A DNA stretch of 64,000 bases, from positions 496,001 to 560,000 of the forward strand of contig NZ_JAUCBM010000001.1 in assembly GCF_030362795.1 (NCBI RefSeq), written 5' to 3'. The translations under genes and the position numbers were made by a program. The first letter of the stretch is position 1. Each line of letters starts with the position of its first letter. Under the pieces are notes generated by a model that was given only the letters and a program-made list of their open reading frames with translations, did not search any database and was not told the DNA's origin. The stretch comes from Pseudochrobactrum kiredjianiae (lineage in GTDB: Bacteria > Pseudomonadota > Alphaproteobacteria > Rhizobiales > Rhizobiaceae). Below are positions 1 through 64,000 of this stretch, in pieces.

Positions 1-30
1 GAGAATTTTAAATCACCGCTTGCGGTGTGA

Positions 31-107
31 TGGTCGGAGCGAGAGGATTCGAACCTCCGACCCCCTGATCCCAAATCAGGTGCGCTACCAGGCTGCGCTA
101 CGCTCCG
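31..107 (-). tRNA. tRNA-Pro (anticodon TGG)
   Basis: Read on the minus strand this is a complete 77-nt cloverleaf. The acceptor arms CGGAGCG and CGCTCCG pair over seven bases, followed by discriminator A and a genomically encoded CCA (complement of 31-33). The anticodon loop TTTGGGA carries TGG, which reads proline codons. The T-arm GGTTCGAATCC is standard. No neighbouring tRNA is present. Confidence 0.96.
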
Positions 108-517
108 TTGACCGTGAGGCGGCTTATAGCTGTGCATTTTGCTCGCTGCAAGCGAATTATGCAAAAAAAACAAAACAACTGTTCATTATTGATTTTTCAG
201 CCCTTTTTGCCGGTCTAACTCTGGGTGCGAAGGCCCGGATTTGAGCGAAAACTGAACCTATTTAATACAGTTTTCATATAATGATCTTGATTATGAATTT
301 ATAAATAAATCAATATAATCAATTATTTAATATCTAAATTTTCAGATTAAAATTTATTGGATTTCTTCGTTTTTTACAAAATATCGCTTGGCAAAAAGAA
401 ATTCCCGATCTTATGCTCAGTTCATAACTGTAAATGTGATTTTGAGTGAATTTCAGCCGTTCGGAGATCAATCCGTTCAGGACATGCATGTGCTTTGATT
501 CTTTTCAGGAGCAAATA
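108..517. other. Intergenic stretch, AT-rich, no gene seen
   Basis: About 410 bases between tRNA-Pro and the phosphomannomutase gene. The centre (roughly 240-440) is strongly AT-rich and has no open frame with a ribosome binding site on either strand. It must hold the promoters of both flanking genes, but no clear -35/-10 pair or dyad stands out. Confidence 0.5.
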
Positions 518-2059
518 ATGCAATCGACTGCGATCAATATGAAGCAATTGCTTCCAAATTTCACGGATGAGTCTGTGATCGACGATTCAGTTTTGCTCTC
601 TCCGCAAGGTTTTCGCGAGTATGATACGCGGTGGTGGTATGGTTTTTCGGGATCGGATCGTGTGCCGGAGATTAATCTCGCCGGTATCAAAGCTGTCGGA
701 GCAGGGCTGGCACATTTGCTGCGGCAGCGAGGTAATGATCAGGCGATTATTGTCGGGCATGATCTGCGCAGCTATTCCTTTGAGGTCAAAACGGCGCTTG
801 TCAAAGGGCTGGTCTCCGGCGGTGCGCATGTCTGCGATATTGGTCTTGCCCTGTCGCCTATGGCTTATTACGCGCAATTTGCGCTGAATATTCAGTCTGT
901 TGCGATGGTCACTGCATCGCATAATGAGAATGGCTGGACGGGTGTGAAAATGGGCTGTGAGCGCCCTTATACCTTCGGGCCGGAGGATATGGCGGAACTG
1001 AAAGCCATTGTGCTCGAACAACAGGCCGTACCTGCAACGGGCGGGCAATATAATTTCGTCAATAATATTGAGAAGCTTTATGCATCGGCCTTAACAAAGG
1101 GGCGTTTTTTTAAGCGTCGGCTAAAAATTGTGGTGGTTTGCGGCAACGGAACGGCTGGATTGTTCGCACCTCAGATTTTGCGCAGGATCGGTTGTGAGGT
1201 TGTCGAGGTTGACTGTGCACCAAATTGGAGTTTTCCGAAATATAATCCCGATCCGGAAGCCGCTCCAATGCAAAAAGCAATGACCGAGGCTGTGCAGCTC
1301 TTTCGCGCGGATATGGCTTTTGGTTTCGACGGCGATGGGGATCGCTGTGGTGTGGCGGATCATGAAGGTAATATTATTTATGCTGACCGTATCGGATTGC
1401 TGTTGGCGCAGGCATTTTCTACGCAACACCGCGACGCGCATTTTATCGTTGATGTGAAATCAAGCGGATTATTTCGCACAGATCCGGTTTTACAAGCCAA
1501 TAATGCAACGGTGGACTATTGGAAAACCGGCCATTCTTATATCAAGCGGCGTATGGGAGAAACGCATGCATTGGCAGGGTTTGAAAAGTCAGGCCATGTG
1601 TTTTTGAACCAGCCTTTGGGCTTGGGCTATGATGACGGACTGGCAACTGCGATCGCGGTTTGTGAAATGCTGGCAGCGCATCCGGATCAGACACTGGCAT
1701 CATTAAACCGGCAATTGCCTCAAAGCTTTGCAACGCCAACGCTGAATATTTTCTGCTGTGACCAAGAAAAATACAGAATTATCAGCCGGATACAGGATTA
1801 TTTTGCAGATTTAGTCAGTTCGGGTGAGATGTTTGCAGGGCAGTGCGTGAGCGAGCTTCTTACCATTAATGGTGTGCGGGTTACGGTTGATGACGGCACT
1901 TGGGGGCTGATCCGCGCATCTTCAAACAAACCCGATTTGGTGGTGGTGGCGGAAAGTCCGGTCTCGCTTGAGCGACGCAATGCCATGCTACACGCAATCA
2001 ATCATGTCTTGGCACGGTTTGAGGCAGGACAACTCTCTGATTTTGAGGGCACTGTATAA
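518..2059 (+). CDS. manB: Phosphomannomutase / phosphoglucomutase
   Basis: Cytosolic alpha-D-phosphohexomutase that converts mannose-6-phosphate to mannose-1-phosphate (and often the glucose pair). All four family signatures are visible: the phosphoserine loop TASHNENGWTGVKMG around residue 135, the metal loop FDGDGDRCG around residue 285, the sugar loop FEKSGHVF (a variant of GExSGH) and a C-terminal phosphate-binding domain. The 513-residue length fits the family. The frame is open from 446, but the ATG at 518 follows CAGGAG at 506-511, so I take that as the start. The next gene, 32 bases downstream, makes GDP-mannose from the product, which supports a mannose role. Substrate preference between mannose and glucose cannot be settled from sequence; the gene symbol is by analogy. 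Confidence 0.88.
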   Translation: MQSTAINMKQLLPNFTDESVIDDSVLLSPQGFREYDTRWWYGFSGSDRVPEINLAGIKAVGAGLAHLLRQRGNDQAIIVGHDLRSYSFEVKTALVKGLVSGGAHVCDIGLALSPMAYYAQFALNIQSVAMVTASHNENGWTGVKMGCERPYTFGPEDMAELKAIVLEQQAVPATGGQYNFVNNIEKLYASALTKGRFFKRRLKIVVVCGNGTAGLFAPQILRRIGCEVVEVDCAPNWSFPKYNPDPEAAPMQKAMTEAVQLFRADMAFGFDGDGDRCGVADHEGNIIYADRIGLLLAQAFSTQHRDAHFIVDVKSSGLFRTDPVLQANNATVDYWKTGHSYIKRRMGETHALAGFEKSGHVFLNQPLGLGYDDGLATAIAVCEMLAAHPDQTLASLNRQLPQSFATPTLNIFCCDQEKYRIISRIQDYFADLVSSGEMFAGQCVSELLTINGVRVTVDDGTWGLIRASSNKPDLVVVAESPVSLERRNAMLHAINHVLARFEAGQLSDFEGTV

Positions 2060-2091
2060 TTTTGTGAATAGCTTAGGCGGGGGCATTGGCT

Positions 2092-4434
2092 ATGGCATTT
2101 GATCTGGAAAACCGGAAACTTAACGCATCGCGCGGCAGAGGTTTGCCTTTTTTGAGTTTTGTCATGTGTGGTGGCAGCGGTTCACGTTTATGGCCGCTGT
2201 CACGCATTGATAAGCCAAAACAATTCCACCGGTTGTCCGGCAAAGAGAGCCTGTTATCGGCGACGTTAAAACGCCTGCAATCTGCGCCTGATTTGAACGG
2301 CAGAATTACCGTGATCGGTGCGAAGAACCATCAGATGCAGATTGAAAAAACGATCTCTGCCGGCTCTGACATTAAGATGATTTTGGAGCCGGTGGCACGT
2401 AATACGGCTGCCGTTGCGGCGTTGGCAACCCTGTCTGCGTTGTCGGGCTGCGATGACGCATTGATATTATTGTGTCCGGCCGATCACGATATTTCGAGCA
2501 CAGAACAATTCTGGCAGAGCGTGGCGCAGGGTATATCCGCTGCCAGTCGCGGGGCAATCGTTACATTCGGACTTTTGCCCGAGCGTCCGGAAACCGGCTA
2601 TGGTTATATCGAGGCGGGAGAGCCGGAGGATAACGGCTATGCAATTACCCGTTTCGTCGAAAAGCCGGATCATGAAACGGCCATAGCGTTTATCCGGCAG
2701 GGGAGGTTCTTCTGGAATTCCGGTATTTTCCTGTTTCGTGCCAGTACAATGCGGGAGGCTTTTCTGCAATTTGCGCCGGATATCTGGCAGCATACGGAGG
2801 GAGCTTTACAGCATGCTGATTGCTCGGCAGAGGCAATATATCTGCGAGATGAGTTTTATCAGTCTGTTCCTGCGATTTCATTTGACCATGCGATCATGGA
2901 AAAAGCCGACAGGCGGATGTTGATACCGGCATCATTCAGTTGGAGTGATCTGGGCTCATGGCAATCTCTGTGCAAGCTTGAACAGCAGCACGATAATCAG
3001 GATGATTGCGGTAATGTTCTGATTGGCGATGTCATCGCGCATGATTGCAGCAATAGCTATATCCGCAGCGAGGCGGGGCTGCTTACTATTTCCGGTTTAA
3101 AGGATATGGCTGTCATTGCTTTGAAAGACGCCACTTTTATTTCGCCGCTGGCACAAAGCCATCAGGTGCAGGCGATTGTCAAAGAGCTGACACAGCAAAA
3201 GCGTGCAGAATTATATTATGAGCAACCGGTCTATGCGCCGGACATACACCGCCAGCATGTCAAAGACTGGTTGTTTGAAAAGGCACTGCCTTATTGGGCG
3301 CTTAAAGGTGCGGATCACCGGCATGGCGGTTTTTATGAGAGCCTCTCATTGCAAGGGCTGCCGGTTGCAGGGCCACGCCGATCAAGAACTATGGCGCGGC
3401 AAATCTATGTTTTCGCTAAAGGTCAGCTTGCCGGATGGGCGGGTGCATCGTCTGATTTGGTTTCGCACGGCCTTCTCTTCATGCAGGAGAGGGGGCGCAG
3501 CCGGAGTGGCGGCTGGGTACAGTCTTTCACTGCAAGTGGAGAGGTTGCACAAGCGCGGGAGAATTTCTACGATCAGACATGCATGTTATTGGCGCTCAGC
3601 TATGCGCATCAGGCGGGGCATAATCAGGCTTTACAGCTTGGACAGGAAACATTCGCATTTCTGGATAATAAGCTCGCGCATATTGCAGGCGGCTTTTATG
3701 AGAGCCGCGCTGACCGCGATAACCCGAGGGCATTACTGACTAGCAATGCGCATATGCATTATCTGGAAGCCTGCCTTGCATGGCATGAGGTGACCGGAGA
3801 TGATGCCTATCTGAGACGGGCAGATGAGGTTGTTGAGCTTTGTAAAGATCATTTTTTTGACCGTGATTATTGGTGCTTAACAGAGTTTTTTCAGAACGGC
3901 TGGCGGCAGGTTGCAGATGCACGGGGCGACCATACCGAGCCTGGTCATTATTTCGAATGGGCCGCCTTATTGAGTGATTACGCCAACCGCACCGGTTGTC
4001 GTGAAGCCCGCCGGATGGCACACCGGCTTTATAGTTGCACCCTTTCAACGGGTATCAACCGGTCGACAGGTCTGGCTTATAATAGTGTTTCACGCGAGGG
4101 CAGGCCGATTGATCGCGGTAGCCGCAGCTGGCAGCAATGTGAGGCACTCAAAGCGGCTATCATGCTTGATGGCTATAATGATCAGGATTTAAAGCCGGAA
4201 ATTGAAGCGAGAATTGCCACTTTATTTCGCTGGCATCTTCAGCCTGCGCAAGAAGGACTGTGGTATGATCGTCTTGATGCCAGCGGTACCAATTGCTCAG
4301 ACCATGTGCCTGCTTCTATTCTTTATCATCTGGTCAGTGCTCTCACCTTGTATTTGCAGCCACTTGGAAAGGTGGACGCGAAGAAGTCGGTGAATAAACA
4401 AAACATGGTGGAGCGGGTGACAATGCCTGTCTGA
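2092..4434 (+). CDS. Mannose-1-phosphate guanylyltransferase fused to AGE-type isomerase
   Basis: A 780-residue two-domain enzyme. Residues about 20-300 are a GDP-mannose pyrophosphorylase: CGGSGSRLWPLSR with KPKQF nucleotide-binding loop, LLCPADHDI, EKPD and FWNSGIFLF. The cupin-type phosphomannose isomerase domain that usually follows is absent. Instead residues about 385-755 are an N-acylglucosamine 2-epimerase / type AGE isomerase (alpha/alpha barrel), with RTMARQIYVFA, NAHMHYLEACLAW, EPGHYFEWAALL and SRSWQQCEALKA. Together with the upstream mutase this could take fructose-6-phosphate to GDP-mannose, presumably for LPS core or exopolysaccharide mannose. Start: ATG 2092 is preceded by GGCGGGGG; a TTG two codons earlier is in frame. 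The isomerase reaction (mannose-6-phosphate versus an N-acyl sugar) is inference. Confidence 0.85.
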   Translation: MAFDLENRKLNASRGRGLPFLSFVMCGGSGSRLWPLSRIDKPKQFHRLSGKESLLSATLKRLQSAPDLNGRITVIGAKNHQMQIEKTISAGSDIKMILEPVARNTAAVAALATLSALSGCDDALILLCPADHDISSTEQFWQSVAQGISAASRGAIVTFGLLPERPETGYGYIEAGEPEDNGYAITRFVEKPDHETAIAFIRQGRFFWNSGIFLFRASTMREAFLQFAPDIWQHTEGALQHADCSAEAIYLRDEFYQSVPAISFDHAIMEKADRRMLIPASFSWSDLGSWQSLCKLEQQHDNQDDCGNVLIGDVIAHDCSNSYIRSEAGLLTISGLKDMAVIALKDATFISPLAQSHQVQAIVKELTQQKRAELYYEQPVYAPDIHRQHVKDWLFEKALPYWALKGADHRHGGFYESLSLQGLPVAGPRRSRTMARQIYVFAKGQLAGWAGASSDLVSHGLLFMQERGRSRSGGWVQSFTASGEVAQARENFYDQTCMLLALSYAHQAGHNQALQLGQETFAFLDNKLAHIAGGFYESRADRDNPRALLTSNAHMHYLEACLAWHEVTGDDAYLRRADEVVELCKDHFFDRDYWCLTEFFQNGWRQVADARGDHTEPGHYFEWAALLSDYANRTGCREARRMAHRLYSCTLSTGINRSTGLAYNSVSREGRPIDRGSRSWQQCEALKAAIMLDGYNDQDLKPEIEARIATLFRWHLQPAQEGLWYDRLDASGTNCSDHVPASILYHLVSALTLYLQPLGKVDAKKSVNKQNMVERVTMPV

Positions 4435-4660
4435 GATAAATTGCCTGTGGAATTGTGCTGATACGAAACAAACTTATTTGAATATGAGGTTCATCTGCTT
4501 GTGTTCAGCCGGTGATTAGTTATCCTGATATACAAAACGGCTTCAGGAATAACGAAAATCGGTTTTCCTGAGACGGTTTAAAAAGCAATCAGTGCGGGCG
4601 CGGAAGATACATCCGGACGCAGCGCGTTGTCCGGTTCATGGGTAATTCAGGCAGATCTTC

Positions 4661-5428
4661 ATGCAGCACTCGAAGCGTCATCGTGCGATTTTGGAACAGG
4701 CCAAGCTGAAAGGGCAGGTGCTGGTTGATGATCTGGCAGAGCAGTTTCAGGTCAGTCCTCAGACAATTCGTAAAGATCTCAATGATTTGTGTCGCGCACA
4801 ATTGCTGACACGCACGCATGGCGGCGCTTTGTTCCCTTCCGGTGTGGAAAATCTGGAATATGAGGCGCGCAGGCAGATTGCAGCTTCAGAAAAACAGGCA
4901 ATCGGACAGGCAGCAGCAGAACTGATCCCTGAAGGCGCTTCGCTTTTCATCAATATCGGCACCACGACTGAGGCTGTCAGCCAGCACTTGCTGGCGCATA
5001 ACCAATTGATGGTCATCACCAATAATATCAATGTTGCCAGTCGTTTACGGGTCTATTCAGGGCTTGAGGTTATTATTGCCGGTGGCGTGGTACGCGCCAG
5101 TGATGGGGGTATTGTCGGTGAGGCTGCTGTCGATTTTATCCGTCAGTTCAAAGTGGATTATGCAATTATCGGGGTTTCGGCCATTGATGCAGACGGCGCA
5201 TTACTCGATTTTGATTATCGTGAAGTGAAGGTTGCGCAGGCAATTATAGCCAATGCCCGCCATGTTATTCTGGTGGCAGATTCGACCAAAATGGAGCGCA
5301 CTGCGCCGGTGCGGATGGGGCATTTATCGCAGATTAATACCTTCATCACCGATCAATGTATTGAGCCGTCGCTGCGCCAGATTTGTGCTGACCATGATGT
5401 GCAACTGATCGAGGCTGTGAAGCGTTAA
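4661..5428 (+). CDS. glpR: DeoR-family transcriptional regulator, GlpR-like
   Basis: 255 residues with the DeoR family layout: an N-terminal winged helix (residues 5-60, VDDLAEQFQVSPQTIRKDL followed by the recognition-wing motif RTHGGA) and a C-terminal DeoRC sugar-phosphate sensor domain (FINIGTTTEAVSQHL, ITNNINVASRL, IIAGGVVR, GVSAIDADGALLDF, VADSTKMERTA). It lies directly upstream of glycerol-3-phosphate dehydrogenase in the same direction, so a GlpR role, repression relieved by glycerol-3-phosphate, is the natural reading. The 238-base gap between the two genes carries repeated TTTCG motifs that may be its operators. The effector is inferred from context only. Confidence 0.85.
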   Translation: MQHSKRHRAILEQAKLKGQVLVDDLAEQFQVSPQTIRKDLNDLCRAQLLTRTHGGALFPSGVENLEYEARRQIAASEKQAIGQAAAELIPEGASLFINIGTTTEAVSQHLLAHNQLMVITNNINVASRLRVYSGLEVIIAGGVVRASDGGIVGEAAVDFIRQFKVDYAIIGVSAIDADGALLDFDYREVKVAQAIIANARHVILVADSTKMERTAPVRMGHLSQINTFITDQCIEPSLRQICADHDVQLIEAVKR

Positions 5429-5460
5429 GGCTTTGCTGGTTTTTGTCTTATGCATATGCG

Positions 5461-5526
5461 CGTTTTTTACGCGTTCTTATTTGTGTTGAGTTTCGTTTTT
5501 TCGCTCGATTTAGTTTCGTTTTTTAC
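5461..5526 (+). promoter_or_regulatory. Candidate GlpR operator cluster
   Basis: The 13-mer AGTTTCGTTTTTT occurs twice, at 5489-5501 and 5512-5524, and the overlapping CGTTTTTTAC occurs at 5461-5470 and 5517-5526. TTTCG half-sites resemble the half-sites known for GlpR in other proteobacteria. Position between glpR and glpD supports an operator. The spacing of 23 bases puts the two copies on nearly the same helical face. Confidence 0.45.
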
Positions 5527-5666
5527 TATATTGCTTTCATATGGCGAAGATTGCCGGATTGAAAACGATTCCGGCGCGCCGTTTTTATGTGTCACAGCCG
5601 TGTCAATTTACCGTGCTTGAAGTGTTTAAGTATTGAATTGGCATGATTTTCGGCGGAGCTTGCGAC

Positions 5667-7193
5667 GTGGTTGCAAATACGGACTATGATATTTTCATTA
5701 TTGGCGGTGGTATTAACGGTTGCGGCATTGCCCGCGACGCGGTGGGGCGTGGTTTCCGCACCGGACTTGCCGAAATGAAAGATCTGGCCAGTGGCACATC
5801 TTCCCGCGCCACTAAGCTTATTCACGGCGGGCTGCGTTATCTCGAGCATTATGAGTTTCGTCTGGTGCGTGAAGCGCTGATGGAGCGTGAGATCATTTGG
5901 GCCAATGCCCCGCATCTGGTCAAGCCGATGCGTTTCATCCTGCCTTATCACCGCGGCGGTGTGCGTCCGGCATGGTTGCTGCGGCTGGGTTTGTTTCTTT
6001 ATGACCATATCGGTGGGCGTAAACTTTTGCCTGCAACACGCACGCTGAATATGAAAACCGATAAGGCTGCGGTACCTCTCAAAGACCTGTTTACCAAGGC
6101 TTTTGAATATTCTGACGCATGGGTTGATGATGCACGTTTTGTGGCACTCAATGCGATGGATGCCAAAGAACGTGGCGCAGAAATCCGCACCCGCACCAAA
6201 GTAACTGCAGCACGACGCGTCGGTGATGTTTGGCACATTACATTGCAGGATTTGCGTACCGGCAAGGTCAATGAAGTGACCTCGCGCTTGCTGGTCAATG
6301 CGGCGGGGCCATGGGTGGATCGTGTTCTGGCCGGTATGGAAGGTCTGGCTGAGGTGCATAATGTGCGTCTTGTGCAGGGCAGCCATATTATCGTGCGCAA
6401 GAAATTTGATGGTGATCGATCTTATTTTTTCCAGAATAATGACGGACGCATCATTTTCGCTATTCCTTACGAAAATGATTTCACGCTGATCGGCACCACG
6501 GATCAGGACTATCACGGCGATCCGGCGAAAGTGGAAATCACCGAGAGCGAGAGCGATTATTTGTGCTCTGCCGCCAGCGAATATTTCCGTGAGCCGGTTC
6601 AGCGTGAGGATATTGTCTGGGCTTATTCCGGTGTCCGTCCGCTCTATGATGATGGTGCGAATAAAGCGCAGGAAGCCACACGCGATTATGTGCTGAAAGA
6701 TGATGCCGGTGACGGCAAAGCGCCGCTGATTAATATTTTCGGCGGTAAAATCACAACCTATCGCCGTTTGTCTGAGCATATGATGCAGAAAATCGAGCAT
6801 TTTCTCGGCAAAAAAGGCGCACCTTGGACACATAAAGCACCGCTGCCGGGCGGTGATTTTCCGGTGCAGGATTTTAGCCGGATGAGTGCGAAATTTGCCG
6901 CACATTATCCGTTTTTGACGCCATCCCATGCGGCACGTCTGTTCCGTATGTATGGCACGCGCGCGCAGTGGATTTTGGGCAATGCCACTGATTATAAAGA
7001 CCTTGGCCAGCATTTCGGCGCTGATCTTTATGAGGTGGAAGTGCGCTATATGATGGTGCAGGAGTGGGCGCTGACGGCAGAAGATATTGTCTGGCGCCGT
7101 AGCAAGCGCGGCTTGGTGATGACTGCAAGTGAGATTGCTGCGCTGGATCAGTTTATGAAAACCGAAACCGGTTATGATGAAAAAGCAGCGTAA
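5667..7193 (+). CDS. glpD: Aerobic glycerol-3-phosphate dehydrogenase
   Basis: FAD-dependent membrane-associated enzyme oxidising sn-glycerol-3-phosphate to dihydroxyacetone phosphate and passing electrons to quinone. Evidence: N-terminal FAD Rossmann loop DIFIIGGGINGCGIARDA, the DAO signature GTSSRATKLIHGGLRYLEHYEF, INIFGGKITTYR near residue 360, and a C-terminal cap domain; about 508 residues, normal for GlpD. I chose GTG at 5667 because GGAG at 5655-5658 sits eight bases upstream and it places the FAD loop at the usual distance from the N-terminus; the earlier ATG at 5643 has no ribosome binding site. No glycerol kinase or facilitator gene lies next to it in this window. Confidence 0.93.
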   Translation: MVANTDYDIFIIGGGINGCGIARDAVGRGFRTGLAEMKDLASGTSSRATKLIHGGLRYLEHYEFRLVREALMEREIIWANAPHLVKPMRFILPYHRGGVRPAWLLRLGLFLYDHIGGRKLLPATRTLNMKTDKAAVPLKDLFTKAFEYSDAWVDDARFVALNAMDAKERGAEIRTRTKVTAARRVGDVWHITLQDLRTGKVNEVTSRLLVNAAGPWVDRVLAGMEGLAEVHNVRLVQGSHIIVRKKFDGDRSYFFQNNDGRIIFAIPYENDFTLIGTTDQDYHGDPAKVEITESESDYLCSAASEYFREPVQREDIVWAYSGVRPLYDDGANKAQEATRDYVLKDDAGDGKAPLINIFGGKITTYRRLSEHMMQKIEHFLGKKGAPWTHKAPLPGGDFPVQDFSRMSAKFAAHYPFLTPSHAARLFRMYGTRAQWILGNATDYKDLGQHFGADLYEVEVRYMMVQEWALTAEDIVWRRSKRGLVMTASEIAALDQFMKTETGYDEKAA

Positions 7194-7223
7194 CGCATTT
7201 CATATTGCTCGCTTATAATTTTT

Positions 7224-7262
7224 ACACCGCAGTAGAAATTTCCTACTGCGGTGTTTGCTTTT
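7224..7262 (+). terminator. Intrinsic terminator after glpD
   Basis: Perfect 12-bp stem ACACCGCAGTAG / CTACTGCGGTGT with a seven-base loop at 7224-7254, followed by TTTGCTTTT, 30 bases after the glpD stop. Confidence 0.8.
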
Positions 7263-7482
7263 CAAGCCATAGTTTCTCCTCCTTTCAGTCTCATCCTGAT
7301 GCTCTTCACAGCAGCATAAATCTGGACTAACATTCTCTGTGCAGACTCTGAGTGAAGCATAAGAGCAGTTTTCAATTTGACGGATATTGGGACGCAGAAA
7401 ACCGCTCTTTCTCTTTGTATTACGCAGTTTCGAACGGAAAACCGTAAACACTTTTCCTGAAACTGCTCCTGAGGAGCAGCCG

Positions 7483-8484
7483 ATGAGCATTCAGTCAGGC
7501 GGAATATCCGCCGCGGCAGGTCAGTCAGTTTTTAGCGCTCATGCGGAGCGTGTAGACTCTGCTATTCGTGGTAGCGGTGCAGCACGGTCTGCGCTTGTCG
7601 CCTCATGGCAGCGCTCTGCCCGTTTGCATGGCCTGAGGCCGCAGGATTCCGGCAGGCCGCAAACCATCACCGCACAAAGATTGCGGGAGGTGCAGGAGCA
7701 TGTTGAACCGCTGACCCATCTGGCACAACCTGTACTGGATCGCTTGTTTTTATCCGTTGGCGGTATTGGTTGTTGTGTTCTGTTGGCTGACAGTCAGGGT
7801 GTTCCGGTCGAGCGGCGTGGTGCTGTTGCCGATGATGATGTGTTCCATCAATGGGGTTTGTGGACGGGGGCTGTCTGGAGTGAAGCCTGTGAAGGCACCA
7901 ATGGCATAGGCACCTGCATTGTTGAGCAGCGTGCGGTGACAATTCACCGTGATCAGCACTTTCATGCCAGAAATTCAGGGCTTTCCTGCTCGGTTGCCCC
8001 AATTCATGATCATACAGGGCGGCTTGTTGCGGTACTCGATGTATCATCCTGCCGCTCTGATCTGACTGAAGCTTATGCAGGTTTAATATTTGCCGCTGTG
8101 AATGAGGCAGCACGCAAGATTGAGACAGATTATTTCCGTTATCATTTTCAGCAAGCCCGTATCGTGCTGGCGCCTGTTGCCGAGCATAATAGCGGCGCAT
8201 TACTGGCAATTGACCGTGATGATATGGTGATCGGTGCCAGCCGTTCCGCACGACTGGCACTGGGGCTAAGTGAAGACGGGTTGAAAGATCCGGTACCCGC
8301 AGCCGATTTTTTCGGTGTTTTAACGGAGAAAACAACCGATATGGCCGAGGCCGAACGCGGTGTGATTATCCGCGCCCTTGCCCGCGCAGAGGGCAAAATT
8401 TCCCTCGCGGCTAAAATTTTGGGCATGAGCCGTGCAACTTTGCACCGCAAGCTCAACCGTTTGCAGATCAGACGCAACGACTGA
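7483..8484 (+). CDS. GAF-Fis transcriptional regulator (AcoR-like, no AAA+ domain)
   Basis: 333 residues. The N-terminal part (SWQRSARLHGLRP) and a GAF sensor domain (GVPVERRGAV, GTNGIGTCIVEQRAVTIHRDQHFH, DVSSCRSDLTEAYA) match AcoR-type activators of acetoin/alcohol catabolism, and the C-terminus is a Fis helix-turn-helix (RAEGKISLAAKILGMSRATLHRKL). The central sigma-54-contacting AAA+ ATPase (GAFTGA and Walker motifs, about 230 residues) is missing, and a short degenerate PAS-like stretch (GALLAIDRDDMVIGASRSARLALGL) stands there instead. Start ATG 7483 follows GAGGAG. It is upstream of, and co-directional with, aldehyde and alcohol dehydrogenase genes, which it presumably controls, but it cannot remodel sigma-54 polymerase in the usual way. 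Confidence 0.82.
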   Translation: MSIQSGGISAAAGQSVFSAHAERVDSAIRGSGAARSALVASWQRSARLHGLRPQDSGRPQTITAQRLREVQEHVEPLTHLAQPVLDRLFLSVGGIGCCVLLADSQGVPVERRGAVADDDVFHQWGLWTGAVWSEACEGTNGIGTCIVEQRAVTIHRDQHFHARNSGLSCSVAPIHDHTGRLVAVLDVSSCRSDLTEAYAGLIFAAVNEAARKIETDYFRYHFQQARIVLAPVAEHNSGALLAIDRDDMVIGASRSARLALGLSEDGLKDPVPAADFFGVLTEKTTDMAEAERGVIIRALARAEGKISLAAKILGMSRATLHRKLNRLQIRRND

Positions 8485-8541
8485 TCCTGCGCGTACACGC
8501 GTAAAAAGTGATGTGGTTTCGGTCACCATGCGCAGTATTTA

Positions 8542-8576
8542 AAACTGTCTCTTAAACTGTCTCATTCTTGCGACAT
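8542..8576 (+). promoter_or_regulatory. Candidate operator of the GAF-Fis regulator
   Basis: AAACTGTCTC occurs twice in tandem (8542-8551, 8554-8563), and the second copy begins an inverted repeat TGTCTCA-N4-TGCGACA at 8559-8576, six of seven bases matched between arms. It lies between the regulator and aldB. A further perfect dyad, GCGGGA-TATT-TCCCGC at 8622-8637, is closer to the gene. No good -24/-12 sigma-54 promoter was found by eye. Confidence 0.45.
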
Positions 8577-8717
8577 TACCGGCAAGAGTTTGTTGTGCGG
8601 GCACCACTGTCCTCATGACAAGCGGGATATTTCCCGCAACATTATCTTTGAGTTCAGGCATTCGCATCTGAGGAGAGATGTAGTGTCACAGTTGAACGTG
8701 AAACAGGGAGAGAGACA

Positions 8718-10235
8718 ATGAACAAGGTTGAAGTAAGCCGGACTGTTCACCCGAAATTTGCCAAACGCTATGGTAATTTTATCGGCGGCAAATGGGTTGA
8801 GCCAAAATCCGGACGTTATTTTGAGAATATTTCACCGGTCAACGGGCAGGTTCTCTGCGAGGTTGCCCGTTCCGATGCTGCGGATGTGGAACTCGCACTT
8901 GATGCAGCCCATGCTGCGAAAGAAGCCTGGGGACGCACCAGTCCTGCGGAACGTGCGCTGATCCTCAATAAAATCGCTGACCGGATGCAGGATAATCTGG
9001 CACTGCTGGCTGAAGCCGAAACCTGGGATAACGGCAAGCCGATCCGCGAAACCACAAATGCCGATATGCCACTGGCAATTGACCATTTCCGTTATTTTGC
9101 CGGTGCTATCCGTGCGCAGGAAGGCGGCATTTCCGAGATTGATCACGATACGGTTGCCTATCATTTCCATGAGCCGCTGGGCGTGGTCGGGCAGATTATT
9201 CCGTGGAACTTCCCGATCCTGATGGCCGTGTGGAAACTGGCACCGGCACTTGCTGCCGGTAACTGCGTGGTGCTGAAGCCGGCTGAACAGACGCCGGCCT
9301 CTATTCTGGTACTGGCAGAACTGATCGGTGATCTGTTGCCTGCCGGTGTGCTGAATATTGTCAACGGTTTCGGCCTCGAAGCCGGTAAACCGCTGGCTTC
9401 CAGCCCGCGTATTGCCAAAATCGCCTTCACCGGTGAAACCACCACCGGCCGTCTGATTATGCAATATGCCAGTCAGAACCTCATTCCGGTGACGCTGGAA
9501 CTGGGGGGTAAATCGCCGAATATCTTCTTTGAAGATGTGACAGCGGAAGATGATGATTATCTCGACAAAGCCATTGAGGGTTTTGTGATGTTTGCGCTCA
9601 ATCAGGGCGAAGTCTGTACCTGCCCGAGCCGTGCGCTGATCCATGAGAAAATCTACGATAAATTCATGGAAAAAGCCTTGAAACGGGTGGAAGCCATTGT
9701 GCAGGGTGACCCGCTCAATCCGGCAACCATGATCGGTGCGCAGGCTTCACAAGAGCAGCTGGAAAAAATCCTTAGCTATATGGATATCGGCCGTCAGGAA
9801 GGTGCGGAAGTACTGACCGGTGGTGAGCGTAGCCATCTTGGCGGTGATCTGGCCGGTGGTTTCTATGTGAAGCCGACGGTCTTCAAAGGCCATAATAAGA
9901 TGCGTATTTTTCAGGAAGAAATCTTCGGGCCTGTGGTTTCTGTCACGACTTTCAAGAATGATGAAGAAGCACTGTCGATTGCGAATGATACGCTTTACGG
10001 CCTTGGTTCTGGTGTCTGGACACGGAATGGCAACCGCGCTTACCGCTTTGGCCGTGGTATTCAGGCAGGCCGTGTCTGGACAAACTGCTACCATGCTTAT
10101 CCGGCACATGCGGCTTTCGGTGGTTACAAACAATCCGGAATAGGGCGTGAAAACCACCTGAAAATGCTCGATCATTATCAGCAGACCAAAAATATGCTGG
10201 TGAGCTACAGCCCTAAAAAACTGGGCTTCTTCTGA
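8718..10235 (+). CDS. aldB: NAD-dependent acetaldehyde dehydrogenase, AldB/ExaC type
   Basis: 505-residue aldehyde dehydrogenase oxidising short aldehydes to acids with NAD(P). Key features: substrate tunnel motif [21 protein letters not shown], general base in [11 protein letters not shown] near residue 265, the catalytic cysteine in [11 protein letters not shown] near residue 305, and [10 protein letters not shown] near 400. The neighbouring CxC at the active site (CTC) is typical of the AldB/AcoD acetaldehyde subfamily. Start ATG 8718 follows GGGAGAGAGAC. Downstream are a zinc alcohol dehydrogenase and a DUF779 protein, so the cluster converts primary alcohols to carboxylates in two steps. 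Confidence 0.92.
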
Positions 10236-10243
10236 TAAGACAT

Positions 10244-10345
10244 AGAGCGCATTCCGAAAAGTGTGAAGCGGTTTTCGGATAGAATGCGCGTAAAAACAAA
10301 AGCTAGAGCGGTTTCAACGATTCAACATTAACTGAAACCGCTCTA
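10244..10345. repeat. Two palindromic intergenic repeats
   Basis: First unit 10244-10290: arms GCGCATTCCGAAAA and TTTTCGGATAGAATGCGC around a GTGTGAAGCGG loop, a sequence type widespread between genes in Rhizobium and Brucella relatives. Second unit 10304-10345: TAGAGCGGTTTCA ... TGAAACCGCTCTA, a 13-base perfect arm. They are in the aldB-adhP gap and would form stable hairpins in a transcript through both genes. Confidence 0.75.
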
Positions 10346-10347
10346 AA

Positions 10348-10380
10348 GGGTGATCCGAGGCATTCGGATCACCCTCCTTT
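10348..10380 (+). terminator. Strong hairpin, possible terminator between aldB and adhP
   Basis: Eleven-base perfect stem GGGTGATCCGA / TCGGATCACCC with loop GGCAT, followed by TCCTTTCG. The T-run is poor, so it may be a partial terminator or a processing/stability hairpin. Confidence 0.5.
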
Positions 10381-10442
10381 CGCAATGCTAACTTCATAAA
10401 TGGAGCAGAAAGAGTGCGCTCTTTCTGCAATAGGAGAATGTT

Positions 10443-11477
10443 ATGGCAAAGACGATGAAAGCCGCCGTCGTGCGGGAATTTGGAAAACCACTAACAATTG
10501 ATGAAGTGCCGGTACCGGTGCCTGGTCCGGGGCAAATTCAGGTCGCTATTCAGGCTTCCGGTGTTTGCCATACGGATTTACATGCCGCAGAAGGCGACTG
10601 GCCGGTCAAGCCGAACCCGCCGTTTATTCCGGGGCATGAAGGTGTGGGCTTTGTTTCCGCTGTCGGAGCGGGTGTTAAAAATGTCAAGGAAGGTGACCGC
10701 GTTGGTATTCCATGGCTTTACACGGCTTGCGGCTATTGTCGTCATTGCCTTGGCGGATGGGAAACCTTGTGTGAATCTCAGGAAAATACCGGCTATTCGG
10801 TGAATGGCGGTTTTGCCGATTATGTGGTGGCCGATCCGAATTTCGTTGGTCATTTACCGAAGAATATCGAATTTAACGAAATCGCGCCGGTACTCTGCGC
10901 TGGTGTGACTGTCTATAAAGGGCTGAAAGTTACCGACACCAAACCCGGTGACTGGATGGTGATTTCCGGTATCGGCGGGCTTGGCCATATGGCGGTGCAA
11001 TATGCCAAAGCCATGGGCCTGAATGTTGTGGCTGTCGATATTGATGATGCCAAACTCGATCTCGCACGGCGGCTTGGGGCTGTTGCAACGGTTAATGCCA
11101 AAACCAGTAATGATCCGGCTGCGGAAGTGAAGAAACTGACCGATGGCGGCGCGCAAGGCGCATTAGTGACAGCGGTTTCACCAAAAGCTTTCCAGCAGGC
11201 AATCGGGATGATGTCGCGCGGCGGCACTATCGCTTTCAACGGTCTGCCTGCCGGTGAATTTCCGGTGTCGATCTTCAATATGGTGCTGAACGGCGTGACC
11301 TTGCGCGGTTCTATTGTCGGTACAAGATTGGATTTGCAGGAGTCGATTGATTTCGCCGCTGATGGTAAAGTGAAGGCGACGATCAGCACCGACCGGTTGG
11401 AAAATATCAACACGATTTTCGACAAGATGCGTAAAGGTGAAATCGAAGGCCGTATCGTGATGGATATGACGAAGTAA
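10443..11477 (+). CDS. adhP: Zinc-dependent alcohol dehydrogenase AdhP
   Basis: 344-residue medium-chain dehydrogenase/reductase that interconverts ethanol and other primary alcohols with aldehydes using NAD. Catalytic zinc ligands are in SGVCHTDLHAAEGDWP and PGHEGVG; the structural zinc site is the four-cysteine lobe CGYCRHCLGGWETLC; the NAD loop is GIGGLGHMAVQYAKAMG. Length and motifs match AdhP. ATG 10443 follows AGGAGAA. It lies between aldB and the DUF779 gene; the 207-base gap to aldB is filled with hairpins, so relative expression may be tuned there. Confidence 0.93.
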   Translation: MAKTMKAAVVREFGKPLTIDEVPVPVPGPGQIQVAIQASGVCHTDLHAAEGDWPVKPNPPFIPGHEGVGFVSAVGAGVKNVKEGDRVGIPWLYTACGYCRHCLGGWETLCESQENTGYSVNGGFADYVVADPNFVGHLPKNIEFNEIAPVLCAGVTVYKGLKVTDTKPGDWMVISGIGGLGHMAVQYAKAMGLNVVAVDIDDAKLDLARRLGAVATVNAKTSNDPAAEVKKLTDGGAQGALVTAVSPKAFQQAIGMMSRGGTIAFNGLPAGEFPVSIFNMVLNGVTLRGSIVGTRLDLQESIDFAADGKVKATISTDRLENINTIFDKMRKGEIEGRIVMDMTK

Positions 11478-11497
11478 CCCACAAAGAGGAGGGTGTC

Positions 11498-11863
11498 ATG
11501 ACTGAAGCAGATCGTAATGCGGATACTGCATCTTTGAACAAGGTGACTGCGACACCTGACGCCCTCAAACTGATTGCCGAATTACAGGGTGAATACGGGC
11601 CGGTGATGTTTCATCAGTCCGGAGGTTGCTGTGATGGTTCATCGCCGATGTGTTATGCGCAGGGGGACTTTCTGATCGGTGATCAGGATGTGCAACTGGG
11701 TGAGATTGGCGGTGCGCCGTTTTATATCAGCCGCTCGCAATATGAAGCATGGAAACATACCGATCTGATTATTGATGTTGTGCCGGGGCGGGGCGGTATG
11801 TTCTCGCTGGATAATGGCCGTGAAGTGCGTTTTCTGACCCGCTCGACCATATGTAAAATTTAA
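11498..11863 (+). CDS. DUF779 domain protein
   Basis: 121 residues matching the DUF779 family, whose function is not established but which habitually sits beside aldB/adh genes. A cysteine-rich loop SGGCCDGSSPMC (residues 43-54) could bind a metal or a thiol-reactive aldehyde; the rest is a compact alpha/beta fold ending in FLTRSTICKI. It begins 20 bases after adhP behind AAAGAGGAGG, so it is the last gene of that transcript. A role in protecting or maturing the dehydrogenases is only a guess from context. Confidence 0.85.
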   Translation: MTEADRNADTASLNKVTATPDALKLIAELQGEYGPVMFHQSGGCCDGSSPMCYAQGDFLIGDQDVQLGEIGGAPFYISRSQYEAWKHTDLIIDVVPGRGGMFSLDNGREVRFLTRSTICKI

Positions 11864-11900
11864 AACCTTTCCCAAGGCACGGTGAAAAACCGCGTGACGT

Positions 11901-11932
11901 AAAAAAGGGCGGAAATCTCCGCCCTTTTTTCT
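11901..11932. terminator. Bidirectional terminator between DUF779 gene and gcd
   Basis: AAAAAAGGGCGG-AAATCT-CCGCCCTTTTTT, twelve paired bases including A/T tails on both sides. It serves both the plus-strand alcohol module and the convergent gcd gene. Confidence 0.9.
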
Positions 11933-11945
11933 GTGTCTGTTTTGC

Positions 11946-14303
11946 CTATGGTAGTTTATAAGACATCACATAATCACCGGCTTTGGTGCCGACTGAACCG
12001 TGCCCCCCGGCTACGATCAGCACATATTGTTTGCCGTCTTTGCCGGTATAGCTCATCGGAGTGGACTGGCCGCCAGCGGGCAGGCGGGTCTGCCAGAGCT
12101 GCTTGCCAGTGGTGAGATCATAGGCACGCAGATAGTCATCAACTGCCGCACCGAGGAAGGCAACGCCGCCTGCGGTGATCATCGGGCCACCAATACCTGG
12201 CACACCAAGTTTCAGCGGAATTGGCACCGGTGCCATATCCTCAACCGTACCGTTTTTATGCTTATAGGCGATTTTGCCTGTGCGCAGATCAACACCCGCG
12301 ACATAACCCCATGGCGGCGACTGGCACGGAATGCCGAGCGGCGACAGGAATGGCCCCATAAACACGCCGTAAGGTGCGCCGTCATTGCGGTTCAACCCTT
12401 GTTCGCTAGCTTTTTCATCCTGACCTTTCGGCGGAATCTGATCCGCTGGCACAAGGCGCGAGGTGAAGGCCAGATAGGTCGGCATACCGAACATCACCTG
12501 ACGTTTAGGATCAACGGCCACACTGCCCCAATTGAATACCCCGAAATTGCCGGGATAGACAATCGTGCCTTGCAGGGATGGTGGTGTGTAACGGCCTTCA
12601 TAGCGCAAGGAGCGGAACTGGATGCGGCAAGCGAGCTGATCGAACATCGTCGCGCCCCACATATTGGCTTCCGTCAGTGGTGACGGGTTAAATGTTAGGC
12701 CGGAAAGCGGCTGTGTTGGTGCCGAAAAATCTTCCGGTATGGCACCTTTTGGTGCAGCAACTTCCTTCACCGGAATGATTGGCTCACCGGTGCGCCGGTC
12801 AAGCACATAAATGTCGCCCTGTTTGGTTGGCCCAACCAGTGCAGGCACGGCCTGTCCGTCTTTGGTGATATCGAGCAGCACCGGTTGCGCAGGCACGTCC
12901 ATATCCCACAGGTCATGATGTACAGTCTGGCGTACCCAGCGCACTTGACCGGTATTCACATCGAGGGCGGTGATGGATGAGGAATATTTCTCCACCGCCT
13001 CACTGCGCCCCATACCGAGCTGATCCGGCACCTGATTGCCGAGCGGTATATAAATCAGACCAAGCTTTTCATCGGCGCTGAAAACTGACCAGCTGTTTGG
13101 TGAGTTGGTTGTGTAATGTTCGCCCTCGGCAATCGGTGTAGTGACATCGGGATTGCCGGAATCCCAGTTCCACAACAACTGACCGGTCAGAATATCAAAC
13201 GCGCGGATAACGCCGGACTGTTCTTCAGTCGAGAAATTATCATTCACTGCACCGCCGACAATAATCTTGCCGTCAATCGCGGTTGGCGGAGACGTGGAAT
13301 AATAATAACCGGACGGATTATATTTCATGCCACGGGTCAGATCGAGCACGCCTTTTTCGGCAAAGCTCTCGCAGACCTGACCGGTCTTAGCATCCAGTGC
13401 GATCAGATGCGCATCAGATGTCGGCAGATAGACCCGCTCATAGCAGGCCTGATCAGCGGCAACGGTCTGGTCTTTCCAGTAGGTTACACCACGGCAGGTC
13501 TGGTGCTGACGCTGTGTATTGGCGCTGACCTCCGGATTATAACGCCATTTTTCCTTGCCGGTATCCGCATCCAAAGCAATGGCAATATTATGCGGCGTGC
13601 AGAGATAGAGCGTGTCCTCAATCTTGAGCGGTGTGACCTGATAGGTTGTTTCCGTCACATCCTGCGGCTGGCGCACATCGCCGGTGCGGTATTGCCATGC
13701 CAGCTCCAGCTTGGCCACGTTCTCCGGTGTGATTTGCGTGAGCGGAGAATAGCGCTGGCCATATTGCGTGCGGCCATATTGATGCCATTCACCGTCCGGC
13801 ATTGCATTGCCGGTATCGGGTGCAGCCGCCACTTCTTCCGTTGGCAGAGAACCGTCAAGATTATGCGGGTCTTTTGAGATTGCAACACCGGCAACAATCA
13901 GTGCTGCAGCAATTGCGGCCAGCAAGGGCAATGGACTGGCATTGCCTGCGCGTGCTTGTTCAACAGTCGGTGCAATTTCTCTGCTGGCAGGGCTCAGCGC
14001 TTTGCGGATTGGTGGTAGTAGTAACCACAGACCGAGCAGCACAACAATGCCACCGCGCGAACCGAGCGGCCACCAGTCAAAGCCGACCTCATAGATCGCC
14101 CAGCCTAATGTACCGAGAATAATCAGGGCATAAACCCATAGTGCCGCAGCGCGACGGGTAAAAAGCAGGAAGGCGGTCAGTAAAAAACCGACCGCGGTAA
14201 TAATGTAATAGAGGCTGCCGCCCAGCAGGGCGAGTTTGATGCCACCATAGCCAAGTGCGATGCCAATGAACGCAAAGAGGATGGCTGTTAAAGAAATAAA
14301 CAC
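11946..14303 (-). CDS. gcd: Membrane-bound PQQ-dependent glucose dehydrogenase
   Basis: 785-residue quinoprotein that oxidises aldoses such as glucose to lactones on the periplasmic face, sending electrons to ubiquinone. About five N-terminal membrane helices fill residues 1-125 (FISLTAILFAFIGIALGYGG onward), followed by the eight-bladed propeller. Hallmarks seen: WHQYGRTQYGQRYSPLTQI, TCRGVTYWKD, HHDLWDMDVPAQPVL, NWGSVAVDP, GGPMITAGGVAFLGA and the C-terminal GGQSTPMSY / AGGHGS. The start is GTG behind AAGGGG. No pqq biosynthesis gene occurs in this window, so the cofactor must come from elsewhere in the genome or from outside. Confidence 0.92.
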   Translation of the reverse strand: MFISLTAILFAFIGIALGYGGIKLALLGGSLYYIITAVGFLLTAFLLFTRRAAALWVYALIILGTLGWAIYEVGFDWWPLGSRGGIVVLLGLWLLLPPIRKALSPASREIAPTVEQARAGNASPLPLLAAIAAALIVAGVAISKDPHNLDGSLPTEEVAAAPDTGNAMPDGEWHQYGRTQYGQRYSPLTQITPENVAKLELAWQYRTGDVRQPQDVTETTYQVTPLKIEDTLYLCTPHNIAIALDADTGKEKWRYNPEVSANTQRQHQTCRGVTYWKDQTVAADQACYERVYLPTSDAHLIALDAKTGQVCESFAEKGVLDLTRGMKYNPSGYYYSTSPPTAIDGKIIVGGAVNDNFSTEEQSGVIRAFDILTGQLLWNWDSGNPDVTTPIAEGEHYTTNSPNSWSVFSADEKLGLIYIPLGNQVPDQLGMGRSEAVEKYSSSITALDVNTGQVRWVRQTVHHDLWDMDVPAQPVLLDITKDGQAVPALVGPTKQGDIYVLDRRTGEPIIPVKEVAAPKGAIPEDFSAPTQPLSGLTFNPSPLTEANMWGATMFDQLACRIQFRSLRYEGRYTPPSLQGTIVYPGNFGVFNWGSVAVDPKRQVMFGMPTYLAFTSRLVPADQIPPKGQDEKASEQGLNRNDGAPYGVFMGPFLSPLGIPCQSPPWGYVAGVDLRTGKIAYKHKNGTVEDMAPVPIPLKLGVPGIGGPMITAGGVAFLGAAVDDYLRAYDLTTGKQLWQTRLPAGGQSTPMSYTGKDGKQYVLIVAGGHGSVGTKAGDYVMSYKLP

Positions 14304-14487
14304 AATGCTACCCCTTCTTTATTTGATGGGGAAAAATATAGATCAGCAAAGCACATAGGGAAGTGGTGCGTCACATTTATTTGAAGATAGAATAAATGAA
14401 TCGGCACAGATACAGTTAATTCTGACAGGAAGAAGAGCCGTTATTTCCGTAAAATAATAATTAAATCAATATTATAAAGAGTTGAAC
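14304..14487. other. AT-rich gap upstream of gcd
   Basis: Holds the gcd promoter region; no gene or clear dyad seen apart from the terminator hairpin at its left end (14488-14519). Confidence 0.4.
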
Positions 14488-14519
14488 AAAGACGCCGCCC
14501 CGTTGAGGGCGGCGTCTTT
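14488..14519 (-). terminator. Terminator of the copZ-copA transcript
   Basis: Thirteen-base perfect stem AAAGACGCCGCCC / GGGCGGCGTCTTT, loop CGTTGA, 35 bases downstream of the copA stop on the minus strand. Confidence 0.75.
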
Positions 14520-14553
14520 AGTTAAAAGCATCAGCCTTGGGAGGATGGAGCTT

Positions 14554-17067
14554 TTATAAACGTGTGCTGGTGAAGCTGCGCAGGCGCAATGCATTGGTCA
14601 GCACGAAAATGCTCGACAGTGCCATGGCTGCCGCAGCCAGTACCGGCGAGAGCAGGATGCCGTAAAACGGATAGAGCAGACCTGCCGCAACCGGAATGAG
14701 TGCGGTATTGTAGGAAAACGCCCAGAACAGGTTCTGACGGATATTGCGGATTGTCGCTTTAGACAAAGCAATGGCATCCACAACAGCAGTCAGATCACCG
14801 CTCATCAGCACCACATCGGCGCTTTCAATGGCGATATCCGTGCCGGTGCCGACAGCCACACCCACATCAGCCGCAGCCAGTGCCGGAGCATCATTGATAC
14901 CGTCCCCGACAAAGATGATCTTGCGGTCGGAACCTGCAAGACGCTTCAGTGCTTCCACTTTTCCATCCGGCAGAACTTCCGCAGACACTTCATCAATGTT
15001 GAGTTCTTTGGCGATAGCATTGGCCACGACTTTACTGTCACCGGTAATCATCGCCACTTTCAGGCCAAGCTTATGCAGGGCATCAATGGTGGCTTTGGTT
15101 GTCGGTTTTAGTTCATCAGCCACGGAGAAGGCTGCGACCAGCACACTGCCCCGCGCCATATAGAGCACGGATTGCGCTTTGGCCGTCATTAGTGCTGCGG
15201 CTTCTGCACCGGTGGCAACATCAATGCCGAGCTTTTTCATGAAGCGCTCTGCACCGACATGCACGGCCTGACCATCAACCATACCGCTGACACCAAAGCC
15301 CGGTACGGCTTCAAATTCCTTCACTTCCGGCTGTTGCAGATCTTTATCTTCTGCTGCCTGAACAATCGCTGTGGCAATTGGATGTTCCGAGCGGGACTCC
15401 AATGCTGCTGCCAAAGCCAGCATTTCATCATCCTGATTGCCGGCAAAGCTGAAGAACTGCGAGAGAACAGGTTTGCCGATCGTCAGTGTGCCGGTTTTGT
15501 CGAAAGCGATAATATCGGCATCACGCAGACTTTGCAGAGCATCACCACGACGGAACAAGACGCCCATTTCCGCACCGCGACCGGTACCAACCATGATCGA
15601 AGTTGGCGTAGCCAGACCCATGGCACAAGGACAGGCGATAATCAGCACGGCGATGGCATTGGCCAGCGCAAAGGTGAAGGCCGGTTCTGGGCCGAAAATA
15701 AACCAGATCAGGAACGTGACAAAGGCAGCCAGCATCACCGCAGGCACAAACCATGTTGTCACTTTGTCGATCAGGTTCTGGATCGGCAGTTTGTCGGCCT
15801 GCGCATCTTCAACCATGCGGATAATCTGTGAGATCACCATATCCGAGCCGACTTTGGTGGCGCGATAGGTGAAAGCACCAGTCTTATTGACCGTACCACC
15901 GACAACTGTATCGCCGACATTTTTAGTCGCTGGCACCGGCTCGCCGGTAATCATGGATTCATCAATATAGGACGTACCTTCAGTGATCTCGCCGTCGACC
16001 GGTACTTTCTCACCCGGACGCACCTGAACAAGATCGCCTGCACGCACATCTTCCAGCGGAATATCTTGTGCCACACCATCACGCACCACACGGGCAGTTT
16101 TGGCCTGTAGTCCGAGCAGATGGGCAATGGCATGGGATGTCCGGCCTTTGGCACGGGCTTCCATCCAGCGGCCGATCAGGATCAGCGTGACGATAACTGC
16201 TGCGGCTTCATAATAGACATTGACGGTTTGTGCAGGCAGGACGGCAGGCATGAAAGTTGCAACAACCGAGAAGCCCCATGCTGCCAATGTACCAACGGCC
16301 ACAAGCGAGTTCATATCCGGTCCGCCGCGCAGCAAAGCGGGGATGCCGATACGGAAAAAGCGCAAGCCAGGGCCGAATAGCACAAGCGTGGTCAGGATAA
16401 ACTGGAGATACCAGCTGTTCTGCATGCCGATGGTGCTATCAATGACATGGTGCAGCGAAGGGATCAGATGCGAGCCCATCTCAGTGAGAAAAACCGGCAG
16501 TGCCAGCGCACCGGCAATCAGGACATCCCGTTTGAGAATTTTAATCTCGGCGTCATTCTTCTCTGCGCGACGCTCTGCTCCGCTGGCAGGAGCAGCTATT
16601 GCGGCAGGTTGCGCCGGATAACCGCTCTTGGTTACAATATCAGTCAGCATTTGCGGCGTAACAGACGGATCACTGAGTGTGATGCTGGCGCGTTTGGTTA
16701 TCAGATTGACGGAGGCTGTCGCAACACCGGCTGAGGCCTGCAAGGCTTTTTCCACGCGCCCGACACAGGACGCGCAGGTCATGCCATCCACATCCAGCAC
16801 CACCTGCGATGCCGGCTGCGGAATATGGGCGGTATAACCGGCTTTTTTAATGGCTTCTGCGGCAAGATTTGCATCAGGCTTGTCATCAAAGCGCACGGTT
16901 GCCTGCTGGGTTGCCAGATTGACAGAGGCGCTGTTGACACCGGGCAAAGCAAGCAATGCTTTTTCCACGCGTCCGACACAGGATGCACAGGTCATGCCGT
17001 CAATTTCGAGCGTAACAACGGGCAGGCCGGAGCGTATCTGCGTGGGATTGCTATGTTTGGTCATCAT
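14554..17067 (-). CDS. copA: Copper-exporting P1B-type ATPase
   Basis: 837-residue inner-membrane Cu(I) export pump. Two N-terminal heavy-metal domains carry [15 protein letters not shown] (residues about 23-38 and 94-108). The membrane metal site is [12 protein letters not shown], the phosphorylated aspartate is in DKTGTLTIG, and [16 protein letters not shown] is the hinge motif; the CPC plus the HP motif (SEHPIA) define the copper class. It lies downstream of copZ in the same direction, separated by a palindromic repeat, and the shared promoter at 17515-17545 is a CueR site. Copper resistance is therefore firmly supported. Confidence 0.95.
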
Positions 17068-17083
17068 TGAAGATCCTGCTCTT

Positions 17084-17184
17084 TAGAGCGCCGTGTGCCA
17101 TGCCTGGCACACGGCGCTCTAACACTTTAAAATTCGAGCATAATTTTACCTTAAACTGATCCAAGTTTAAGGAATTATGCTCTA
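17084..17184. repeat. Mosaic palindromic repeat, copy 1
   Basis: 101 bp, two hairpins: TAGAGCGCCGTGTGCCA ... TGGCACACGGCGCTCTA, then GAGCATAATT ... ACTGATCCAAGTTTAAGG ... AATTATGCTCTA. It resembles the Bru-RS intergenic repeats of Brucella. Its last three bases supply the TAG stop codon of copZ on the minus strand, so insertion or decay reached exactly the end of that gene. Confidence 0.85.
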
Positions 17185-17409
17185 GCCGAGGATTGTGGTT
17201 TCATAACCGGCGGCATCAATGGCTTTGGCAATTGCCGCAGCATCTGCCGGAGCGGAAAACCCGATACTGGCCTGTTTATTCGCCAGATCAACGCTGACAG
17301 TGCTGACGCCGTCGATGGCTTTAGCGGTTTTCTCGATTTTGGCGACGCATGCGCCGCAACCCATGCCGTCAACGGAGAGAAGGACAGTTGAGGAAGCAGA
17401 ATATGTCAT
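17182..17409 (-). CDS. copZ: Copper chaperone, heavy-metal-associated domain
   Basis: 75-residue single HMA domain with the Cu(I) motif GMGCGACV at residues 15-22 and the beta-alpha-beta-beta-alpha-beta pattern of CopZ/Atx1. It delivers copper to the CopA amino-terminal domains. It is the first gene after the CueR-type promoter; copA follows 114 bases on. The stop codon lies inside the palindromic repeat, so the original C-terminus may have been slightly different. No strong Shine-Dalgarno precedes the ATG. Confidence 0.85.
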   Translation of the reverse strand: MTYSASSTVLLSVDGMGCGACVAKIEKTAKAIDGVSTVSVDLANKQASIGFSAPADAAAIAKAIDAAGYETTILG

Positions 17410-17514
17410 GGTGATTTTCAGAGCTTGATCGCGCGAAAGTTTTGTTCCGCTGGCAGCCCTGCCTTTCTTGTCAGTTTCAGGCGCAGATTTTGCGCGTTGA
17501 TTGATGTTGAAAGA

Positions 17515-17545
17515 AAGATAGGGCTTCCCATTATGGGAAGGTCAA
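17515..17545 (-). promoter_or_regulatory. CueR-type promoter and operator of copZ-copA
   Basis: On the minus strand: -35 TTGACC (17545-17540) and -10 TATCTT (17520-17515), separated by 19 bases, the over-long spacing that MerR-family activators correct by twisting DNA. The spacer holds a perfect 17-bp palindrome CTTCCCAT-A-ATGGGAAG (17524-17540), matching the known CueR consensus CCTTCC...GGAAGG. A CueR gene is present at 24537-24980. Confidence 0.9.
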
Positions 17546-17610
17546 GGAAGAAAATCTGAATAATTGAGTAATAATTTATCTAATTGATAATGCTATGTTA
17601 TTTGTGATTT

Positions 17611-19710
17611 TTAGTGATGCCGGCTGGCAATAAAATCGCATACTTCCGGCTGCGGCATCGGTTTTCCGGTGAAAAATCCCTGCACTTCGCCAAAATGTTC
17701 ACGCTTCAGACGGGTCAGTTGTTCCTGAGTCTCCACACCTTCTGCCGTGGTTGTGATATTAAAGGCGCTACCCAGTGAAACCACAGCTTGCAAAATTGCC
17801 AGATTGCGTTTGTCGCTATCAATATCGGAGACAAAACTGCGGTCAATTTTGATCTTATCGAAGGGGAAGGTGCGTAAGTAATTGAGAGATGAATAACCGG
17901 TGCCGAAATCATCCATGGCGATACGCACCCCGAGTTTACGCAATTCAAACAGCAATTCGGTATTATAGGCAGTATTGGAGAGCAGAACGGTCTCGGTTAT
18001 TTCCAGTTCCAGACGGTTCGCCTGCAATCCGCTGGTGGCAAGCGCGGATTTAACAATGTCCAGCATATTACGACTGTTGAACTGTACCGGTGACAAATTA
18101 ACCGAAACTCTGATGTTTTCAGGCCATCTTGTGGCATCCTGACAGGCCTGTTGCAAAGCCCATGCGCCAATCGCGGCGATAATGCCGGTATCTTCAGCAA
18201 TAGGAATAAAATCATCCGGCGCAATCAACCCGCGCGTTGGATGTTGCCAGCGCAGCAAGGCTTCGCAACCGGTAATCTGATCTGTCGTCAGGGAGAAAAT
18301 CGGCTGATAGAACAGAACAAACTCATCATTTTGTAGCGCTTTGTGTAATTCCATTGCCGTGCGGTGGCGTTTTTCAACGGCTTCGCGCATGGATTTCTCG
18401 TAAAACCGGTAAGTGCCGCGTAGATCGGCTTTGGCGGCATAAAGCGCCAGATCTGCATTGCGCAGCAGGGTATCAATATCCTGCCCATCCTGAGGGGCGA
18501 GAACAACGCCGATGGTACAGCCGACATATTCCGAATTGTCTTCCAAATTGTATGGCTGCTGAAACAGCTCTGTAATTTCTTCGACAAACAGGCTGATTTC
18601 TTGCCGGTAGTCAGGACTACTGATGTCAAAAGGATGAATGATCGCAAATTCATCGCCGCCAAGACGGGCAATAAAATCTTCCGGTCTTAAATAGGCACGC
18701 AGACGACGGGCAACCTGACAGAGTAATTCGTCACCGGCGGCGTGGCCGATACTATCATTAATATGTTTGAAATGATCGACATCCAGAAAAAGCAGGGCGT
18801 GTCCCTGATGTGGCTGTCCGGCAGAAAACAATTCGCTGGTATGTTGCGAGAAATAAACCCGATTTGGCAGATTGGTCAGGGCATCATGCAATGCGGCATG
18901 TGTCAGATGTGCCTGTAATGCCTGTTTTTCGGTAATATCCTCCATCAAGCCGATGAGATAACGCGAATTACCACCGATTTGCGCCGGAATTGCGCGTTTT
19001 ACCACTCTGATTTGGCGGGTATTGCCGGGTAGAGGAATATTATTTTCAACGGTGAGTGTCGTATCATTTTCCATGACATGACGATCTTCGCTGACAAAGC
19101 AGTTGGAATAATCTGCACTGAAAATCTGATGATCCGTTTTGCCGATTACGTCAACAGCATCTTTGCCGGTAATCGTTTTTGCAGCCTCGTTAAACAGAAT
19201 GTAGCGGCCGTCATCCTGCATATCTTTAATAAATACACCAACCGGCAGGTTCTTAATCAGACTGTCCAGCAGAGAGCGGGTTTGATTGATCTCATGGCGT
19301 GCCTGAGTAATCTCTGTCTGATCCTGAATAATCACCAGAACCGCAGGCTTGCCGCCAAAAACAGTGCGGCGGCCATAGGTGCCAACCTCGACTATGTCAC
19401 CATTGGCTTTCAGGTGTTTCCAGAGCTGCGGTTTGCCAAAATCAATGTCTGCGTTGATCGCTTCACGCATGCGTTCATATTCGCATTCCGGCCGGATATC
19501 GAGCATGGTCATCCCGGCCATTTGCTGTTCCGAATAGCCATAAAATTCATAGACAGCATTATTGAGCAGCAGAAACTTCAACGAAACCGGATCATAAAGC
19601 CACATCGGTATCGGGTGCTGGGTAAATAACAACCGGAAATCGCTCTCCGAGAGCGGCGCCTGAATGAAGGGCCAGGAGTCGGTCTGATGAGACAAAGGAA
19701 CAGTTGTCAT
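17611..19710 (-). CDS. PAS-PAS-GGDEF-EAL cyclic-di-GMP protein
   Basis: 699 residues, soluble. Two PAS domains (about 20-135 and 145-270; FRLLFTQHPIPMWLYD, VGVFIKDMQDDGRYILFNEAA), a GGDEF domain (about 275-435, RLGGDEFAII intact) and an EAL domain (about 445-695) with CEALLRWQHP, EITET, DDFGTGYSS, KIDRSFV and EGVET. Both catalytic domains keep their key residues, so it may make or break cyclic-di-GMP depending on the PAS input. It has no membrane segment, implying a cytosolic signal such as redox state or a ligand. It is transcribed alone; upstream is a long AT-rich gap. Confidence 0.93.
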   Translation of the reverse strand: MTTVPLSHQTDSWPFIQAPLSESDFRLLFTQHPIPMWLYDPVSLKFLLLNNAVYEFYGYSEQQMAGMTMLDIRPECEYERMREAINADIDFGKPQLWKHLKANGDIVEVGTYGRRTVFGGKPAVLVIIQDQTEITQARHEINQTRSLLDSLIKNLPVGVFIKDMQDDGRYILFNEAAKTITGKDAVDVIGKTDHQIFSADYSNCFVSEDRHVMENDTTLTVENNIPLPGNTRQIRVVKRAIPAQIGGNSRYLIGLMEDITEKQALQAHLTHAALHDALTNLPNRVYFSQHTSELFSAGQPHQGHALLFLDVDHFKHINDSIGHAAGDELLCQVARRLRAYLRPEDFIARLGGDEFAIIHPFDISSPDYRQEISLFVEEITELFQQPYNLEDNSEYVGCTIGVVLAPQDGQDIDTLLRNADLALYAAKADLRGTYRFYEKSMREAVEKRHRTAMELHKALQNDEFVLFYQPIFSLTTDQITGCEALLRWQHPTRGLIAPDDFIPIAEDTGIIAAIGAWALQQACQDATRWPENIRVSVNLSPVQFNSRNMLDIVKSALATSGLQANRLELEITETVLLSNTAYNTELLFELRKLGVRIAMDDFGTGYSSLNYLRTFPFDKIKIDRSFVSDIDSDKRNLAILQAVVSLGSAFNITTTAEGVETQEQLTRLKREHFGEVQGFFTGKPMPQPEVCDFIASRHH

Positions 19711-20206
19711 AAAGGCTCCGTGGCTTTTAACCGGTAAATAGCGCGCCGGACTGTGCCGGACAGGCGTATTTACGCAAATCTGAGCCTATACTACTCATCA
19801 CAAATCTTAAAACCACATTACAGCGGCGCGATAATATTTTTAAGGTTTTTGGAGCGTTGTACAGGCGTTTAAATTGATATCTCATTGAAAATGCTTGGAG
19901 ATTTTTTTGATAATTTTTTGTCGTTTTATGCGAAATATTTACCACTCTGTCTGTTATTACCATTAAAAAGCCTGCAAAGACATCCGGCTGTGAAATTCGC
20001 GTGTCTGCGCCGCCCCGCCATCTTGCTTCATGATGCTGCTTTACCTAAAAGCTATGCCTTGTGTGACGTTTTTATGAACCTTCAGTGGCCGCCGGATAAA
20101 TTAAGATGCATCGGTAAAAAATACCGGTTGATCAGAAAATAAAGGTGAGTGCGGAGGGGTAACGCAGCAGGGATAAAAATGTTCCTGCTTATTCCGGAAG
20201 TTATCA
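19711..20206. other. Divergent intergenic gap, no gene seen
   Basis: Nearly 500 AT-rich bases between the GGDEF-EAL gene (minus) and the phosphotransferase gene (plus). Open frames of 78-85 codons exist on both strands but have no ribosome binding site, odd composition and no recognisable domain. The stretch must contain two promoters. Confidence 0.45.
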
Positions 20207-22291
20207 TTGAGCAATCTTGCCACCCATAGTGCCCCGCACGCTGCATCCTTTTCTGAAGATAAGCTTCATGAAGGGGCTAAGCCTGAATCTGCGGCCGGAA
20301 CAGCGCGGTTCCGCGCATATTTTGGACGCAGACACTGGGTGTGGCGGGCGCTGATTGCGGCGTGTGGTTCTGCGATCATCACAGTATCTGTGCTGATGCT
20401 GACGGAATGGCTGATGCGTGGTTCTTTTGCCTCATGGCAACAGTTTTTCTCGCTCTCCCACCGCCCGTTATGGACGACATTGGCTCTGGTCTTTTTGACT
20501 ATGCTGCTGCTGGACGGATTGCTTGGGCGCTTGTGGCAGGGCGTGATGATTGTTGCGCCGGTTTTGCTTGGCTTTGCATGGTTCAGCCAACAGAAGGGCA
20601 TGTATCTCGGAGATCCGCTCTATCCCAGCGATCTGCTGTATAGCCGACAGGTGATTGATCTGATGCCGCTGCTGGTGCGCGACCGCCCGCTGGATGCGGT
20701 GCTGATCGTGCTGGCATTGCTCGCAGCTATTGCGGGACTGTATTTTTGCTGGCGCTATTTCCGCCGCTCAATGCCAAAACTCAGCTGGGCAGCACGGGGC
20801 GCACGGCTGGCGGTTGCCTTGCCGGTTTTGGTCTGGTTTGGCAGTGTTTCTGATTATTCGAGCTTCTCTTATATCCGTGATCGCATGGGTATTGTGCCGA
20901 TGATGTGGGATCAGAAGGAAAATTACGCCCATAACGGGCTGGTTGTGGCTTTTATCTTTAATATTCCTATGGCCAATGTGTCTGCGCCCAATGGTTATTC
21001 GCAGGAACGGATTGAAAGCATCGCGGAATATTTGTTCCCTGCAGATGCCGATGGCGACCTGAGCGGCGTGGCCGGTACGCATGGGGAAGCGATCGTTCCG
21101 GTTGCTATGCGTAATGATGACAAGCCGGATGTGATTATGATTATGAGTGAATCCTTCTGGGATCCCTCACGTCTGCCGGGTGTCGCCTTTGATGAAGACC
21201 CGATCAAAAATGTGCGCGCAAACCAGTCCGGCCATGTGTTCTCGCCGGAATTCGGCGGCATGACCGCGAATGTCGAGTTCGAGGCGCTGACCGGTTTCTC
21301 CAATGCGTTTTTGCCTTATGGCAGTATTCCTTACCAGCAATATGTTCGCAGGCCTGTTCCGTCTTTGGCCTCTTTCTTCGGAGAGCAGGGTTATGAGACG
21401 CGTGCCTTGCACCCGTATCGCCAGTGGTTCTGGAACCGTGGTTCGGTTTATGAGAATTTCGGCTTTGATAAATTCCTGTCAGAGGAAAATCTGCCGGAAC
21501 TGATGAAAAAAGGCCATCTCGCCTCGGATGAAGAGTTCACCAGCGAGATTATCCGTGCCGCTGAAGAGGCTGAAAAGCCGCTTTTCCTGTTTGGCGTGTC
21601 TTTGCAGGGGCATGGTCCTTATGCACCGAGCCGCTATCCGGACAGCAAGATTAAAGTTGTAACCGATGCAGGCAGCGCTGTGAGCGAGGCTTCAAAAGGT
21701 TCGGTACGGTCATATGCGCAAGGCGCGCAGGATGCGGATATCAATCTGGCGCGGTTAATGGACTGGGCGAAAAAACGCGAACGGGAAACCATTATTGTGT
21801 TTTTCGGCGATCATCTGCCACCCTTGGGTGATGTCTATGTCGAAAGCGGTTTCATGAAAACCCGCGCGGCCAGTCGTGTGGATACTGCCGATCATATGAT
21901 GGCGCAGCATGAGACCCCGCTGGTTCTGTGGTCAAGCCGCACCAATAGTTTGCGTGGTGTGGGAACCGTCAGTCCGTCCTTCCTGCCGCTGTACGTTCTG
22001 GAAATGGCAGGTCTTCAGCACCCTTATTACACCGGTTTTCTGGGTAAAGTGCATCAGGAATATAGTGTGATTGACGGCCATATGCTGCTGGACAAGGATT
22101 ACACGCCGCATGCAGGCTGGATGCAGCAACCGGTTCTTCCGCAGATTTTGCAGGATTATCGTCAGGTGCAATATGACATGATGTTCGGCAATACCTATTC
22201 AAAGGAAAAGATTTTTCCGTTTTTGAGTGCCGGAACTTATGCTGTGACCGATCAGGATAATAAAGAGCAGGTTACATCAACGAAATATTAA
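20207..22291 (+). CDS. LTA-synthase-like phosphoglycerol / phosphoethanolamine transferase
   Basis: 694 residues. About five membrane helices in residues 45-215 are followed by a periplasmic sulfatase-fold domain of the alkaline phosphatase superfamily (about 300-620): KPDVIMIMSESFWD (metal glutamate), GGMTANVEFEALTG (region of the nucleophilic threonine), GVSLQGHGPY and FFGDHLPPLG (metal ligands). Gram-negative members move phosphoglycerol or phosphoethanolamine from lipids onto periplasmic glucans or glycolipids; in this order cyclic beta-glucan is a plausible acceptor, but that is inference. The start is TTG at 20207 behind CCGGAAG, with no alternative ATG before the first helix. Confidence 0.82.
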   Translation: MSNLATHSAPHAASFSEDKLHEGAKPESAAGTARFRAYFGRRHWVWRALIAACGSAIITVSVLMLTEWLMRGSFASWQQFFSLSHRPLWTTLALVFLTMLLLDGLLGRLWQGVMIVAPVLLGFAWFSQQKGMYLGDPLYPSDLLYSRQVIDLMPLLVRDRPLDAVLIVLALLAAIAGLYFCWRYFRRSMPKLSWAARGARLAVALPVLVWFGSVSDYSSFSYIRDRMGIVPMMWDQKENYAHNGLVVAFIFNIPMANVSAPNGYSQERIESIAEYLFPADADGDLSGVAGTHGEAIVPVAMRNDDKPDVIMIMSESFWDPSRLPGVAFDEDPIKNVRANQSGHVFSPEFGGMTANVEFEALTGFSNAFLPYGSIPYQQYVRRPVPSLASFFGEQGYETRALHPYRQWFWNRGSVYENFGFDKFLSEENLPELMKKGHLASDEEFTSEIIRAAEEAEKPLFLFGVSLQGHGPYAPSRYPDSKIKVVTDAGSAVSEASKGSVRSYAQGAQDADINLARLMDWAKKRERETIIVFFGDHLPPLGDVYVESGFMKTRAASRVDTADHMMAQHETPLVLWSSRTNSLRGVGTVSPSFLPLYVLEMAGLQHPYYTGFLGKVHQEYSVIDGHMLLDKDYTPHAGWMQQPVLPQILQDYRQVQYDMMFGNTYSKEKIFPFLSAGTYAVTDQDNKEQVTSTKY

Positions 22292-22379
22292 AAACGCTTC
22301 TGCCAGATCAGTAACCAGTTCGGTTTTGGCTTCATTCCTGTGGTTTTTACGTACTTGCTATGATTTGATAATTTTTTTA

Positions 22380-22393
22380 TCTTTGATCAAAGA
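22380..22393. promoter_or_regulatory. 14-bp perfect palindrome upstream of the HWE kinase gene
   Basis: TCTTTGATCAAAGA, 79 bases before the start of the next gene, inside an AT-rich promoter-like stretch. It could be an operator; the protein is unknown. Confidence 0.3.
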
Positions 22394-22471
22394 TTGCGAG
22401 TATCGTTCTTTTTTCTGATGGGAGGCTTTGCCTTTTTGTTTGGAAAATGAACCGATCAGGGGAGAGCGAAT

Positions 22472-24532
22472 TTGAAGCGGCATCTTACGCAATTTGCGCT
22501 GGTCTTGTTGCTTCCGCTGATCTTCTTGTCAGGCTTTTTTCTGTGGCTGCTGGTCGTGCAGGAAAGAACCCGCATTGAAAACCAGACATTAGATGTCACA
22601 CAAGCTCTGTCCATTACTATTGACCGCGAAATTTACGGACTACAGCGTGCGGCTGAAATCATCAGCTATTCCAATATTTTAAAAAACGGCCGTTTTGATA
22701 TTCTGCAAACGACATTGCGGGATATGGCGGCTGAGCTGAATATTGTGATGACGATCTATGATCCGGAAGCGAAGCTGCTTGTGTCGTCGGATACGGCACA
22801 TATTGCGGATATCCCGCTTTTGACAAAGGCAGACTTACAAAATGTCTCCCCTGAGAAACCGACTTATGTGAGCGGCCTCATGCGTGCCGGACAGGAAGAT
22901 CCTTATTATTTTACGGTGTTGCGTCCGGTTCTGGTTGAGGGAAGGGTGCAATATTACCTTGCTTTGACGATGGAAGCCCAGCGGATCAGCGATATTTTGA
23001 ATATGCGTGATATCCATAAAAACTGGACGGCTTTTGTTGTTGATGAGAATGACAGGGTTTTGGCGCGCAGTAGCAACAGCAAGGATTATACGGGCAAGCT
23101 GATACCGGATAATTTGCGAGCCGTTACGCGGGATGCGGAGGGTTTTTGGAGCGGTAAAATTCTCGATGGCAATGAGGTTTTCGGTTATTATATCCGCTCT
23201 GATTTAAGTGGCTGGAGAACCGCAATCGGCGTTAATCGGGCGGAGCTGAACCGGCCGGTCTGGCTGGCCTTTGCTTATTTCGTGTTGCTGCTCGTCGGGA
23301 CTGTGCTGTTGAGTGTGGTTCTGGCTGGTTTCTTTGGCCGTAGAATTTCCCGACCGGTACGAAAACTGGCCGCACAGGCTAAAGCTGTTGGTGATGTACC
23401 TGCGGTTAAACCGCTGAAATCAGGTATTGTTGAGCTGGATGTGGTCAGCGACGCGCTGGCCGAGGCTGATAAGCGTAACCGCAGCAAAGAACTGAGACTG
23501 CTGGAAGCACAATTGCGACTGCAAATGGCGCTCGATGCGGGCAATATCGGTGTATGGGAATATAGTCCTGATGATGCCGGTGTCACACTGGACGGTCGTG
23601 CCAGCCATATGCTGGCATTTGAGGACAGGCATAAAATCAATTTTGATACGGATTTCATGCCACTGGTGCATGATGAGGACAGGACGCGCGTTGAAACAGC
23701 AATGGGCAAAGCCTTGCAATCCGGTGAGATCGTGCGGGAAACTTTCCGTATCCGTGATGAAGATCAGCCGCATCCACTCTGGGTGACAGGTATTGGCCGC
23801 CGTATTTACACGGATAGCGGCAAACCCTCTGTGCTTGGTTTACTCGTTAATGTCACAGCGGAGCAAATGGCATTGCAACAGCGCGAGGTGGTGGCGCAGG
23901 AGCTTAACCACCGGCTGAAAAATATGTTTGCGGTTATCATCAGCCTGATGAATTTATCGGCGCGGGGCAAAACGGATGTGCAGGATTATGTCAGGCAGAT
24001 GCGTGAGCGGATGACAGCGCTCGCCAGTGCTTTTACGCTGACCTATCAGAATAATACGACGGCGCTTAGTCCGCAGACACATATTTCCCTGAATGAATTG
24101 CTGAGCCGTTTAGCGGAGCCCTACGGTTTTGCTGATCAGGAACGTATTCGCATTACGGGCGAGGCGCTGTTATGCCCTGTCGGGCATGTCACGCCGATTA
24201 GTCTGGTTTTTCATGAGCTGGTGACCAATGCAGTCAAACACGGTGCTTTATCCGTGCCGCAAGGGCATGTGGAAATCCGGTTGTCGAAACAGGCGCCGTT
24301 CATGACGATTGAATGGCTCGAAATCCATGGGCCTGAAATTACGCAGGAACCTTTAACGCGTGGTTTTGGTTCCCGCCTTAAGCAAATGAGCATTGATGTG
24401 CAAATGCAGGGTTCTTTTAAAGAGGTTTGGGCGAAAGAAGGCCTCATTTGCATCATTCAGTTGCCACTGCCCGATCTGACTGATCTGGCTGAGCAGAAGA
24501 GTGGGCAGGAGAGCGGACAGGAGCAGGGCTAA
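22472..24532 (+). CDS. HWE-family sensor histidine kinase
   Basis: 686 residues. A membrane helix (8-28) and a second at about 267-290 bracket a periplasmic sensor of some 235 residues resembling a Cache domain. A HAMP linker (RRISRPVRKLAAQAKAVG) and a PAS domain (about 350-460) follow, then the HWE kinase core: phospho-acceptor QELNHRLKNMFAVI near residue 475, FHELVTNAVKHGAL and IEWLEIHGP. HWE kinases are concentrated in Rhizobiales and often act in general stress or light/redox pathways. TTG start at 22472 behind AGGGGAGAG. No response regulator is adjacent, so its partner is unknown. It meets cueR tail to tail with a four-base gap. Confidence 0.88.
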   Translation: MKRHLTQFALVLLLPLIFLSGFFLWLLVVQERTRIENQTLDVTQALSITIDREIYGLQRAAEIISYSNILKNGRFDILQTTLRDMAAELNIVMTIYDPEAKLLVSSDTAHIADIPLLTKADLQNVSPEKPTYVSGLMRAGQEDPYYFTVLRPVLVEGRVQYYLALTMEAQRISDILNMRDIHKNWTAFVVDENDRVLARSSNSKDYTGKLIPDNLRAVTRDAEGFWSGKILDGNEVFGYYIRSDLSGWRTAIGVNRAELNRPVWLAFAYFVLLLVGTVLLSVVLAGFFGRRISRPVRKLAAQAKAVGDVPAVKPLKSGIVELDVVSDALAEADKRNRSKELRLLEAQLRLQMALDAGNIGVWEYSPDDAGVTLDGRASHMLAFEDRHKINFDTDFMPLVHDEDRTRVETAMGKALQSGEIVRETFRIRDEDQPHPLWVTGIGRRIYTDSGKPSVLGLLVNVTAEQMALQQREVVAQELNHRLKNMFAVIISLMNLSARGKTDVQDYVRQMRERMTALASAFTLTYQNNTTALSPQTHISLNELLSRLAEPYGFADQERIRITGEALLCPVGHVTPISLVFHELVTNAVKHGALSVPQGHVEIRLSKQAPFMTIEWLEIHGPEITQEPLTRGFGSRLKQMSIDVQMQGSFKEVWAKEGLICIIQLPLPDLTDLAEQKSGQESGQEQG

Positions 24533-24536
24533 ATCA

Positions 24537-24980
24537 CTATTTCTTGGCACCGGTTTTGCTGCAATTATGCTTATTCTCTGCAATCATCTGGTTTTGCAGG
24601 GACAGGGCATCAATAATAGCGCAATTCGGATCATTATCGCCGTGGCAGCGGTCGGCCAATTGCTGCAAAGTATCGGCCATGGAGCGCATATCGGCGATTT
24701 TTGTTTCGAGTTCAGCCACATGGGCTAAAGCAATTTGCTTGACCTCTGCCGAGGCACGCTGATCATTGCGCCAGAGATTGAGCAGTAGTTTGATCCGCTC
24801 CAGCGACAGGCCGAGATCGCGGCACTGGCGGATAAAGCGCAGATTTTGCACATCGCGATCCGAATAGACGCGATAGCCGGATGCGGTGCGGTTGGCCGGA
24901 TCAATCAGCCCGATGGATTCATAGTAGCGGATCATCTTGGCGGAGATGCCGGATGCTTTTTCTGCCTCGCCGATTATCAT
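24537..24980 (-). CDS. cueR: Copper-sensing MerR-family regulator
   Basis: 147 residues: N-terminal MerR winged helix (IGEAEKASGISAKMIRYYESIGL, GYRVYSDRDVQNLRFI), a dimerising coiled coil, and the metal loop CHGDNDPNCAI. The two cysteines seven residues apart match the Cu(I)-binding pair of CueR (C-X7-C), separating it from zinc or mercury sensors. Its expected target is visible in this window in front of copZ-copA at 17515-17545. Downstream on the minus strand it runs into the convergent HWE kinase; upstream is a palindromic repeat. Confidence 0.92.
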   Translation of the reverse strand: MIIGEAEKASGISAKMIRYYESIGLIDPANRTASGYRVYSDRDVQNLRFIRQCRDLGLSLERIKLLLNLWRNDQRASAEVKQIALAHVAELETKIADMRSMADTLQQLADRCHGDNDPNCAIIDALSLQNQMIAENKHNCSKTGAKK

Positions 24981-24999
24981 GAGTCGCTCCGATCAGTCA

Positions 25000-25207
25000 T
25001 AGAGTGCCGTGTGCCAGACTTGGCACACAAAACCCGCTCTAACACTTTCAAATCAGAGCATAATTTTCCTTACACTGATCTAAAGCATGTCGCGCTCAAA
25101 TGTATTCATTTGAGCTACCGCGAACATGCAATAATTAAATGAACCTAGAGCGAGCGCAGTGGATACGATTAAACGCAACACGCTCTAGGTTTCAGGAATT
25201 ATGCTCT
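25000..25207. repeat. Mosaic palindromic repeat, copy 2, split by another repeat
   Basis: The left part (25000-25080) matches the other copies up to ACTGATC, and the right part (about 25188-25207, TTTCAGGAATTATGCTCT) completes the second hairpin. Between them lies about 107 bp of different palindromic DNA: a TTTGAGC-containing hairpin with GCATGTCGCG / CGCGAACATGC arms, and CCTAGAGCG ... CGCTCTAGG. See findings. Confidence 0.75.
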
Positions 25208-25321
25208 GGTCACTATTATATAGGTTTGACTGCAGCTTATCAAAGAGCTGACCATTTGGCTTTCAAACTAATATTATGTAGTGACAGCGTCGAAAACTTC
25301 ATATAATTACTGATATATCAC

Positions 25322-25412
25322 GATCATTCCGAATGATCATCGCTTGATACGGCCTCAGCCATAGTCAGCGGTGGAAAAATCATATTAGTTTGATGCATCA
25401 TATACGTATATG
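25322..25412. promoter_or_regulatory. Two palindromes upstream of the semialdehyde dehydrogenase
   Basis: GATCATTC-C-GAATGATC (25322-25338) and CATATACGTATATG (25399-25412) are both perfect dyads, 127 and 53 bases before the gene. The second has the size and TATAC core common in GntR-family operators. No regulator gene is adjacent. Confidence 0.45.
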
Positions 25413-25464
25413 CAGCCAATAAGTTGAAACATTCGGGTGACACGCAAAGGGGAGTTTGCAGGAT

Positions 25465-26901
25465 ATGACATTGCATAAAAATCTGATCAATGGCGAATGG
25501 GTTGGCGGCGAGGCGATCCCGAATATCAGTCCGTCTGATACCAATGATGTGGTGGGTGAATATGCCCGTGCCACGCAGGCCGATGCGCTGAGCGCGATTG
25601 CAGCAGCCAAGGCGGCATTTCCGTCATGGTCACGCTCCGGCATCATGGAGCGCCATGCGATCCTGCGCAAAACCTCTGACGAAATTCTGGCGCGCAAAGA
25701 AGAACTCGGTCGTTTGCTGGCACGGGAAGAAGGCAAGACTTTACTGGAAGCCATTGGCGAAACCATGCGTGCCGCACAGATTTTCGACTTCTTTGCCAAT
25801 GAGGCTCTGCGCCTTGCCGGTGAAGTTCTGCCGTCGGTTCGCCCGAATATCGGTGTTGAAGTGACCCGTGAGCCGGTTGGTGTGGTCGGTATTATTACGC
25901 CGTGGAACTTCCCGATTGCCATTCCGTCATGGAAAATCGCACCGGCGCTTTGCTATGGTAATACCGTAGTGTTTAAACCGGCTGATCTGGTGCCGGGCTG
26001 CGCTCATGCAATTGTTGATATTCTGCACCGCGCAGGCCTGCCAAAAGGCGTGCTCAATCTGGTGATGGGCAAGGGCTCGGTTGTTGGTCAGGCTATTCTG
26101 GACAGTGCGGATGTACATGCACTGACCTTCACCGGTTCCACCGGTACCGGCCAGCGTGTTGCTGCGGCTTCTATCGTTCATAACCGTAAGTTCCAGCTGG
26201 AAATGGGCGGTAAAAATCCGTTTGTCATTCTGGATGATGCCGATCTGGATGTGGCCGTTGATGCCGCGCTTAATTCCTCTTTCTTCTCAACCGGTCAGCG
26301 CTGCACAGCATCGTCCCGCCTGATTGTGCAGGAAGGTATTCACGACCGCTTCGTGGATGCACTGGTTGCGCGTATGAAGACGCTGGTGATTGATGATGCT
26401 CTGAAATCCGGCACCCATATCGGCCCTGTGGTGGATGACAGCCAGCTGAAACAGGATCTGGATTACATTGCGCTTGGTTCACAGGAAGGTGCGAAACTGG
26501 CCTTTGGCGGTGAGCAGCTGGAACGCGGCACACCGGGCTTCTATCTGCGCCCTGCCTTGTTCACAGAGGCCACCAACCAGATGCGCATTTCCCGCGAGGA
26601 AATCTTCGGCCCTGTGGCCAGTGTTATCCGCGTGAAGAATTATGAAGAAGCATTGGCAACAGCCAATGATACAGCATTTGGCCTGTCTTCCGGCATTGCA
26701 ACAACCAGCCTGAAATATGCAACGCATTTCAAGCGCAACTCCGATGCAGGCATGGTGATGGTCAATCTGCCGACAGCGGGTGTGGATTTCCACGTGCCGT
26801 TTGGTGGTCGTAAAGGTTCCAGCTACGGCTCGCGTGAGCAGGGGCGTTATGCGGCAGAATTCTACACGACCGTTAAAACCGCTTATACGCTGGCTGGCTG
26901 A
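25465..26901 (+). CDS. Aldehyde dehydrogenase, 2,5-dioxovalerate dehydrogenase type
   Basis: 478 residues of the NAD(P) aldehyde dehydrogenase superfamily: GIITPWNFPIAIPSWKIAPAL, FTGSTGTGQRVA, LEMGGKNPFVILDDAD (general base) and catalytic cysteine in FFSTGQRCTASSR. The C-terminal PFGGRKGSSYGSREQGRYAAEFYT is characteristic of alpha-ketoglutaric semialdehyde (2,5-dioxovalerate) dehydrogenases of non-phosphorylating pentose, glucarate and hydroxyproline routes; succinate semialdehyde is an alternative. None of those pathway genes is next to it, so the substrate is inferred. ATG 25465 is chosen because AAGGGGAG ends ten bases upstream; a TTG at 25456 is too close to it. Confidence 0.86.
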   Translation: MTLHKNLINGEWVGGEAIPNISPSDTNDVVGEYARATQADALSAIAAAKAAFPSWSRSGIMERHAILRKTSDEILARKEELGRLLAREEGKTLLEAIGETMRAAQIFDFFANEALRLAGEVLPSVRPNIGVEVTREPVGVVGIITPWNFPIAIPSWKIAPALCYGNTVVFKPADLVPGCAHAIVDILHRAGLPKGVLNLVMGKGSVVGQAILDSADVHALTFTGSTGTGQRVAAASIVHNRKFQLEMGGKNPFVILDDADLDVAVDAALNSSFFSTGQRCTASSRLIVQEGIHDRFVDALVARMKTLVIDDALKSGTHIGPVVDDSQLKQDLDYIALGSQEGAKLAFGGEQLERGTPGFYLRPALFTEATNQMRISREEIFGPVASVIRVKNYEEALATANDTAFGLSSGIATTSLKYATHFKRNSDAGMVMVNLPTAGVDFHVPFGGRKGSSYGSREQGRYAAEFYTTVKTAYTLAG

Positions 26902-26920
26902 GACAACCGGTAAGACAAGG

Positions 26921-26952
26921 AAAAACGGAGAGGGCAACCTCTCCGTTTTTTT
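26921..26952 (+). terminator. Terminator after the aldehyde dehydrogenase
   Basis: AAAAACGGAGAGG-GCAA-CCTCTCCGTTTTTTT, a 13-base stem with a full T-run; it overlaps the end of the convergent small gene by two bases. Confidence 0.92.
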
Positions 26953-27241
26953 AGCGCCGTAACATACGGATCGCGGCTTCATTGAGAGTGGCATAATAGG
27001 CCAATAATTGTTTCCGCCGCCTAGGCGACAGACGTTTCTTACGCAGCAGAAATGTGGTGGCAGTTTGAATAAGACCGCACAGGCTGAGCAGAAACAGGCA
27101 GAGCAAACGGGCGAACCAGCCGAGTTTTCTGGGTGGTTTATGCTGAAATCGCGGTGCGGATTTCCGCCCTTTGCGCGGTGGCTGATTTCGTGGCAGAGGT
27201 GCCTGAAAACAGAGGGGAGATAGCCGGTTGATAAAGGTCAT
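26951..27241 (-). CDS. Small basic single-helix membrane protein, function unknown
   Basis: 96 residues, very basic. A proline/arginine-rich N-terminus (PRNQPPRKGRKSAPRF) precedes one hydrophobic helix (about 42-65, WFARLLCLFLLSLCGLIQTA) and a second arginine cluster KKRLSPRRRKQ. AGGA lies 11 bases before the ATG. It follows mgtA in the same direction but is separated by a terminator-like hairpin (27267-27294). No family is recognised; a spurious frame cannot be excluded. Confidence 0.45.
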   Translation of the reverse strand: MTFINRLSPLCFQAPLPRNQPPRKGRKSAPRFQHKPPRKLGWFARLLCLFLLSLCGLIQTATTFLLRKKRLSPRRRKQLLAYYATLNEAAIRMLRR

Positions 27242-27266
27242 GAGGCATATCCTGTTGTTATGAAAG

Positions 27267-27294
27267 ATTACGGGCAGAACAACCTGCCCGTAAT
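27267..27294 (-). terminator. Hairpin after mgtA
   Basis: ATTACGGGCAG-N6-CTGCCCGTAAT, eleven-base perfect stem 20 bases beyond the mgtA stop; on the minus strand it is followed by CTTTC, a weak T-run. Confidence 0.6.
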
Positions 27295-27314
27295 TTCAGT
27301 CTAGAACCCCAAAC

Positions 27315-30026
27315 TCAGAACCACTGGCCGAAGCGGCGGATATAGATGGCTTTCATACCCTGTGCGACGATGCAGTAGCTGATGAGCGTACCGGCCAGCC
27401 AAGGGAAATACTCCCATGGGAGCGGCACGAGGCCGACAGCATTACCCAGTGGTGAGAACGGAATATAAATACCGATTGCCATCACCAGAGTGGTCATCAG
27501 CATCACCGGCAAAGCAGCGGTGCTCTGGATGAACGGGATTTTCTGGGTACGCAGCATATGCACGACAAGGGTCTGGGACAGCAGGCCTTCAATGAACCAG
27601 CCGGACTGGAACAGGGACTGCATTTCAGGCGAATTGGCAGCAAAAACATACCACATCAGCGCGAAAGTCGTGATATCGAAGATCGAAGAGGTCGGTCCGA
27701 TCCAGAGCATGAAGCGGCCGATATTCTTCGCATCCCATTTGCGTGGTTTGCTCAGAAATTCCTTGTCCATCTTGTCCCAGGGCAGAGCCAGCTGCGAGAT
27801 GTCATACATCAGGTTTTGGATCAGCAGGTGGATTGCCAGCATTGGCAGGAACGGAATGAAGGCAGAGGCAACCAGTACGGAGAAGACGTTACCGAAATTC
27901 GAGCTAGCCGTCATATTGAGATATTTGATGATATTACCGAAGGTTTCACGACCTTTGATAACACCTTCCTCAAGCACCATAAGGCTCTTTTCCAGCAGGA
28001 TGATATCGGCGGATTCTTTGGCAATATCGGCACCGCTGTCGACAGAAATACCCACATCGGCATCGCGCAGCGCCGGCGCATCATTAATACCGTCACCGAG
28101 GAAGCCGACAGTATGGCCATTGGCCTGAAGTGCCTTGAGAACACGGGATTTCTGCAATGGTGTCAGTTTGGCAAAAACCGTGGTGTCTTCAACGATAACC
28201 CGCAGGGTGGCATCGTCCATTTTCTCGACATCACGACCCATCACCGGCATGCCTGGTTCCAGCCCGACTTCACGGCAGATTTTGGTGGTGACAATCTCAT
28301 TGTCGCCGGTCAGAACTTTGACAACCACACCATTGTTGCGCAGAGCGGCAAGGGCAGGAGCGGCGGTTTCTTTTGGCGGGTCGAGGAAGGTCAGGAAACC
28401 TTCAACGGTCAGTTCACATTCGTCGTTCTGGCTATATTGCGGCTTGGTCGAGCCTTGCGGAATATCGCGGGTGGCGATCATCAGAACACGGAAACCATCT
28501 TGATTGTAGGCGCGAGCCAATGAGGTCAGTTCCGCACGGTGCTTATCATCCAATGGTAGAATTTGCGTGCCTTCTTTAACCTGTGTGGCAATGGCGAGCA
28601 TTTCTTCCACGGCACCTTTACAGATCAGCAGGTGATCGCCGTGAATACCTTCCACAACGACTGAGAGGCGTCGGCGGATGAAGTCAAACGGCAGTTCATC
28701 AATCTTGCGGTAGAATGAGGCGGAGCGCAACACATCGCCAAGACCGCTGGAGAACCGGATAACGGCCTGATCCATCAGGTTTTTCATGCCGCTCTGATGA
28801 TAGCTGTTCAGCCATGCGAGGCGGAAAATATGGTCGTCACGCTCGCCTTTGCTGTTCACATGGTGTTCGAGGATGATTTTATCCTGTGTCAACGTGCCGG
28901 TTTTATCGGTGCAGAGCACATCCATCGCGCCGAAGTTCTGAATGGCGTTGAGGCGTTTCACCACCACTTTGCGCCGTGACATCGCAACCGCACCTTTGGC
29001 GAGGTTGGAAGACACGATCATCGGCAGCATTTCCGGTGTCAGACCGACGGCAACGGCGAGAGCAAACAGGAAGGCTTCTGCCCAGTCACCTTTGGTAAAG
29101 CCGTTAATCAGCAGCACAATCGGCACCATCACCAGCATGAAACGGATCAGCAGCCAGCTGACGGAGTTTACGCCGCGGTCAAAAGCGGTTTCTGCACGGG
29201 AACCGACAATGGCTTTGGCCAGCGAGCCGAAATAGGTGCGTGCGCCGGTGGCAACCACCACGGCAGTTGCTGTGCCGGACACTACATTGGTACCCATGAA
29301 GCAGATATTCGGCAGATCGAGCATATCTGCTTCGTCAGTAGCGGTAGCGGCGGCAGATTTTTCGGCAACGGAACCCAGCGTGTCGTATTTTTCAATCGGC
29401 AGCGCTTCACCGGTCAGAACAGCCTGACTGACATAGAGATCACGCGATTCAATCAGACGGATATCCGCAGGGATCATGTCACCGGCAGACAGCAGCACGA
29501 TATCACCGGCCACCAAATCACGCATCGGAATTTCATGGCGTTCCGGTGTGTTGCCGCCGCTGCTGCGCCGCAGAACGGTGGCGGTTGTGCGCACCATAGC
29601 CTTGAGGGATTCGGCGGCTTTGCCCGAGCGGTATTCCTGCCAAAAACGCAGCAAACCGCTGAGCACAACCATAATGACGATAATGCTCACACCGGTATAA
29701 TCGACTTCATCGCCGTCGCGCATCGGCAGCCAGATATCGGTGACAGAGCTTATGGCAGCCAGCGCCATCAATACCATGATGAAAGGATTGTTGAAGGCTT
29801 GCAGCAACTGGATCAGGGCATGAGGGCGCTTATCGTGAGCGACCTCATTGGCACCGTTTTCTTGCAGACGCAGGGCTGCTTCGGCATTGGTCAGCCCTTG
29901 CTGATCGCTGCGCAGATTGGCGAGTGTGGTTTCAAGGCTGTTACGGGCTTCTTTCATCGCACGGGATGAAAGTTTCCGGTCGCCTTTATCCGCCTGAAAG
30001 GCGGTATTTTTGAGCGGTTTGTTCAT
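27315..30026 (-). CDS. mgtA: Magnesium-importing P-type ATPase
   Basis: 903-residue P3B-type ATPase importing Mg2+ with the electrochemical gradient. Motifs: TGEALPIEKYD, LCTDKTGTLTQDKIILEHH (phosphorylated aspartate), [18 protein letters not shown] with ISVDSGADIAKESADIILLEK, and ten predicted membrane helices with the NLMYDISQLALPWDKMD segment typical of MgtA/MgtB. Start ATG 30026 (MNKPLKNTAF) follows GGGAGTATCTC; the open frame extends 15 codons further upstream without a good site. It ends a cluster of two small coupled genes behind a structured leader, divergent from mgtC, so low-magnesium induction is expected. Confidence 0.93.
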   Translation of the reverse strand: MNKPLKNTAFQADKGDRKLSSRAMKEARNSLETTLANLRSDQQGLTNAEAALRLQENGANEVAHDKRPHALIQLLQAFNNPFIMVLMALAAISSVTDIWLPMRDGDEVDYTGVSIIVIMVVLSGLLRFWQEYRSGKAAESLKAMVRTTATVLRRSSGGNTPERHEIPMRDLVAGDIVLLSAGDMIPADIRLIESRDLYVSQAVLTGEALPIEKYDTLGSVAEKSAAATATDEADMLDLPNICFMGTNVVSGTATAVVVATGARTYFGSLAKAIVGSRAETAFDRGVNSVSWLLIRFMLVMVPIVLLINGFTKGDWAEAFLFALAVAVGLTPEMLPMIVSSNLAKGAVAMSRRKVVVKRLNAIQNFGAMDVLCTDKTGTLTQDKIILEHHVNSKGERDDHIFRLAWLNSYHQSGMKNLMDQAVIRFSSGLGDVLRSASFYRKIDELPFDFIRRRLSVVVEGIHGDHLLICKGAVEEMLAIATQVKEGTQILPLDDKHRAELTSLARAYNQDGFRVLMIATRDIPQGSTKPQYSQNDECELTVEGFLTFLDPPKETAAPALAALRNNGVVVKVLTGDNEIVTTKICREVGLEPGMPVMGRDVEKMDDATLRVIVEDTTVFAKLTPLQKSRVLKALQANGHTVGFLGDGINDAPALRDADVGISVDSGADIAKESADIILLEKSLMVLEEGVIKGRETFGNIIKYLNMTASSNFGNVFSVLVASAFIPFLPMLAIHLLIQNLMYDISQLALPWDKMDKEFLSKPRKWDAKNIGRFMLWIGPTSSIFDITTFALMWYVFAANSPEMQSLFQSGWFIEGLLSQTLVVHMLRTQKIPFIQSTAALPVMLMTTLVMAIGIYIPFSPLGNAVGLVPLPWEYFPWLAGTLISYCIVAQGMKAIYIRRFGQWF

Positions 30027-30087
30027 GAGATACTCCCGCGATGACAGAGCATCGCTGAAAAATGGCAGCACAGAGCCGCTCCGCGTT

Positions 30088-30190
30088 TAGAGCGCCGTGC
30101 GCCCTGTCGGGCGCACAAAGGTCGCTCTAGTACTTTGTATCTACAGCATAATTTCTTAAACTGATTCAAGTTTAAGGAATTGTGCTGTAG
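30088..30190. repeat. Mosaic palindromic repeat, copy 3
   Basis: 103 bp between the small genes and mgtA: TAGAGCGCCGTGCGCCC ... GGGCGCACAAAGGTCGCTCTA and CTACAGCATAATT ... AGGAATTGTGCTGTAG. Compensating changes keep the hairpins paired: GTGCGCCC/GGGCGCAC replaces GTGTGCCA/TGGCACAC, and CTACAGCA/TGCTGTAG replaces the CTAGAGCA type, which implies the structure is conserved or the copies were made from differing palindromes. Confidence 0.8.
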
Positions 30191-30239
30191 AAAGCGCAAA
30201 ACTCTGTGCCGATCTTTACTTGTCTGGTTTTGTGGGGGA

Positions 30240-30301
30240 GTGGCTGCATGCGGTCTGAAAGCAGGAGGGGTGGTTCCCGCTATCAGACCGCACACAGCCA
30301 C
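30240..30301 (-). promoter_or_regulatory. 62-nt hairpin between the 56-residue gene and mgtA
   Basis: Arms GTGGCTG / CAGCCAC (7 bp) and GCGGTCTGA / TCAGACCGC (9 bp), plus inner AGC/GCT, starting four bases after the stop of the upstream small gene. No T-run follows on the minus strand, so it looks like a processing, stability or partial attenuation element inside the mgtA transcript rather than a simple terminator. Its apical part on the minus strand reads CCACCCCTCCTGC. Confidence 0.6.
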
Positions 30302-30304
30302 CGA

Positions 30305-30475
30305 CTACTGTCGTCGTCCATAGATATCTCCATTATCAAGGGGCAGTTCTTCTGTTGTCTGCGTTTTGAGCAAAGGCTCATAGAAACCTGCTTTGGCCTG
30401 CACGCGGATAAAACTGACGGCAAGCATCAGCAGCGTGAAGCCGAAGACCATAAGAATATCGAAGAGAATGCTCAT
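30305..30475 (-). CDS. 56-residue single-helix membrane protein in the mgtA operon
   Basis: One N-terminal membrane helix (residues 3-24, ILFDILMVFGFTLLMLAVSF) followed by a polar tail with acidic residues (TTEELPLDNGD). The ATG at 30475 is eight bases after GGAG and overlaps the stop of the previous gene (ATGA), a classic coupling arrangement. The length and place suggest a small accessory subunit or stability factor of MgtA, in the way MgtR/MgtU or KdpF act on other P-type ATPases, but no family is recognised and this is inference. Confidence 0.7.
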   Translation of the reverse strand: MSILFDILMVFGFTLLMLAVSFIRVQAKAGFYEPLLKTQTTEELPLDNGDIYGRRQ

Positions 30476-30702
30476 GATTGTGCTCCGCCTGATACCGCAG
30501 ACCAGATACATTCCAGTTTGCGGTTTTGCGGATTACGCACCCAGCGGGCAACCGGCCGGTTTCCGCCGTCAGCGATGACGGCAATCACATCCGGTCCGTC
30601 AGCCAGTTTTGGCAGGCGGGATGAGCGGACAAACCGGCGTGTATCACCATTGAGCGGGGATGCGCACAGAATCTGCGCCATGTTGAGAATTGGATAGGTC
30701 AT
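30472..30702 (-). CDS. 76-residue conserved-looking protein, first gene of the mgtA operon
   Basis: Soluble, 76 residues, with an aromatic/charged core (DGPDVIAVIADGGNRPVARW, then NRKLECIWSAV). I do not recognise a family. It is probably real: GAGGTG lies six bases before its ATG, its stop overlaps the next start as ATGA, and a hairpin in the leader (30703-30738) pairs with exactly this ribosome binding site, which suggests regulated translation of the operon begins here. Confidence 0.65.
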   Translation of the reverse strand: MTYPILNMAQILCASPLNGDTRRFVRSSRLPKLADGPDVIAVIADGGNRPVARWVRNPQNRKLECIWSAVSGGAQS

Positions 30703-30959
30703 GTTTCACCTCGTTAGCCGCAACGGCACGGGTGAAACCTGCAAGGGTTCAGTCCGGTTGCTGCTGCGGCTTGGTTATTTGACTACTGTCGCTTGGCATT
30801 TAGGAACGGGATCCTTTCGGGTGCATCCTGAGTATTCAGGAGAAATGCACGTGAGATGTGGTTTCAGAGCGCCTGACTGATCCTGTAAGATCAGATCACG
30901 CGCTGAAACCGGTGATTGAACAGTTGAACTGTCCTGACCTGTGTTTAAAACAGATGGTC
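30703..30959 (-). promoter_or_regulatory. Structured 5' leader of the mgtA operon
   Basis: On the minus strand at least four dyads follow one another: 30918-30934 (GAACAGT/ACTGTCC), 30860-30910 (GGTTTCAG...GCGC / GCGCTGAAACC with inner CTGATC/GATCAG), 30821-30850 (GTGCAT-CCTGA-gtat-TCAGG-agaa-ATGCAC) and 30703-30738 (GTTTCACC/GGTGAAAC with inner GCCG-CAA-CGGC). The last one contains the GAGG ribosome binding site of the 76-residue gene in its 3' arm. A short leader ORF lies between the third and fourth. The layout recalls magnesium-sensing mgtA leaders but matches no riboswitch I know by sequence. Confidence 0.65.
30749..30799 (-). CDS. 16-residue leader peptide in the mgtA operon leader
   Basis: ATG to TGA, 16 codons, translating to MPSDSSQITKPQQQPD. 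It has three prolines and two aspartates, and ends ten bases before the 5' arm of the hairpin that hides the next ribosome binding site. AAGGA stands 12 bases before the ATG, rather far. Proline- and acid-rich leader peptides control mgtA in enterics through ribosome instability at low magnesium; an equivalent role here is inference. Confidence 0.45.
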   Translation of the reverse strand: MPSDSSQITKPQQQPD

Positions 30960-31170
30960 TGTCGCCTCAACTATGAACAAAGACTGTTTCAATATGATTA
31001 GGTGTTATGCGGATATACCAAAGTATATTCTCAGAGGTTAAGCTTGTTTTATGTAGCAAAAACAGACAGAAACGGCCTGAATTTTACGAATTTTATTGAT
31101 GGAGCAAACCTTCATATAGTTGCGGAATAAAGCTGCTATCGGAATACAGACGAAAATGGCAGGACAGATT

Positions 31171-31890
31171 ATGGTTTCAGTTGAAAGTCTTTTGCATACA
31201 TTTACTGCACTGGCAGCAGCTTTTGTGCTGGGTGGTATTATCGGGTTTGAACGGCAATGGCGTCAGCGCCTTGCGGGCTTGCGCACCAATACGCTTGTGG
31301 CGATCGGTGCTGCGACCTTTGTCTTGTTTGCTTCATTGGTTGACGGCGATACCAGTCCGACCCGTGTGGCCGCGCAGATTGTTTCCGGTATCGGCTTTCT
31401 GGGCGCAGGTATTATCTTTAAAGAAGGCTTTAACGTCCGCGGGCTGAATACCGCTGCAACGCTGTGGTGTTCTGCGGCTGTTGGTGTGATGTGTGGCGCT
31501 GGCTTCTATCTTCATGCGGCCATTGCCACTTTGTTTATCATCAGTGTGAATCTGTTTTTGCGTCCGCTGGTACATCTGATCGACCGGCAACCGGCGAGTG
31601 GCGCAGAATCTGACAGCCGTTATTCCGTTAGCATTGTTTGTATGGGCGATGCGGAGGCGCATGTGCGCTCGCTCCTGCTGCGCGATCTTGGTACGGTGCT
31701 GCATATTCAGGATCTGGAAAGCACCAATATTGAAGACAGCAACCGCGTTGAGGTGAATGCACTGTTTCGTGCAGATAATAATCAGGATCCGCTGCTTGAG
31801 CAGATTATCGGACGCTTAAGTCTGGAGCCGCTGGTGACTTCAGTGCGCTGGCGTTATGTTACGTCTGATGACGGGGATATAGATTATTGA
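31171..31890 (+). CDS. mgtC: MgtC-family membrane protein
   Basis: About 239 residues. Four to five helices in the first 150 residues with the MgtC signatures GGIIGFERQWRQRLAGLRTN, AAQIVSGIGFLGAGIIFK and VRGLNTAATLWCSAAVGV, then a soluble ACT-like C-terminal domain. In other bacteria MgtC restrains F-ATPase and supports growth at low Mg2+ and survival in macrophages; it is a virulence factor in Brucella. AGGACAG precedes the ATG at 31171; ATG 31156 and TTG 31120 are in-frame alternatives. It is divergent from the mgtA operon and first of a three-gene unit with a two-component system, nine bases before the kinase gene. Confidence 0.9.
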   Translation: MVSVESLLHTFTALAAAFVLGGIIGFERQWRQRLAGLRTNTLVAIGAATFVLFASLVDGDTSPTRVAAQIVSGIGFLGAGIIFKEGFNVRGLNTAATLWCSAAVGVMCGAGFYLHAAIATLFIISVNLFLRPLVHLIDRQPASGAESDSRYSVSIVCMGDAEAHVRSLLLRDLGTVLHIQDLESTNIEDSNRVEVNALFRADNNQDPLLEQIIGRLSLEPLVTSVRWRYVTSDDGDIDY

Positions 31891-31899
31891 AAGCGCGCA

Positions 31900-33009
31900 A
31901 TGCAGACAGATAAGCAGCTCTTTGAAGACCGGATCAAATCTGCACTTTCCGTGCAGGTATTGCTGGAAGGTGCCAGCTTCTGGCAGGTTTTGGCCGGTCT
32001 GGCGCTGATTGTTGCAATTTTTATTGCAGATACCGTTACCGATCTCGAGATTGCGGCGGCTGTCTTCTATGTGGCTGTGGTACTGCTGGCTGTGCGTTTG
32101 TTGCAGCCCAAGGCAGTGATTGCCACTGCATTGCTCTGTGTGCTGATGACGATTGTCAGCTATTTTCTGACATTGAGCGGCTCGCCGGAGTCAGGAATTG
32201 TAAACGGTTTTATCAGTGTTGCGGCGATTGCGGTCACGACATGGCTGGCTTTGCAAATCCGCAATGCACAGCAGGCGGCAGAAGAAGCACGTAAACAAAT
32301 GGCGCAAATGGCGCGCGTGATGACACTGGGCGAACTGACGGCTTCTATCGCGCATGAGGTTAATCAGCCATTGGCGGCTGTAACGACCAGTGCGGCGGCT
32401 TGCACACGCTGGCTGGCTACCGAGCCACCGAATATTGAAAAAGCGCGGCAAGCTGCAGAGCGGATCAGTAAAGATGCAACGCGTGCAGCTGAAGTGGTCG
32501 GGCGTGTGCGTGCTTTGGTACAGCGCCAGCCTTCTGCGCGCGAAGATATCCGCTTGAATAGTCTGATATCGGATGTGCTGGCTTTGGTGCGCGGTGATCT
32601 GGAACGCTGGCGGGTGAATATCCGGCTTGATCTGGATGAGGCATTGCCGGTGATACAGGGGGACAGGATTGAGATTGAACAGGTGCTGCTCAACTTGTTC
32701 AGCAATGCGGTGGAGGCGGTGCGGGACAGCAAGCGCGTTGAGCCGCGTGAGATCACGATCCTGTCTCGTGGTGAGTCGAATAGCTCTGTTCGCGTGGCCG
32801 TGTCCGATACCGGGGAAGGCGTGCCGGCAGAACGGCTGAAAACCATGTTTGATGCGTTTTATACCACCAAATCAGGCGGTATCGGTATTGGTCTGGCGAT
32901 CAGCCGTAGTATTATCGAAGCGCATCAGGGCGCTATCCGTGCCTATTCCCGTCACCCGCACGGTCTTGTTGTAGAATTCACCTTAAATGGCAGCGGAACA
33001 AAAGCATGA
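31900..33009 (+). CDS. Sensor histidine kinase next to mgtC
   Basis: 369 residues. Three or four N-terminal membrane helices (about 25-120, FWQVLAGLALIVAIFIADTV onward) without a sizeable periplasmic loop, then a HisKA domain with LTASIAHEVNQPLAAVTTSA near residue 150 and an HATPase domain (EQVLLNLFSNAVEAV, DTGEGVP, GIGIGLAISRSII). The HEVNQPLAA box is typical of FixL/DctB-like kinases. It begins nine bases after mgtC and overlaps the response regulator start by four bases (ATGA). The signal is unknown; intramembrane or redox sensing is suggested by the absence of a periplasmic domain. Confidence 0.9.
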   Translation: MQTDKQLFEDRIKSALSVQVLLEGASFWQVLAGLALIVAIFIADTVTDLEIAAAVFYVAVVLLAVRLLQPKAVIATALLCVLMTIVSYFLTLSGSPESGIVNGFISVAAIAVTTWLALQIRNAQQAAEEARKQMAQMARVMTLGELTASIAHEVNQPLAAVTTSAAACTRWLATEPPNIEKARQAAERISKDATRAAEVVGRVRALVQRQPSAREDIRLNSLISDVLALVRGDLERWRVNIRLDLDEALPVIQGDRIEIEQVLLNLFSNAVEAVRDSKRVEPREITILSRGESNSSVRVAVSDTGEGVPAERLKTMFDAFYTTKSGGIGIGLAISRSIIEAHQGAIRAYSRHPHGLVVEFTLNGSGTKA

Positions 33010-33644
33010 AACAGCCGGTCAGTGATAATCATAATACAGAAGAACCGGTCGTTTATATTATTGATGATGACCAGTCTTTGCGTGAGGCCATTGAGGATCT
33101 CCTGAATTCAGTTGGGCAGCAGGCGCAGTCCTTTGCATCCGTGCAGGCTTTTCTGGAGACTGAGCGCCATGACGCTCCGGCTTGTCTGGTGCTGGATATC
33201 CGCATGCCCGGTATGAGCGGACTGGATTTTCATCGCGAGATGGACAAGTGGGATGTGCAATTGCCTGTTATTTTTATCACTGGCCACGGCGATATTCCGA
33301 TGTCTGTGCGGGCGATGAAGCAGGGGGCAGTCGAGTTTCTGACCAAGCCGTTCCGCGAACAGGATTTGCTGGATGCGATCCATCAGGCGATTGAGCTTGA
33401 CCGCAAAAACCGTATCGCCCGCAACAGTCTGAAATCTCTGAAAGATCACTATGCCGGATTGAGTGATGGTGAGCGTGATGTGATCACCCATGTGGTGGCA
33501 GGACGGCTCAATAAGCAGATCGCTGCGGAACTGGGTATCAGTGAAATCACGGTGAAAGTGCGCCGTGCGCAGGCAATGCGCAAAATGCAGGCTGCCTCCT
33601 TACCTGAGCTGGTGCGGATGATGCAGCAGTTGCATGGTTCTTGA
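33006..33644 (+). CDS. FixJ-family response regulator
   Basis: 212 residues: receiver domain (YIIDDDQSLREAIEDLL acidic pocket, phospho-aspartate in CLVLDIRMPGMSG, conserved FITGHGD threonine and TKPF lysine) and a LuxR/GerE helix-turn-helix (LNKQIAAELGISEITVKVRRAQAM). Start overlaps the kinase stop as ATGA, so the pair is co-translated. As the third gene after mgtC it may control mgtC, or its own targets in response to the same stress; targets are not identifiable here. Confidence 0.92.
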   Translation: MKQPVSDNHNTEEPVVYIIDDDQSLREAIEDLLNSVGQQAQSFASVQAFLETERHDAPACLVLDIRMPGMSGLDFHREMDKWDVQLPVIFITGHGDIPMSVRAMKQGAVEFLTKPFREQDLLDAIHQAIELDRKNRIARNSLKSLKDHYAGLSDGERDVITHVVAGRLNKQIAAELGISEITVKVRRAQAMRKMQAASLPELVRMMQQLHGS

Positions 33645-33762
33645 GCGATAAAATGTTTCCGAAGAAATATTTAACCGAAAGTAATTGCAGGCCTGATGCT
33701 TTGCGTCATTTTCTGATGTTATGTGCTTGGAAAAAAGCTGAAATTTTCTTTCAGAAATCAGA

Positions 33763-33781
33763 CTTCTCATCGTGAGAGAAG
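33763..33781 (-). terminator. Weak hairpin after the tRNA-Arg pair
   Basis: CTTCTC / GAGAAG dyad with a seven-base loop, immediately 3' of the first tRNA on the minus strand, followed there by a T-rich stretch. Confidence 0.4.
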
Positions 33782-33784
33782 GAA

Positions 33785-33861
33785 TGGCGCACCCGAAAGG
33801 ATTCGAACCTCTGACCCCCAGATTCGTAGTCTGATGCTCTATCCAGCTGAGCTACGGGTGC
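33785..33861 (-). tRNA. tRNA-Arg (anticodon ACG), copy 1
   Basis: 77 nt with acceptor arms GCACCCG / CGGGTGC, discriminator G and encoded CCA. The anticodon loop CTACGAA carries ACG, which is edited to inosine. Compared with copy 2 it has one substitution, giving a T-G instead of a C-G pair at the top of the anticodon stem (positions 27-43). Confidence 0.96.
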
Positions 33862-33940
33862 ATGCCTAGAGTGCTTTGTTTTGTAAAACACCCTCATAAG
33901 AAGTTTATTTCATATTAAAATAAAATCTTATTAAGAAGAA

Positions 33941-34017
33941 TGGCGCACCCGAAAGGATTCGAACCTCTGACCCCCAGATTCGTAGTCTGGTGCTCTATCC
34001 AGCTGAGCTACGGGTGC
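33941..34017 (-). tRNA. tRNA-Arg (anticodon ACG), copy 2
   Basis: Identical to copy 1 except for the canonical C-G pair at the top of the anticodon stem. The two genes are 79 bases apart in the same direction and probably share one transcript, this copy being first. Confidence 0.96.
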
Positions 34018-34144
34018 ATGCCTTAGAACCGCGCCGTTTCCGTGCGGTATGCGCTCTCTAAAGGGTTCTGTTTGGCATTGCAAGGGTTTGTGATGGAAAA
34101 CTTTCAAAAATTTGTATTTTTTTTGAAGGATGGGGATAAAAACG

Positions 34145-34172
34145 AAAAAACCACGCGATTGCGTGGTTTTCT
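34145..34172. terminator. Bidirectional terminator between tRNA-Arg and kinase genes
   Basis: AAAACCACGC-GATT-GCGTGGTTTT with an A-run before and T-run after. It closes the minus-strand kinase gene whose stop is at 34205. Confidence 0.85.
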
Positions 34173-34204
34173 TGCGCTTGTTTCAAAGTAAGACGTTGAA
34201 ATAA

Positions 34205-35911
34205 TTACACCATAGTGCGTTGGGTACGCTGAGCATGGGGCGGATAGGCCGGCATATCGGGGATGCGAATCTCAAATAAAGCGCCTTCAGTGTAATCTTC
34301 GCGCAATTCGATGGTTCCGCCATGAGCACGCACCAGTTCCTGCGCAATTACCAGCCCCAAACCGGTGCCGTCACTGCGGGTTGAACCGCGAAAAGCGGTA
34401 AAGAGATTGTCCCGCGCTTTTTTCGGTAAACCAGGACCGGTATCAGCAACGGCGATGCAGCAATTATTGCCCATACGCCATGCGGAGATAGTCAGGCTCT
34501 TTTCGCTTTCCGGCGCGGTATTATGTGTCGTCATCGCCTGTACCGCATTGCGACAGAGATTATTTAGTACGCGCAGCATCTGTTCTTTATCGATATAGGC
34601 TTCAAAATCGACCGGAATCATATTGCGGAAGGTGATCTCCACACTCGGTGGAATCACCAGCATATCTTCGACTTCATGCAGCAGCGGGCGCAGCAGGCGC
34701 TGCTGGCGCACAGGAACGGCCTCCTGTGTACGTCCGTAAGCGATGACTGTTTCAGAATAGGTGATGGCGCGGTTGAGTGTCCGGATCAGCTTTGGTGAAA
34801 AGCGCTGCACAACGGGATCTTGTGTATCGGCAAGACTGTCAGACATTAGCTGTGCTGAGGCCAGAATATTGCGCATGTCGTGATTGATCTTGGAGACTGC
34901 GAGGCCGAGATCTGCCAGATGTTTGCGCTCAAGAAACAAATGCTGCAAATGGGTCTGCATTTGAGCCAGTCGGTTTTGGGCATAGCCAAGCTCATCTTTA
35001 CGGCAGGAGCCGTCAATAATCAGGGTCGGATCATCGGGCTTTTGGCCAAAGGCAAACATATTGCTGTACATATGGCCGAAAGGCCGCAGTAGCAGGCGAT
35101 GAATGATAAAATAGATCAGCGCTGCCGCGATCAGCGAGATCAGCAGCGAGATCGTCGCAATAATGCGCGAGTTTTGTATCAGCTTGTCATGCAGCGCGGT
35201 GTCATACATGACGATATCGACGGTTGTGCCGGTATAGTCCGGAGAACTTGAAATCTGCATGACTTTTTTGCCGCCGTTAATCAGCGTCTGTAATGCGCCC
35301 AGAAAGTCACTCAGCGGGGTTGCTGTGGTCAGATCAACATATTCTGTAACCGGCGGAGTCGACGGAGATGAGGCAAGCACGCGGCTGATACCGTTGCGGG
35401 TGATGGTGATGCTTTCTGCGCCGCTGGAACGCAGCAACTGATCCTGCACTTGCGGCTCCAGTGTGGCGCCGGGATTCGCGTCGAGCAAGAGCAGGCTCGA
35501 TGTGGCAATCATATTATGTCTGGAGGTCAGCCATTGCGTGCGCATATTGGCAATGGAGGGAACAAGAATGATAACTTCCGCAATCAGCACTGCCAGAATG
35601 ATCATCAGCAATAATTTGCTGGATAGCCGGTGGCGTAAAGGAACGTACCAGTCATCCTTGTCGTGCGGAGGGAAGTCTGGCCGGTTGTCAGCATAAACCG
35701 GCGGAACAGCGACACCGAGCGGTGCAGCGGAAGACAGTGTTTTTATTGTTGCCGGCGGAGAAGATACTATGTCGGATGGTTCGGCAGAGCCGTCTGCCTG
35801 TGCAGAACTGTTGGCCTGCAAATTTTCCGCGCGTTTTTTCTCTGATTCTGCAGATGCTGTGTCAGCAGGCCCTTGAAAGTCCTCGTTTTTCATAAAGGTC
35901 ATTTCATCCAT
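34205..35911 (-). CDS. Orphan membrane sensor histidine kinase
   Basis: 568 residues. The first ~95 are disordered and acidic/serine-rich, then two membrane helices (about 100-122 and 245-270) bracket a periplasmic domain, followed by a HAMP-like linker, a variant H-box (KINHDMRNILASAQLMSDSL, phospho-histidine in NHDMRN) and an HATPase domain (MLRVLNNLCRNAVQAM, DTGPGLP, GTGLGLVIAQELV). No response regulator is adjacent. The start is uncertain: ATGs lie at 35911 and a few codons further in, none with a strong ribosome binding site. Confidence 0.85.
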   Translation of the reverse strand: MDEMTFMKNEDFQGPADTASAESEKKRAENLQANSSAQADGSAEPSDIVSSPPATIKTLSSAAPLGVAVPPVYADNRPDFPPHDKDDWYVPLRHRLSSKLLLMIILAVLIAEVIILVPSIANMRTQWLTSRHNMIATSSLLLLDANPGATLEPQVQDQLLRSSGAESITITRNGISRVLASSPSTPPVTEYVDLTTATPLSDFLGALQTLINGGKKVMQISSSPDYTGTTVDIVMYDTALHDKLIQNSRIIATISLLISLIAAALIYFIIHRLLLRPFGHMYSNMFAFGQKPDDPTLIIDGSCRKDELGYAQNRLAQMQTHLQHLFLERKHLADLGLAVSKINHDMRNILASAQLMSDSLADTQDPVVQRFSPKLIRTLNRAITYSETVIAYGRTQEAVPVRQQRLLRPLLHEVEDMLVIPPSVEITFRNMIPVDFEAYIDKEQMLRVLNNLCRNAVQAMTTHNTAPESEKSLTISAWRMGNNCCIAVADTGPGLPKKARDNLFTAFRGSTRSDGTGLGLVIAQELVRAHGGTIELREDYTEGALFEIRIPDMPAYPPHAQRTQRTMV

Positions 35912-36160
35912 CCGTCAGGCTGACAGGTCTCTCCCTGTCCCCCGTTTCCACCCACGGACCCGATCAGGTCACGGACTGTCAAGTTGCATATCTATGCCTG
36001 ACTGCCAGCCTGTCCCCACAAAGGCTAAAATCCTGCAAAGCAGTAATATAAGCGCTTTGATGCCGGATTTCAAATTTCCGTGTGCGCTTTATGTAAAAAG
36101 TGATTTTTCTGAATTTTCGTGTGCTTAGGTGCATTTAATATAAGGGCTAAAACAAGATCA
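35912..36160. other. Divergent intergenic gap, no gene seen
   Basis: Between the minus-strand kinase and the psuK operators. It contains short direct and inverted pieces (CTGACAGGTCTCTCCCTGTC) but no open frame with a start signal. Confidence 0.4.
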
Positions 36161-36189
36161 AAACAAATGTTTAAAATAAAACAAATGTT
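36161..36189 (+). promoter_or_regulatory. Tandem palindromic operator of the psuK-psuG operon
   Basis: AAACAAATGTTT occurs twice, at 36161-36172 and 36178-36189, 17 bases centre to centre. Each copy is itself a dyad (AAACA-AA-TGTTT). The pair sits 66 bases before the psuK start, where a repressor would overlap the promoter. PsuK carries its own helix-turn-helix and is the obvious candidate ligand. Confidence 0.6.
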
Positions 36190-36254
36190 TTGATTGTTGC
36201 GACTTGCTGTGCTAGAAGACGCTCTCTCGATAAAAATTGATACGGAGAAGAGCA

Positions 36255-37418
36255 ATGGTGCAGAGCGATCAGGATGTGACCCCGACAGCAAAAGCCGGAA
36301 CACAAAGCTTGCAGGATCTCTCCGCACAAGAACGTGCTGTTCTGGATATGATTGTTGCTAACCCTTTTGTCGGTCAGCAGCAAATTGCGGATGCGTTAGG
36401 CTTGGCGCGTTCGACCGTTGCAGCGCATATTGTGCAATTGACTCAAAAGGGCTTTGTGCTGGGACGCGGTTATTATCTGCCCGTCAGCAAGCGCATTGTC
36501 TGTATTGGTGGCGCGGTTTTCGATCGTAAATATCATGCGCATGCCCCTCTCATCAGTGAAACATCCAATCCGGTCAGCGGTTATCGCAGCCATGGTGGCG
36601 TTGCCCGTAATGTTACGGAAAATCTGGCGCGTTTGGGAGTGAATATCGGTTTCGTTTCCATTCTTGGTGATGATGAAACTGGTCGTGCCATTCTCGATAA
36701 TCTGCGCCTGCTCGGTGTGGATGTCAGTCGCGCGATTGTCACCAATGAAGCGCCGACCGCCGAATATGCAGCGATCTTGGGGCCTGATAATGAACTGGCA
36801 CTCGGTATTGCCGATATGGGTATTTTCGATCTGCTGAAGCCTGAGATGCTTGAAACCGTCTGGCCGCAGCTGGCTTCGGCTGATTGGGTCTTTGCCGATT
36901 GCAATCTGCCACAGGCAACCTTGGAAGCCTTGCTGGCTAAAAAATCCGGCAGCCGTTTCCGTTTGAGTATTGATACGGTTTCTGCGCCGAAAGCACTGCG
37001 TCTGCCGCAGGATCTCAGCGGCGTTGATCTGTTGTTCCTCAATCTTGATGAAGCGCATAGTCTGCTGCGTCATCCGGCGGGGACGCCGCGTCTTTCGGCA
37101 GATCAGGCGATCAGTGCCCTGCGTGAACGCGGTGTGGCTAAAATCGTGATGACGATGGGTGCTGCCGGTGTTCATATCGGTGATGAAAACGGTATCCGGC
37201 ATATTGCCAGCGTGCCTGCGCAGCCGGTGGATATTACCGGCGCGGGTGACGCATTGATCTCGGGCACACTCTATTGTCTGCTTGACCAGAAGACGCTGCC
37301 GGAAGCGGTGCGTACCGGCACATTGCTGGCGACATTAACAACCGAAAGCGATGCCAGTGTGCATCCGGATTTATCCGCACAATTTCTGGAAGCGCACCGC
37401 CATCGCGTAAGCGAATAA
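36255..37418 (+). CDS. psuK: Pseudouridine kinase with N-terminal helix-turn-helix
   Basis: 387 residues. Residues about 20-70 form a MarR/ArsR-like winged helix (LSAQERAVLDMIVANPFVGQ, IADALGLARSTVAAHIVQL); residues 80-380 are a PfkB/ribokinase sugar kinase with GGAVFDRKYHA, SHGGVARNVTENLARLG and the catalytic VDITGAGDALISG. It phosphorylates pseudouridine to pseudouridine-5-phosphate, the substrate of PsuG encoded 118 bases downstream. ATG 36255 follows CGGAGAAG. HTH-bearing members occur in other bacteria; autoregulation by the kinase is plausible given the tandem operator in front. The final codons HRHRVSE fall in a 27-bp tandem repeat. Confidence 0.9.
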   Translation: MVQSDQDVTPTAKAGTQSLQDLSAQERAVLDMIVANPFVGQQQIADALGLARSTVAAHIVQLTQKGFVLGRGYYLPVSKRIVCIGGAVFDRKYHAHAPLISETSNPVSGYRSHGGVARNVTENLARLGVNIGFVSILGDDETGRAILDNLRLLGVDVSRAIVTNEAPTAEYAAILGPDNELALGIADMGIFDLLKPEMLETVWPQLASADWVFADCNLPQATLEALLAKKSGSRFRLSIDTVSAPKALRLPQDLSGVDLLFLNLDEAHSLLRHPAGTPRLSADQAISALRERGVAKIVMTMGAAGVHIGDENGIRHIASVPAQPVDITGAGDALISGTLYCLLDQKTLPEAVRTGTLLATLTTESDASVHPDLSAQFLEAHRHRVSE

Positions 37419-37500
37419 CTAAAAAGCCATCGCGTAAGCGAATAATCAAAAAGTTATCGCGTAAGCGACTGATCCAAATAGCATCGCGTAAGCGAATGAT
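37401..37500 (+). repeat. 27-bp tandem repeat, about 3.7 copies
   Basis: Units start at 37401, 37428, 37455 and 37482, exactly 27 bases apart. Each contains CATCGCGTAAGCGA (third copy TATCGCG) whose TCGC-GTAA-GCGA part is a small hairpin, then a variable AATNANNCAAAAAG-like tail. The first unit is the end of psuK; because 27 is divisible by three, every later unit repeats the HRVSE-stop coding end downstream of the true stop. Confidence 0.95.
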
Positions 37501-37536
37501 TTTAAGACATAACCTCCCTCAGAAAGGCTGCTCCTC

Positions 37537-38454
37537 ATGACCAGTTTGACCATGCATTTCAGCGACGAAGTCCGTAGCGCCCTTGATAAAGGTGCGCCTG
37601 TTGTCGCGCTTGAATCCACAATCATCACCCATGGTATGCCTTTCCCGCAGAATTTGGAAATGGCACGTAAGGTTGAAGATGTGATCCGTGAGAACGGTGC
37701 AGTACCGGCAACGATTGCGGTGCTGAAGGGCGAAATTCACGTTGGTCTCGGCGATGCGCAGCTGGAACAGCTGGCACAGACAACTGATGCCGTGAAAACA
37801 TCGAGCCGCGATCTGGCTGCCGATATGGTGCAGGGTTTGACTGCCGGCACTACTGTTTCGGCAACCATGCGTATTGCGGCTCTTGCCGGTATTGAAATTT
37901 TCGCCACCGGCGGCGTTGGCGGCGTGCATCGCGGTGCGGAAGACAGCTTTGATATTTCCGCTGATCTGAACGAACTGGGCATGACCAATACCACCGTTGT
38001 TTGCGCCGGTGTGAAGTCCATTCTCGATATTCCGAAAACCCTTGAATATCTGGAAACCCAGCGCGTGCCGATTATTGCGCATGGCAGCGATGATTTTCCT
38101 GCATTCTTTACCCGCTCAAGCGGTTGTAAAGCCGATCACCGTCTGAACAGCGCAGAAGAGATTGCAAAAGCAATGGCACTTCACCATGCGCTTGGTTCAG
38201 GTACCGGTATTCTGATTGCAAACCCGATCCCTGAAGAAGATGCACTGACACCGGAATTCATTAACGGTACAATTGAAGCTGCTGTTAAAGAAGCTGCCGA
38301 TCAGGGCGTTGGTGGTAAGGATGTGACACCATTCCTGCTCGCCCGCATCAATGAACTGTCAGAAGGCCGCAGCCTCAAAGCGAATATTGCGCTGGTGCTG
38401 AACAATGCCAAACTGGCAGCGCGTATGGCGGTTGCTTACAAGGCTATCGTATAA
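37537..38454 (+). CDS. psuG: Pseudouridine-5'-phosphate glycosidase
   Basis: 305-residue IndA/PsuG-family lyase that splits pseudouridine-5-phosphate into uracil and ribose-5-phosphate. Motifs: VALESTIITHGMPFPQNLEMA, TSSRDLAADM (active-site region), FATGGVGGVHRG, CAGVKSILDIPKTLEYLET and NPIPEEDAL. With PsuK it forms a two-step salvage or degradation route; the uracil formed could feed the preTA-hydA pathway seen at 43-50 kb. Start ATG 37537 is preceded by AAAGG. Confidence 0.95.
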   Translation: MTSLTMHFSDEVRSALDKGAPVVALESTIITHGMPFPQNLEMARKVEDVIRENGAVPATIAVLKGEIHVGLGDAQLEQLAQTTDAVKTSSRDLAADMVQGLTAGTTVSATMRIAALAGIEIFATGGVGGVHRGAEDSFDISADLNELGMTNTTVVCAGVKSILDIPKTLEYLETQRVPIIAHGSDDFPAFFTRSSGCKADHRLNSAEEIAKAMALHHALGSGTGILIANPIPEEDALTPEFINGTIEAAVKEAADQGVGGKDVTPFLLARINELSEGRSLKANIALVLNNAKLAARMAVAYKAIV

Positions 38455-38473
38455 AAGATTAATATTTTTTATG

Positions 38474-38512
38474 AAAACGGGCGGAAACATCATGTTTCCG
38501 CCCGTTTTGCTT
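38474..38512 (+). terminator. Terminator after psuG
   Basis: AAAACGGGCGGAAACA-TCA-TGTTTCCGCCCGTTTT, sixteen paired bases, 20 bases after the stop. Confidence 0.93.
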
Positions 38513-38746
38513 TGTCAGATAGCTGTCATGTTTAAATATTATTAACCATATCGGCGCATGTCAGAGCCAACAGAGCGGTTTAGAATGCGGTAAATGCCTG
38601 TTTTGTGGGCTTTCCGGCACTATGCCGCAAGAGGATTACAGAAATTTAATTAGACCTGCGGGCGCAGATTACGCATTTTAAGGACATGATAGTGTTCGCC
38701 TGCGACTGCGGGCAATAAACTTGGCTTGCGGCAAGATCGGGATAGA

Positions 38747-39895
38747 ATGAAAAACTGGAAGCAGATTGCGGTATGTGTGGTAGTGGCTGCCGCTGCCTTC
38801 GGGGGCTGGAGCTGGTATAATGCCGGGCGCACAGGCACAGAGGCTACGGGCACTCCCCCATCTGCCGGACAGAATAGTGGTGCGCGAAACGCCCCGCTGG
38901 TGATGGTTAAGCCTGCACAGAAGCAGATCGTGAATGACAAGCTCAGTGCGATCGGCAGCGGCGTGGCACTCAATACCGTTGCGGTGATGCCCTATTCCAG
39001 CGGAACGATCCGTCAGTTTCTGGTGAGCGCCGGTACTTTGGTGAAAAAAGGCCAGATCATTGCCGAGCTGGATGCAGAAACAGAACAGATTGCAGTTGAG
39101 AAAGCACAGGTTCTGCTGAAAGATGCAGAAATTACGCAAAAACGCATGGCGACCTTGCGGGCATCCAATACGGCAACGCAGGTGCAGGTGGTTGCTGCCG
39201 ATCTCGCCCTTGCCAATGCAAAACTCGCGGTCAAGGATGCCGAGCTGGCACTGAGCCGCCGCTCTGTTGAAGCGCCGATTGCCGGTATTGTCGGTATTCT
39301 GCCGGTAGATGCCGGTAACTATGTCACGTCCTCAACCACAATTGCGACAATTGATGACCGCTCAAAGCTGTTGATTGATATCTGGGTGCCGGAGCGCTTT
39401 GCACCGCAATTGCGTATCGGGCAGGCCGTGACCGCTGTGCCGACTGCCTTGCCTGGCAAGAGCTTTCAGGGGCAGATCAGTGCGCTGGATAATATGATTG
39501 ATGCGGCGAGCCGTACTATGCGGGTGCGGGCGGAAATCACCAATCCGAGTGATGTGCTGCGTTCGGGCATGTCCTTTACCGTAACAATCCTGTTTCCGGG
39601 CGATCAGTATCTGGCGGTCGATCCGCTCTCCATTCAGTGGGACGGTGACGGTTCCTATGTCTGGCGCATTGATACGGATGGGAAAGCCGAGCGCGTTGCT
39701 GCCCGTATCATTCAGCGCAATGCCAATGCGGTGTTGGTGGAAAGCGAACTTGCTGAGGGCGATGTGATGGTAACCGAAGGTGTGCAGAATGTGCGTGAAG
39801 GTGGCAGCGTGACTGTTAAAGGGCAAAATACCGGCAGTGCTGCCAGCCCGAAAGCACCGGCAACCGCTCAGGCGAATAATAAGCAGGCGGGATGA
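38747..39895 (+). CDS. RND efflux adaptor (membrane fusion protein)
   Basis: 382 residues with an uncleaved N-terminal anchor (KQIAVCVVVAAAAFGGWSW), a lipoyl-like half motif (YSSGTIRQFLVSAGTLVKKG), an alpha-helical hairpin (about 115-180) and the second half SVEAPIAGIVGILPVDAGNYV, then beta-barrel and membrane-proximal domains. It bridges the pump encoded next to an outer-membrane channel. ATG 38747 follows GGGATAGA; a TTG seven codons upstream is in frame. The alanine/lysine-rich C-terminal tail is unstructured. Its stop overlaps the pump start as ATGA. No regulator or TolC gene is attached. Confidence 0.92.
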   Translation: MKNWKQIAVCVVVAAAAFGGWSWYNAGRTGTEATGTPPSAGQNSGARNAPLVMVKPAQKQIVNDKLSAIGSGVALNTVAVMPYSSGTIRQFLVSAGTLVKKGQIIAELDAETEQIAVEKAQVLLKDAEITQKRMATLRASNTATQVQVVAADLALANAKLAVKDAELALSRRSVEAPIAGIVGILPVDAGNYVTSSTTIATIDDRSKLLIDIWVPERFAPQLRIGQAVTAVPTALPGKSFQGQISALDNMIDAASRTMRVRAEITNPSDVLRSGMSFTVTILFPGDQYLAVDPLSIQWDGDGSYVWRIDTDGKAERVAARIIQRNANAVLVESELAEGDVMVTEGVQNVREGGSVTVKGQNTGSAASPKAPATAQANNKQAG

Positions 39896-42800
39896 TTATG
39901 ACATCCGATACATCATCTGCTGACAAGAACACCGTGCCGGAGCAGGATCAGCCTTCCGCTAAAACACATGAAGCAGCTGAAGCCGAGACGCAGCACAACC
40001 CGCAAAATGGCGGCTTTACAGCACTGTTTATCCGGCGTCCGGTTTTTGCTTTTGTGCTTAATGTGTTGATTGTTGTGGCAGGTCTTGCCGCACTGACCGG
40101 CGTGGATATCCGCGAATTGCCGGATGTTGACCGTCCGGTCATTTCGATCAGTACGACTTTCAACGGGGCATCGGCCGAAACGGTTGACCGTGAGGTAACG
40201 CAGGTTCTGGAAAACGAAGTTGCGCGCGTCTCCGGCGTGAAGAATATTTCTTCAACCTCCTCATTCGGCCGCAGCCGTGTGACGGTTGAATTTAATGACG
40301 GCGTCGACATCAATGTGGCTGCTGCCGATATGCGTGACTCGATCTCGCGTGTGGCCAACCAGATGCCGGAAGAGGCTGATGCCTCGCGTATCATCAAAGC
40401 GGATTCCAATGCTGATGCGGTGATGCGTCTGGCGATTGCTTCTGAAACGCTCAGCGTTGATGATATGACGGTGATTGTTGAAGATCAGATCGTCGATGTG
40501 CTGTCCGCCGTTCCCGGTGTTGCCGATGTTGAAACCTATGGCGACCGCGATAAGATTTTCCGTATTGATATCGATCATAAGCGCCTTGCCAGCTACGGCC
40601 TGACCTTTGCTGATGTCAGTTCTGCATTGGCTTCGATGGCGCTGGATCAGCCTGCCGGATCGCTGCGCAGTGCTTCGCAGGCGATCGTGGTGCGTGCAAC
40701 AGCTTCCGTTGCTTCACCGGCAGATTTCGAGAATATTATCATCAAGGGACAAACCCGTATCCGTGATGTGGCGAATGTCACACTCGGGCCGGATATTGAA
40801 AGCTCTGCGGTGCTGAACAACGGCCGCAACAGTATCGGCCTTGGTATTATCCGTCAGGCACAGTCGAATACGCTGGATATTTCTGACGGTGTCCGTGCGG
40901 AAATTGAACGCCTCAATAAGACATTGCCGGAAGGCATGACGATGCGCGTGACCAGTGATGATGCGAATTTCATCAGGGGCGCGATGCATGAGGTACAGAT
41001 TGCACTGATTGCTGCAATCCTGATCGTGATTGCTGTGATTTACGTGTTCTTGCGCGATATCCGCGCGACATTGATCCCGACCATTTCCATTCCGGTGGCG
41101 CTGGTCGGTACAGTGGCTGCAATTTATCTGGCAGGCTTTTCCATCAATATTCTGACTCTTCTGGCGCTGGTGCTGGCAACCGGTCTGGTGGTGGATGATG
41201 CGATTGTAGTGTTGGAGAATATTGTGCGTCGCCGTGCAATGGGGCTGGGGCCGCGTGCCGCAGCCGTGCTTGGCACGAAGGAAGTGTTTTTCGCGGTTGT
41301 TGCCACAACCCTGACACTGGTTGCCGTGTTCGTGCCGATCTCTTTTCTGCCGGGGCAGGCGGGTGGTCTGTTCCGTGAATTCGGTTTCGTGCTGGCGATT
41401 GCGGTCTTGCTGTCCGGCGTGGTGGCTTTGACTTTATGCCCGATGTTGGCCTCCCGCTTTATGACCGGCGAGGTCAAAGATCATGGTGCGCCGACGGATA
41501 AACCGCAGGGTATTGTCGGTCGTATCAGCATGGGACTGGCAAAATTCTACCGTACCAGCCTGCACTGGTGCCTCAATGCACCATGGATTGTGGTTGCGGC
41601 TGCGCTTGTCTTCGCGTTTCTCTCGCTGAGCGCCTATACGACCTTGCGTCAGGAACTGACACCAAACGAAGACCGCTCCGCCGTTATGCTGCGTATTTCG
41701 GGGCCGCAGGGCATCAGTATTGATTTTCTGCGCTCGCAGCTTGAGCAGATTGATGAGCGTCTGAAACCATTGCGAGACAGTGGCGAGATTATCAATTCCT
41801 TTGCGATTGCCGGTTCCGGCGGTGCATCCAATAACGGCTTTATGGTGCTGACATTGGCACCGTGGAGTGAGCGTGAGCGCAAGCAGCAGGATATCGTCAA
41901 CGACATCAATCAGCGTCTGCGTCCGATTACCGGTGTGCGTGCCTTTACCCTGCAGTCAAACAGTCTGGGTATTCGCGGCGCGGGTAACGGTTTGCAATTC
42001 ACACTGGTCGGTAATGATTATGCAACGATCCAGCCGGTGACCCGTGCCTTGCTGACCGAGATGGAAAAAGATCCGCGTTTTGTGCAGCCGCGCTTGTCGG
42101 TAGATGCAACGCAGCCGCAGCTCTCGGTGCAGATTAACCGTGAACGCGCATCCGATCTTGGTATTGATATTACCGGTCTGGCCAATGCGGTGCAGTCGGT
42201 GCTGGATGGTCGTAAGATCGGTGCGGTCTATATCGGTGACCGTTCCTATGACGTGAAAATGATGGCGACTTCCAATCCGATCAATGATCCGACGGATTTG
42301 GAAAATATCTTCATGCGTACCGGCGACGGCCGTTATGTCTCCATGGCAACCATTGCTTCGGTGCGTGAAATTGCTGTGCCACCGCAATTGGCGCGTGAGC
42401 AGCGTCTGCGTTCCATTGCGATTACCTCCAATCTGCGCAGTGATTTCGCTCTGGGCGATGCTTATAAAACCGTGCAGGAACTGGCAGCACCGCTGCTGCC
42501 TGCCGGTGTGCAAATGGTGCCGTTGGCGGAAGCTGCCACACTGGGCGAAACCTCAACCGGTCTGTTTATGGTGTTTGGTTTCGCAGTGGTGATCATTCTA
42601 CTGGTGCTGGCTGCGCAGTTTGAGAGTTTTGTCAGTGCGCTGATCGTTATGGCGACCGTGCCGCTGGGGCTTGGTTGTGCCATTGTGGCACTGATCCTCA
42701 CCGGCACCAGCCTTAATGTTTATAGTCAAATCGGGCTGGTGCTACTGGTCGGTATTATGGCGAAAAACGGTATTCTGATTGTGGAATTTGCCGATCAGTT

Positions 42801-43119
42801 GCGCGACCGTGGCCTGTCTTTGCGGGAAGCGATTGAAGAAGCATCGAATATTCGTCTGCGCCCTGTCTGTATGACAATGATCTGTGCAGTGCTCGGCGGT
42901 ATTCCGCTGGTGATTGCAACCGGTGCCGGTGCGGAAGCCCGTATCGCACTGGGCTGGATTATCGTTGGCGGTCTTGGCCTGGCAACCATTGCCACGCTCT
43001 ATGTGACACCGGTGGCCTATCTGCTGCTCGGTCGTTTCACCAAGCCGAAAAGCGATGAAGAAAAACGACTTGATCGTGAGCTGGCTCATGCGGCCACGCT
43101 GGAGATGAAGCCGGAGTAA
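39892..43119 (+). CDS. RND-family multidrug efflux pump
   Basis: 1075 residues, AcrB/MexF-like (HAE1 family), proton-driven inner-membrane exporter. Twelve membrane helices in two halves, helix 4 with GLVVDDAIVVLENIVRR (paired aspartates for protons), helix 10 region MAKNGILIVEFADQ and two large periplasmic loops. The pump start overlaps the adaptor stop. An acidic, low-complexity cytosolic N-terminus of some 45 residues precedes the first helix and is longer than in AcrB. Substrate is unknown; the subgroup with a TRKRTPTAS-like adaptor is often involved in export of lipophilic drugs. Confidence 0.93.
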   Translation: MIMTSDTSSADKNTVPEQDQPSAKTHEAAEAETQHNPQNGGFTALFIRRPVFAFVLNVLIVVAGLAALTGVDIRELPDVDRPVISISTTFNGASAETVDREVTQVLENEVARVSGVKNISSTSSFGRSRVTVEFNDGVDINVAAADMRDSISRVANQMPEEADASRIIKADSNADAVMRLAIASETLSVDDMTVIVEDQIVDVLSAVPGVADVETYGDRDKIFRIDIDHKRLASYGLTFADVSSALASMALDQPAGSLRSASQAIVVRATASVASPADFENIIIKGQTRIRDVANVTLGPDIESSAVLNNGRNSIGLGIIRQAQSNTLDISDGVRAEIERLNKTLPEGMTMRVTSDDANFIRGAMHEVQIALIAAILIVIAVIYVFLRDIRATLIPTISIPVALVGTVAAIYLAGFSINILTLLALVLATGLVVDDAIVVLENIVRRRAMGLGPRAAAVLGTKEVFFAVVATTLTLVAVFVPISFLPGQAGGLFREFGFVLAIAVLLSGVVALTLCPMLASRFMTGEVKDHGAPTDKPQGIVGRISMGLAKFYRTSLHWCLNAPWIVVAAALVFAFLSLSAYTTLRQELTPNEDRSAVMLRISGPQGISIDFLRSQLEQIDERLKPLRDSGEIINSFAIAGSGGASNNGFMVLTLAPWSERERKQQDIVNDINQRLRPITGVRAFTLQSNSLGIRGAGNGLQFTLVGNDYATIQPVTRALLTEMEKDPRFVQPRLSVDATQPQLSVQINRERASDLGIDITGLANAVQSVLDGRKIGAVYIGDRSYDVKMMATSNPINDPTDLENIFMRTGDGRYVSMATIASVREIAVPPQLAREQRLRSIAITSNLRSDFALGDAYKTVQELAAPLLPAGVQMVPLAEAATLGETSTGLFMVFGFAVVIILLVLAAQFESFVSALIVMATVPLGLGCAIVALILTGTSLNVYSQIGLVLLVGIMAKNGILIVEFADQLRDRGLSLREAIEEASNIRLRPVCMTMICAVLGGIPLVIATGAGAEARIALGWIIVGGLGLATIATLYVTPVAYLLLGRFTKPKSDEEKRLDRELAHAATLEMKPE

Positions 43120-43122
43120 AAG

Positions 43123-43153
43123 AAAAACGGCGGGATAAATACCCGCCGTTTTT
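43123..43153. terminator. Bidirectional terminator between RND pump and hydA
   Basis: AAAAACGGCGGG-ATAAATA-CCCGCCGTTTTT; twelve paired bases with A and T tails on both sides, serving the two convergent genes. Confidence 0.93.
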
Positions 43154-43171
43154 ATAAGTTTTTATATGTGG

Positions 43172-44668
43172 TCACACGCCAATCGGCATCAGTGCCGGAT
43201 CACGCTCAACTTTGCGTGGCGCTACCACTTCTTTCCAGACTGACAAAGCCTGCTGTTGTGGTGCATTCGGCGCACGTTCCACGAATTTCCCGGCACCGGG
43301 TTCTGCCAGTACTTTGCCCTGTGCATAGGCGACGTGGCCGCCGCTTATGGTCATGCGGGGCAGGCCGGTGACTTTCATCCCCTCAAACACGCTGTAATCA
43401 ATGGCCGAATGTTGAGTTTTTGCAGAGATTGTCTTGGTTGCATTCGGATCCCAGATCACCAAATCAGCGTCAGATCCCTCCAGCACAGCACCTTTGCGCG
43501 GATAGATGTTGAGGATTTTCGCCGCATTGGTGGAGGTGACGGCTACAAATTCATTCTCGGTCAGACGACCGGTGCGCACGCCTGTTGTCCAAAGCACCGG
43601 TAAGCGTTCTTCCAGCCCTGCGGTGCCGTTCGGGATTTTGGTGAAATTGCCAACGCCGTGGCGTTTTTGTTCCGTGGTGAAAGCACAATGGTCGGTGGCT
43701 ACACATTGCAGACTACCGGCGCTTAACCCCGCCCAGAGACCATCCTGATTGACCTTGTCACGAAACGGCGGTGACATCACTCGTCGCGCTGCATAGTCCC
43801 AGTTTTTATTTTGATATTCGCTTTCATCCAGTGTCAGATGCTGGATCAGCGGTTCGCCGTAAACACGCATGCCTTTCTGGCGGGCACGGCGGATAGCCTC
43901 ATGCGCCTGTTCGCAGGAGACATGCACCACATAAAGCGGCACCCCTGCTTGATCGGCGATCATAATCGCGCGGTTGGTGGCTTCGCCTTCCACTTCCGGC
44001 GGTCGGGAATAGCTGTGCGCTTCAGGTCCTGTATTGCCTGCGGCCAGCAGGTTTTGCTGTAATTGGGCGACAATATCACCGTTTTCCGCATGTACGAGCG
44101 GCATGGCGCCGATTTCGGCACAACGGCGGAACGAGGCAAACATCTCGTCATCATTGACCATCAGAGCGCCTTTATAGGCCATGAAATGTTTGAATGTATT
44201 GACGCCGCGTGCCACCACCTCCGGCATTTCATTATAGCAGCGCTCGCTCCAGCCGGTGACAGCCATATGGAAGGAATAATCGGTACGTGCTTTTCCGGCT
44301 TTCTGAAACCATTCCTGCAGCGCTTCCAGCAGATTACCTTCCGGTGAGGGCAGCACAAAATCAACCACCATAGTGGTGCCGCCTGCCAGTGCCGCAGCAG
44401 TGCCGCTATCAAAATCGTCGGTGCTATGGGTGCCCATAAACGGCATTTCCAGATGGGTATGGGGATCAATGCCGCCAGGCATAATCAGGCAGCCATGCAC
44501 ATCAATTGTGGTATCGCCCTGTAAATCATGGCCGATCGCGGCGATTTTGCCGTCTGCGATCAGGATATCAGCATCGTAAGAGCGGTCTGCGGTAACGATT
44601 TTACCGCCTTTAATCAGTGTGGTTTTGTTATCTGTCTGTGACTTGGTAGGTGATCCGGTATGTGACAT
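43172..44668 (-). CDS. hydA: Dihydropyrimidinase (D-hydantoinase type)
   Basis: 498-residue cyclic amidohydrolase, the second enzyme of reductive pyrimidine degradation: opens dihydrouracil or dihydrothymine to N-carbamoyl-beta-amino acids. Binuclear metal ligands are visible in GGIDPHTHLEMPFMG, the carboxylated lysine region FKHFMAYKGAL, HAENGD, VVHVSCEQA and ATDHCAF. ATG 44668 follows AAGGGGAAACGAACA; the open frame runs 23 codons further upstream but without a site. It follows the amidohydrolase gene (94-base gap) in the same direction, consistent with one transcript. Confidence 0.93.
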   Translation of the reverse strand: MSHTGSPTKSQTDNKTTLIKGGKIVTADRSYDADILIADGKIAAIGHDLQGDTTIDVHGCLIMPGGIDPHTHLEMPFMGTHSTDDFDSGTAAALAGGTTMVVDFVLPSPEGNLLEALQEWFQKAGKARTDYSFHMAVTGWSERCYNEMPEVVARGVNTFKHFMAYKGALMVNDDEMFASFRRCAEIGAMPLVHAENGDIVAQLQQNLLAAGNTGPEAHSYSRPPEVEGEATNRAIMIADQAGVPLYVVHVSCEQAHEAIRRARQKGMRVYGEPLIQHLTLDESEYQNKNWDYAARRVMSPPFRDKVNQDGLWAGLSAGSLQCVATDHCAFTTEQKRHGVGNFTKIPNGTAGLEERLPVLWTTGVRTGRLTENEFVAVTSTNAAKILNIYPRKGAVLEGSDADLVIWDPNATKTISAKTQHSAIDYSVFEGMKVTGLPRMTISGGHVAYAQGKVLAEPGAGKFVERAPNAPQQQALSVWKEVVAPRKVERDPALMPIGV

Positions 44669-44762
44669 TGTTCGTTTCCCCTTATGGTTTTTTGCGAACA
44701 GATGCGGATTGATCGATAAGGTTAAGGGCTCCGGCACAAATGTCTCATGCCGGAGCAGGTAT

Positions 44763-46013
44763 TTATACGATTTCAGCGGTCTCTAATGCCGCATGCAACA
44801 ACACATCCGCGCCGTTGCCCGCCCATTCCTTGCTGATGTCTTCCGCTTCATTGTGGCTCAGGCCATCAACGCAAGGGCACATAATCATGGCTGATGGTGC
44901 GACCTGATTAATCCAGCAGGCATCATGACCGGCACCGGAAATAATATTGCGATGTGTCAACCCGAGACGCTCGGTTGCCTGACGAATGGTCGAGAGGCAG
45001 GTCTCGTCAAAAGAAATGGGATCAAAAGCTCCGACTTCTTCAATCTCATAGGTCAGTCCGATTTTCTCGCAGATTTCTGCAACGGATTTTTCCAGCTTCT
45101 GCACCATAATGGCGAGTTCTGCTTTGTCCGGATTGCGGAAATCCGCGACGAAGACAGCGGTACCCGGAATGATATTGCGGGAATTCGGGCTGATATGGGC
45201 ATAACCGACAGCACCCACGCCATTTGGCGCGTGTTCCCATGCGATTTCATCCACACGCTCAGTAATACGCGCCATGCCAAGCCCTGCATTCACACGTTTG
45301 CGCATTGGCGTTGAGCCGGTATGGGCTTCTTTGCCGGTCAGCGTAATCTGCAACCATTTCAGCCCCTGACCGTGGGTGACAATGCCGATATCCAGCCCTT
45401 CATCTTCAAGGATAGGGCCTTGTTCAATATGCAGCTCATAATAGGCTTTGATCGGGCGCTTGGCCGTTGGCACTGAACCTTCAAAGCCGATGCGCTTCAG
45501 TTCGTCACCAACGGTTTTACCTTCTGCATCAGTGCGGGATTTTGCCCATGTCTCATCAAAGAGGCCGGCGAAGACACCGGAGGCCAGCATCGCAGGGGCA
45601 AAGCGTGCGCCTTCTTCATTGGTCCAGTTGACCACTTCAATCGGATGACGGGTTTTAATGCCGAGATCATTGAGGGTGCGCACCACTTCCAGCCCGCCGA
45701 GGACACCAAGCACACCGTCGAATTTGCCGCCGGTCGGCTGAGTGTCGAGATGGCTGCCGAGCATCACCGGCGGCAGGGACGGATCGCTGCCCTCGCGGCG
45801 GGCAAACATATTGCCCATCGTGTCGATGCTCATGGTCATGCCGGCATCTTCACACCATTTCTGAAAAAGCAGCCTGCCTTCACGGTCTTCATCGGTCAGG
45901 GTCTGGCGATTATTACCGGTTGAGATTCCGGGGCCGATTTTGGCCATATCCATCAGGCTGTCCCAGAGGCGGTCAGCATTGGTTTTGAGATTGCTGTTCA
46001 GATGCGTGTTCAT
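44763..46013 (-). CDS. hydC: N-carbamoyl-beta-alanine amidohydrolase (M20 family)
   Basis: 416-residue zinc amidohydrolase of the AllC/HyuC/beta-ureidopropionase group, the third step of the pathway: N-carbamoyl-beta-alanine to beta-alanine, CO2 and ammonia. Metal ligands and motifs: LGSHLDTQPTGGKFDG, WTNEEGARFAPAM, ELHIEQGPILE, GKEAHTGSTPM dimerisation lid, GAGHDACW. Given the dihydropyrimidinase beside it and preTA nearby, beta-ureidopropionase is preferred to allantoate amidohydrolase. Its own start has only a weak GGAA; a 22-codon ORF with a strong site ends overlapping it. Confidence 0.9.
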   Translation of the reverse strand: MNTHLNSNLKTNADRLWDSLMDMAKIGPGISTGNNRQTLTDEDREGRLLFQKWCEDAGMTMSIDTMGNMFARREGSDPSLPPVMLGSHLDTQPTGGKFDGVLGVLGGLEVVRTLNDLGIKTRHPIEVVNWTNEEGARFAPAMLASGVFAGLFDETWAKSRTDAEGKTVGDELKRIGFEGSVPTAKRPIKAYYELHIEQGPILEDEGLDIGIVTHGQGLKWLQITLTGKEAHTGSTPMRKRVNAGLGMARITERVDEIAWEHAPNGVGAVGYAHISPNSRNIIPGTAVFVADFRNPDKAELAIMVQKLEKSVAEICEKIGLTYEIEEVGAFDPISFDETCLSTIRQATERLGLTHRNIISGAGHDACWINQVAPSAMIMCPCVDGLSHNEAEDISKEWAGNGADVLLHAALETAEIV

Positions 46014-46078
46014 GTCTGTTTCCGTATGCGGTCTGTATTAATCATAATCGTTTCATAAAAGGCGCGGGGAGACGGCAT
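46010..46078 (-). CDS. 22-codon upstream ORF coupled to hydC
   Basis: ATG at 46078 behind the near-perfect site GAGGAGG, reading MPSPRAFYETIMINTDRIRK plus two residues, with a TGA that overlaps the hydC ATG (ATGA). hydC itself lacks a good site, so reinitiation after this ORF may drive it. No known peptide; the ORF could be only a translational entry device. Confidence 0.45.
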   Translation of the reverse strand: MPSPRAFYETIMINTDRIRKQT

Positions 46079-46098
46079 GTGGATGTCCTCCTCAAGCA

Positions 46099-46136
46099 CT
46101 ATCCCGGAAACCTGACAGGTTTCCGTTGCCGGATAG
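46099..46136. promoter_or_regulatory. Long perfect dyad between hydC and the TetR gene
   Basis: CGGAAACCTG (46105-46114), A, CAGGTTTCCG (46116-46125): a 21-bp perfect palindrome, enclosed by CTATCC and GGATAG (46099-46104, 46131-46136). No T-run follows on either strand. It is placed for an operator acting on hydC or on the divergent TetR gene. Confidence 0.6.
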
Positions 46137-46201
46137 GCGGTGTTTCAAAGCTTTTGCATAAAAAGAGCCTTGATTGTTTCCCCAAAACACGTTGATTATT
46201 G

Positions 46202-46226
46202 CTCCGTTCTGTTGCGGAGTTTTTTT
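46202..46226 (+). terminator. Plus-strand terminator in the hydC-TetR gap
   Basis: CTCCG-N8-CGGAG followed by TTTTTTT. It faces the TetR gene 214 bases downstream, with no plus-strand gene before it, so it ends an unseen transcript or isolates the TetR promoter. Confidence 0.6.
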
Positions 46227-46240
46227 GAAACCAGCCAACT

Positions 46241-46336
46241 GCTTGCGTGTTAAACTAGTTAGTTGCTTGCGCGTAAAACTAGCCAGGCGCTTGTGCGTAA
46301 AACTAGCCAGGCGCTTGCGCGTAAAACTGATTGACG
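46241..46336 (+). repeat. 24-bp tandem repeat, four copies
   Basis: Units start at 46241, 46265, 46289 and 46313, all 24 bases apart, core GCTTGCGCGTAAAACTAG with small differences between copies. It lies 104 bases before the TetR regulator start, in its likely promoter region. No spacer-like variation, so not CRISPR. Confidence 0.95.
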
Positions 46337-46439
46337 TATCATTCACTAAAATCTGCTCAGGACAAGCGATTATACGTGAGACAGTATGCCTGCGGCGCGA
46401 TGCCATTGCAGGACGGGTGCAGAAGGGCGGGAGAACAGC

Positions 46440-47174
46440 ATGGTACGGAAACCGAAAGCGGTCAAAGAGACTTCCGCCATGCATCAGGACAAAGCCGATA
46501 GCCCTCTTAAATACCCGTTGAAACTTGCGAAAAAGTGGAAAACAAGTGCGGAACCCGCACCGGAAAACCTGTCGCGCATTCAGGAAATGAACCGCAAACT
46601 CATTCTGGATGCCGCACTGGATGTGTTTTCTACCTATGGTTTTCGCGGCTCTACCATCGATCAGATTGCGTTGAAATCGGGCATGTCCAAGCCTAATCTT
46701 CTGTATTATTTCCGCCGCAAGGAAGATATTTATTCCACTGTTTTGCAGCAGACGATGGAAGAATGGCTGGCTTCGATGCAGGCGATTGACCCGCAGGGTG
46801 AGCCGCTGGAAGAACTTGGTGCGTATATCCGTAACAAGATTGAAATGGCGTTCCGCAATCCCGCTGCATCGCGCCTGTTTGCCAATGAAATTATGCATGG
46901 CGCACCGGCGATCGGTACTTTTCTGCAAGAGGATATGCGCAGGTTGGTGGATGAGAAAGCTACGGTGATCGGGCAATGGATGGATGAGGGCAGACTGGCT
47001 AAAACCGATCCGCATCATCTGATTTTTACGATCTGGGCTACGACCCAGCATTACTCCGATTTTGAAACACAATTGCGCGCCGTGCTTGGTGAGAAATTTG
47101 ATGCGCCGGATTGCTGTGAGAACACGGTACAGGCTGTAAGTGCCATTCTGCTCAATGGTATCCGTCCACGTTAA
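46440..47174 (+). CDS. rutR: TetR-family regulator, RutR-like
   Basis: 244 residues. A basic, disordered 55-residue N-terminus precedes the TetR helix-turn-helix (ILDAALDVFSTYGFRGSTIDQIALKSGMSKPNLLYYFRRKEDIY) and a ligand domain strikingly similar to RutR (ASRLFANEIMHGAPAIG, LIFTIWATTQHYSDF, ending LLNGIRPR). RutR senses uracil/thymine, which fits the surrounding pyrimidine degradation genes. ATG 46440 follows GGGAG; the frame is open 18 codons further upstream. It is divergent from hydC-hydA and convergent with preTA. Confidence 0.85.
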   Translation: MVRKPKAVKETSAMHQDKADSPLKYPLKLAKKWKTSAEPAPENLSRIQEMNRKLILDAALDVFSTYGFRGSTIDQIALKSGMSKPNLLYYFRRKEDIYSTVLQQTMEEWLASMQAIDPQGEPLEELGAYIRNKIEMAFRNPAASRLFANEIMHGAPAIGTFLQEDMRRLVDEKATVIGQWMDEGRLAKTDPHHLIFTIWATTQHYSDFETQLRAVLGEKFDAPDCCENTVQAVSAILLNGIRPR

Positions 47175-47199
47175 GCAGGCAGGAGCTGAGCGGTGGCGA

Positions 47200-47227
47200 A
47201 TAGCGGCAGAAAGATTGCTGCCGCTAT
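47200..47227. terminator. Hairpin between TetR gene and preA
   Basis: ATAGCGGCAG-N8-CTGCCGCTAT, ten-base perfect stem 25 bases after the TetR stop and 33 bases beyond the preA stop; no T-run on either side. Confidence 0.5.
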
Positions 47228-47260
47228 CCGTATTATGCGCTGAGATGACTGCCTGTCTTG

Positions 47261-48589
47261 TCACCTTATCCGCTCCGATTCCGCAGCTTGTTTGTGTCTT
47301 GCCATCGGATTGTTCGGATGGGTCGTCCAATTGGCATAATCAGGGCTGATCGGCTCTTTGATGCGCGGATCAATGCCGGAAACCTGCTCCATGGTAATAC
47401 AATCCTGTACAGGGCAGACGCTCACACAGAGATTGCAGCCGACGCATTCCTCATCAATCACCTCAAAATGGCGCGCGCCGTCCACCATGGATGTGATCGC
47501 CTGATGGGATGTATCCTCGCAGACAATGTGGCAACGGCCGCACTTGATGCAGGCATCCTGATCGATCCGCGCTTTGGTGGTGTAATTGAGGTTGAGATAT
47601 TGCCAGTCGGTGACCTGCGGGGCAGCCAGACCACGGAAATCATCCAGTGAATGATAGCCTTTGCTGTCCATCCAGTCGGACAGACCGTCGATCATCTCCT
47701 GCACAACCTTGAAGCCATAGGTCATGGCCGCTGTGCAGACCTGCACTGTGCCGCAGCCGAGCGAAATATATTCCGCTGCATCGCGCCAAGTGGTGATGCC
47801 GCCGATACCGGACATTGGCAGACCACGCGTTTCCGGATCGCGGGCAATTTCTGCCACCATATTGAGCGCAATCGGTTTGACCGCAGGGCCGCAATAGCCG
47901 CCGTGGGAACCGCGTCCGTCAATACTTGGTTGCGGGGCAAAATCATCGAGATCAATGGAGACGATGGAGTTGATGGTATTGATCAGCGACACGGCATCGG
48001 TACCGGCATGTTTGGCAGCCCGTGCAGGCATACGGATATCGCTGATATTCGGGGTGAGCTTGGTGATCACTGGCATGCGGCTATATTGTTTGCACCATTT
48101 CACCACCATGGCCACATATTCCGGCACCTGACCGACGGCGGCACCCATGCCGCGCTCGCTCATACCGTGCGGACAACCGAAATTCAGTTCAATTCCATCG
48201 GCGCCGGTTTCCTCAACCCGTGGCAGAATGGCTTTCCATGCCTCTTCCTCGCAAGGCACCATGATGGAGGCAATCAGTGCACGGTCAGGCCAGCGGCTTT
48301 TGACCTCTTTCATTTCACGCAGGTTAATTTCCAGCGAGCGGTCGGTAATCAGCTCAATATTGTTGAAGCCGAGCAGTCTACGGTCTGCGCCCCAGATGGC
48401 ACCATAGCGCGGGCCGTTGACATTAACGACTGGCGGGCCTTCAGCCCCTAGTGTTTTCCAGACAACGCCACCCCAGCCCGCTTTAAAAGCGCGCTCGACA
48501 TTATAGGCTTTGTCGGTTGGCGGCGCAGAGGCCAGCCAGAATGGATTAGGGGAACGGATACCGAGAAAGTTTGTGGTCAGATCAGCCAT
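47261..48589 (-). CDS. preA: Dihydropyrimidine dehydrogenase, catalytic subunit PreA
   Basis: 442 residues. An FMN barrel of the dihydroorotate dehydrogenase fold (NFLGIRSPNPFWLASAPPTD, ELNFGCPHGMSERGMGAAVGQ, GYCGPAVKPIALNMV, GIGGITTWRDAAEYI) binds and reduces uracil or thymine; a C-terminal ferredoxin domain has two 4Fe-4S motifs, CIKCGRCHIVC and CVGCNLCVSVCP. Start ATG 48589 follows AAAGGATCACTGAC and lies one base after the preT stop. PreT supplies electrons from NAD(P)H, giving the first step of reductive pyrimidine breakdown. Confidence 0.95.
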   Translation of the reverse strand: MADLTTNFLGIRSPNPFWLASAPPTDKAYNVERAFKAGWGGVVWKTLGAEGPPVVNVNGPRYGAIWGADRRLLGFNNIELITDRSLEINLREMKEVKSRWPDRALIASIMVPCEEEAWKAILPRVEETGADGIELNFGCPHGMSERGMGAAVGQVPEYVAMVVKWCKQYSRMPVITKLTPNISDIRMPARAAKHAGTDAVSLINTINSIVSIDLDDFAPQPSIDGRGSHGGYCGPAVKPIALNMVAEIARDPETRGLPMSGIGGITTWRDAAEYISLGCGTVQVCTAAMTYGFKVVQEMIDGLSDWMDSKGYHSLDDFRGLAAPQVTDWQYLNLNYTTKARIDQDACIKCGRCHIVCEDTSHQAITSMVDGARHFEVIDEECVGCNLCVSVCPVQDCITMEQVSGIDPRIKEPISPDYANWTTHPNNPMARHKQAAESERIR

Positions 48590-48590
48590 G

Positions 48591-50090
48591 TCAGTGATCC
48601 TTTGCCGGAGAGGTCGCGTGGGTGTGGATGGGCTGAGTTTGCGGCCAGAGACTTGGCAAATCCTTGCGATTGGCTGCCAGAACAGCCTCAGCAAAACCGC
48701 TGACGGCTTCCGGCAACTGCATCAGATGCTGATGGATGGATTGTGCTGCGATTTTGCCGTCCTGCACGGAGGAAACAGTCAAATCCTGACCACCCGCCAC
48801 ACAGTCGCCGCCAGCCCAGATGCCCTGCACACTGGTGCGGTTTTCAGCGTCGGTTTTAATCCTTCCGCCGCTCATTTCTATGCCACTGGCACCAAGGCCT
48901 TGACCGTCAAGCTTTTGTCCGATGGCCTTGTAAATCTGATCGGCTGGCACTGTGAGTGTGACACCGGTTGCAACCAGTTTGCCGTCACGTTGCTCGGTCT
49001 GGGCGAGGCGGATGGCTATGGCTTGTCCCTGATCGTTGAGCAGGATTTCTTCCGGTTGCAGATTGTCGCGGATTACCACACCTTCAATCTGTGCCAGTTG
49101 CTGTTCATAGAGGCTGGCATTCATATGTTCACGGCCACGACGATAGGCCAGCGTTACATTCTCCGCACCTAGCCGTTTGATCTGCACAGCAATATCAATA
49201 GCAGTCATACCACCGCCAATGACGACAATGTCATTGCCGATATTCATGCGGGAGAGGTCGGAGCTTTGACGTAATTCGGCAATGGTGCGCACGGCATCCA
49301 GCACGTTGTCTGCATCTTCACCGGCAATATGCAGACGGTTTGTGCCGCCAAGGCCAAGCCCCAGAAACACGGCATCATAACCGGAACGTAATGCATCCAG
49401 CTGGATGTCTTTGCCCAGCGCTTTGCCGGTCTCAATGGTGATGCCACCAATTTTCAGGATGAATTCCAGTTCACGGGCGGCGAAATTATCGACACTTTTA
49501 TAGGAAGCGATGCCATATTCATTGAGGCCGCCGCCTTTCGGGCGGGCTTCAAAAATTGTGACCGTATGGCCGTCGCGTGCCAGTGCATGGGCACAGGCAA
49601 GACCGGCAGGTCCCGCACCGACAACAGCCACGCTTTTACCGGTAACCGGCGCACGGGTGAAAGGATGAACACCGCTGTCCATCAGATGATCGGTGGCATG
49701 GCGTTGCAAGAGCCCGATACGTACCGGCTTGCCTTCAGCAGCCTCACGCACACAGGCTTCTTCGCACAGGGTTTCCGTCGGGCAGACGCGGGCGCACATG
49801 CCGCCGAGAATATTCTCGCTCAGAATAGTGCGGGCAGCGCCTTGCGGGTTGCCGCCGGCGATCTGGCGGATAAATTGCGGAATATCAATATGCGTCGGAC
49901 AGGCTGTCATGCATGGCGCATCATAACAGAAATAGCAGCGGTCAGCCTCGACCAATGCCTCATGCTTGTCGAGCGGCGGATGCAGATCTGCAAATATATC
50001 CTGATAGTCATTCAGACGATTGGGTCTGATATCCGGTGCGGTTGTATCCGCACTGCGGGTCATAGCCGGTTTCCCGTTATGGTCACTCAT
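48591..50090 (-). CDS. preT: Dihydropyrimidine dehydrogenase, NAD(P)H subunit PreT
   Basis: 499 residues, glutamate-synthase-small-subunit fold. N-terminal iron-sulfur region CYFCYDAPCMTACPTHIDIP and CARVCPTETLCEEAC, an FAD loop VAVVGAGPAGLACAHALA near residue 155, and an NAD(P) loop IVVIGGGMTAIDIAVQ near 285, finishing with GIWAGGDCVAGGQDLTVSSVQDGK. It passes electrons to PreA. Start ATG 50090 follows GGAGGAGTGAAAGGGC. It is the first gene of the preT-preA unit; TGGTCAA-like half-sites lie upstream at 50378-50404. Confidence 0.95.
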   Translation of the reverse strand: MSDHNGKPAMTRSADTTAPDIRPNRLNDYQDIFADLHPPLDKHEALVEADRCYFCYDAPCMTACPTHIDIPQFIRQIAGGNPQGAARTILSENILGGMCARVCPTETLCEEACVREAAEGKPVRIGLLQRHATDHLMDSGVHPFTRAPVTGKSVAVVGAGPAGLACAHALARDGHTVTIFEARPKGGGLNEYGIASYKSVDNFAARELEFILKIGGITIETGKALGKDIQLDALRSGYDAVFLGLGLGGTNRLHIAGEDADNVLDAVRTIAELRQSSDLSRMNIGNDIVVIGGGMTAIDIAVQIKRLGAENVTLAYRRGREHMNASLYEQQLAQIEGVVIRDNLQPEEILLNDQGQAIAIRLAQTEQRDGKLVATGVTLTVPADQIYKAIGQKLDGQGLGASGIEMSGGRIKTDAENRTSVQGIWAGGDCVAGGQDLTVSSVQDGKIAAQSIHQHLMQLPEAVSGFAEAVLAANRKDLPSLWPQTQPIHTHATSPAKDH

Positions 50091-50377
50091 GCCCTTTCAC
50101 TCCTCCCGGGCATTTCGCAAATTGTGTTCGCGAGAATGCACTAAAAACATGATGTCAGAGTCGCCGGATGTTCTACGAATATGTGCAGACAAATCCGGTT
50201 ATGCAAAGCTGTCTCAGAACGCATGTGATATGCGCTCCGCATGATTCATTGCTGCATGGTGGGGAAGCGGCGTGGTTCCCTTATTAAACGCCGGTTCCGC
50301 AATCTGTCAGAGCAAAGCATTTTTTGTACGCATGCTTTTTTGCTGCTGTGACTTCAGCATGACAGATTTTTACGGAA
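50091..50377. other. Intergenic stretch upstream of preT, no gene seen
   Basis: Contains a few short dyads (GGGAAGCGGCG...CGCCGGTTCC) but no open frame with a start signal. It should hold the preTA promoter. Confidence 0.4.
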
Positions 50378-50404
50378 GGTCAAATTTTTTATCAGATGGT
50401 CAAA
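50378..50404. promoter_or_regulatory. Paired GGTCAAA sites near preT
   Basis: GGTCAAA at 50378-50384 and again at 50398-50404 (as TGGTCAAA), 20 bases apart, two helical turns. The half-site TGGTCAA is that of the E. coli RutR operator (TTGACCA-TGGTCAA), although here the halves are direct, not inverted. Confidence 0.35.
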
Positions 50405-50419
50405 ATATGACAATAATAC

Positions 50420-50890
50420 TCATAAAATAGAGTTATCCTGCCGGACTGTTTTTGCTGCTTCTTCTCCGATACTGGCGAAAAAGCGGTCAGCGATTTTGCG
50501 CGCTGCATTGCCAAGCAATTTGGTGCCGAGCTGGGCAATCTTGCCGCCTGCATCACCGTTAATAGTGTAGCGCAGGAGCGTAACATCAGGGCTTTCTTCG
50601 ATCAGTTCCACATCGGCGCTGCCCGTGGCAAATCCGGCAATAGAGCCCTGACCTTCACCGCTGATGGTGTAGGAAAACGGTGGGTTAAGATTGGAGAGGA
50701 TCAGCAAGCCGTGAAAACGAATTTTGATAATGCCGAGATTAACCCGTATTGCCGCCTGAATATCGGTATCGGAGAGGCGTTCCAGTGTCTCGCAGCCCGG
50801 AATACAGGGCTTGAGCATGTCCACATCATTCATGGCATTCCATACGGCTTGTCTGGGCGCATTGATGCGTTCTTCACCGGTCAGATCCAT
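50420..50890 (-). CDS. CoxG-like SRPBCC-domain protein
   Basis: 156 residues, the carbon monoxide dehydrogenase subunit G family (START/SRPBCC fold): MDLTGEERINAPRQAVWNAM, LKPCIPGCETLERL, GEGQGSIAGFATGSADVEL, GGKIAQLGTKLLGNAARKIADRFF. CoxG helps membrane recruitment of CO dehydrogenase in carboxydotrophs, and relatives act with other molybdenum hydroxylases. No hydroxylase gene is in the window, though an XdhC-like gene begins at its right edge. It lacks the C-terminal membrane anchor seen in longer CoxG proteins. Role unknown. Confidence 0.85.
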   Translation of the reverse strand: MDLTGEERINAPRQAVWNAMNDVDMLKPCIPGCETLERLSDTDIQAAIRVNLGIIKIRFHGLLILSNLNPPFSYTISGEGQGSIAGFATGSADVELIEESPDVTLLRYTINGDAGGKIAQLGTKLLGNAARKIADRFFASIGEEAAKTVRQDNSIL

Positions 50891-51098
50891 ATTTATCCTT
50901 TAAATTTTCCCTCTTGCCGAGGGGGCTTGCAGTACAGGCAGAATTAAGTGCAGACTGCATTCCTGATCATGATATCGGTTTTAATCACAAGAAAACAACG
51001 ACTGAATTTTGTTTTTATTTATCATGCCCTTAAAACACTTCAATCGGTTCATAATTATAGTGTTATAGGTTGTGACTTGAGAAGCGGTTATTCCTCAT

Positions 51099-51203
51099 TA
51101 GAGCGCCGTGTGCCATGCTTGGCACACAAAGGTCGCTCTAACAGTTTAAAATCAGAGCATAATTTCACCTTAAACTGATCCAAGTTTATGGAATTATGCT
51201 CTA
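51099..51203. repeat. Mosaic palindromic repeat, copy 4
   Basis: 105 bp: TAGAGCGCCGTGTGCCA ... TGGCACACAAAGGTCGCTCTA and CAGAGCATAATT ... GGAATTATGCTCTA. It ends four bases before the GGAGAG ribosome binding site of pgi, so the second hairpin will be in the pgi 5' untranslated region. Confidence 0.85.
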
Positions 51204-51216
51204 GGGAGAGATTAGC

Positions 51217-52863
51217 ATGGCAGGGAATGAAGCGGGTATTGCAGCAGGTGTGCGTGCACTGAAAGCGCATTGGCAGACAGTAGCCACGCAGCAGAATATG
51301 CGTACAGCTTTTGCTAATGACCCGCAGCGATTTCAGCGGTTTTCCCTTAAAATGGATGATCTTTTGCTCGACTGGTCAAAATGCCGGATCAATGATGAGA
51401 CAATGGCATTGCTCAAAGAGCTGGCTGTGGCATGCGATGTTGAAGGGCAGCGCGATGCAATGTTTGCCGGTGAGCCGATTAATAACACAGAGAATCGCGC
51501 CGTTCTGCATGTAGCTCTGCGCGCAAAACCGGATGATGTGATTGTCACCGGCGGGGAAAATGTGGTGCCGGAGGTGCAGGAGGTTCTGCACCGTATGAGC
51601 CTTTTCAGTGAGGCAATTCGTTCCGGTGATTTGGCGGGCGCAACAGGGCGCAGTATTACAGATGTGGTCAATATTGGTATCGGCGGCTCTGATCTCGGAC
51701 CAGTGATGGCAACGCTGGCACTCACGCCTTATCATGACGGGCCGAATACGCATTTTGTTTCCAATATTGATCCGTCGCATATTGCCGATACGCTGCGTGA
51801 TCTTGATCCGGAAACCACGCTGATCATTATTGCGTCGAAAACCTTCACCACGATTGAGACCATGACCAATGCTAAAACCGCCCGTCAATGGGTGGCGGAT
51901 GCTTTGGGTGAGGAGGCCGTCGGCGCTCATTTTGTGGCGGTATCCACGGCGCTTGATAAGGTGGCGGCTTTTGGTATTCAGCCGGAACGTGTTTTCGGTT
52001 TCTGGGATTGGGTCGGCGGTCGCTATTCCGTCTGGTCATCCATCGGTCTGCCTGTGATGTTGGCGATTGGCGCACAGCGTTTTAAAGAATTTCTTGCCGG
52101 TGCGCATGTTATGGACGAGCATTTCCGCTCAGCACCATTTGAGAAAAACCTGCCGATGATGCTGGGTGTGATCGGTTATTGGCACCGTGATATTTGCGGC
52201 TTTAACAGCCGTGCGATTATTCCTTACGATCAGCATCTGGCGCGTCTGCCTGCTTATTTCCAGCAGCTGGACATGGAATCCAATGGCAAAAGCGTGAAGC
52301 GTGATGGCACGCCGGTTTCTGGCGCAACCGGTCCTGTGGTCTGGGGCGAACCCGGCACCAATGGTCAGCATGCATTTTTCCAGCTGTTGCATCAGGGCAC
52401 AGATACGATTCCGTTGGAATTCATGATTGCTGTGCATAGCCATGAAACGGAACTACCGGAGCAGCACCAGATGTTGCTGGCCAATTGTCTGGCCCAGAGC
52501 GAGGCTCTGATGAAAGGCCGCACGCTGGAGGAGGCGCAGGCACAGTTGCGTGCGCGCAAAATGCCGGAAGCAGATGTGGCACGGATTGCTCCGCATCGCG
52601 TGTTCTCCGGTAATCGTCCGTCGATTACGATTATCTATGACAAGCTGACACCTTTTGCGCTTGGCCGTCTGATTGCCCTGTATGAGCATCGTGTTTTTGT
52701 TGAAGCACAACTCTTCGGTATCAATGCATTTGATCAGTGGGGCGTTGAGCTTGGCAAAGAGCTGGCAACCGAATTGCTGGATGTGGTGAGCGGTAAACAG
52801 AGCGCTGATAATCGCGATGCCTCAACACAAGGTCTGATCGCGCATCTGCGCCAGTCTCTCTGA
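51217..52863 (+). CDS. pgi: Glucose-6-phosphate isomerase
   Basis: 548 residues, glycolytic/gluconeogenic interconversion of glucose-6-phosphate and fructose-6-phosphate in the cytosol. SIS domains carry [18 protein letters not shown] and [12 protein letters not shown]; the PGI signatures [16 protein letters not shown] and the catalytic-base region [18 protein letters not shown] are intact, as is the ESNGK segment. The ATG at 51217 follows GGGAGAGA, directly downstream of a palindromic repeat. It supplies fructose-6-phosphate for the GDP-mannose enzymes at the other end of the window. Confidence 0.97.
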
Positions 52864-53090
52864 GGTTTCCGACTTTCTCCGAAGACTAGTTTTGTTCTAT
52901 CCCTTTGTTTTTGCTTATTTCGTTTGGAAGTGCGTGACAATTTATTGGGATTGGTGTTCAGTGCTGAGATTGAAGCAATGGTCGCGTGTTGTGAGGGCAG
53001 CAGCGATACAGAACTTATCAGAGATAAATCTTGTAATGATGGCCGGAGCCTATGGCTGCGGCGTAATGGAAGAGTTTGGGTGGAGCAGCA

Positions 53091-54152
53091 ATGAAAACGG
53101 ATCGGATACAGTTTGCCGGTGATGTGCCGGGCATTCAGGTGGAAATGCGCGTCCTGCGGTTTGCCGGGACAAACGCAACAGCGCCAACGGCATATTTGCA
53201 ATCGTCTTTGCATGGTGCTGAATTGCCGGGGCAGGCGGCGCTGCATTTTCTGATTCCGATGTTGCAAAAAGCTGCTGATGAAGGACGGATTAAAGGTGAT
53301 ATCACGCTTGTGCCGCAGGCCAATCCGGTGGCTTCCAATCAGTGGCAGAGCCATCAGCATCTCGGCCGGTTCGACTTTTTCTCCGGTGTGAATTTCAACC
53401 GCAATTTCCCGTTGCTCGAAGATTTTGACACGTCTGCATTGCCGCAGCCTGATGCACCGGTTTCACTGGATAAACGCATCAAGGCGATGCTGGTTCGTCT
53501 GGCGTTGAAGCATGAGATCGTGCTCGATCTGCATTGTGATGATGAGAGCGAAAATTATCTCTATGTGCATGAGGATTATGCGGAAGATCTGCGCGATCTG
53601 GCAACGGCGCTGCGTTCAACGGCCATTCTTGCGGGTGATTCAACTGTCAGTGCTGCTTTTGAAGAAGCTTGCGTTAATCCGCTGCTGCACATGAAAGCGA
53701 CGGATCGCGACATGCGCCGCCGCGCTGTGACAACGGTTGAATTCCGCGGTCTCAATGATGTTAATCCGGCAACCGGTCTGGCTGATGCAGAAGGGCTTTA
53801 CCGCTTCCTCGTGCATCGCGGCGTTGTGGTTGATGCTTCCAGTCAGTTGGGTGAACCGTTCAACGGGCCGATTGCACCTTTCTCCCGCGTGGAAATGATC
53901 CGTGCACCGCAAGGCGGTATGGTGCTGTATCATGTGGCACTAGGCGATATTGTTAAAAAAGACGACCTTTTGGCTGTGATTGTGCCCGTTCCGGGCGAGC
54001 CGGAATATGATATTAAACTATACGCACCGCAGGCCGGACGCGTTTTAACGCATCGCAGTTTGCGCTATTTGCGCCGCGGTGATGATGTGATGAAGCTGAT
54101 CGGTGATGAGCCGTCAGTCCAAGCTAAACCTGCCGGTTCACTGGAGGCATAA
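53091..54152 (+). CDS. Succinylglutamate desuccinylase / aspartoacylase family hydrolase
   Basis: 353 residues, zinc carboxypeptidase-like fold. Zinc ligands in QSSLHGAELPG (HxxE) and a third histidine in VLDLHCDDE; NFNRNFP binds the substrate carboxylate. The C-terminus is a beta-barrel of lipoyl-like shape (GGMVLYHVALGDIVKKDDLL). The family removes acyl groups from N-acyl amino acids or, in DoeB-type members, N-acetyl diaminobutyrate; the substrate here is unknown. ATG 53091 follows GGGTGGAG. Its stop overlaps by one base the start of the HAD phosphatase gene, so the two are one operon. Confidence 0.85.
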   Translation: MKTDRIQFAGDVPGIQVEMRVLRFAGTNATAPTAYLQSSLHGAELPGQAALHFLIPMLQKAADEGRIKGDITLVPQANPVASNQWQSHQHLGRFDFFSGVNFNRNFPLLEDFDTSALPQPDAPVSLDKRIKAMLVRLALKHEIVLDLHCDDESENYLYVHEDYAEDLRDLATALRSTAILAGDSTVSAAFEEACVNPLLHMKATDRDMRRRAVTTVEFRGLNDVNPATGLADAEGLYRFLVHRGVVVDASSQLGEPFNGPIAPFSRVEMIRAPQGGMVLYHVALGDIVKKDDLLAVIVPVPGEPEYDIKLYAPQAGRVLTHRSLRYLRRGDDVMKLIGDEPSVQAKPAGSLEA

Positions 54153-54892
54153 TGTCTGAAACTGTAGCAGTGCCGTCCGGCTCTGAAAAAGCAATCCGTG
54201 CTATTCTTTTTGACAAGGATGGCACGCTGGTTGATTTCAACAGGACCTGGTATTCCATTTCCTGTGAACTGGCCAGACGCTCTGCTGCCGGTGATGATGT
54301 GCTTGCAAAATCCCTGCTGGATGCCGGTGGTTATGATGCGGGGGCGGAAAAATTCCGCGCGAATTCTGTGATTGCCGCCGGTACAGTTGAAGATATTGTT
54401 GCGCTCTGGCATCCGCAGGATACGGATGCACAGCGCCGCGCACGCGTAGCGGAATATGATGTTTACGGCGTTGAAGAAGGTGCAAAACAGGCTGTTGCCG
54501 TTGAAGCCCTGAGCCAGACATTGCAGGCACTGAAACAGGCCGGTTTTATCTTAGGCATTGCCACCAATGATTCCGAGGCCGGTGCCCGTGCAACGGCAGA
54601 AGCTTTGGGGATCAGCAGTCTGTTCTCCGGTTTTATTGGCTATGACACGGCAGCGCGCGCCAAGCCTTATGCCGATCCGCTGTTGCATTTTGCGGAGGCG
54701 GTTGGCGTAGCACCGGAGCAGGTGGCCATGGTTGGCGACAATCCGCATGATATGGAATGTGCCAGAGCGGCTAAGGCCGGTCTGGCCGTCGGTGTGCTCA
54801 CAGGAAACAGCCCGCGTGAGGTACTGGAACCGCTGGCGGATATTGTTTTGCCATCTATCGCGGATTTGCCGGCTTATCTGGCCGGGAAATAA
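54152..54892 (+). CDS. HAD-superfamily phosphatase, Gph-like
   Basis: 246 residues. HAD motif I LFDKDGTLVDF with nucleophile aspartate (DxD form DKDGT), motif II IATNDSE, motif III lysine in AKPYADPLLHFA and motif IV VGDNPHDMECARAA; an alpha-helical cap between residues 25 and 110. Resembles phosphoglycolate phosphatase but with the FDKDGT signature, so substrate is open. Start ATG overlaps the preceding stop (TAATG), implying co-translation with the acylase-like hydrolase; a terminator follows at 54913. Confidence 0.88.
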   Translation: MSETVAVPSGSEKAIRAILFDKDGTLVDFNRTWYSISCELARRSAAGDDVLAKSLLDAGGYDAGAEKFRANSVIAAGTVEDIVALWHPQDTDAQRRARVAEYDVYGVEEGAKQAVAVEALSQTLQALKQAGFILGIATNDSEAGARATAEALGISSLFSGFIGYDTAARAKPYADPLLHFAEAVGVAPEQVAMVGDNPHDMECARAAKAGLAVGVLTGNSPREVLEPLADIVLPSIADLPAYLAGK

Positions 54893-54912
54893 TTTCTGAG
54901 ATCAAAAATGAT

Positions 54913-54942
54913 AAAGGCCGGTAATTGCACCGGCCTTTTATT
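54913..54942. terminator. Terminator between HAD gene and secreted protein gene
   Basis: AAAGGCCGGT-AATTGC-ACCGGCCTTT, ten-base perfect stem followed by TATTTTATT; serves both convergent genes. Confidence 0.88.
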
Positions 54943-55347
54943 TTATTCAGGCATAACCTTGATTGTTATGTAGCCTTTATAAATCTGTACGAAAACCAGC
55001 GGGGTGCCGTTAATAATCGCAGCACTTGCTTCATCGCTGATACGGCTATTGGCAATCAATGTGCCGATCAAAGCGCGGTTTTCTTTAATGGCGAAAAAGT
55101 AATCGAGATTATCTTCATGGTCGCGGCGACCCAATGCATAAACATTGGCACGATCTTGCTGGATAATTCCTTCCACCTTTGTCAGGGGATTGCCTGATGA
55201 GTTGAAATGATCCTGCTTACTCAGTCTTGCATAATATGAATCAATCGACTTTTCCTGCGCAAAACCATTGTTACTAATCAGTAACGGGCAGAGCAGAGCC
55301 GCTGCGGATGCCAGCTTACTCAATCGGCTTCGGTTGTTTCTGTTCAT
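54943..55347 (-). CDS. Small secreted protein, function unknown
   Basis: 134 residues with a Sec signal peptide (basic start NRNNRSRLSK, hydrophobic LASAAALLCPLLI, likely cleavage after NNGFA). The mature part of ~104 residues is predicted alpha/beta and contains QDRANVYALGRRDHEDNLDY; no family is recognised and there are no cysteines. ATG 55347 follows AGGA at twelve bases; the frame is open 12 codons further up. Probably periplasmic. Confidence 0.7.
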   Translation of the reverse strand: MNRNNRSRLSKLASAAALLCPLLISNNGFAQEKSIDSYYARLSKQDHFNSSGNPLTKVEGIIQQDRANVYALGRRDHEDNLDYFFAIKENRALIGTLIANSRISDEASAAIINGTPLVFVQIYKGYITIKVMPE

Positions 55348-55397
55348 ATTGCTGTATTCCTGGTTGTCAGCCTCATCCGGCATAGAATGCGATAGCT

Positions 55398-55460
55398 TAG
55401 AGCATAATTTTAGTGTGTTAGAGCGACCTTAGCGTACCAAGTCTTGCACACGGCGCTCTA
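55398..55460. repeat. Mosaic palindromic repeat, copy 5, shortened
   Basis: 63 bp in opposite orientation: TAGAGCATAATTTTAGTG, then TTAGAGCGACCTTAGCG ... CACACGGCGCTCTA. The middle of the AGAGCATAATT hairpin is deleted. It ends two bases before the stop codon of the DUF4344 gene. Confidence 0.8.
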
Positions 55461-55461
55461 A

Positions 55462-57519
55462 TCATTTGAGCTGCACCGTTGGCAGTCCGTTGGCAATCCA
55501 AGCCTCAAGTCCCCCGCGATACCAATAGGTAGGCCAGCCCAGAGTGCTTGTTCGCAGAGCCGCATTATAGGACGAGCGTTCATTCATGCTCTGGCCGAAA
55601 AACACCACGGCAAAATCGCGTTGCCCTTTGGTTTTGTCCATCAGCCATTGATCAAGAGCGGTTTGGAAGCGGTCTGTCGTACTGCCATCCGTACCGGCAT
55701 CGGCCAAAGAATAAGCCTCCGGCAGCGTTTCCCGTGAGCCGCTGGTATCGATGAGAATAACGTTTTTCTCGGTCTTCAGCAGGTCAACCAGATCAACGGT
55801 TTTAATCACTTTTGCTTTTTTGATATAATTCGGTGTTGCGCCTTTATAAGGAGCGGGGAATAACCGAACTGTCGAAGGAATCCCCAGTTCTTCCAGTTCA
55901 TCAAAGCGGCCGGTTGCGGGCGCTGTCGTTTGGGCAGGAGGGGCGCTGCCGGTATCATTGCCGCCTGTGGTGGCAACAGGTGTTGTGCCGGTTTCGGGCG
56001 CCGCTATATTGCCGCCGACGGTTTTCATCTCAATGTCAGAGATCATCACGGCCAGATGCTCAATCAGATCATAGCACATGGTAACAGAACCTTCGCTCGG
56101 GCTGTACCATGCATTGAGCTGGCCACAATCTTTAAAGGTGATCTGCAGCGGGCGGGGCAATACATAAGTTTGACCAAGGCGCTTGATATAGCCTTTAAGG
56201 CCGCCTGAGAGGTGGTTTGCCAAAAGATTACCGACGCGTCTCTGCGATGGCTCAAAGGCGATGCTAATTTCAGCGCCGGGCGCATTTGCAGGCAGTTCAC
56301 CATCCGGATGCCATGAATCGACACGGGTATGCGGCGCTAAAATCCGGCGCCATGCACGGTTTTGCTTGTTAAACTCATCACCACAGCGGGCTTTGGTACG
56401 TTCTTCCAGTCCCACGCTTTGGGCAACGGATTCAAACACGCCCGGATTGCCGCCATACATGATGCAGAACATGTTGCGGAAGCGTTTAAGATCTGCGGTA
56501 TGTTCATCCTGCCAAGGGGAGGAGCCTGCGCCTTTCATTTCTGACAATTTGCCGCTGTAATACCATTGCAGAGCGGCGTAAGTGGCAGCGCCGTTGGCAA
56601 TGTCATTCACTTCTTTATTGCTGTCCGGATACATTGTCGGCTCGACAATTTGTAATGCAGCATAAACATCAACGGCATCTTCTTCAGGGCCGGTGGACGG
56701 TAATTGCAATTCACCAATCAGAGCATGACCGAATTCATGCATCAGGATACTTTGTACCAACCCCATATAAACGGAAATCAGACGCACTGTGTCATTGCCA
56801 AATTCAGGCAGTGGCCCTGCACCTGGCGTGGAGTTATCCACGCCAGAACCAGAACCAGAACCGGAACCGGAAGCCGGTGTGGTTTGAGCGGTGCCGCCGG
56901 TCTCTGTGCGAGGCGGTAATTGTGTGTTCAGATTGGAATCAATATTAAAGCCGGTAATCGCAAATGTACCGATATCATAAGCCATGATACCGATTTCAGA
57001 ACCGAGAGCAGGGATGTCGCTGATCTCACCGACTTTCTGGTCATTGAAGAGGAAACGGGCAGCGCCCGGTACTTCGATAATTTTTACGATATCTGAGCCG
57101 TCAAGTTTGGCGAGATTAGGAACGGACGCAATATTGTGACGTTTTTCGCCCTCAGTACAAAACAGGTTAACTGTTTTATTGGCTGAAATCTCCAGAAGGC
57201 AAATGCTCTTTTGGGCGCGATTACTGAGGGTAACGCCGACCGAGGCATTGGGCTTATCAGAATAAACCCCAAGTGCTGCGCTGGTGATACGGCCGGATTC
57301 CGGCGGCACACCGACATGTACCGAAAGCGATTGCTCACTTTGGCTGACTGTGAAATTTTGCAGCATGAACCAGCCGTCCTGCTGTTTTGCATTCCAGCCT
57401 TTGAGGAGCTGGCTTTTTACCGTATCCGCGAGCGGGCCAAGCTGTTTTTCAAACTCTGCATGTGCAGAAGACCCCAAAAGCACCAGAGAAACGAAGACAG
57501 CAGCGCCGCGTAAGAACAT
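55462..57519 (-). CDS. Secreted DUF4344 metallopeptidase with rhodanese-like tail
   Basis: 685 residues. A signal peptide (FLRGAAVFVSLVLLGSSAHA) leads to an N-terminal beta-sandwich, a SGSGSGSGSG linker (about 214-223), and a DUF4344 zinc-peptidase domain whose LMHEFGHALIGEL is the HExxH motif (HEFGH), with GPEEDAVD as a likely third ligand. After a second low-complexity linker (GTTPVATTGGNDTGS) comes a rhodanese-like fold (about 580-680: VILIDTSGSRETLPEAYSL, GWPTYWYRGGLEAWIANGLPTV). The rhodanese catalytic cysteine loop is replaced by VVFFGQSMNERSS, so it is not a working sulfurtransferase. The Gly-Ser linker is encoded by a six-base repeat. Confidence 0.8.
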   Translation of the reverse strand: MFLRGAAVFVSLVLLGSSAHAEFEKQLGPLADTVKSQLLKGWNAKQQDGWFMLQNFTVSQSEQSLSVHVGVPPESGRITSAALGVYSDKPNASVGVTLSNRAQKSICLLEISANKTVNLFCTEGEKRHNIASVPNLAKLDGSDIVKIIEVPGAARFLFNDQKVGEISDIPALGSEIGIMAYDIGTFAITGFNIDSNLNTQLPPRTETGGTAQTTPASGSGSGSGSGVDNSTPGAGPLPEFGNDTVRLISVYMGLVQSILMHEFGHALIGELQLPSTGPEEDAVDVYAALQIVEPTMYPDSNKEVNDIANGAATYAALQWYYSGKLSEMKGAGSSPWQDEHTADLKRFRNMFCIMYGGNPGVFESVAQSVGLEERTKARCGDEFNKQNRAWRRILAPHTRVDSWHPDGELPANAPGAEISIAFEPSQRRVGNLLANHLSGGLKGYIKRLGQTYVLPRPLQITFKDCGQLNAWYSPSEGSVTMCYDLIEHLAVMISDIEMKTVGGNIAAPETGTTPVATTGGNDTGSAPPAQTTAPATGRFDELEELGIPSTVRLFPAPYKGATPNYIKKAKVIKTVDLVDLLKTEKNVILIDTSGSRETLPEAYSLADAGTDGSTTDRFQTALDQWLMDKTKGQRDFAVVFFGQSMNERSSYNAALRTSTLGWPTYWYRGGLEAWIANGLPTVQLK

Positions 57520-57805
57520 TTCTATTTTCCTGTTATCTCAATTTCGGGGGGCTTCTTATCAAGTGAAGCAGAACAACCGCTTTGCCTTATTGCTCAGATG
57601 CTGTTTTGGACGAAACCGGTTCCCGTTTTTAAAATAAATTTCGCTATACAGAAAGATAGTAATATCCGGATATTTGTTAATTTGCCTCGGTTTAATTGCA
57701 GCAGCGAGACCGGAAGGTGATTGACAGGCGTTCAGTGTTGCTCATCGGAAACATATTTCCGAAGTTACATGCTCAACCTTAGTGCGCCTGATGGGGCGCT
57801 GCGCT

Positions 57806-57839
57806 CGAATGCCGGCAAAACAGGTTTTACCGGCATTCG
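57806..57839. terminator. Strong hairpin in the fadD-peptidase gap
   Basis: CGAATGCCGG / CCGGCATTCG with inner AAAAC / GTTTT pairs, about fifteen paired bases. It is the second hairpin downstream of fadD on the minus strand. Confidence 0.5.
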
Positions 57840-57852
57840 TTTACAGAAATGG

Positions 57853-57882
57853 CTTATCTCGATGACAGCTATCGGAGATAAG
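57853..57882 (-). terminator. Terminator-like hairpin just after fadD
   Basis: CTTATCTCGAT ... ATCGGAGATAAG, eleven pairs with one bulge, six bases beyond the fadD stop. Confidence 0.6.
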
Positions 57883-57887
57883 ATAGG

Positions 57888-60065
57888 TTACCGCAATTCG
57901 CGGCGCAGAATCTTACCGACATTGCTTTTCGGCAGACTGTCACGGAACTCAATCATACGCGGACGTTTATAATTGGTTAGGCGCTCAGAACAGAAAGCTT
58001 TCAAGGCCTCTTCTGTCAGTTCCGGATCGCGACGTACAACATAGAGTTTGACCACCTCGCCGGAATGTTCATTGGCGATGCCGATGGCTGCCGCTTCCAC
58101 CACTCCCGGATGTTCGGCAGCAACTTCTTCAATCTCATTCGGATAGACATTGAAGCCGGAGACAAGGATCATATCTTTTTTGCGGTCAACAATTTTGGTG
58201 AAACCGCGTTCATTCATGAAGCCCATATCACCAGTCCGGAAGAAGCTGTCAGCGAAAACGGCTTTGGAGGTTTCGTCCGGCCGGTTCCAATAGCCTTTCA
58301 TGACCTGAGGGCCGCGAACACAAATCTCACCTACATCCCCCAGTGGTACATTATGGCCATCATCATCGCGGATCGCGACGTCAGAACCGGGAATCGGCAG
58401 GCCGATTGTGCCTGAAAATTCCGTGGCATTGAGCACATTGGCGGTGGCAACCGGCGAGGTTTCAGACAGACCATAGCCTTCTGTAATCAGGCATCCGGTC
58501 ATTTTCTCCCAGCGCTCAGCTACAGGTCGTTGAACGGCCATACCGCCGCCAAGAGTGAAGATCAGCGGTTTGAAATCAAGTTTACGGAAATCCGCATTTT
58601 CCATCAGGGCATTGAACAAGGTATTGAGTCCGGGGAAAATATGGAACGGCGCTTTTTGCAGGTCTTTTACAAAAGCCGGAATATCACGCGGGTTAGGGAT
58701 CAGCACATTGCACGCACCTTGCTGGATACCCATCATCGCATTCACGGTCAGCGCGAAGATATGATAGAGTGGTAAAGCGCAGACATAATTGATGTTTTCA
58801 GGGCGACCCTTGACCTGAAATGCAACGTCGAGCCACAGGCGCATCTGCTCCACATTGGCAATAATATTGCTATGCATCAACATGGCACCCTTGGAGATGC
58901 CGGTTGTGCCGCCGGTATATTGCAGGAAGGCCAGATCATCAGGTGCAATGCTGACCGGTTTGAAACTCTGTTTTGCACCCGCAGCCAGTGCGGATTTGAA
59001 GCTGCTATATGCCGGAATATTCCATGCAGGCACCATCTTCTTGACACGACGCACAACGAAATTGATCACTGCGCCTTTGAGCCCGTACATATCGCCCATG
59101 GTGGCGACCAGCACATGCTTGACAGGAGAGTTCGGCAGGACTTTTTGCAGTGTATGGGCAAAATTCTCAAGAATGATGATCGCTTTAGCACCGGCATCAT
59201 TCAGCTGATGTTCGAGCTCGCGCGGTGTGTAGAGCGGGTTGACGTTTACAACCACCAGACCGGCACGTAAAATTGCAGTAATTGCTACAGGATATTGCAG
59301 TACATTCGGCATCATCACGGCAACGCGGTCGCCTTTAACCAGTCCGCGTGATTGCAGCCATGCAGCCAGTGCTTCGGATTTTTCATCCAGTTCCCGATAA
59401 GACAGGGATTTGTCCATGCAGGTGAAAGCAGGGCGGTCTGCATATTTCTTGCAGGAGGTGTGGATCAAATCCGCAATCGACTGATAGGGAGACGGCTCCA
59501 GCGTGTGGGCTACCCCTTGCGGATAACTGTTGAGCCATGGTTTTGCATCATAAGGGCTGACAGTGACAACCGATTTGGCTGCTGGTGCTGTAGCTTTTGT
59601 TGCGGATACAGGCTTTTTCTTCTCCGCACTCACGGCTTTGGTTGCCGGTTTAACGCTGGCAGTTTCAGGTGCAGATTTTGGCTTTGCCGCTTTCACCGGC
59701 TTTGCGGCAGTAGCTTTAGCTTTTTCCGCCGGTTTTGCTGTTGCTGCTTTTGCAGGCTTTTTCGCTTCTTTTAACGCAACGACAGGCTTATCAGTCGCTT
59801 GCGTTTTGACAGTCTTTTTAGCCGGAGATTTCTTGACCGTAGCAGCCGCCTTTGTTGCGACCTCTGCCACCCCAGACTTCACGGCTACAACCGGAGCTGT
59901 TTCTTTTTTAACGGTAGTCTTCGTGGTTTTTGTAGCCGGAGTACTCTTTACAGCCGTTTCTTTAACCAGTTTTGCAGCGGCAGGTTTTGCCGTTGCTGTC
60001 GCGGTTTTCTTAACTGCGCTTTTTGGTGCAGCGGTTTTGGCATTCGCATCACTTGAACGTGTCAT
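57888..60065 (-). CDS. fadD: Long-chain acyl-CoA synthetase with histone-H1-like N-terminal tail
   Basis: 725 residues. From about 170 on it is a FadD: PLSYRELDEKSEALAAWL-type start of the adenylating domain, the AMP-binding loop LQYTGGTTGISKGAM, EGYGLSETSPVA, FFRTGDMGFM, KDMILVSGFNVYPNEIEEV and the C-terminal lysine in PKSNVGKILRREL. It activates fatty acids to acyl-CoA for beta-oxidation or lipids. The first ~165 residues are an unusual lysine/alanine/proline/threonine tail (AAPKSAVKKTATATAKPAAA and many similar AKPA/KKTV repeats), like histone H1 or PhaF. ATG 60065 behind GGGAGGCAGA makes the tail part of the protein. A short upstream extension (MAYADTT...) is also open. Confidence 0.92.
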   Translation of the reverse strand: MTRSSDANAKTAAPKSAVKKTATATAKPAAAKLVKETAVKSTPATKTTKTTVKKETAPVVAVKSGVAEVATKAAATVKKSPAKKTVKTQATDKPVVALKEAKKPAKAATAKPAEKAKATAAKPVKAAKPKSAPETASVKPATKAVSAEKKKPVSATKATAPAAKSVVTVSPYDAKPWLNSYPQGVAHTLEPSPYQSIADLIHTSCKKYADRPAFTCMDKSLSYRELDEKSEALAAWLQSRGLVKGDRVAVMMPNVLQYPVAITAILRAGLVVVNVNPLYTPRELEHQLNDAGAKAIIILENFAHTLQKVLPNSPVKHVLVATMGDMYGLKGAVINFVVRRVKKMVPAWNIPAYSSFKSALAAGAKQSFKPVSIAPDDLAFLQYTGGTTGISKGAMLMHSNIIANVEQMRLWLDVAFQVKGRPENINYVCALPLYHIFALTVNAMMGIQQGACNVLIPNPRDIPAFVKDLQKAPFHIFPGLNTLFNALMENADFRKLDFKPLIFTLGGGMAVQRPVAERWEKMTGCLITEGYGLSETSPVATANVLNATEFSGTIGLPIPGSDVAIRDDDGHNVPLGDVGEICVRGPQVMKGYWNRPDETSKAVFADSFFRTGDMGFMNERGFTKIVDRKKDMILVSGFNVYPNEIEEVAAEHPGVVEAAAIGIANEHSGEVVKLYVVRRDPELTEEALKAFCSERLTNYKRPRMIEFRDSLPKSNVGKILRRELR

Positions 60066-60423
60066 TCTGCCTCCCAGAATTCCTGTTGTGTCGGCATATG
60101 CCACCGGAATGTTTCCGGTTTACCGGTCTTCCTCGCTAAGACCGCTCTGCCAACAACTTAAACAAGATTATGCCGATATCAACATCCGGCACAAGGTTTC
60201 CATTGACGTAAACGTAAATTTTTTATCAGGCTGTGTATTTGCTTAAACCGCAGGTAATAAATGTAATGCTGTAAGGCAAAGAACTGCCTGCTGTCTTATA
60301 ATGTGTTGCTGGCAATATTATTCCTGTCGAAGTCATTGTGTGAAACAACAAACCTGTAAGCCCCCTATAAAAGTAAAAAATCTCAGTTTAATTGCGTTGT
60401 GCTAAAATAATATGTCTTCTGAT
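60066..60423. other. Divergent promoter gap fadD / cbs, no gene seen
   Basis: No open frame with a start signal. It holds the fadD promoter; CCGGAATG-TTT-CCGG near 60103-60118 is the only small dyad. Confidence 0.4.
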
Positions 60424-60530
60424 TTAGAGCGTAATCCCTTAAATTTGGATCAGTTAAGCAAAGAATTATGCTCTGATTTTACTGTGTTAGAGCTATCTTT
60501 GTTTGCCAAGTCTGGCACACGCCGCTCTAG
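60424..60530. repeat. Mosaic palindromic repeat, copy 6
   Basis: 107 bp, inverted orientation: TAGAGCGTAATCCCTTAAATT ... AAGAATTATGCTCT, then TTAGAGCTATCTTTG ... TGGCACACGCCGCTCTAG. Located 110 bases before cbs. Confidence 0.8.
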
Positions 60531-60639
60531 TGATAAAACACTATGCATATATGAACTTTAATCAAAGTGACTGACTTGATAAAATCGCAGATATATCGGG
60601 TCTTACACAGCATTATGAGCTGTAAAGGAGCCCATAGCA

Positions 60640-62025
60640 ATGCGATTTGCAAATGTATTTCCGTCCGTTTTACAACTTATTGGCCGCACACCTCTCGTTG
60701 AACTCAGTGGGTTTGATACAGGGAAGTGCCGGTTATTTGCAAAGCTGGAGAGCCAAAATCCGTCTGGTTCCATTAAAGACCGGGTTGCACTCAGTATTAT
60801 TTCTGCGGCCGAACAATCTGGTCAATTGCGCGCTGGCGGTACGATCGTGGAGGCCACCGCCGGTAATACCGGCCTTGGGCTGGCGCAGGTCGCTGCTCTG
60901 CGTGGTTATCACTTGATTCTCGCTATTCCCGATAAAATGTCAAAAGAGAAAATCCGGCATTTACGCGCATTGGGAGCGGATGTCCGGCTGACCCGCTGTG
61001 ATGTGGGGAAAGACCATCCTGATCATTATCAGAATGTGGCGCGCCGTATTGCCGAGGAAATACCGGAGGCATTTTTTGCCGACCAATTCTCCAATCCGGC
61101 AAATCCGCAGGCACACGAGACAACAACGGGACCGGAGATTTGGGAGCAGACAGATCATGCAGTCGATGCCGTGATTGTCGGTGCCGGTTCCGGTGGAACA
61201 CTGACCGGACTTGGTCGTTATTTTCGCGCTGTCTCTCCGCAAACCCAGATTATTCTGGCTGATCCAGAAGGGTCAGTGCTAGCGCCTTTTATCAGGACAG
61301 GGCGGATTGGGCAGGCAGGAGAATGGTCTGTTGAGGGGATTGGGCAGGATTACATTCCTGAGAATGCTGATCTTTCTTTTGTCAGTCGTGCCTATACGAT
61401 CTCCGACCGGCAATCCATTCAGGCTGCCCGTGATTTATTGTTGCGTGAGGGGATTTTAGCCGGAACATCATCCGGTACCTTGCTGGCGGCGGCACTGCAT
61501 TATTGCCGTGAACAGACTGAGCCCAAAAATGTTGTGACACTGATTTGCGACAGCGGTTCCAAATATTTATCGAAGATATTTGATGATAACTGGCTGCGTG
61601 AGCGGCATTTGTCGGAGCGCATTACTCAGGGCAATCTGGAGGATCTGATTTCGCGGCGTCATCAGGATGGTGCGGTAGAGGTGACCGCACCGGATGAAAA
61701 TCTGCTGGATGCTTACGGACGGATGCGGCGCAATGCAGTATCGCAATTGCCGGTGCTGGATGGTGGCAAGCTTGTTGGCATTATTGATGAAAGTGACATT
61801 CTGAAAGTGGTCGAAGGACCGCCGGAAGGGCGCTGGTCGCGCTTTGCCGCACAGGTCTCTACGGCCATGACAGCGCAGCCACGTGTGTTGCAGGTTGATG
61901 CGCCTTTGAGTGCATTGCAGAGTTTTTTCGACAGGGATGAAGTGGCATTGATTGTTGACGGTGATGACTTTATCGGCCTGATTACGCGCATCGATCTGAT
62001 TAATCATCTGCGTTACACGGGTTAA
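60640..62025 (+). CDS. Cystathionine beta-synthase type PLP enzyme with CBS domains
   Basis: 461 residues. The fold II PLP domain (about 1-315) carries the Schiff-base lysine in NPSGSIKDRVAL, TAGNTGLGLAQVAAL, and the phosphate loop GAGSGGTLTG; residues 335-460 are two CBS domains (VSQLPVLDGGKLVGIIDE, VALIVDGDDFIGLITRIDL) that would bind adenosyl ligands. It joins homocysteine or O-acetylserine-type substrates with a thiol or sulfide; without a neighbouring gamma-lyase, the choice between cystathionine synthase and cysteine synthase is open. ATG 60640 follows AAAGGAG. Confidence 0.88.
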   Translation: MRFANVFPSVLQLIGRTPLVELSGFDTGKCRLFAKLESQNPSGSIKDRVALSIISAAEQSGQLRAGGTIVEATAGNTGLGLAQVAALRGYHLILAIPDKMSKEKIRHLRALGADVRLTRCDVGKDHPDHYQNVARRIAEEIPEAFFADQFSNPANPQAHETTTGPEIWEQTDHAVDAVIVGAGSGGTLTGLGRYFRAVSPQTQIILADPEGSVLAPFIRTGRIGQAGEWSVEGIGQDYIPENADLSFVSRAYTISDRQSIQAARDLLLREGILAGTSSGTLLAAALHYCREQTEPKNVVTLICDSGSKYLSKIFDDNWLRERHLSERITQGNLEDLISRRHQDGAVEVTAPDENLLDAYGRMRRNAVSQLPVLDGGKLVGIIDESDILKVVEGPPEGRWSRFAAQVSTAMTAQPRVLQVDAPLSALQSFFDRDEVALIVDGDDFIGLITRIDLINHLRYTG

Positions 62026-62040
62026 ACAGGCATAAAAAAA

Positions 62041-62077
62041 ACGGCCATATGCTGCAAGGTGCATATGGCCGTTTCAG
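62041..62077 (+). terminator. Terminator after the PLP enzyme gene
   Basis: ACGGCCATATGC-TGCAAGGT-GCATATGGCCGT, twelve-base perfect stem preceded by an A-run; 15 bases after the stop. Confidence 0.85.
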
Positions 62078-62246
62078 CTTTTTCCGGTCAGTATCAGCTT
62101 AATGCAAGCCGCATATTCATACGATGACGGTACAGTTGTGTACCGGAAGTACAAGAGCAGCGCTAAGCTCATCTTTTCTTGGCGTTGTTGTGGAGATCCA
62201 ACTGCCGGAAAATGCTTATTTGAACTGAGTTTGTTTCCGGTATTTC

Positions 62247-62414
62247 TTAGCCTAAAGCTGCAATCAGGCTTGTTGAGATTGCCCAGATAAGAAATGCGGC
62301 GGGAACAGCCAGACCGGCAAGAAAGATCCCGAGAAAAACAAATGCCGCTTCATCTGTGCGGTTTTTCATCTGATCGGCAGGCTTTTGCCAAAGAGCGGGT
62401 ACACCATCATACAT
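62247..62414 (-). CDS. 55-residue membrane protein, unknown
   Basis: A short gene read on the minus strand: MYDGVPALWQKPADQMKNRT, then one or two closely packed hydrophobic stretches (about residues 24-53: AAFVFLGIFLAGLAVPAAFL and the following WAISTSLIAALG), stop TAA. The site GGAGGAGACCTGCA is nearly perfect, nine bases before ATG, better than most genes here, and its codon use matches neighbours while the surroundings are AT-rich. No family recognised. It stands alone between a terminator and an AT-rich gap. Confidence 0.75.
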   Translation of the reverse strand: MYDGVPALWQKPADQMKNRTDEAAFVFLGIFLAGLAVPAAFLIWAISTSLIAALG

Positions 62415-62870
62415 TGCAGGTCTCCTCCGATATAGTCTTAATGAATTTATTATGATCCGAATGTGAAATACTGCAATACTGAATATAAAAAGATTTGAAT
62501 TGCACGAAAATGATGGTATTAGCTATCTTGTTGTGAGTTTGAATTTGAATTTTGAAATATTTTCTACAGAATCTGATTGATTTTTTTAATTTAAGTCTAT
62601 GATATTTATAAATTTTTCTTTTATACTGTAGATTCTGAAGTATCTGTAATTTCAATAAATGCTGAATGTCTCGAAAAATATGAGATTTCTGTATGGATTG
62701 TCGTTGAGATAACCCGACAAATTTAAGCAAAATCGGTGTCTGTTGAGTCGGGCAAATCACACGCACTTTGCTGCAGCGCACATGACTTCTTTGATCCCAT
62801 GATCGTGATGGAATCCATAAGACGGATGGCTGCCTTGCAATGCTGCATAACTGTTATGCATTATTGTTTA
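62415..62870. other. AT-rich gap, no convincing gene
   Basis: A 124-codon frame on the minus strand (62407-62781) has lysine/isoleucine-rich composition from AT-rich DNA and no ribosome binding site, so I reject it. The stretch ends with the promoter of the small RNA. Confidence 0.5.
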
Positions 62871-62899
62871 TTGTCGGTTTTTTTATCTGCCGTTATATG
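62871..62899 (+). promoter_or_regulatory. Promoter of the small RNA
   Basis: -35 TTGTCG (62871-62876) and -10 TATATG (62894-62899) with a 17-base spacer. This predicts transcription from about 62906, exactly where the first hairpin begins. Confidence 0.55.
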
Positions 62900-62905
62900 T
62901 CTGTC

Positions 62906-63022
62906 CATCGGGTTCGTTCTCCTCCTCCCAATTGAGCCCGATGACGGAATGCGGCACTCCTCCTCCCAGCCGCATCCATGATCAGGCCGCGCATCTCCTC
63001 CCCCGCGCGGCCTTTTTCTTTT
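62906..63022 (+). ncRNA. Small RNA with three anti-Shine-Dalgarno hairpin loops
   Basis: Hairpin 1: CATCGGG (62906-62912) / CCCGATG (62937-62943). Hairpin 2: ATGCGGC (62949-62955) / GCCGCAT (62969-62975). Hairpin 3, the terminator: AGGCCGCGC (62984-62992) / GCGCGGCCT (63005-63013) followed by TTTTCTTTT. Loops 1 and 2 both carry the identical 11-mer CTCCTCCTCCC; loop 3 carries CTCCTCCCCC. This is the architecture of the alphaproteobacterial alpha-r14 / cuckoo (CcsR-like) sRNAs, which pair with ribosome binding sites of target mRNAs. About 115 nt. No open frame explains it. Confidence 0.85.
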
Positions 63023-63239
63023 CTCCCGAGACTTTTTTGATATTGCGGTGCTCTCTGTCTTTCAGACGAAAGCATATTCAATTTTGTTTGAATTTTTGCT
63101 GAGCCCTGTTTGATTTTGGTCAATGCAGTGTAAGAGTGCACTGCCTGATCTGATGTTGCTGACAGAGCTTTGTTTGCGATCTGACGGTCAAATCTGTTTA
63201 CTCCCTGCCATTTGTTCATTGCCTATGAAGGATATAAAA

Positions 63240-63911
63240 GTGAAGCAGCGCGATAGTTCGGTATTTCTGAATTCCTATTCCGGTTTTCTGTTTGATATGG
63301 ACGGTACTCTGGTCAATTCCATTCCGGTTGTGGAGCGGATTTGGCTGGAATGGGCAGCTGAGCACGGCATTGACGGACAGGAATTGCTGAAACAGGTGCA
63401 TGGTATCCGCGTTGTTGATGTGATCAAAATGCTGAACATGCCGCATCTTGATCCGGACGCGATTGCAGCAGTGTTTCTTGCTGAAGAAATGCAGGACTTC
63501 GCCGGTATCCGCGCTATTGCCGGTGCAAAAGATTTTATAGCCAGCCTGCCTGCAGACCGTTGGACAATTGTCACCTCAGCGCCGCGTGAACTGGCGGAAG
63601 CCCGTTTGGCCGCCGCCGGTCTTCCGGTGCCGGAAACGATTGTCGTGGCTGAGGATGTTACAGCCGGTAAACCTGACCCGTCCGGCTATCGTCTGGGCGC
63701 ACAGCGTCTTGGCTTTGATGCTGCCGATTGTCTGGTGTTTGAAGATGCGCCAGCCGGTATTGCAGCAGGGCAGGCGGCAGATGCGCAGGTCGTGGTTATT
63801 ACTGAAACGCACAGCCATCCGGTGACCGGTGGTAATGTAGACTTTCGTGATTTTACTAATTTGGGTCTGATGCAGGATAGCGACGGGCGTTTGCGTCTTA
63901 GTGTTGGCTAA
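63240..63911 (+). CDS. HAD-superfamily sugar phosphatase
   Basis: 223 residues. Motif I FLFDMDGTLVNS (nucleophile and acid aspartates), cap helices about 30-85, motif II VTSAPRELAEARL, motif III lysine in AGKPDPSGYRLGA and motif IV LVFEDAPAGIAAG. Resembles GPP/YfbT/beta-phosphoglucomutase-like phosphatases acting on sugar or glycerol phosphates. I prefer GTG 63240, preceded by AAGGAT at eight bases; ATG 63225 is in frame. It follows the small RNA by about 220 bases and is convergent with the XdhC-like gene. Confidence 0.85.
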   Translation: MKQRDSSVFLNSYSGFLFDMDGTLVNSIPVVERIWLEWAAEHGIDGQELLKQVHGIRVVDVIKMLNMPHLDPDAIAAVFLAEEMQDFAGIRAIAGAKDFIASLPADRWTIVTSAPRELAEARLAAAGLPVPETIVVAEDVTAGKPDPSGYRLGAQRLGFDAADCLVFEDAPAGIAAGQAADAQVVVITETHSHPVTGGNVDFRDFTNLGLMQDSDGRLRLSVG

Positions 63912-63922
63912 AAGCTTATTAG

Positions 63923-64000
63923 TCAGGCCTTGCGATAGGCCTGAATAATCTCTGCCAAAATAGCTATGGCAATTTCTGCCGGTTCCTGTGCGCTGATCGC
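63923..64000 (-). CDS. XdhC-family protein, C-terminal end only
   Basis: The last 25 residues before a TGA at 63923, ending AEIAIAILAEIIQAYRKA, preceded by SAQEP. The pattern (pTPAEIAxxILAEIixxrr) is the C-terminus of XdhC/CoxF proteins, which load the sulfurated molybdenum cofactor into xanthine-dehydrogenase-like enzymes. The rest of the gene lies outside the window. Confidence 0.65.
   Translation of the reverse strand, partial: AISAQEPAEIAIAILAEIIQAYRKA

Follow-up and report, generated by a model that had tools for sequence, protein, structure and literature searches.

An ar14-family small RNA with three anti-Shine-Dalgarno loops in Pseudochrobactrum kiredjianiae, probably of the NfeR1 type

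The ar14 RNA NfeR1, also known as Smr14C2, is the described small RNA with which the locus reported here is chiefly compared. Anti-Shine-Dalgarno loop motifs are also carried by the CcsR RNAs. NfeR1 of S. meliloti uses three redundant anti-Shine-Dalgarno loops to silence ntrB and transporter mRNAs; it silences a target reporter, which a three-loop mutant does not, and it is counted as Hfq-independent (PMC10746234, in the portions available). According to the same portions, NfeR1 was characterised in 2017 and again in 2023, and LsrB binds its promoter at TGCA-N6-GCAT, at −72 to −60. SmelA075 and SmelA099, described from the same species in 2011, are hairpin RNAs that carry CCUCCUCCC in three or four loops (PMC3927594, excerpted text), and we infer that both belong to ar14. 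In Rhodobacter sphaeroides, processing of a DUF1127 transcript yields the CcsR RNA (CcaF1-CcsR), and the DUF1127 protein CcaF1 binds RNA and takes part in CcsR maturation (PMC10253847, excerpted text). CcsR1-4 with CcaF1, the CcsR-like or "cuckoo" RNAs, resemble the RNA described here as stress-linked alphaproteobacterial small RNAs in the text available on them. AbcR1 and AbcR2 (ar15, RF02345) have similar, non-identical anti-Shine-Dalgarno motifs, and some of their members are under LsrB or VtlR, as far as the excerpted sources go. They form a separate family, with two matches over cut-off elsewhere in the source genome.

The window analysed here is a 64-kb stretch of the P. kiredjianiae genome, in which an earlier reading made from the letters alone (the sequence-only reading) had placed a small RNA and proposed a cmscan check of its family. 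A scan of the whole window with Rfam models returned four matches, namely three tRNAs and ar14 (RF02344). The ar14 match reached 76.9 bits against a gathering score of 58.8 and covered all 123 model positions. Our own model, R1, scored the same interval at 74.1 bits, with the RNA itself among its 40 training sequences. A weak R1 match at 14487-14564 on the minus strand (19.4 bits) was taken as chance. The features of the locus are collected in Table 1.

Table 1. Features of the ar14 locus and its surroundings (positions within the window).
Feature	Position	Strand	Basis and remarks
55-aa hydrophobic protein frame	62247-62414	-	No Pfam match; ribosome-binding site GGAGGAG complementary to the loops
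Putative LsrB/VtlR activator site	62836-62860	+	-70 to -46 from start 62906; motif basis; conserved in genus
Promoter-like pair TTGTCG - 17 nt - TATATG	62871-62876 and 62894-62899	+	Sequence; inside conserved block
ar14 small RNA gene	62903-63018	+	Rfam RF02344 match; predicted transcript ~62906-63022
Stem-loop 1	62906-62943	+	Loop exposes CTCCTCCTCCC at 62919-62929; fold, covariation
Stem-loop 2	62946-62977	+	Loop exposes CTCCTCCTCCC at 62957-62967; fold, covariation
Stem-loop 3, probable intrinsic terminator	62984-63013	+	Loop exposes CTCCTCCCCC at 62995-63004; fold, covariation
T-rich terminator tail TTTTCTTTT	63014-63022	+	Directly 3' of the third stem; sequence

Folding of the predicted transcript alone gave a minimum free energy of −49 kcal/mol, whereas shuffles averaged −28.5 (z −7.0) and none of 200 reached that value; it predicted three hairpins with one anti-Shine-Dalgarno motif per loop. 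Sequence and fold thus confirm what the sequence-only reading had described, three stem-loops with exposed CUCCUCC and two identical 11-mers. On both strands of the 64-kb window, the 11-mer CTCCTCCTCCC had no further copy beyond loops 1 and 2. These two loops match the family motif CCUCCUCCC exactly; the third, UCUCCUCCC, agrees in 8 of 9 letters, so that all three motifs are present but the last is one letter off, in which it differs from NfeR1. The third hairpin had also been read as a Rho-independent terminator, and a T-rich tail does follow it directly, yet a generic terminator scan listed none at the RNA; the scan rule demands a loop of 3-8 nt, and the third loop has 12 nt. The promoter-like pair with its 17-nt spacing had likewise been predicted and is present, but it is weaker than implied. 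By our own count its hexamers share 8 of 12 positions with the E. coli consensus, used here as a yardstick, and the generic promoter scan, with its 9/12-letter rule, did not list it. The results of both generic scans were set aside, these rules for hexamers and loop length being unsuited to this RNA. A transcript start near 62906 is plausible.

Covariation was measured on 40 of 90 ar14 loci, with near-duplicates and weak matches left out. Changes on both sides that preserve pairing occurred in at least one homologue at 22 of the 24 consensus pairs; absence of stem covariation was the finding that the sequence-only reading had named as speaking against it. Cells changed on both sides numbered 218, against 65.8 in shuffles and 24-62 with the partner slid, and paired cells made up 90.6% versus 68.8% in shuffles. 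The covariation score was 0.632 compared with 0.245 (shuffled) and 0.055-0.157 (partners slid), numbers to be read with the consensus structure having been derived from the same alignment and the homologues having been found with a structure-scoring model, which somewhat favours covariation; the margin is large nonetheless. Each of the four helices counted (one each for hairpins 1 and 3, two for hairpin 2) showed covariation. None of the 40 homologues departed from the core of loop 1, CTCCTCCC, and loops 2 and 3 were almost as constant. Together, the Rfam score above the cut-off, the covariation and the matches across the genus bear out the membership in ar14 that had been inferred from sequence. 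The Pseudochrobactrum RNA is a further member of an already described family and not a novel kind of molecule.

These data also weigh on two readings in which the locus would hold no regulatory RNA. A long-loop terminator with CT-rich loops arising by chance would account for the terminator-like third stem, CT-rich stretches being common, but the covariation in all helices refutes it unless the alignment is wrong. With the Rfam family score, the invariance of the loops and the conservation of the RNA together with its promoter block between genes also against it, we give this explanation practically no weight. That the locus encodes a small protein is hardly more credible. Overlapping frames of 81 aa (62736-62981, +) and 108 aa (62893-63219, −) are listed, but such frames are mechanical; moreover, a difference within the genus preserves a base pair (GCGGCA/AGCCGC vs. 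GCGGTA/AACCGC), and most invariant positions sit in loops.

More serious, if still improbable, is a role as a sponge or decoy that would titrate another RNA or RNA-binding DUF1127 proteins instead of mRNAs. A loop present in three redundant copies would fit such a role, as would the RNA binding of CcaF1 and its part in CcsR maturation, and DUF1127 genes lie at the genome's two other ar14-like loci. Against it stands the S. meliloti reporter, silenced by NfeR1 and not by its three-loop mutant. We consider it very probable that the locus is an ar14 RNA acting by anti-Shine-Dalgarno pairing. A stand-alone regulatory RNA of roughly 115 nt, of the NfeR1 type of ar14, would be produced from the locus. 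In its three hairpins the 16S anti-Shine-Dalgarno sequence stands unpaired three times, as folding and covariation show. By pairing with ribosome-binding sites rich in purines (GGAGGAG or near variants), the loops would keep ribosomes from entering a set of mRNAs and would reduce translation, perhaps also lowering mRNA levels, as shown for NfeR1 in S. meliloti. Action in trans on ribosome-binding sites is thus proposed for the window RNA by analogy.

The promoter region holds two overlapping halves of a putative activator site. The LsrB-like half, TGCAATGCTGCAT at 62836-62848 (−70 to −58 from 62906), reads TGCA-N5-GCAT, with a spacer of 5, and lies close to where LsrB binds the NfeR1 promoter. 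The VtlR-like half, GCATAACTGTTAT at 62845-62857 (−61 to −49), fits GCAT-N3-TG-N3-T exactly, the VtlR motif given in the text available of PMC7486931. A near-perfect palindrome, TGCATAACTGTTATGCA, occupies 62844-62860 within the site. Among 90 ar14 loci, 13 had the VtlR pattern at −66 to −48 from the match start, where shuffles predict 0.28, and 18 had the looser motif GCA[AT]NNCTG, picked after viewing the promoters, where 0.48 are expected; seven loci of each count are close genus members. The VtlR pattern itself is of low information, with eight plus-strand matches in the 64 kb including the one at the RNA. A figure of 13/13 for "NfeR1-like" promoters was discounted as circular, the promoters having been selected after viewing, and the counts over 90 loci are used in its place. 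From motif and position, we lean towards the view that a LysR-type activator of the LsrB/VtlR kind, bound about 60 bases upstream, switches the RNA on. One ar15 copy in the same genome is preceded by a site of this kind at a distance of about 60 bases. Elsewhere in the genome, TGCATAGCTGCTATGCA at L222:1501-1517 (G000:C8:112324-112340) differs from the palindrome by two mismatches and lies about 180 bases upstream of a frame that by eye looks peroxiredoxin-like.

The RNA resembles NfeR1 in its three hairpins with anti-Shine-Dalgarno loops, in its own (here predicted) promoter and in the placement of the LsrB-type motif. The likeness of the promoters is one of quoted motifs, the S. meliloti NfeR1 sequence standing outside our promoter alignment. 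Unlike the NfeR1 promoter, that of the window RNA has no TGC-N11-GCA, the NtrC pattern, at −101 to −116, where an NtrC site is not evident in Agrobacterium or Brucella either (PMC10746234, in the portions available). Matches to the pattern occur only at −75 and −62. Because the palindrome also fits TGC-N11-GCA, overlapping control at this point is possible.

The locus is conserved within the genus. The PALP/CBS protein encoded upstream has a counterpart with 95% identity in Pseudochrobactrum asaccharolyticum DSM 25619 and counterparts with 83-93% identity in five further genomes, and the RNA is present at the loci of all six relatives. Across these, identity of the RNA ranges from 95.5 to 100% over a compared length of 113 nt (112 nt in two alignment rows of one relative), with three fully identical; the comparison has 12 rows, apparently the six genomes twice, as values repeat. 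Identity is 90.7-97.4% in the promoter block (62830-62905) and 75.6-79.1% in the upstream 330 bases, over 193-334 alignable columns. The downstream flank could be aligned in two of the six relatives, at 81-87%. Each of seven genus genomes, including the source genome, has two ar14 matches over cut-off. One of the relatives, a 1.1-Mb contig labelled Bacillus subtilis SK6B4 (L006), carries the Pseudochrobactrum locus with the same RNA and 93% protein identity; its assembly is probably mixed or wrongly labelled. Of 121 genomes sampled from the host family, 116 had an ar14 match at E ≤ 0.001 and 108 one over cut-off. The corresponding numbers were 63 and 29 of 199 in the order sample and 9 and 1 of 190 in the class sample, the last being the source genome itself; the three samples overlap (source genome and a few others), and the filters used lose some weak matches. 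A literature search at the level of titles and beginnings of abstracts, with the cuckoo RNA paper (PMC4615179) and the 2017 NfeR1 paper outside its coverage, found no description of an ar14 RNA in Pseudochrobactrum. For this genus, the locus adds a well-supported member of the family.

The sequence-only reading had suggested looking for other copies in the genome, and two further ar14-like loci were found. One is over cut-off (C2:310951-311072, 75 bits) and the other is weak (C5:93949-94046, 31.8 bits). Both lie behind stop codons of DUF1127 genes (Pfam PF06568), at distances of 11 and 71 bases, respectively, whereas no DUF1127-like end precedes the window copy within 250 bases. Such an end was found within 250 bases upstream in 31 of 90 ar14 loci. 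The architecture that had been likened to ar14, cuckoo and CcsR RNAs alike is that of ar14, but the CcsR arrangement differs, since CcsR, in the text available, comes from a DUF1127 transcript and the window copy is stand-alone; the C2 and C5 loci of the same genome are the ones behind DUF1127 genes. The family thus takes two forms within one genome: one copy stands alone with a putative activator box, and the others follow DUF1127 genes. A weak "ar14" match at C3:134677 (24.6 bits) was rejected, as ar15 fits there at 50 bits and the locus is better read as an ar15 (AbcR) RNA. Weak ar14-like hairpins with degenerate loops were seen at G000:C5:93949-94046 (L003) and in the pairs L078/L081, L076/L082 and L077/L083. 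They lie near a DUF1127 gene in L003, L081, L082 and L083 and are in tandem in three genus members.

The neighbours of the window copy are the 55-aa protein, the PALP/CBS protein and a HAD hydrolase. Synteny was rejected as proof of orthology to NfeR1, since in 1.5-kb flanks of 90 loci the PALP/CBS and 55-aa proteins were found only in the genus; the sole PALP match outside it (39%) was downstream of the RNA in L172. Orthology to NfeR1 would rest on promoter type.

Candidate targets were sought by complementarity to the loops. The pattern GGAGGAG-N4-9-ATG occurred at 40 sites in the genome compared with 11 for a reversed control pattern, a count of perfect 7-mers before ATG to which shorter matches could add targets. 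The sequence-only reading had suggested that the RNA would be a global translational regulator; that claim is unproven, and ntrB, of all NfeR1 targets the best studied, has no strong complement here. The target set comprised 30 of the 40 sites, of which some are inside genes, two are an identical site and several lead to frames shorter than 50 aa. Pfam matched 15 of 20 frames submitted from these loci, including an SBP_bac_5 transport protein, a BPD_transp_1 permease, two aminotransferases, a thiolase, a DHDPS-family enzyme and a cold-shock protein. Loop-leader duplexes ranged from −12.8 to −24.9 kcal/mol, strong pairing being expected of 30 loci chosen for GGAGGAG, and the energies, which ignore mRNA structure, yield candidates only. 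Candidate targets by complementarity, each of them unproven, include the peptide-binding transport protein, the transport permease, the aminotransferases, the thiolase and the adjacent 55-aa protein. The 55-aa frame is present at 7 of 7 genus loci, divergent to the RNA, and its GGAGGAG in 6 of 7, which makes its gene a possible target.

For ntrB, here the frame before ntrC and assigned without a family check, the duplexes in the source genome reached −5.1 to −8.4 kcal/mol, and the likely leader holds only AGGA in 7 of 7 genus genomes. Because the genus ntrB lacks a strongly complementary ribosome-binding site, a further difference from NfeR1, it is probably not a target here, and the NtrBC loop of S. 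meliloti is unlikely to apply in this genus. Outside rhizobia, the NtrBC-NfeR1 loop is not to be assumed. Only tentatively do we suggest a rewired target set, in which the Pseudochrobactrum RNA would have kept the LysR-type site, lost ntrB and come to act on other messages, including that of the divergent 55-aa membrane protein.

Related RNAs were also found in viral sequences. IMG/VR was scanned for the distinctive loop pair, giving 68 stretches, and R1 scored at least 58 bits in 43 of them (44 matches), the next best match reaching 49.3 bits. By tblastn, a relative of the phage helicase of L097 was beside the RNA in 41 of these 43, and a relative of phrog_10477 as well in 23 of the 41, the stretches examined often being short. 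In L097 and L103, on which the PHROGs names were tested, the RNA lies between the helicase and phrog_10477 genes on the opposite strand. The two stretches without the helicase, L105 and L125, may represent host flanks. Near-identity is common among the 41 (clusters of 17 and 19), which leaves far fewer independent cases. Rfam ar14 was over cut-off in 7 of the 19 stretches (of 68) submitted, namely L085, L097, L103, L113, L138, L105 and L125; these include all five of the 41 helicase-adjacent contigs that were submitted. In the remaining 12, our own folding gave one or two such hairpins. Two results speak against a wide distribution of such copies: the ar14-like RNA matched no record of a phage collection by blastn, and ar14 was absent at seven phrog_10477 loci of 6 of 121 host-family genomes within the stretches examined. 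A search of titles and beginnings of abstracts, with the cuckoo RNA paper outside its coverage, found no description of a phage-borne ar14. The 41 contigs (L085, L097, L103, L113, L138 and 36 others) would carry, judging from gene content and RNA score, a phage-borne copy of a host translation-silencing RNA beside a helicase. This raises the question of why an RNA that masks ribosome-binding sites should lie in a phage replication region.

Two other arrangements of such loops were seen in these stretches. By eye, two anti-Shine-Dalgarno hairpins in L091, L093, L118, L123, L130 and L133 run straight into a GGAG-rich ribosome-binding site with its start codon. Such a leader might use its loops to mask the site that it carries itself, but no frame of at least 90 aa begins at that start codon in L091, which counts against a self-masking leader. 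In L090 (2639-2771, −), and similarly in L094, L099 and L110, two CTCCTCCTCCC hairpins lie within a 401-aa frame that appears ATPase-like by eye.
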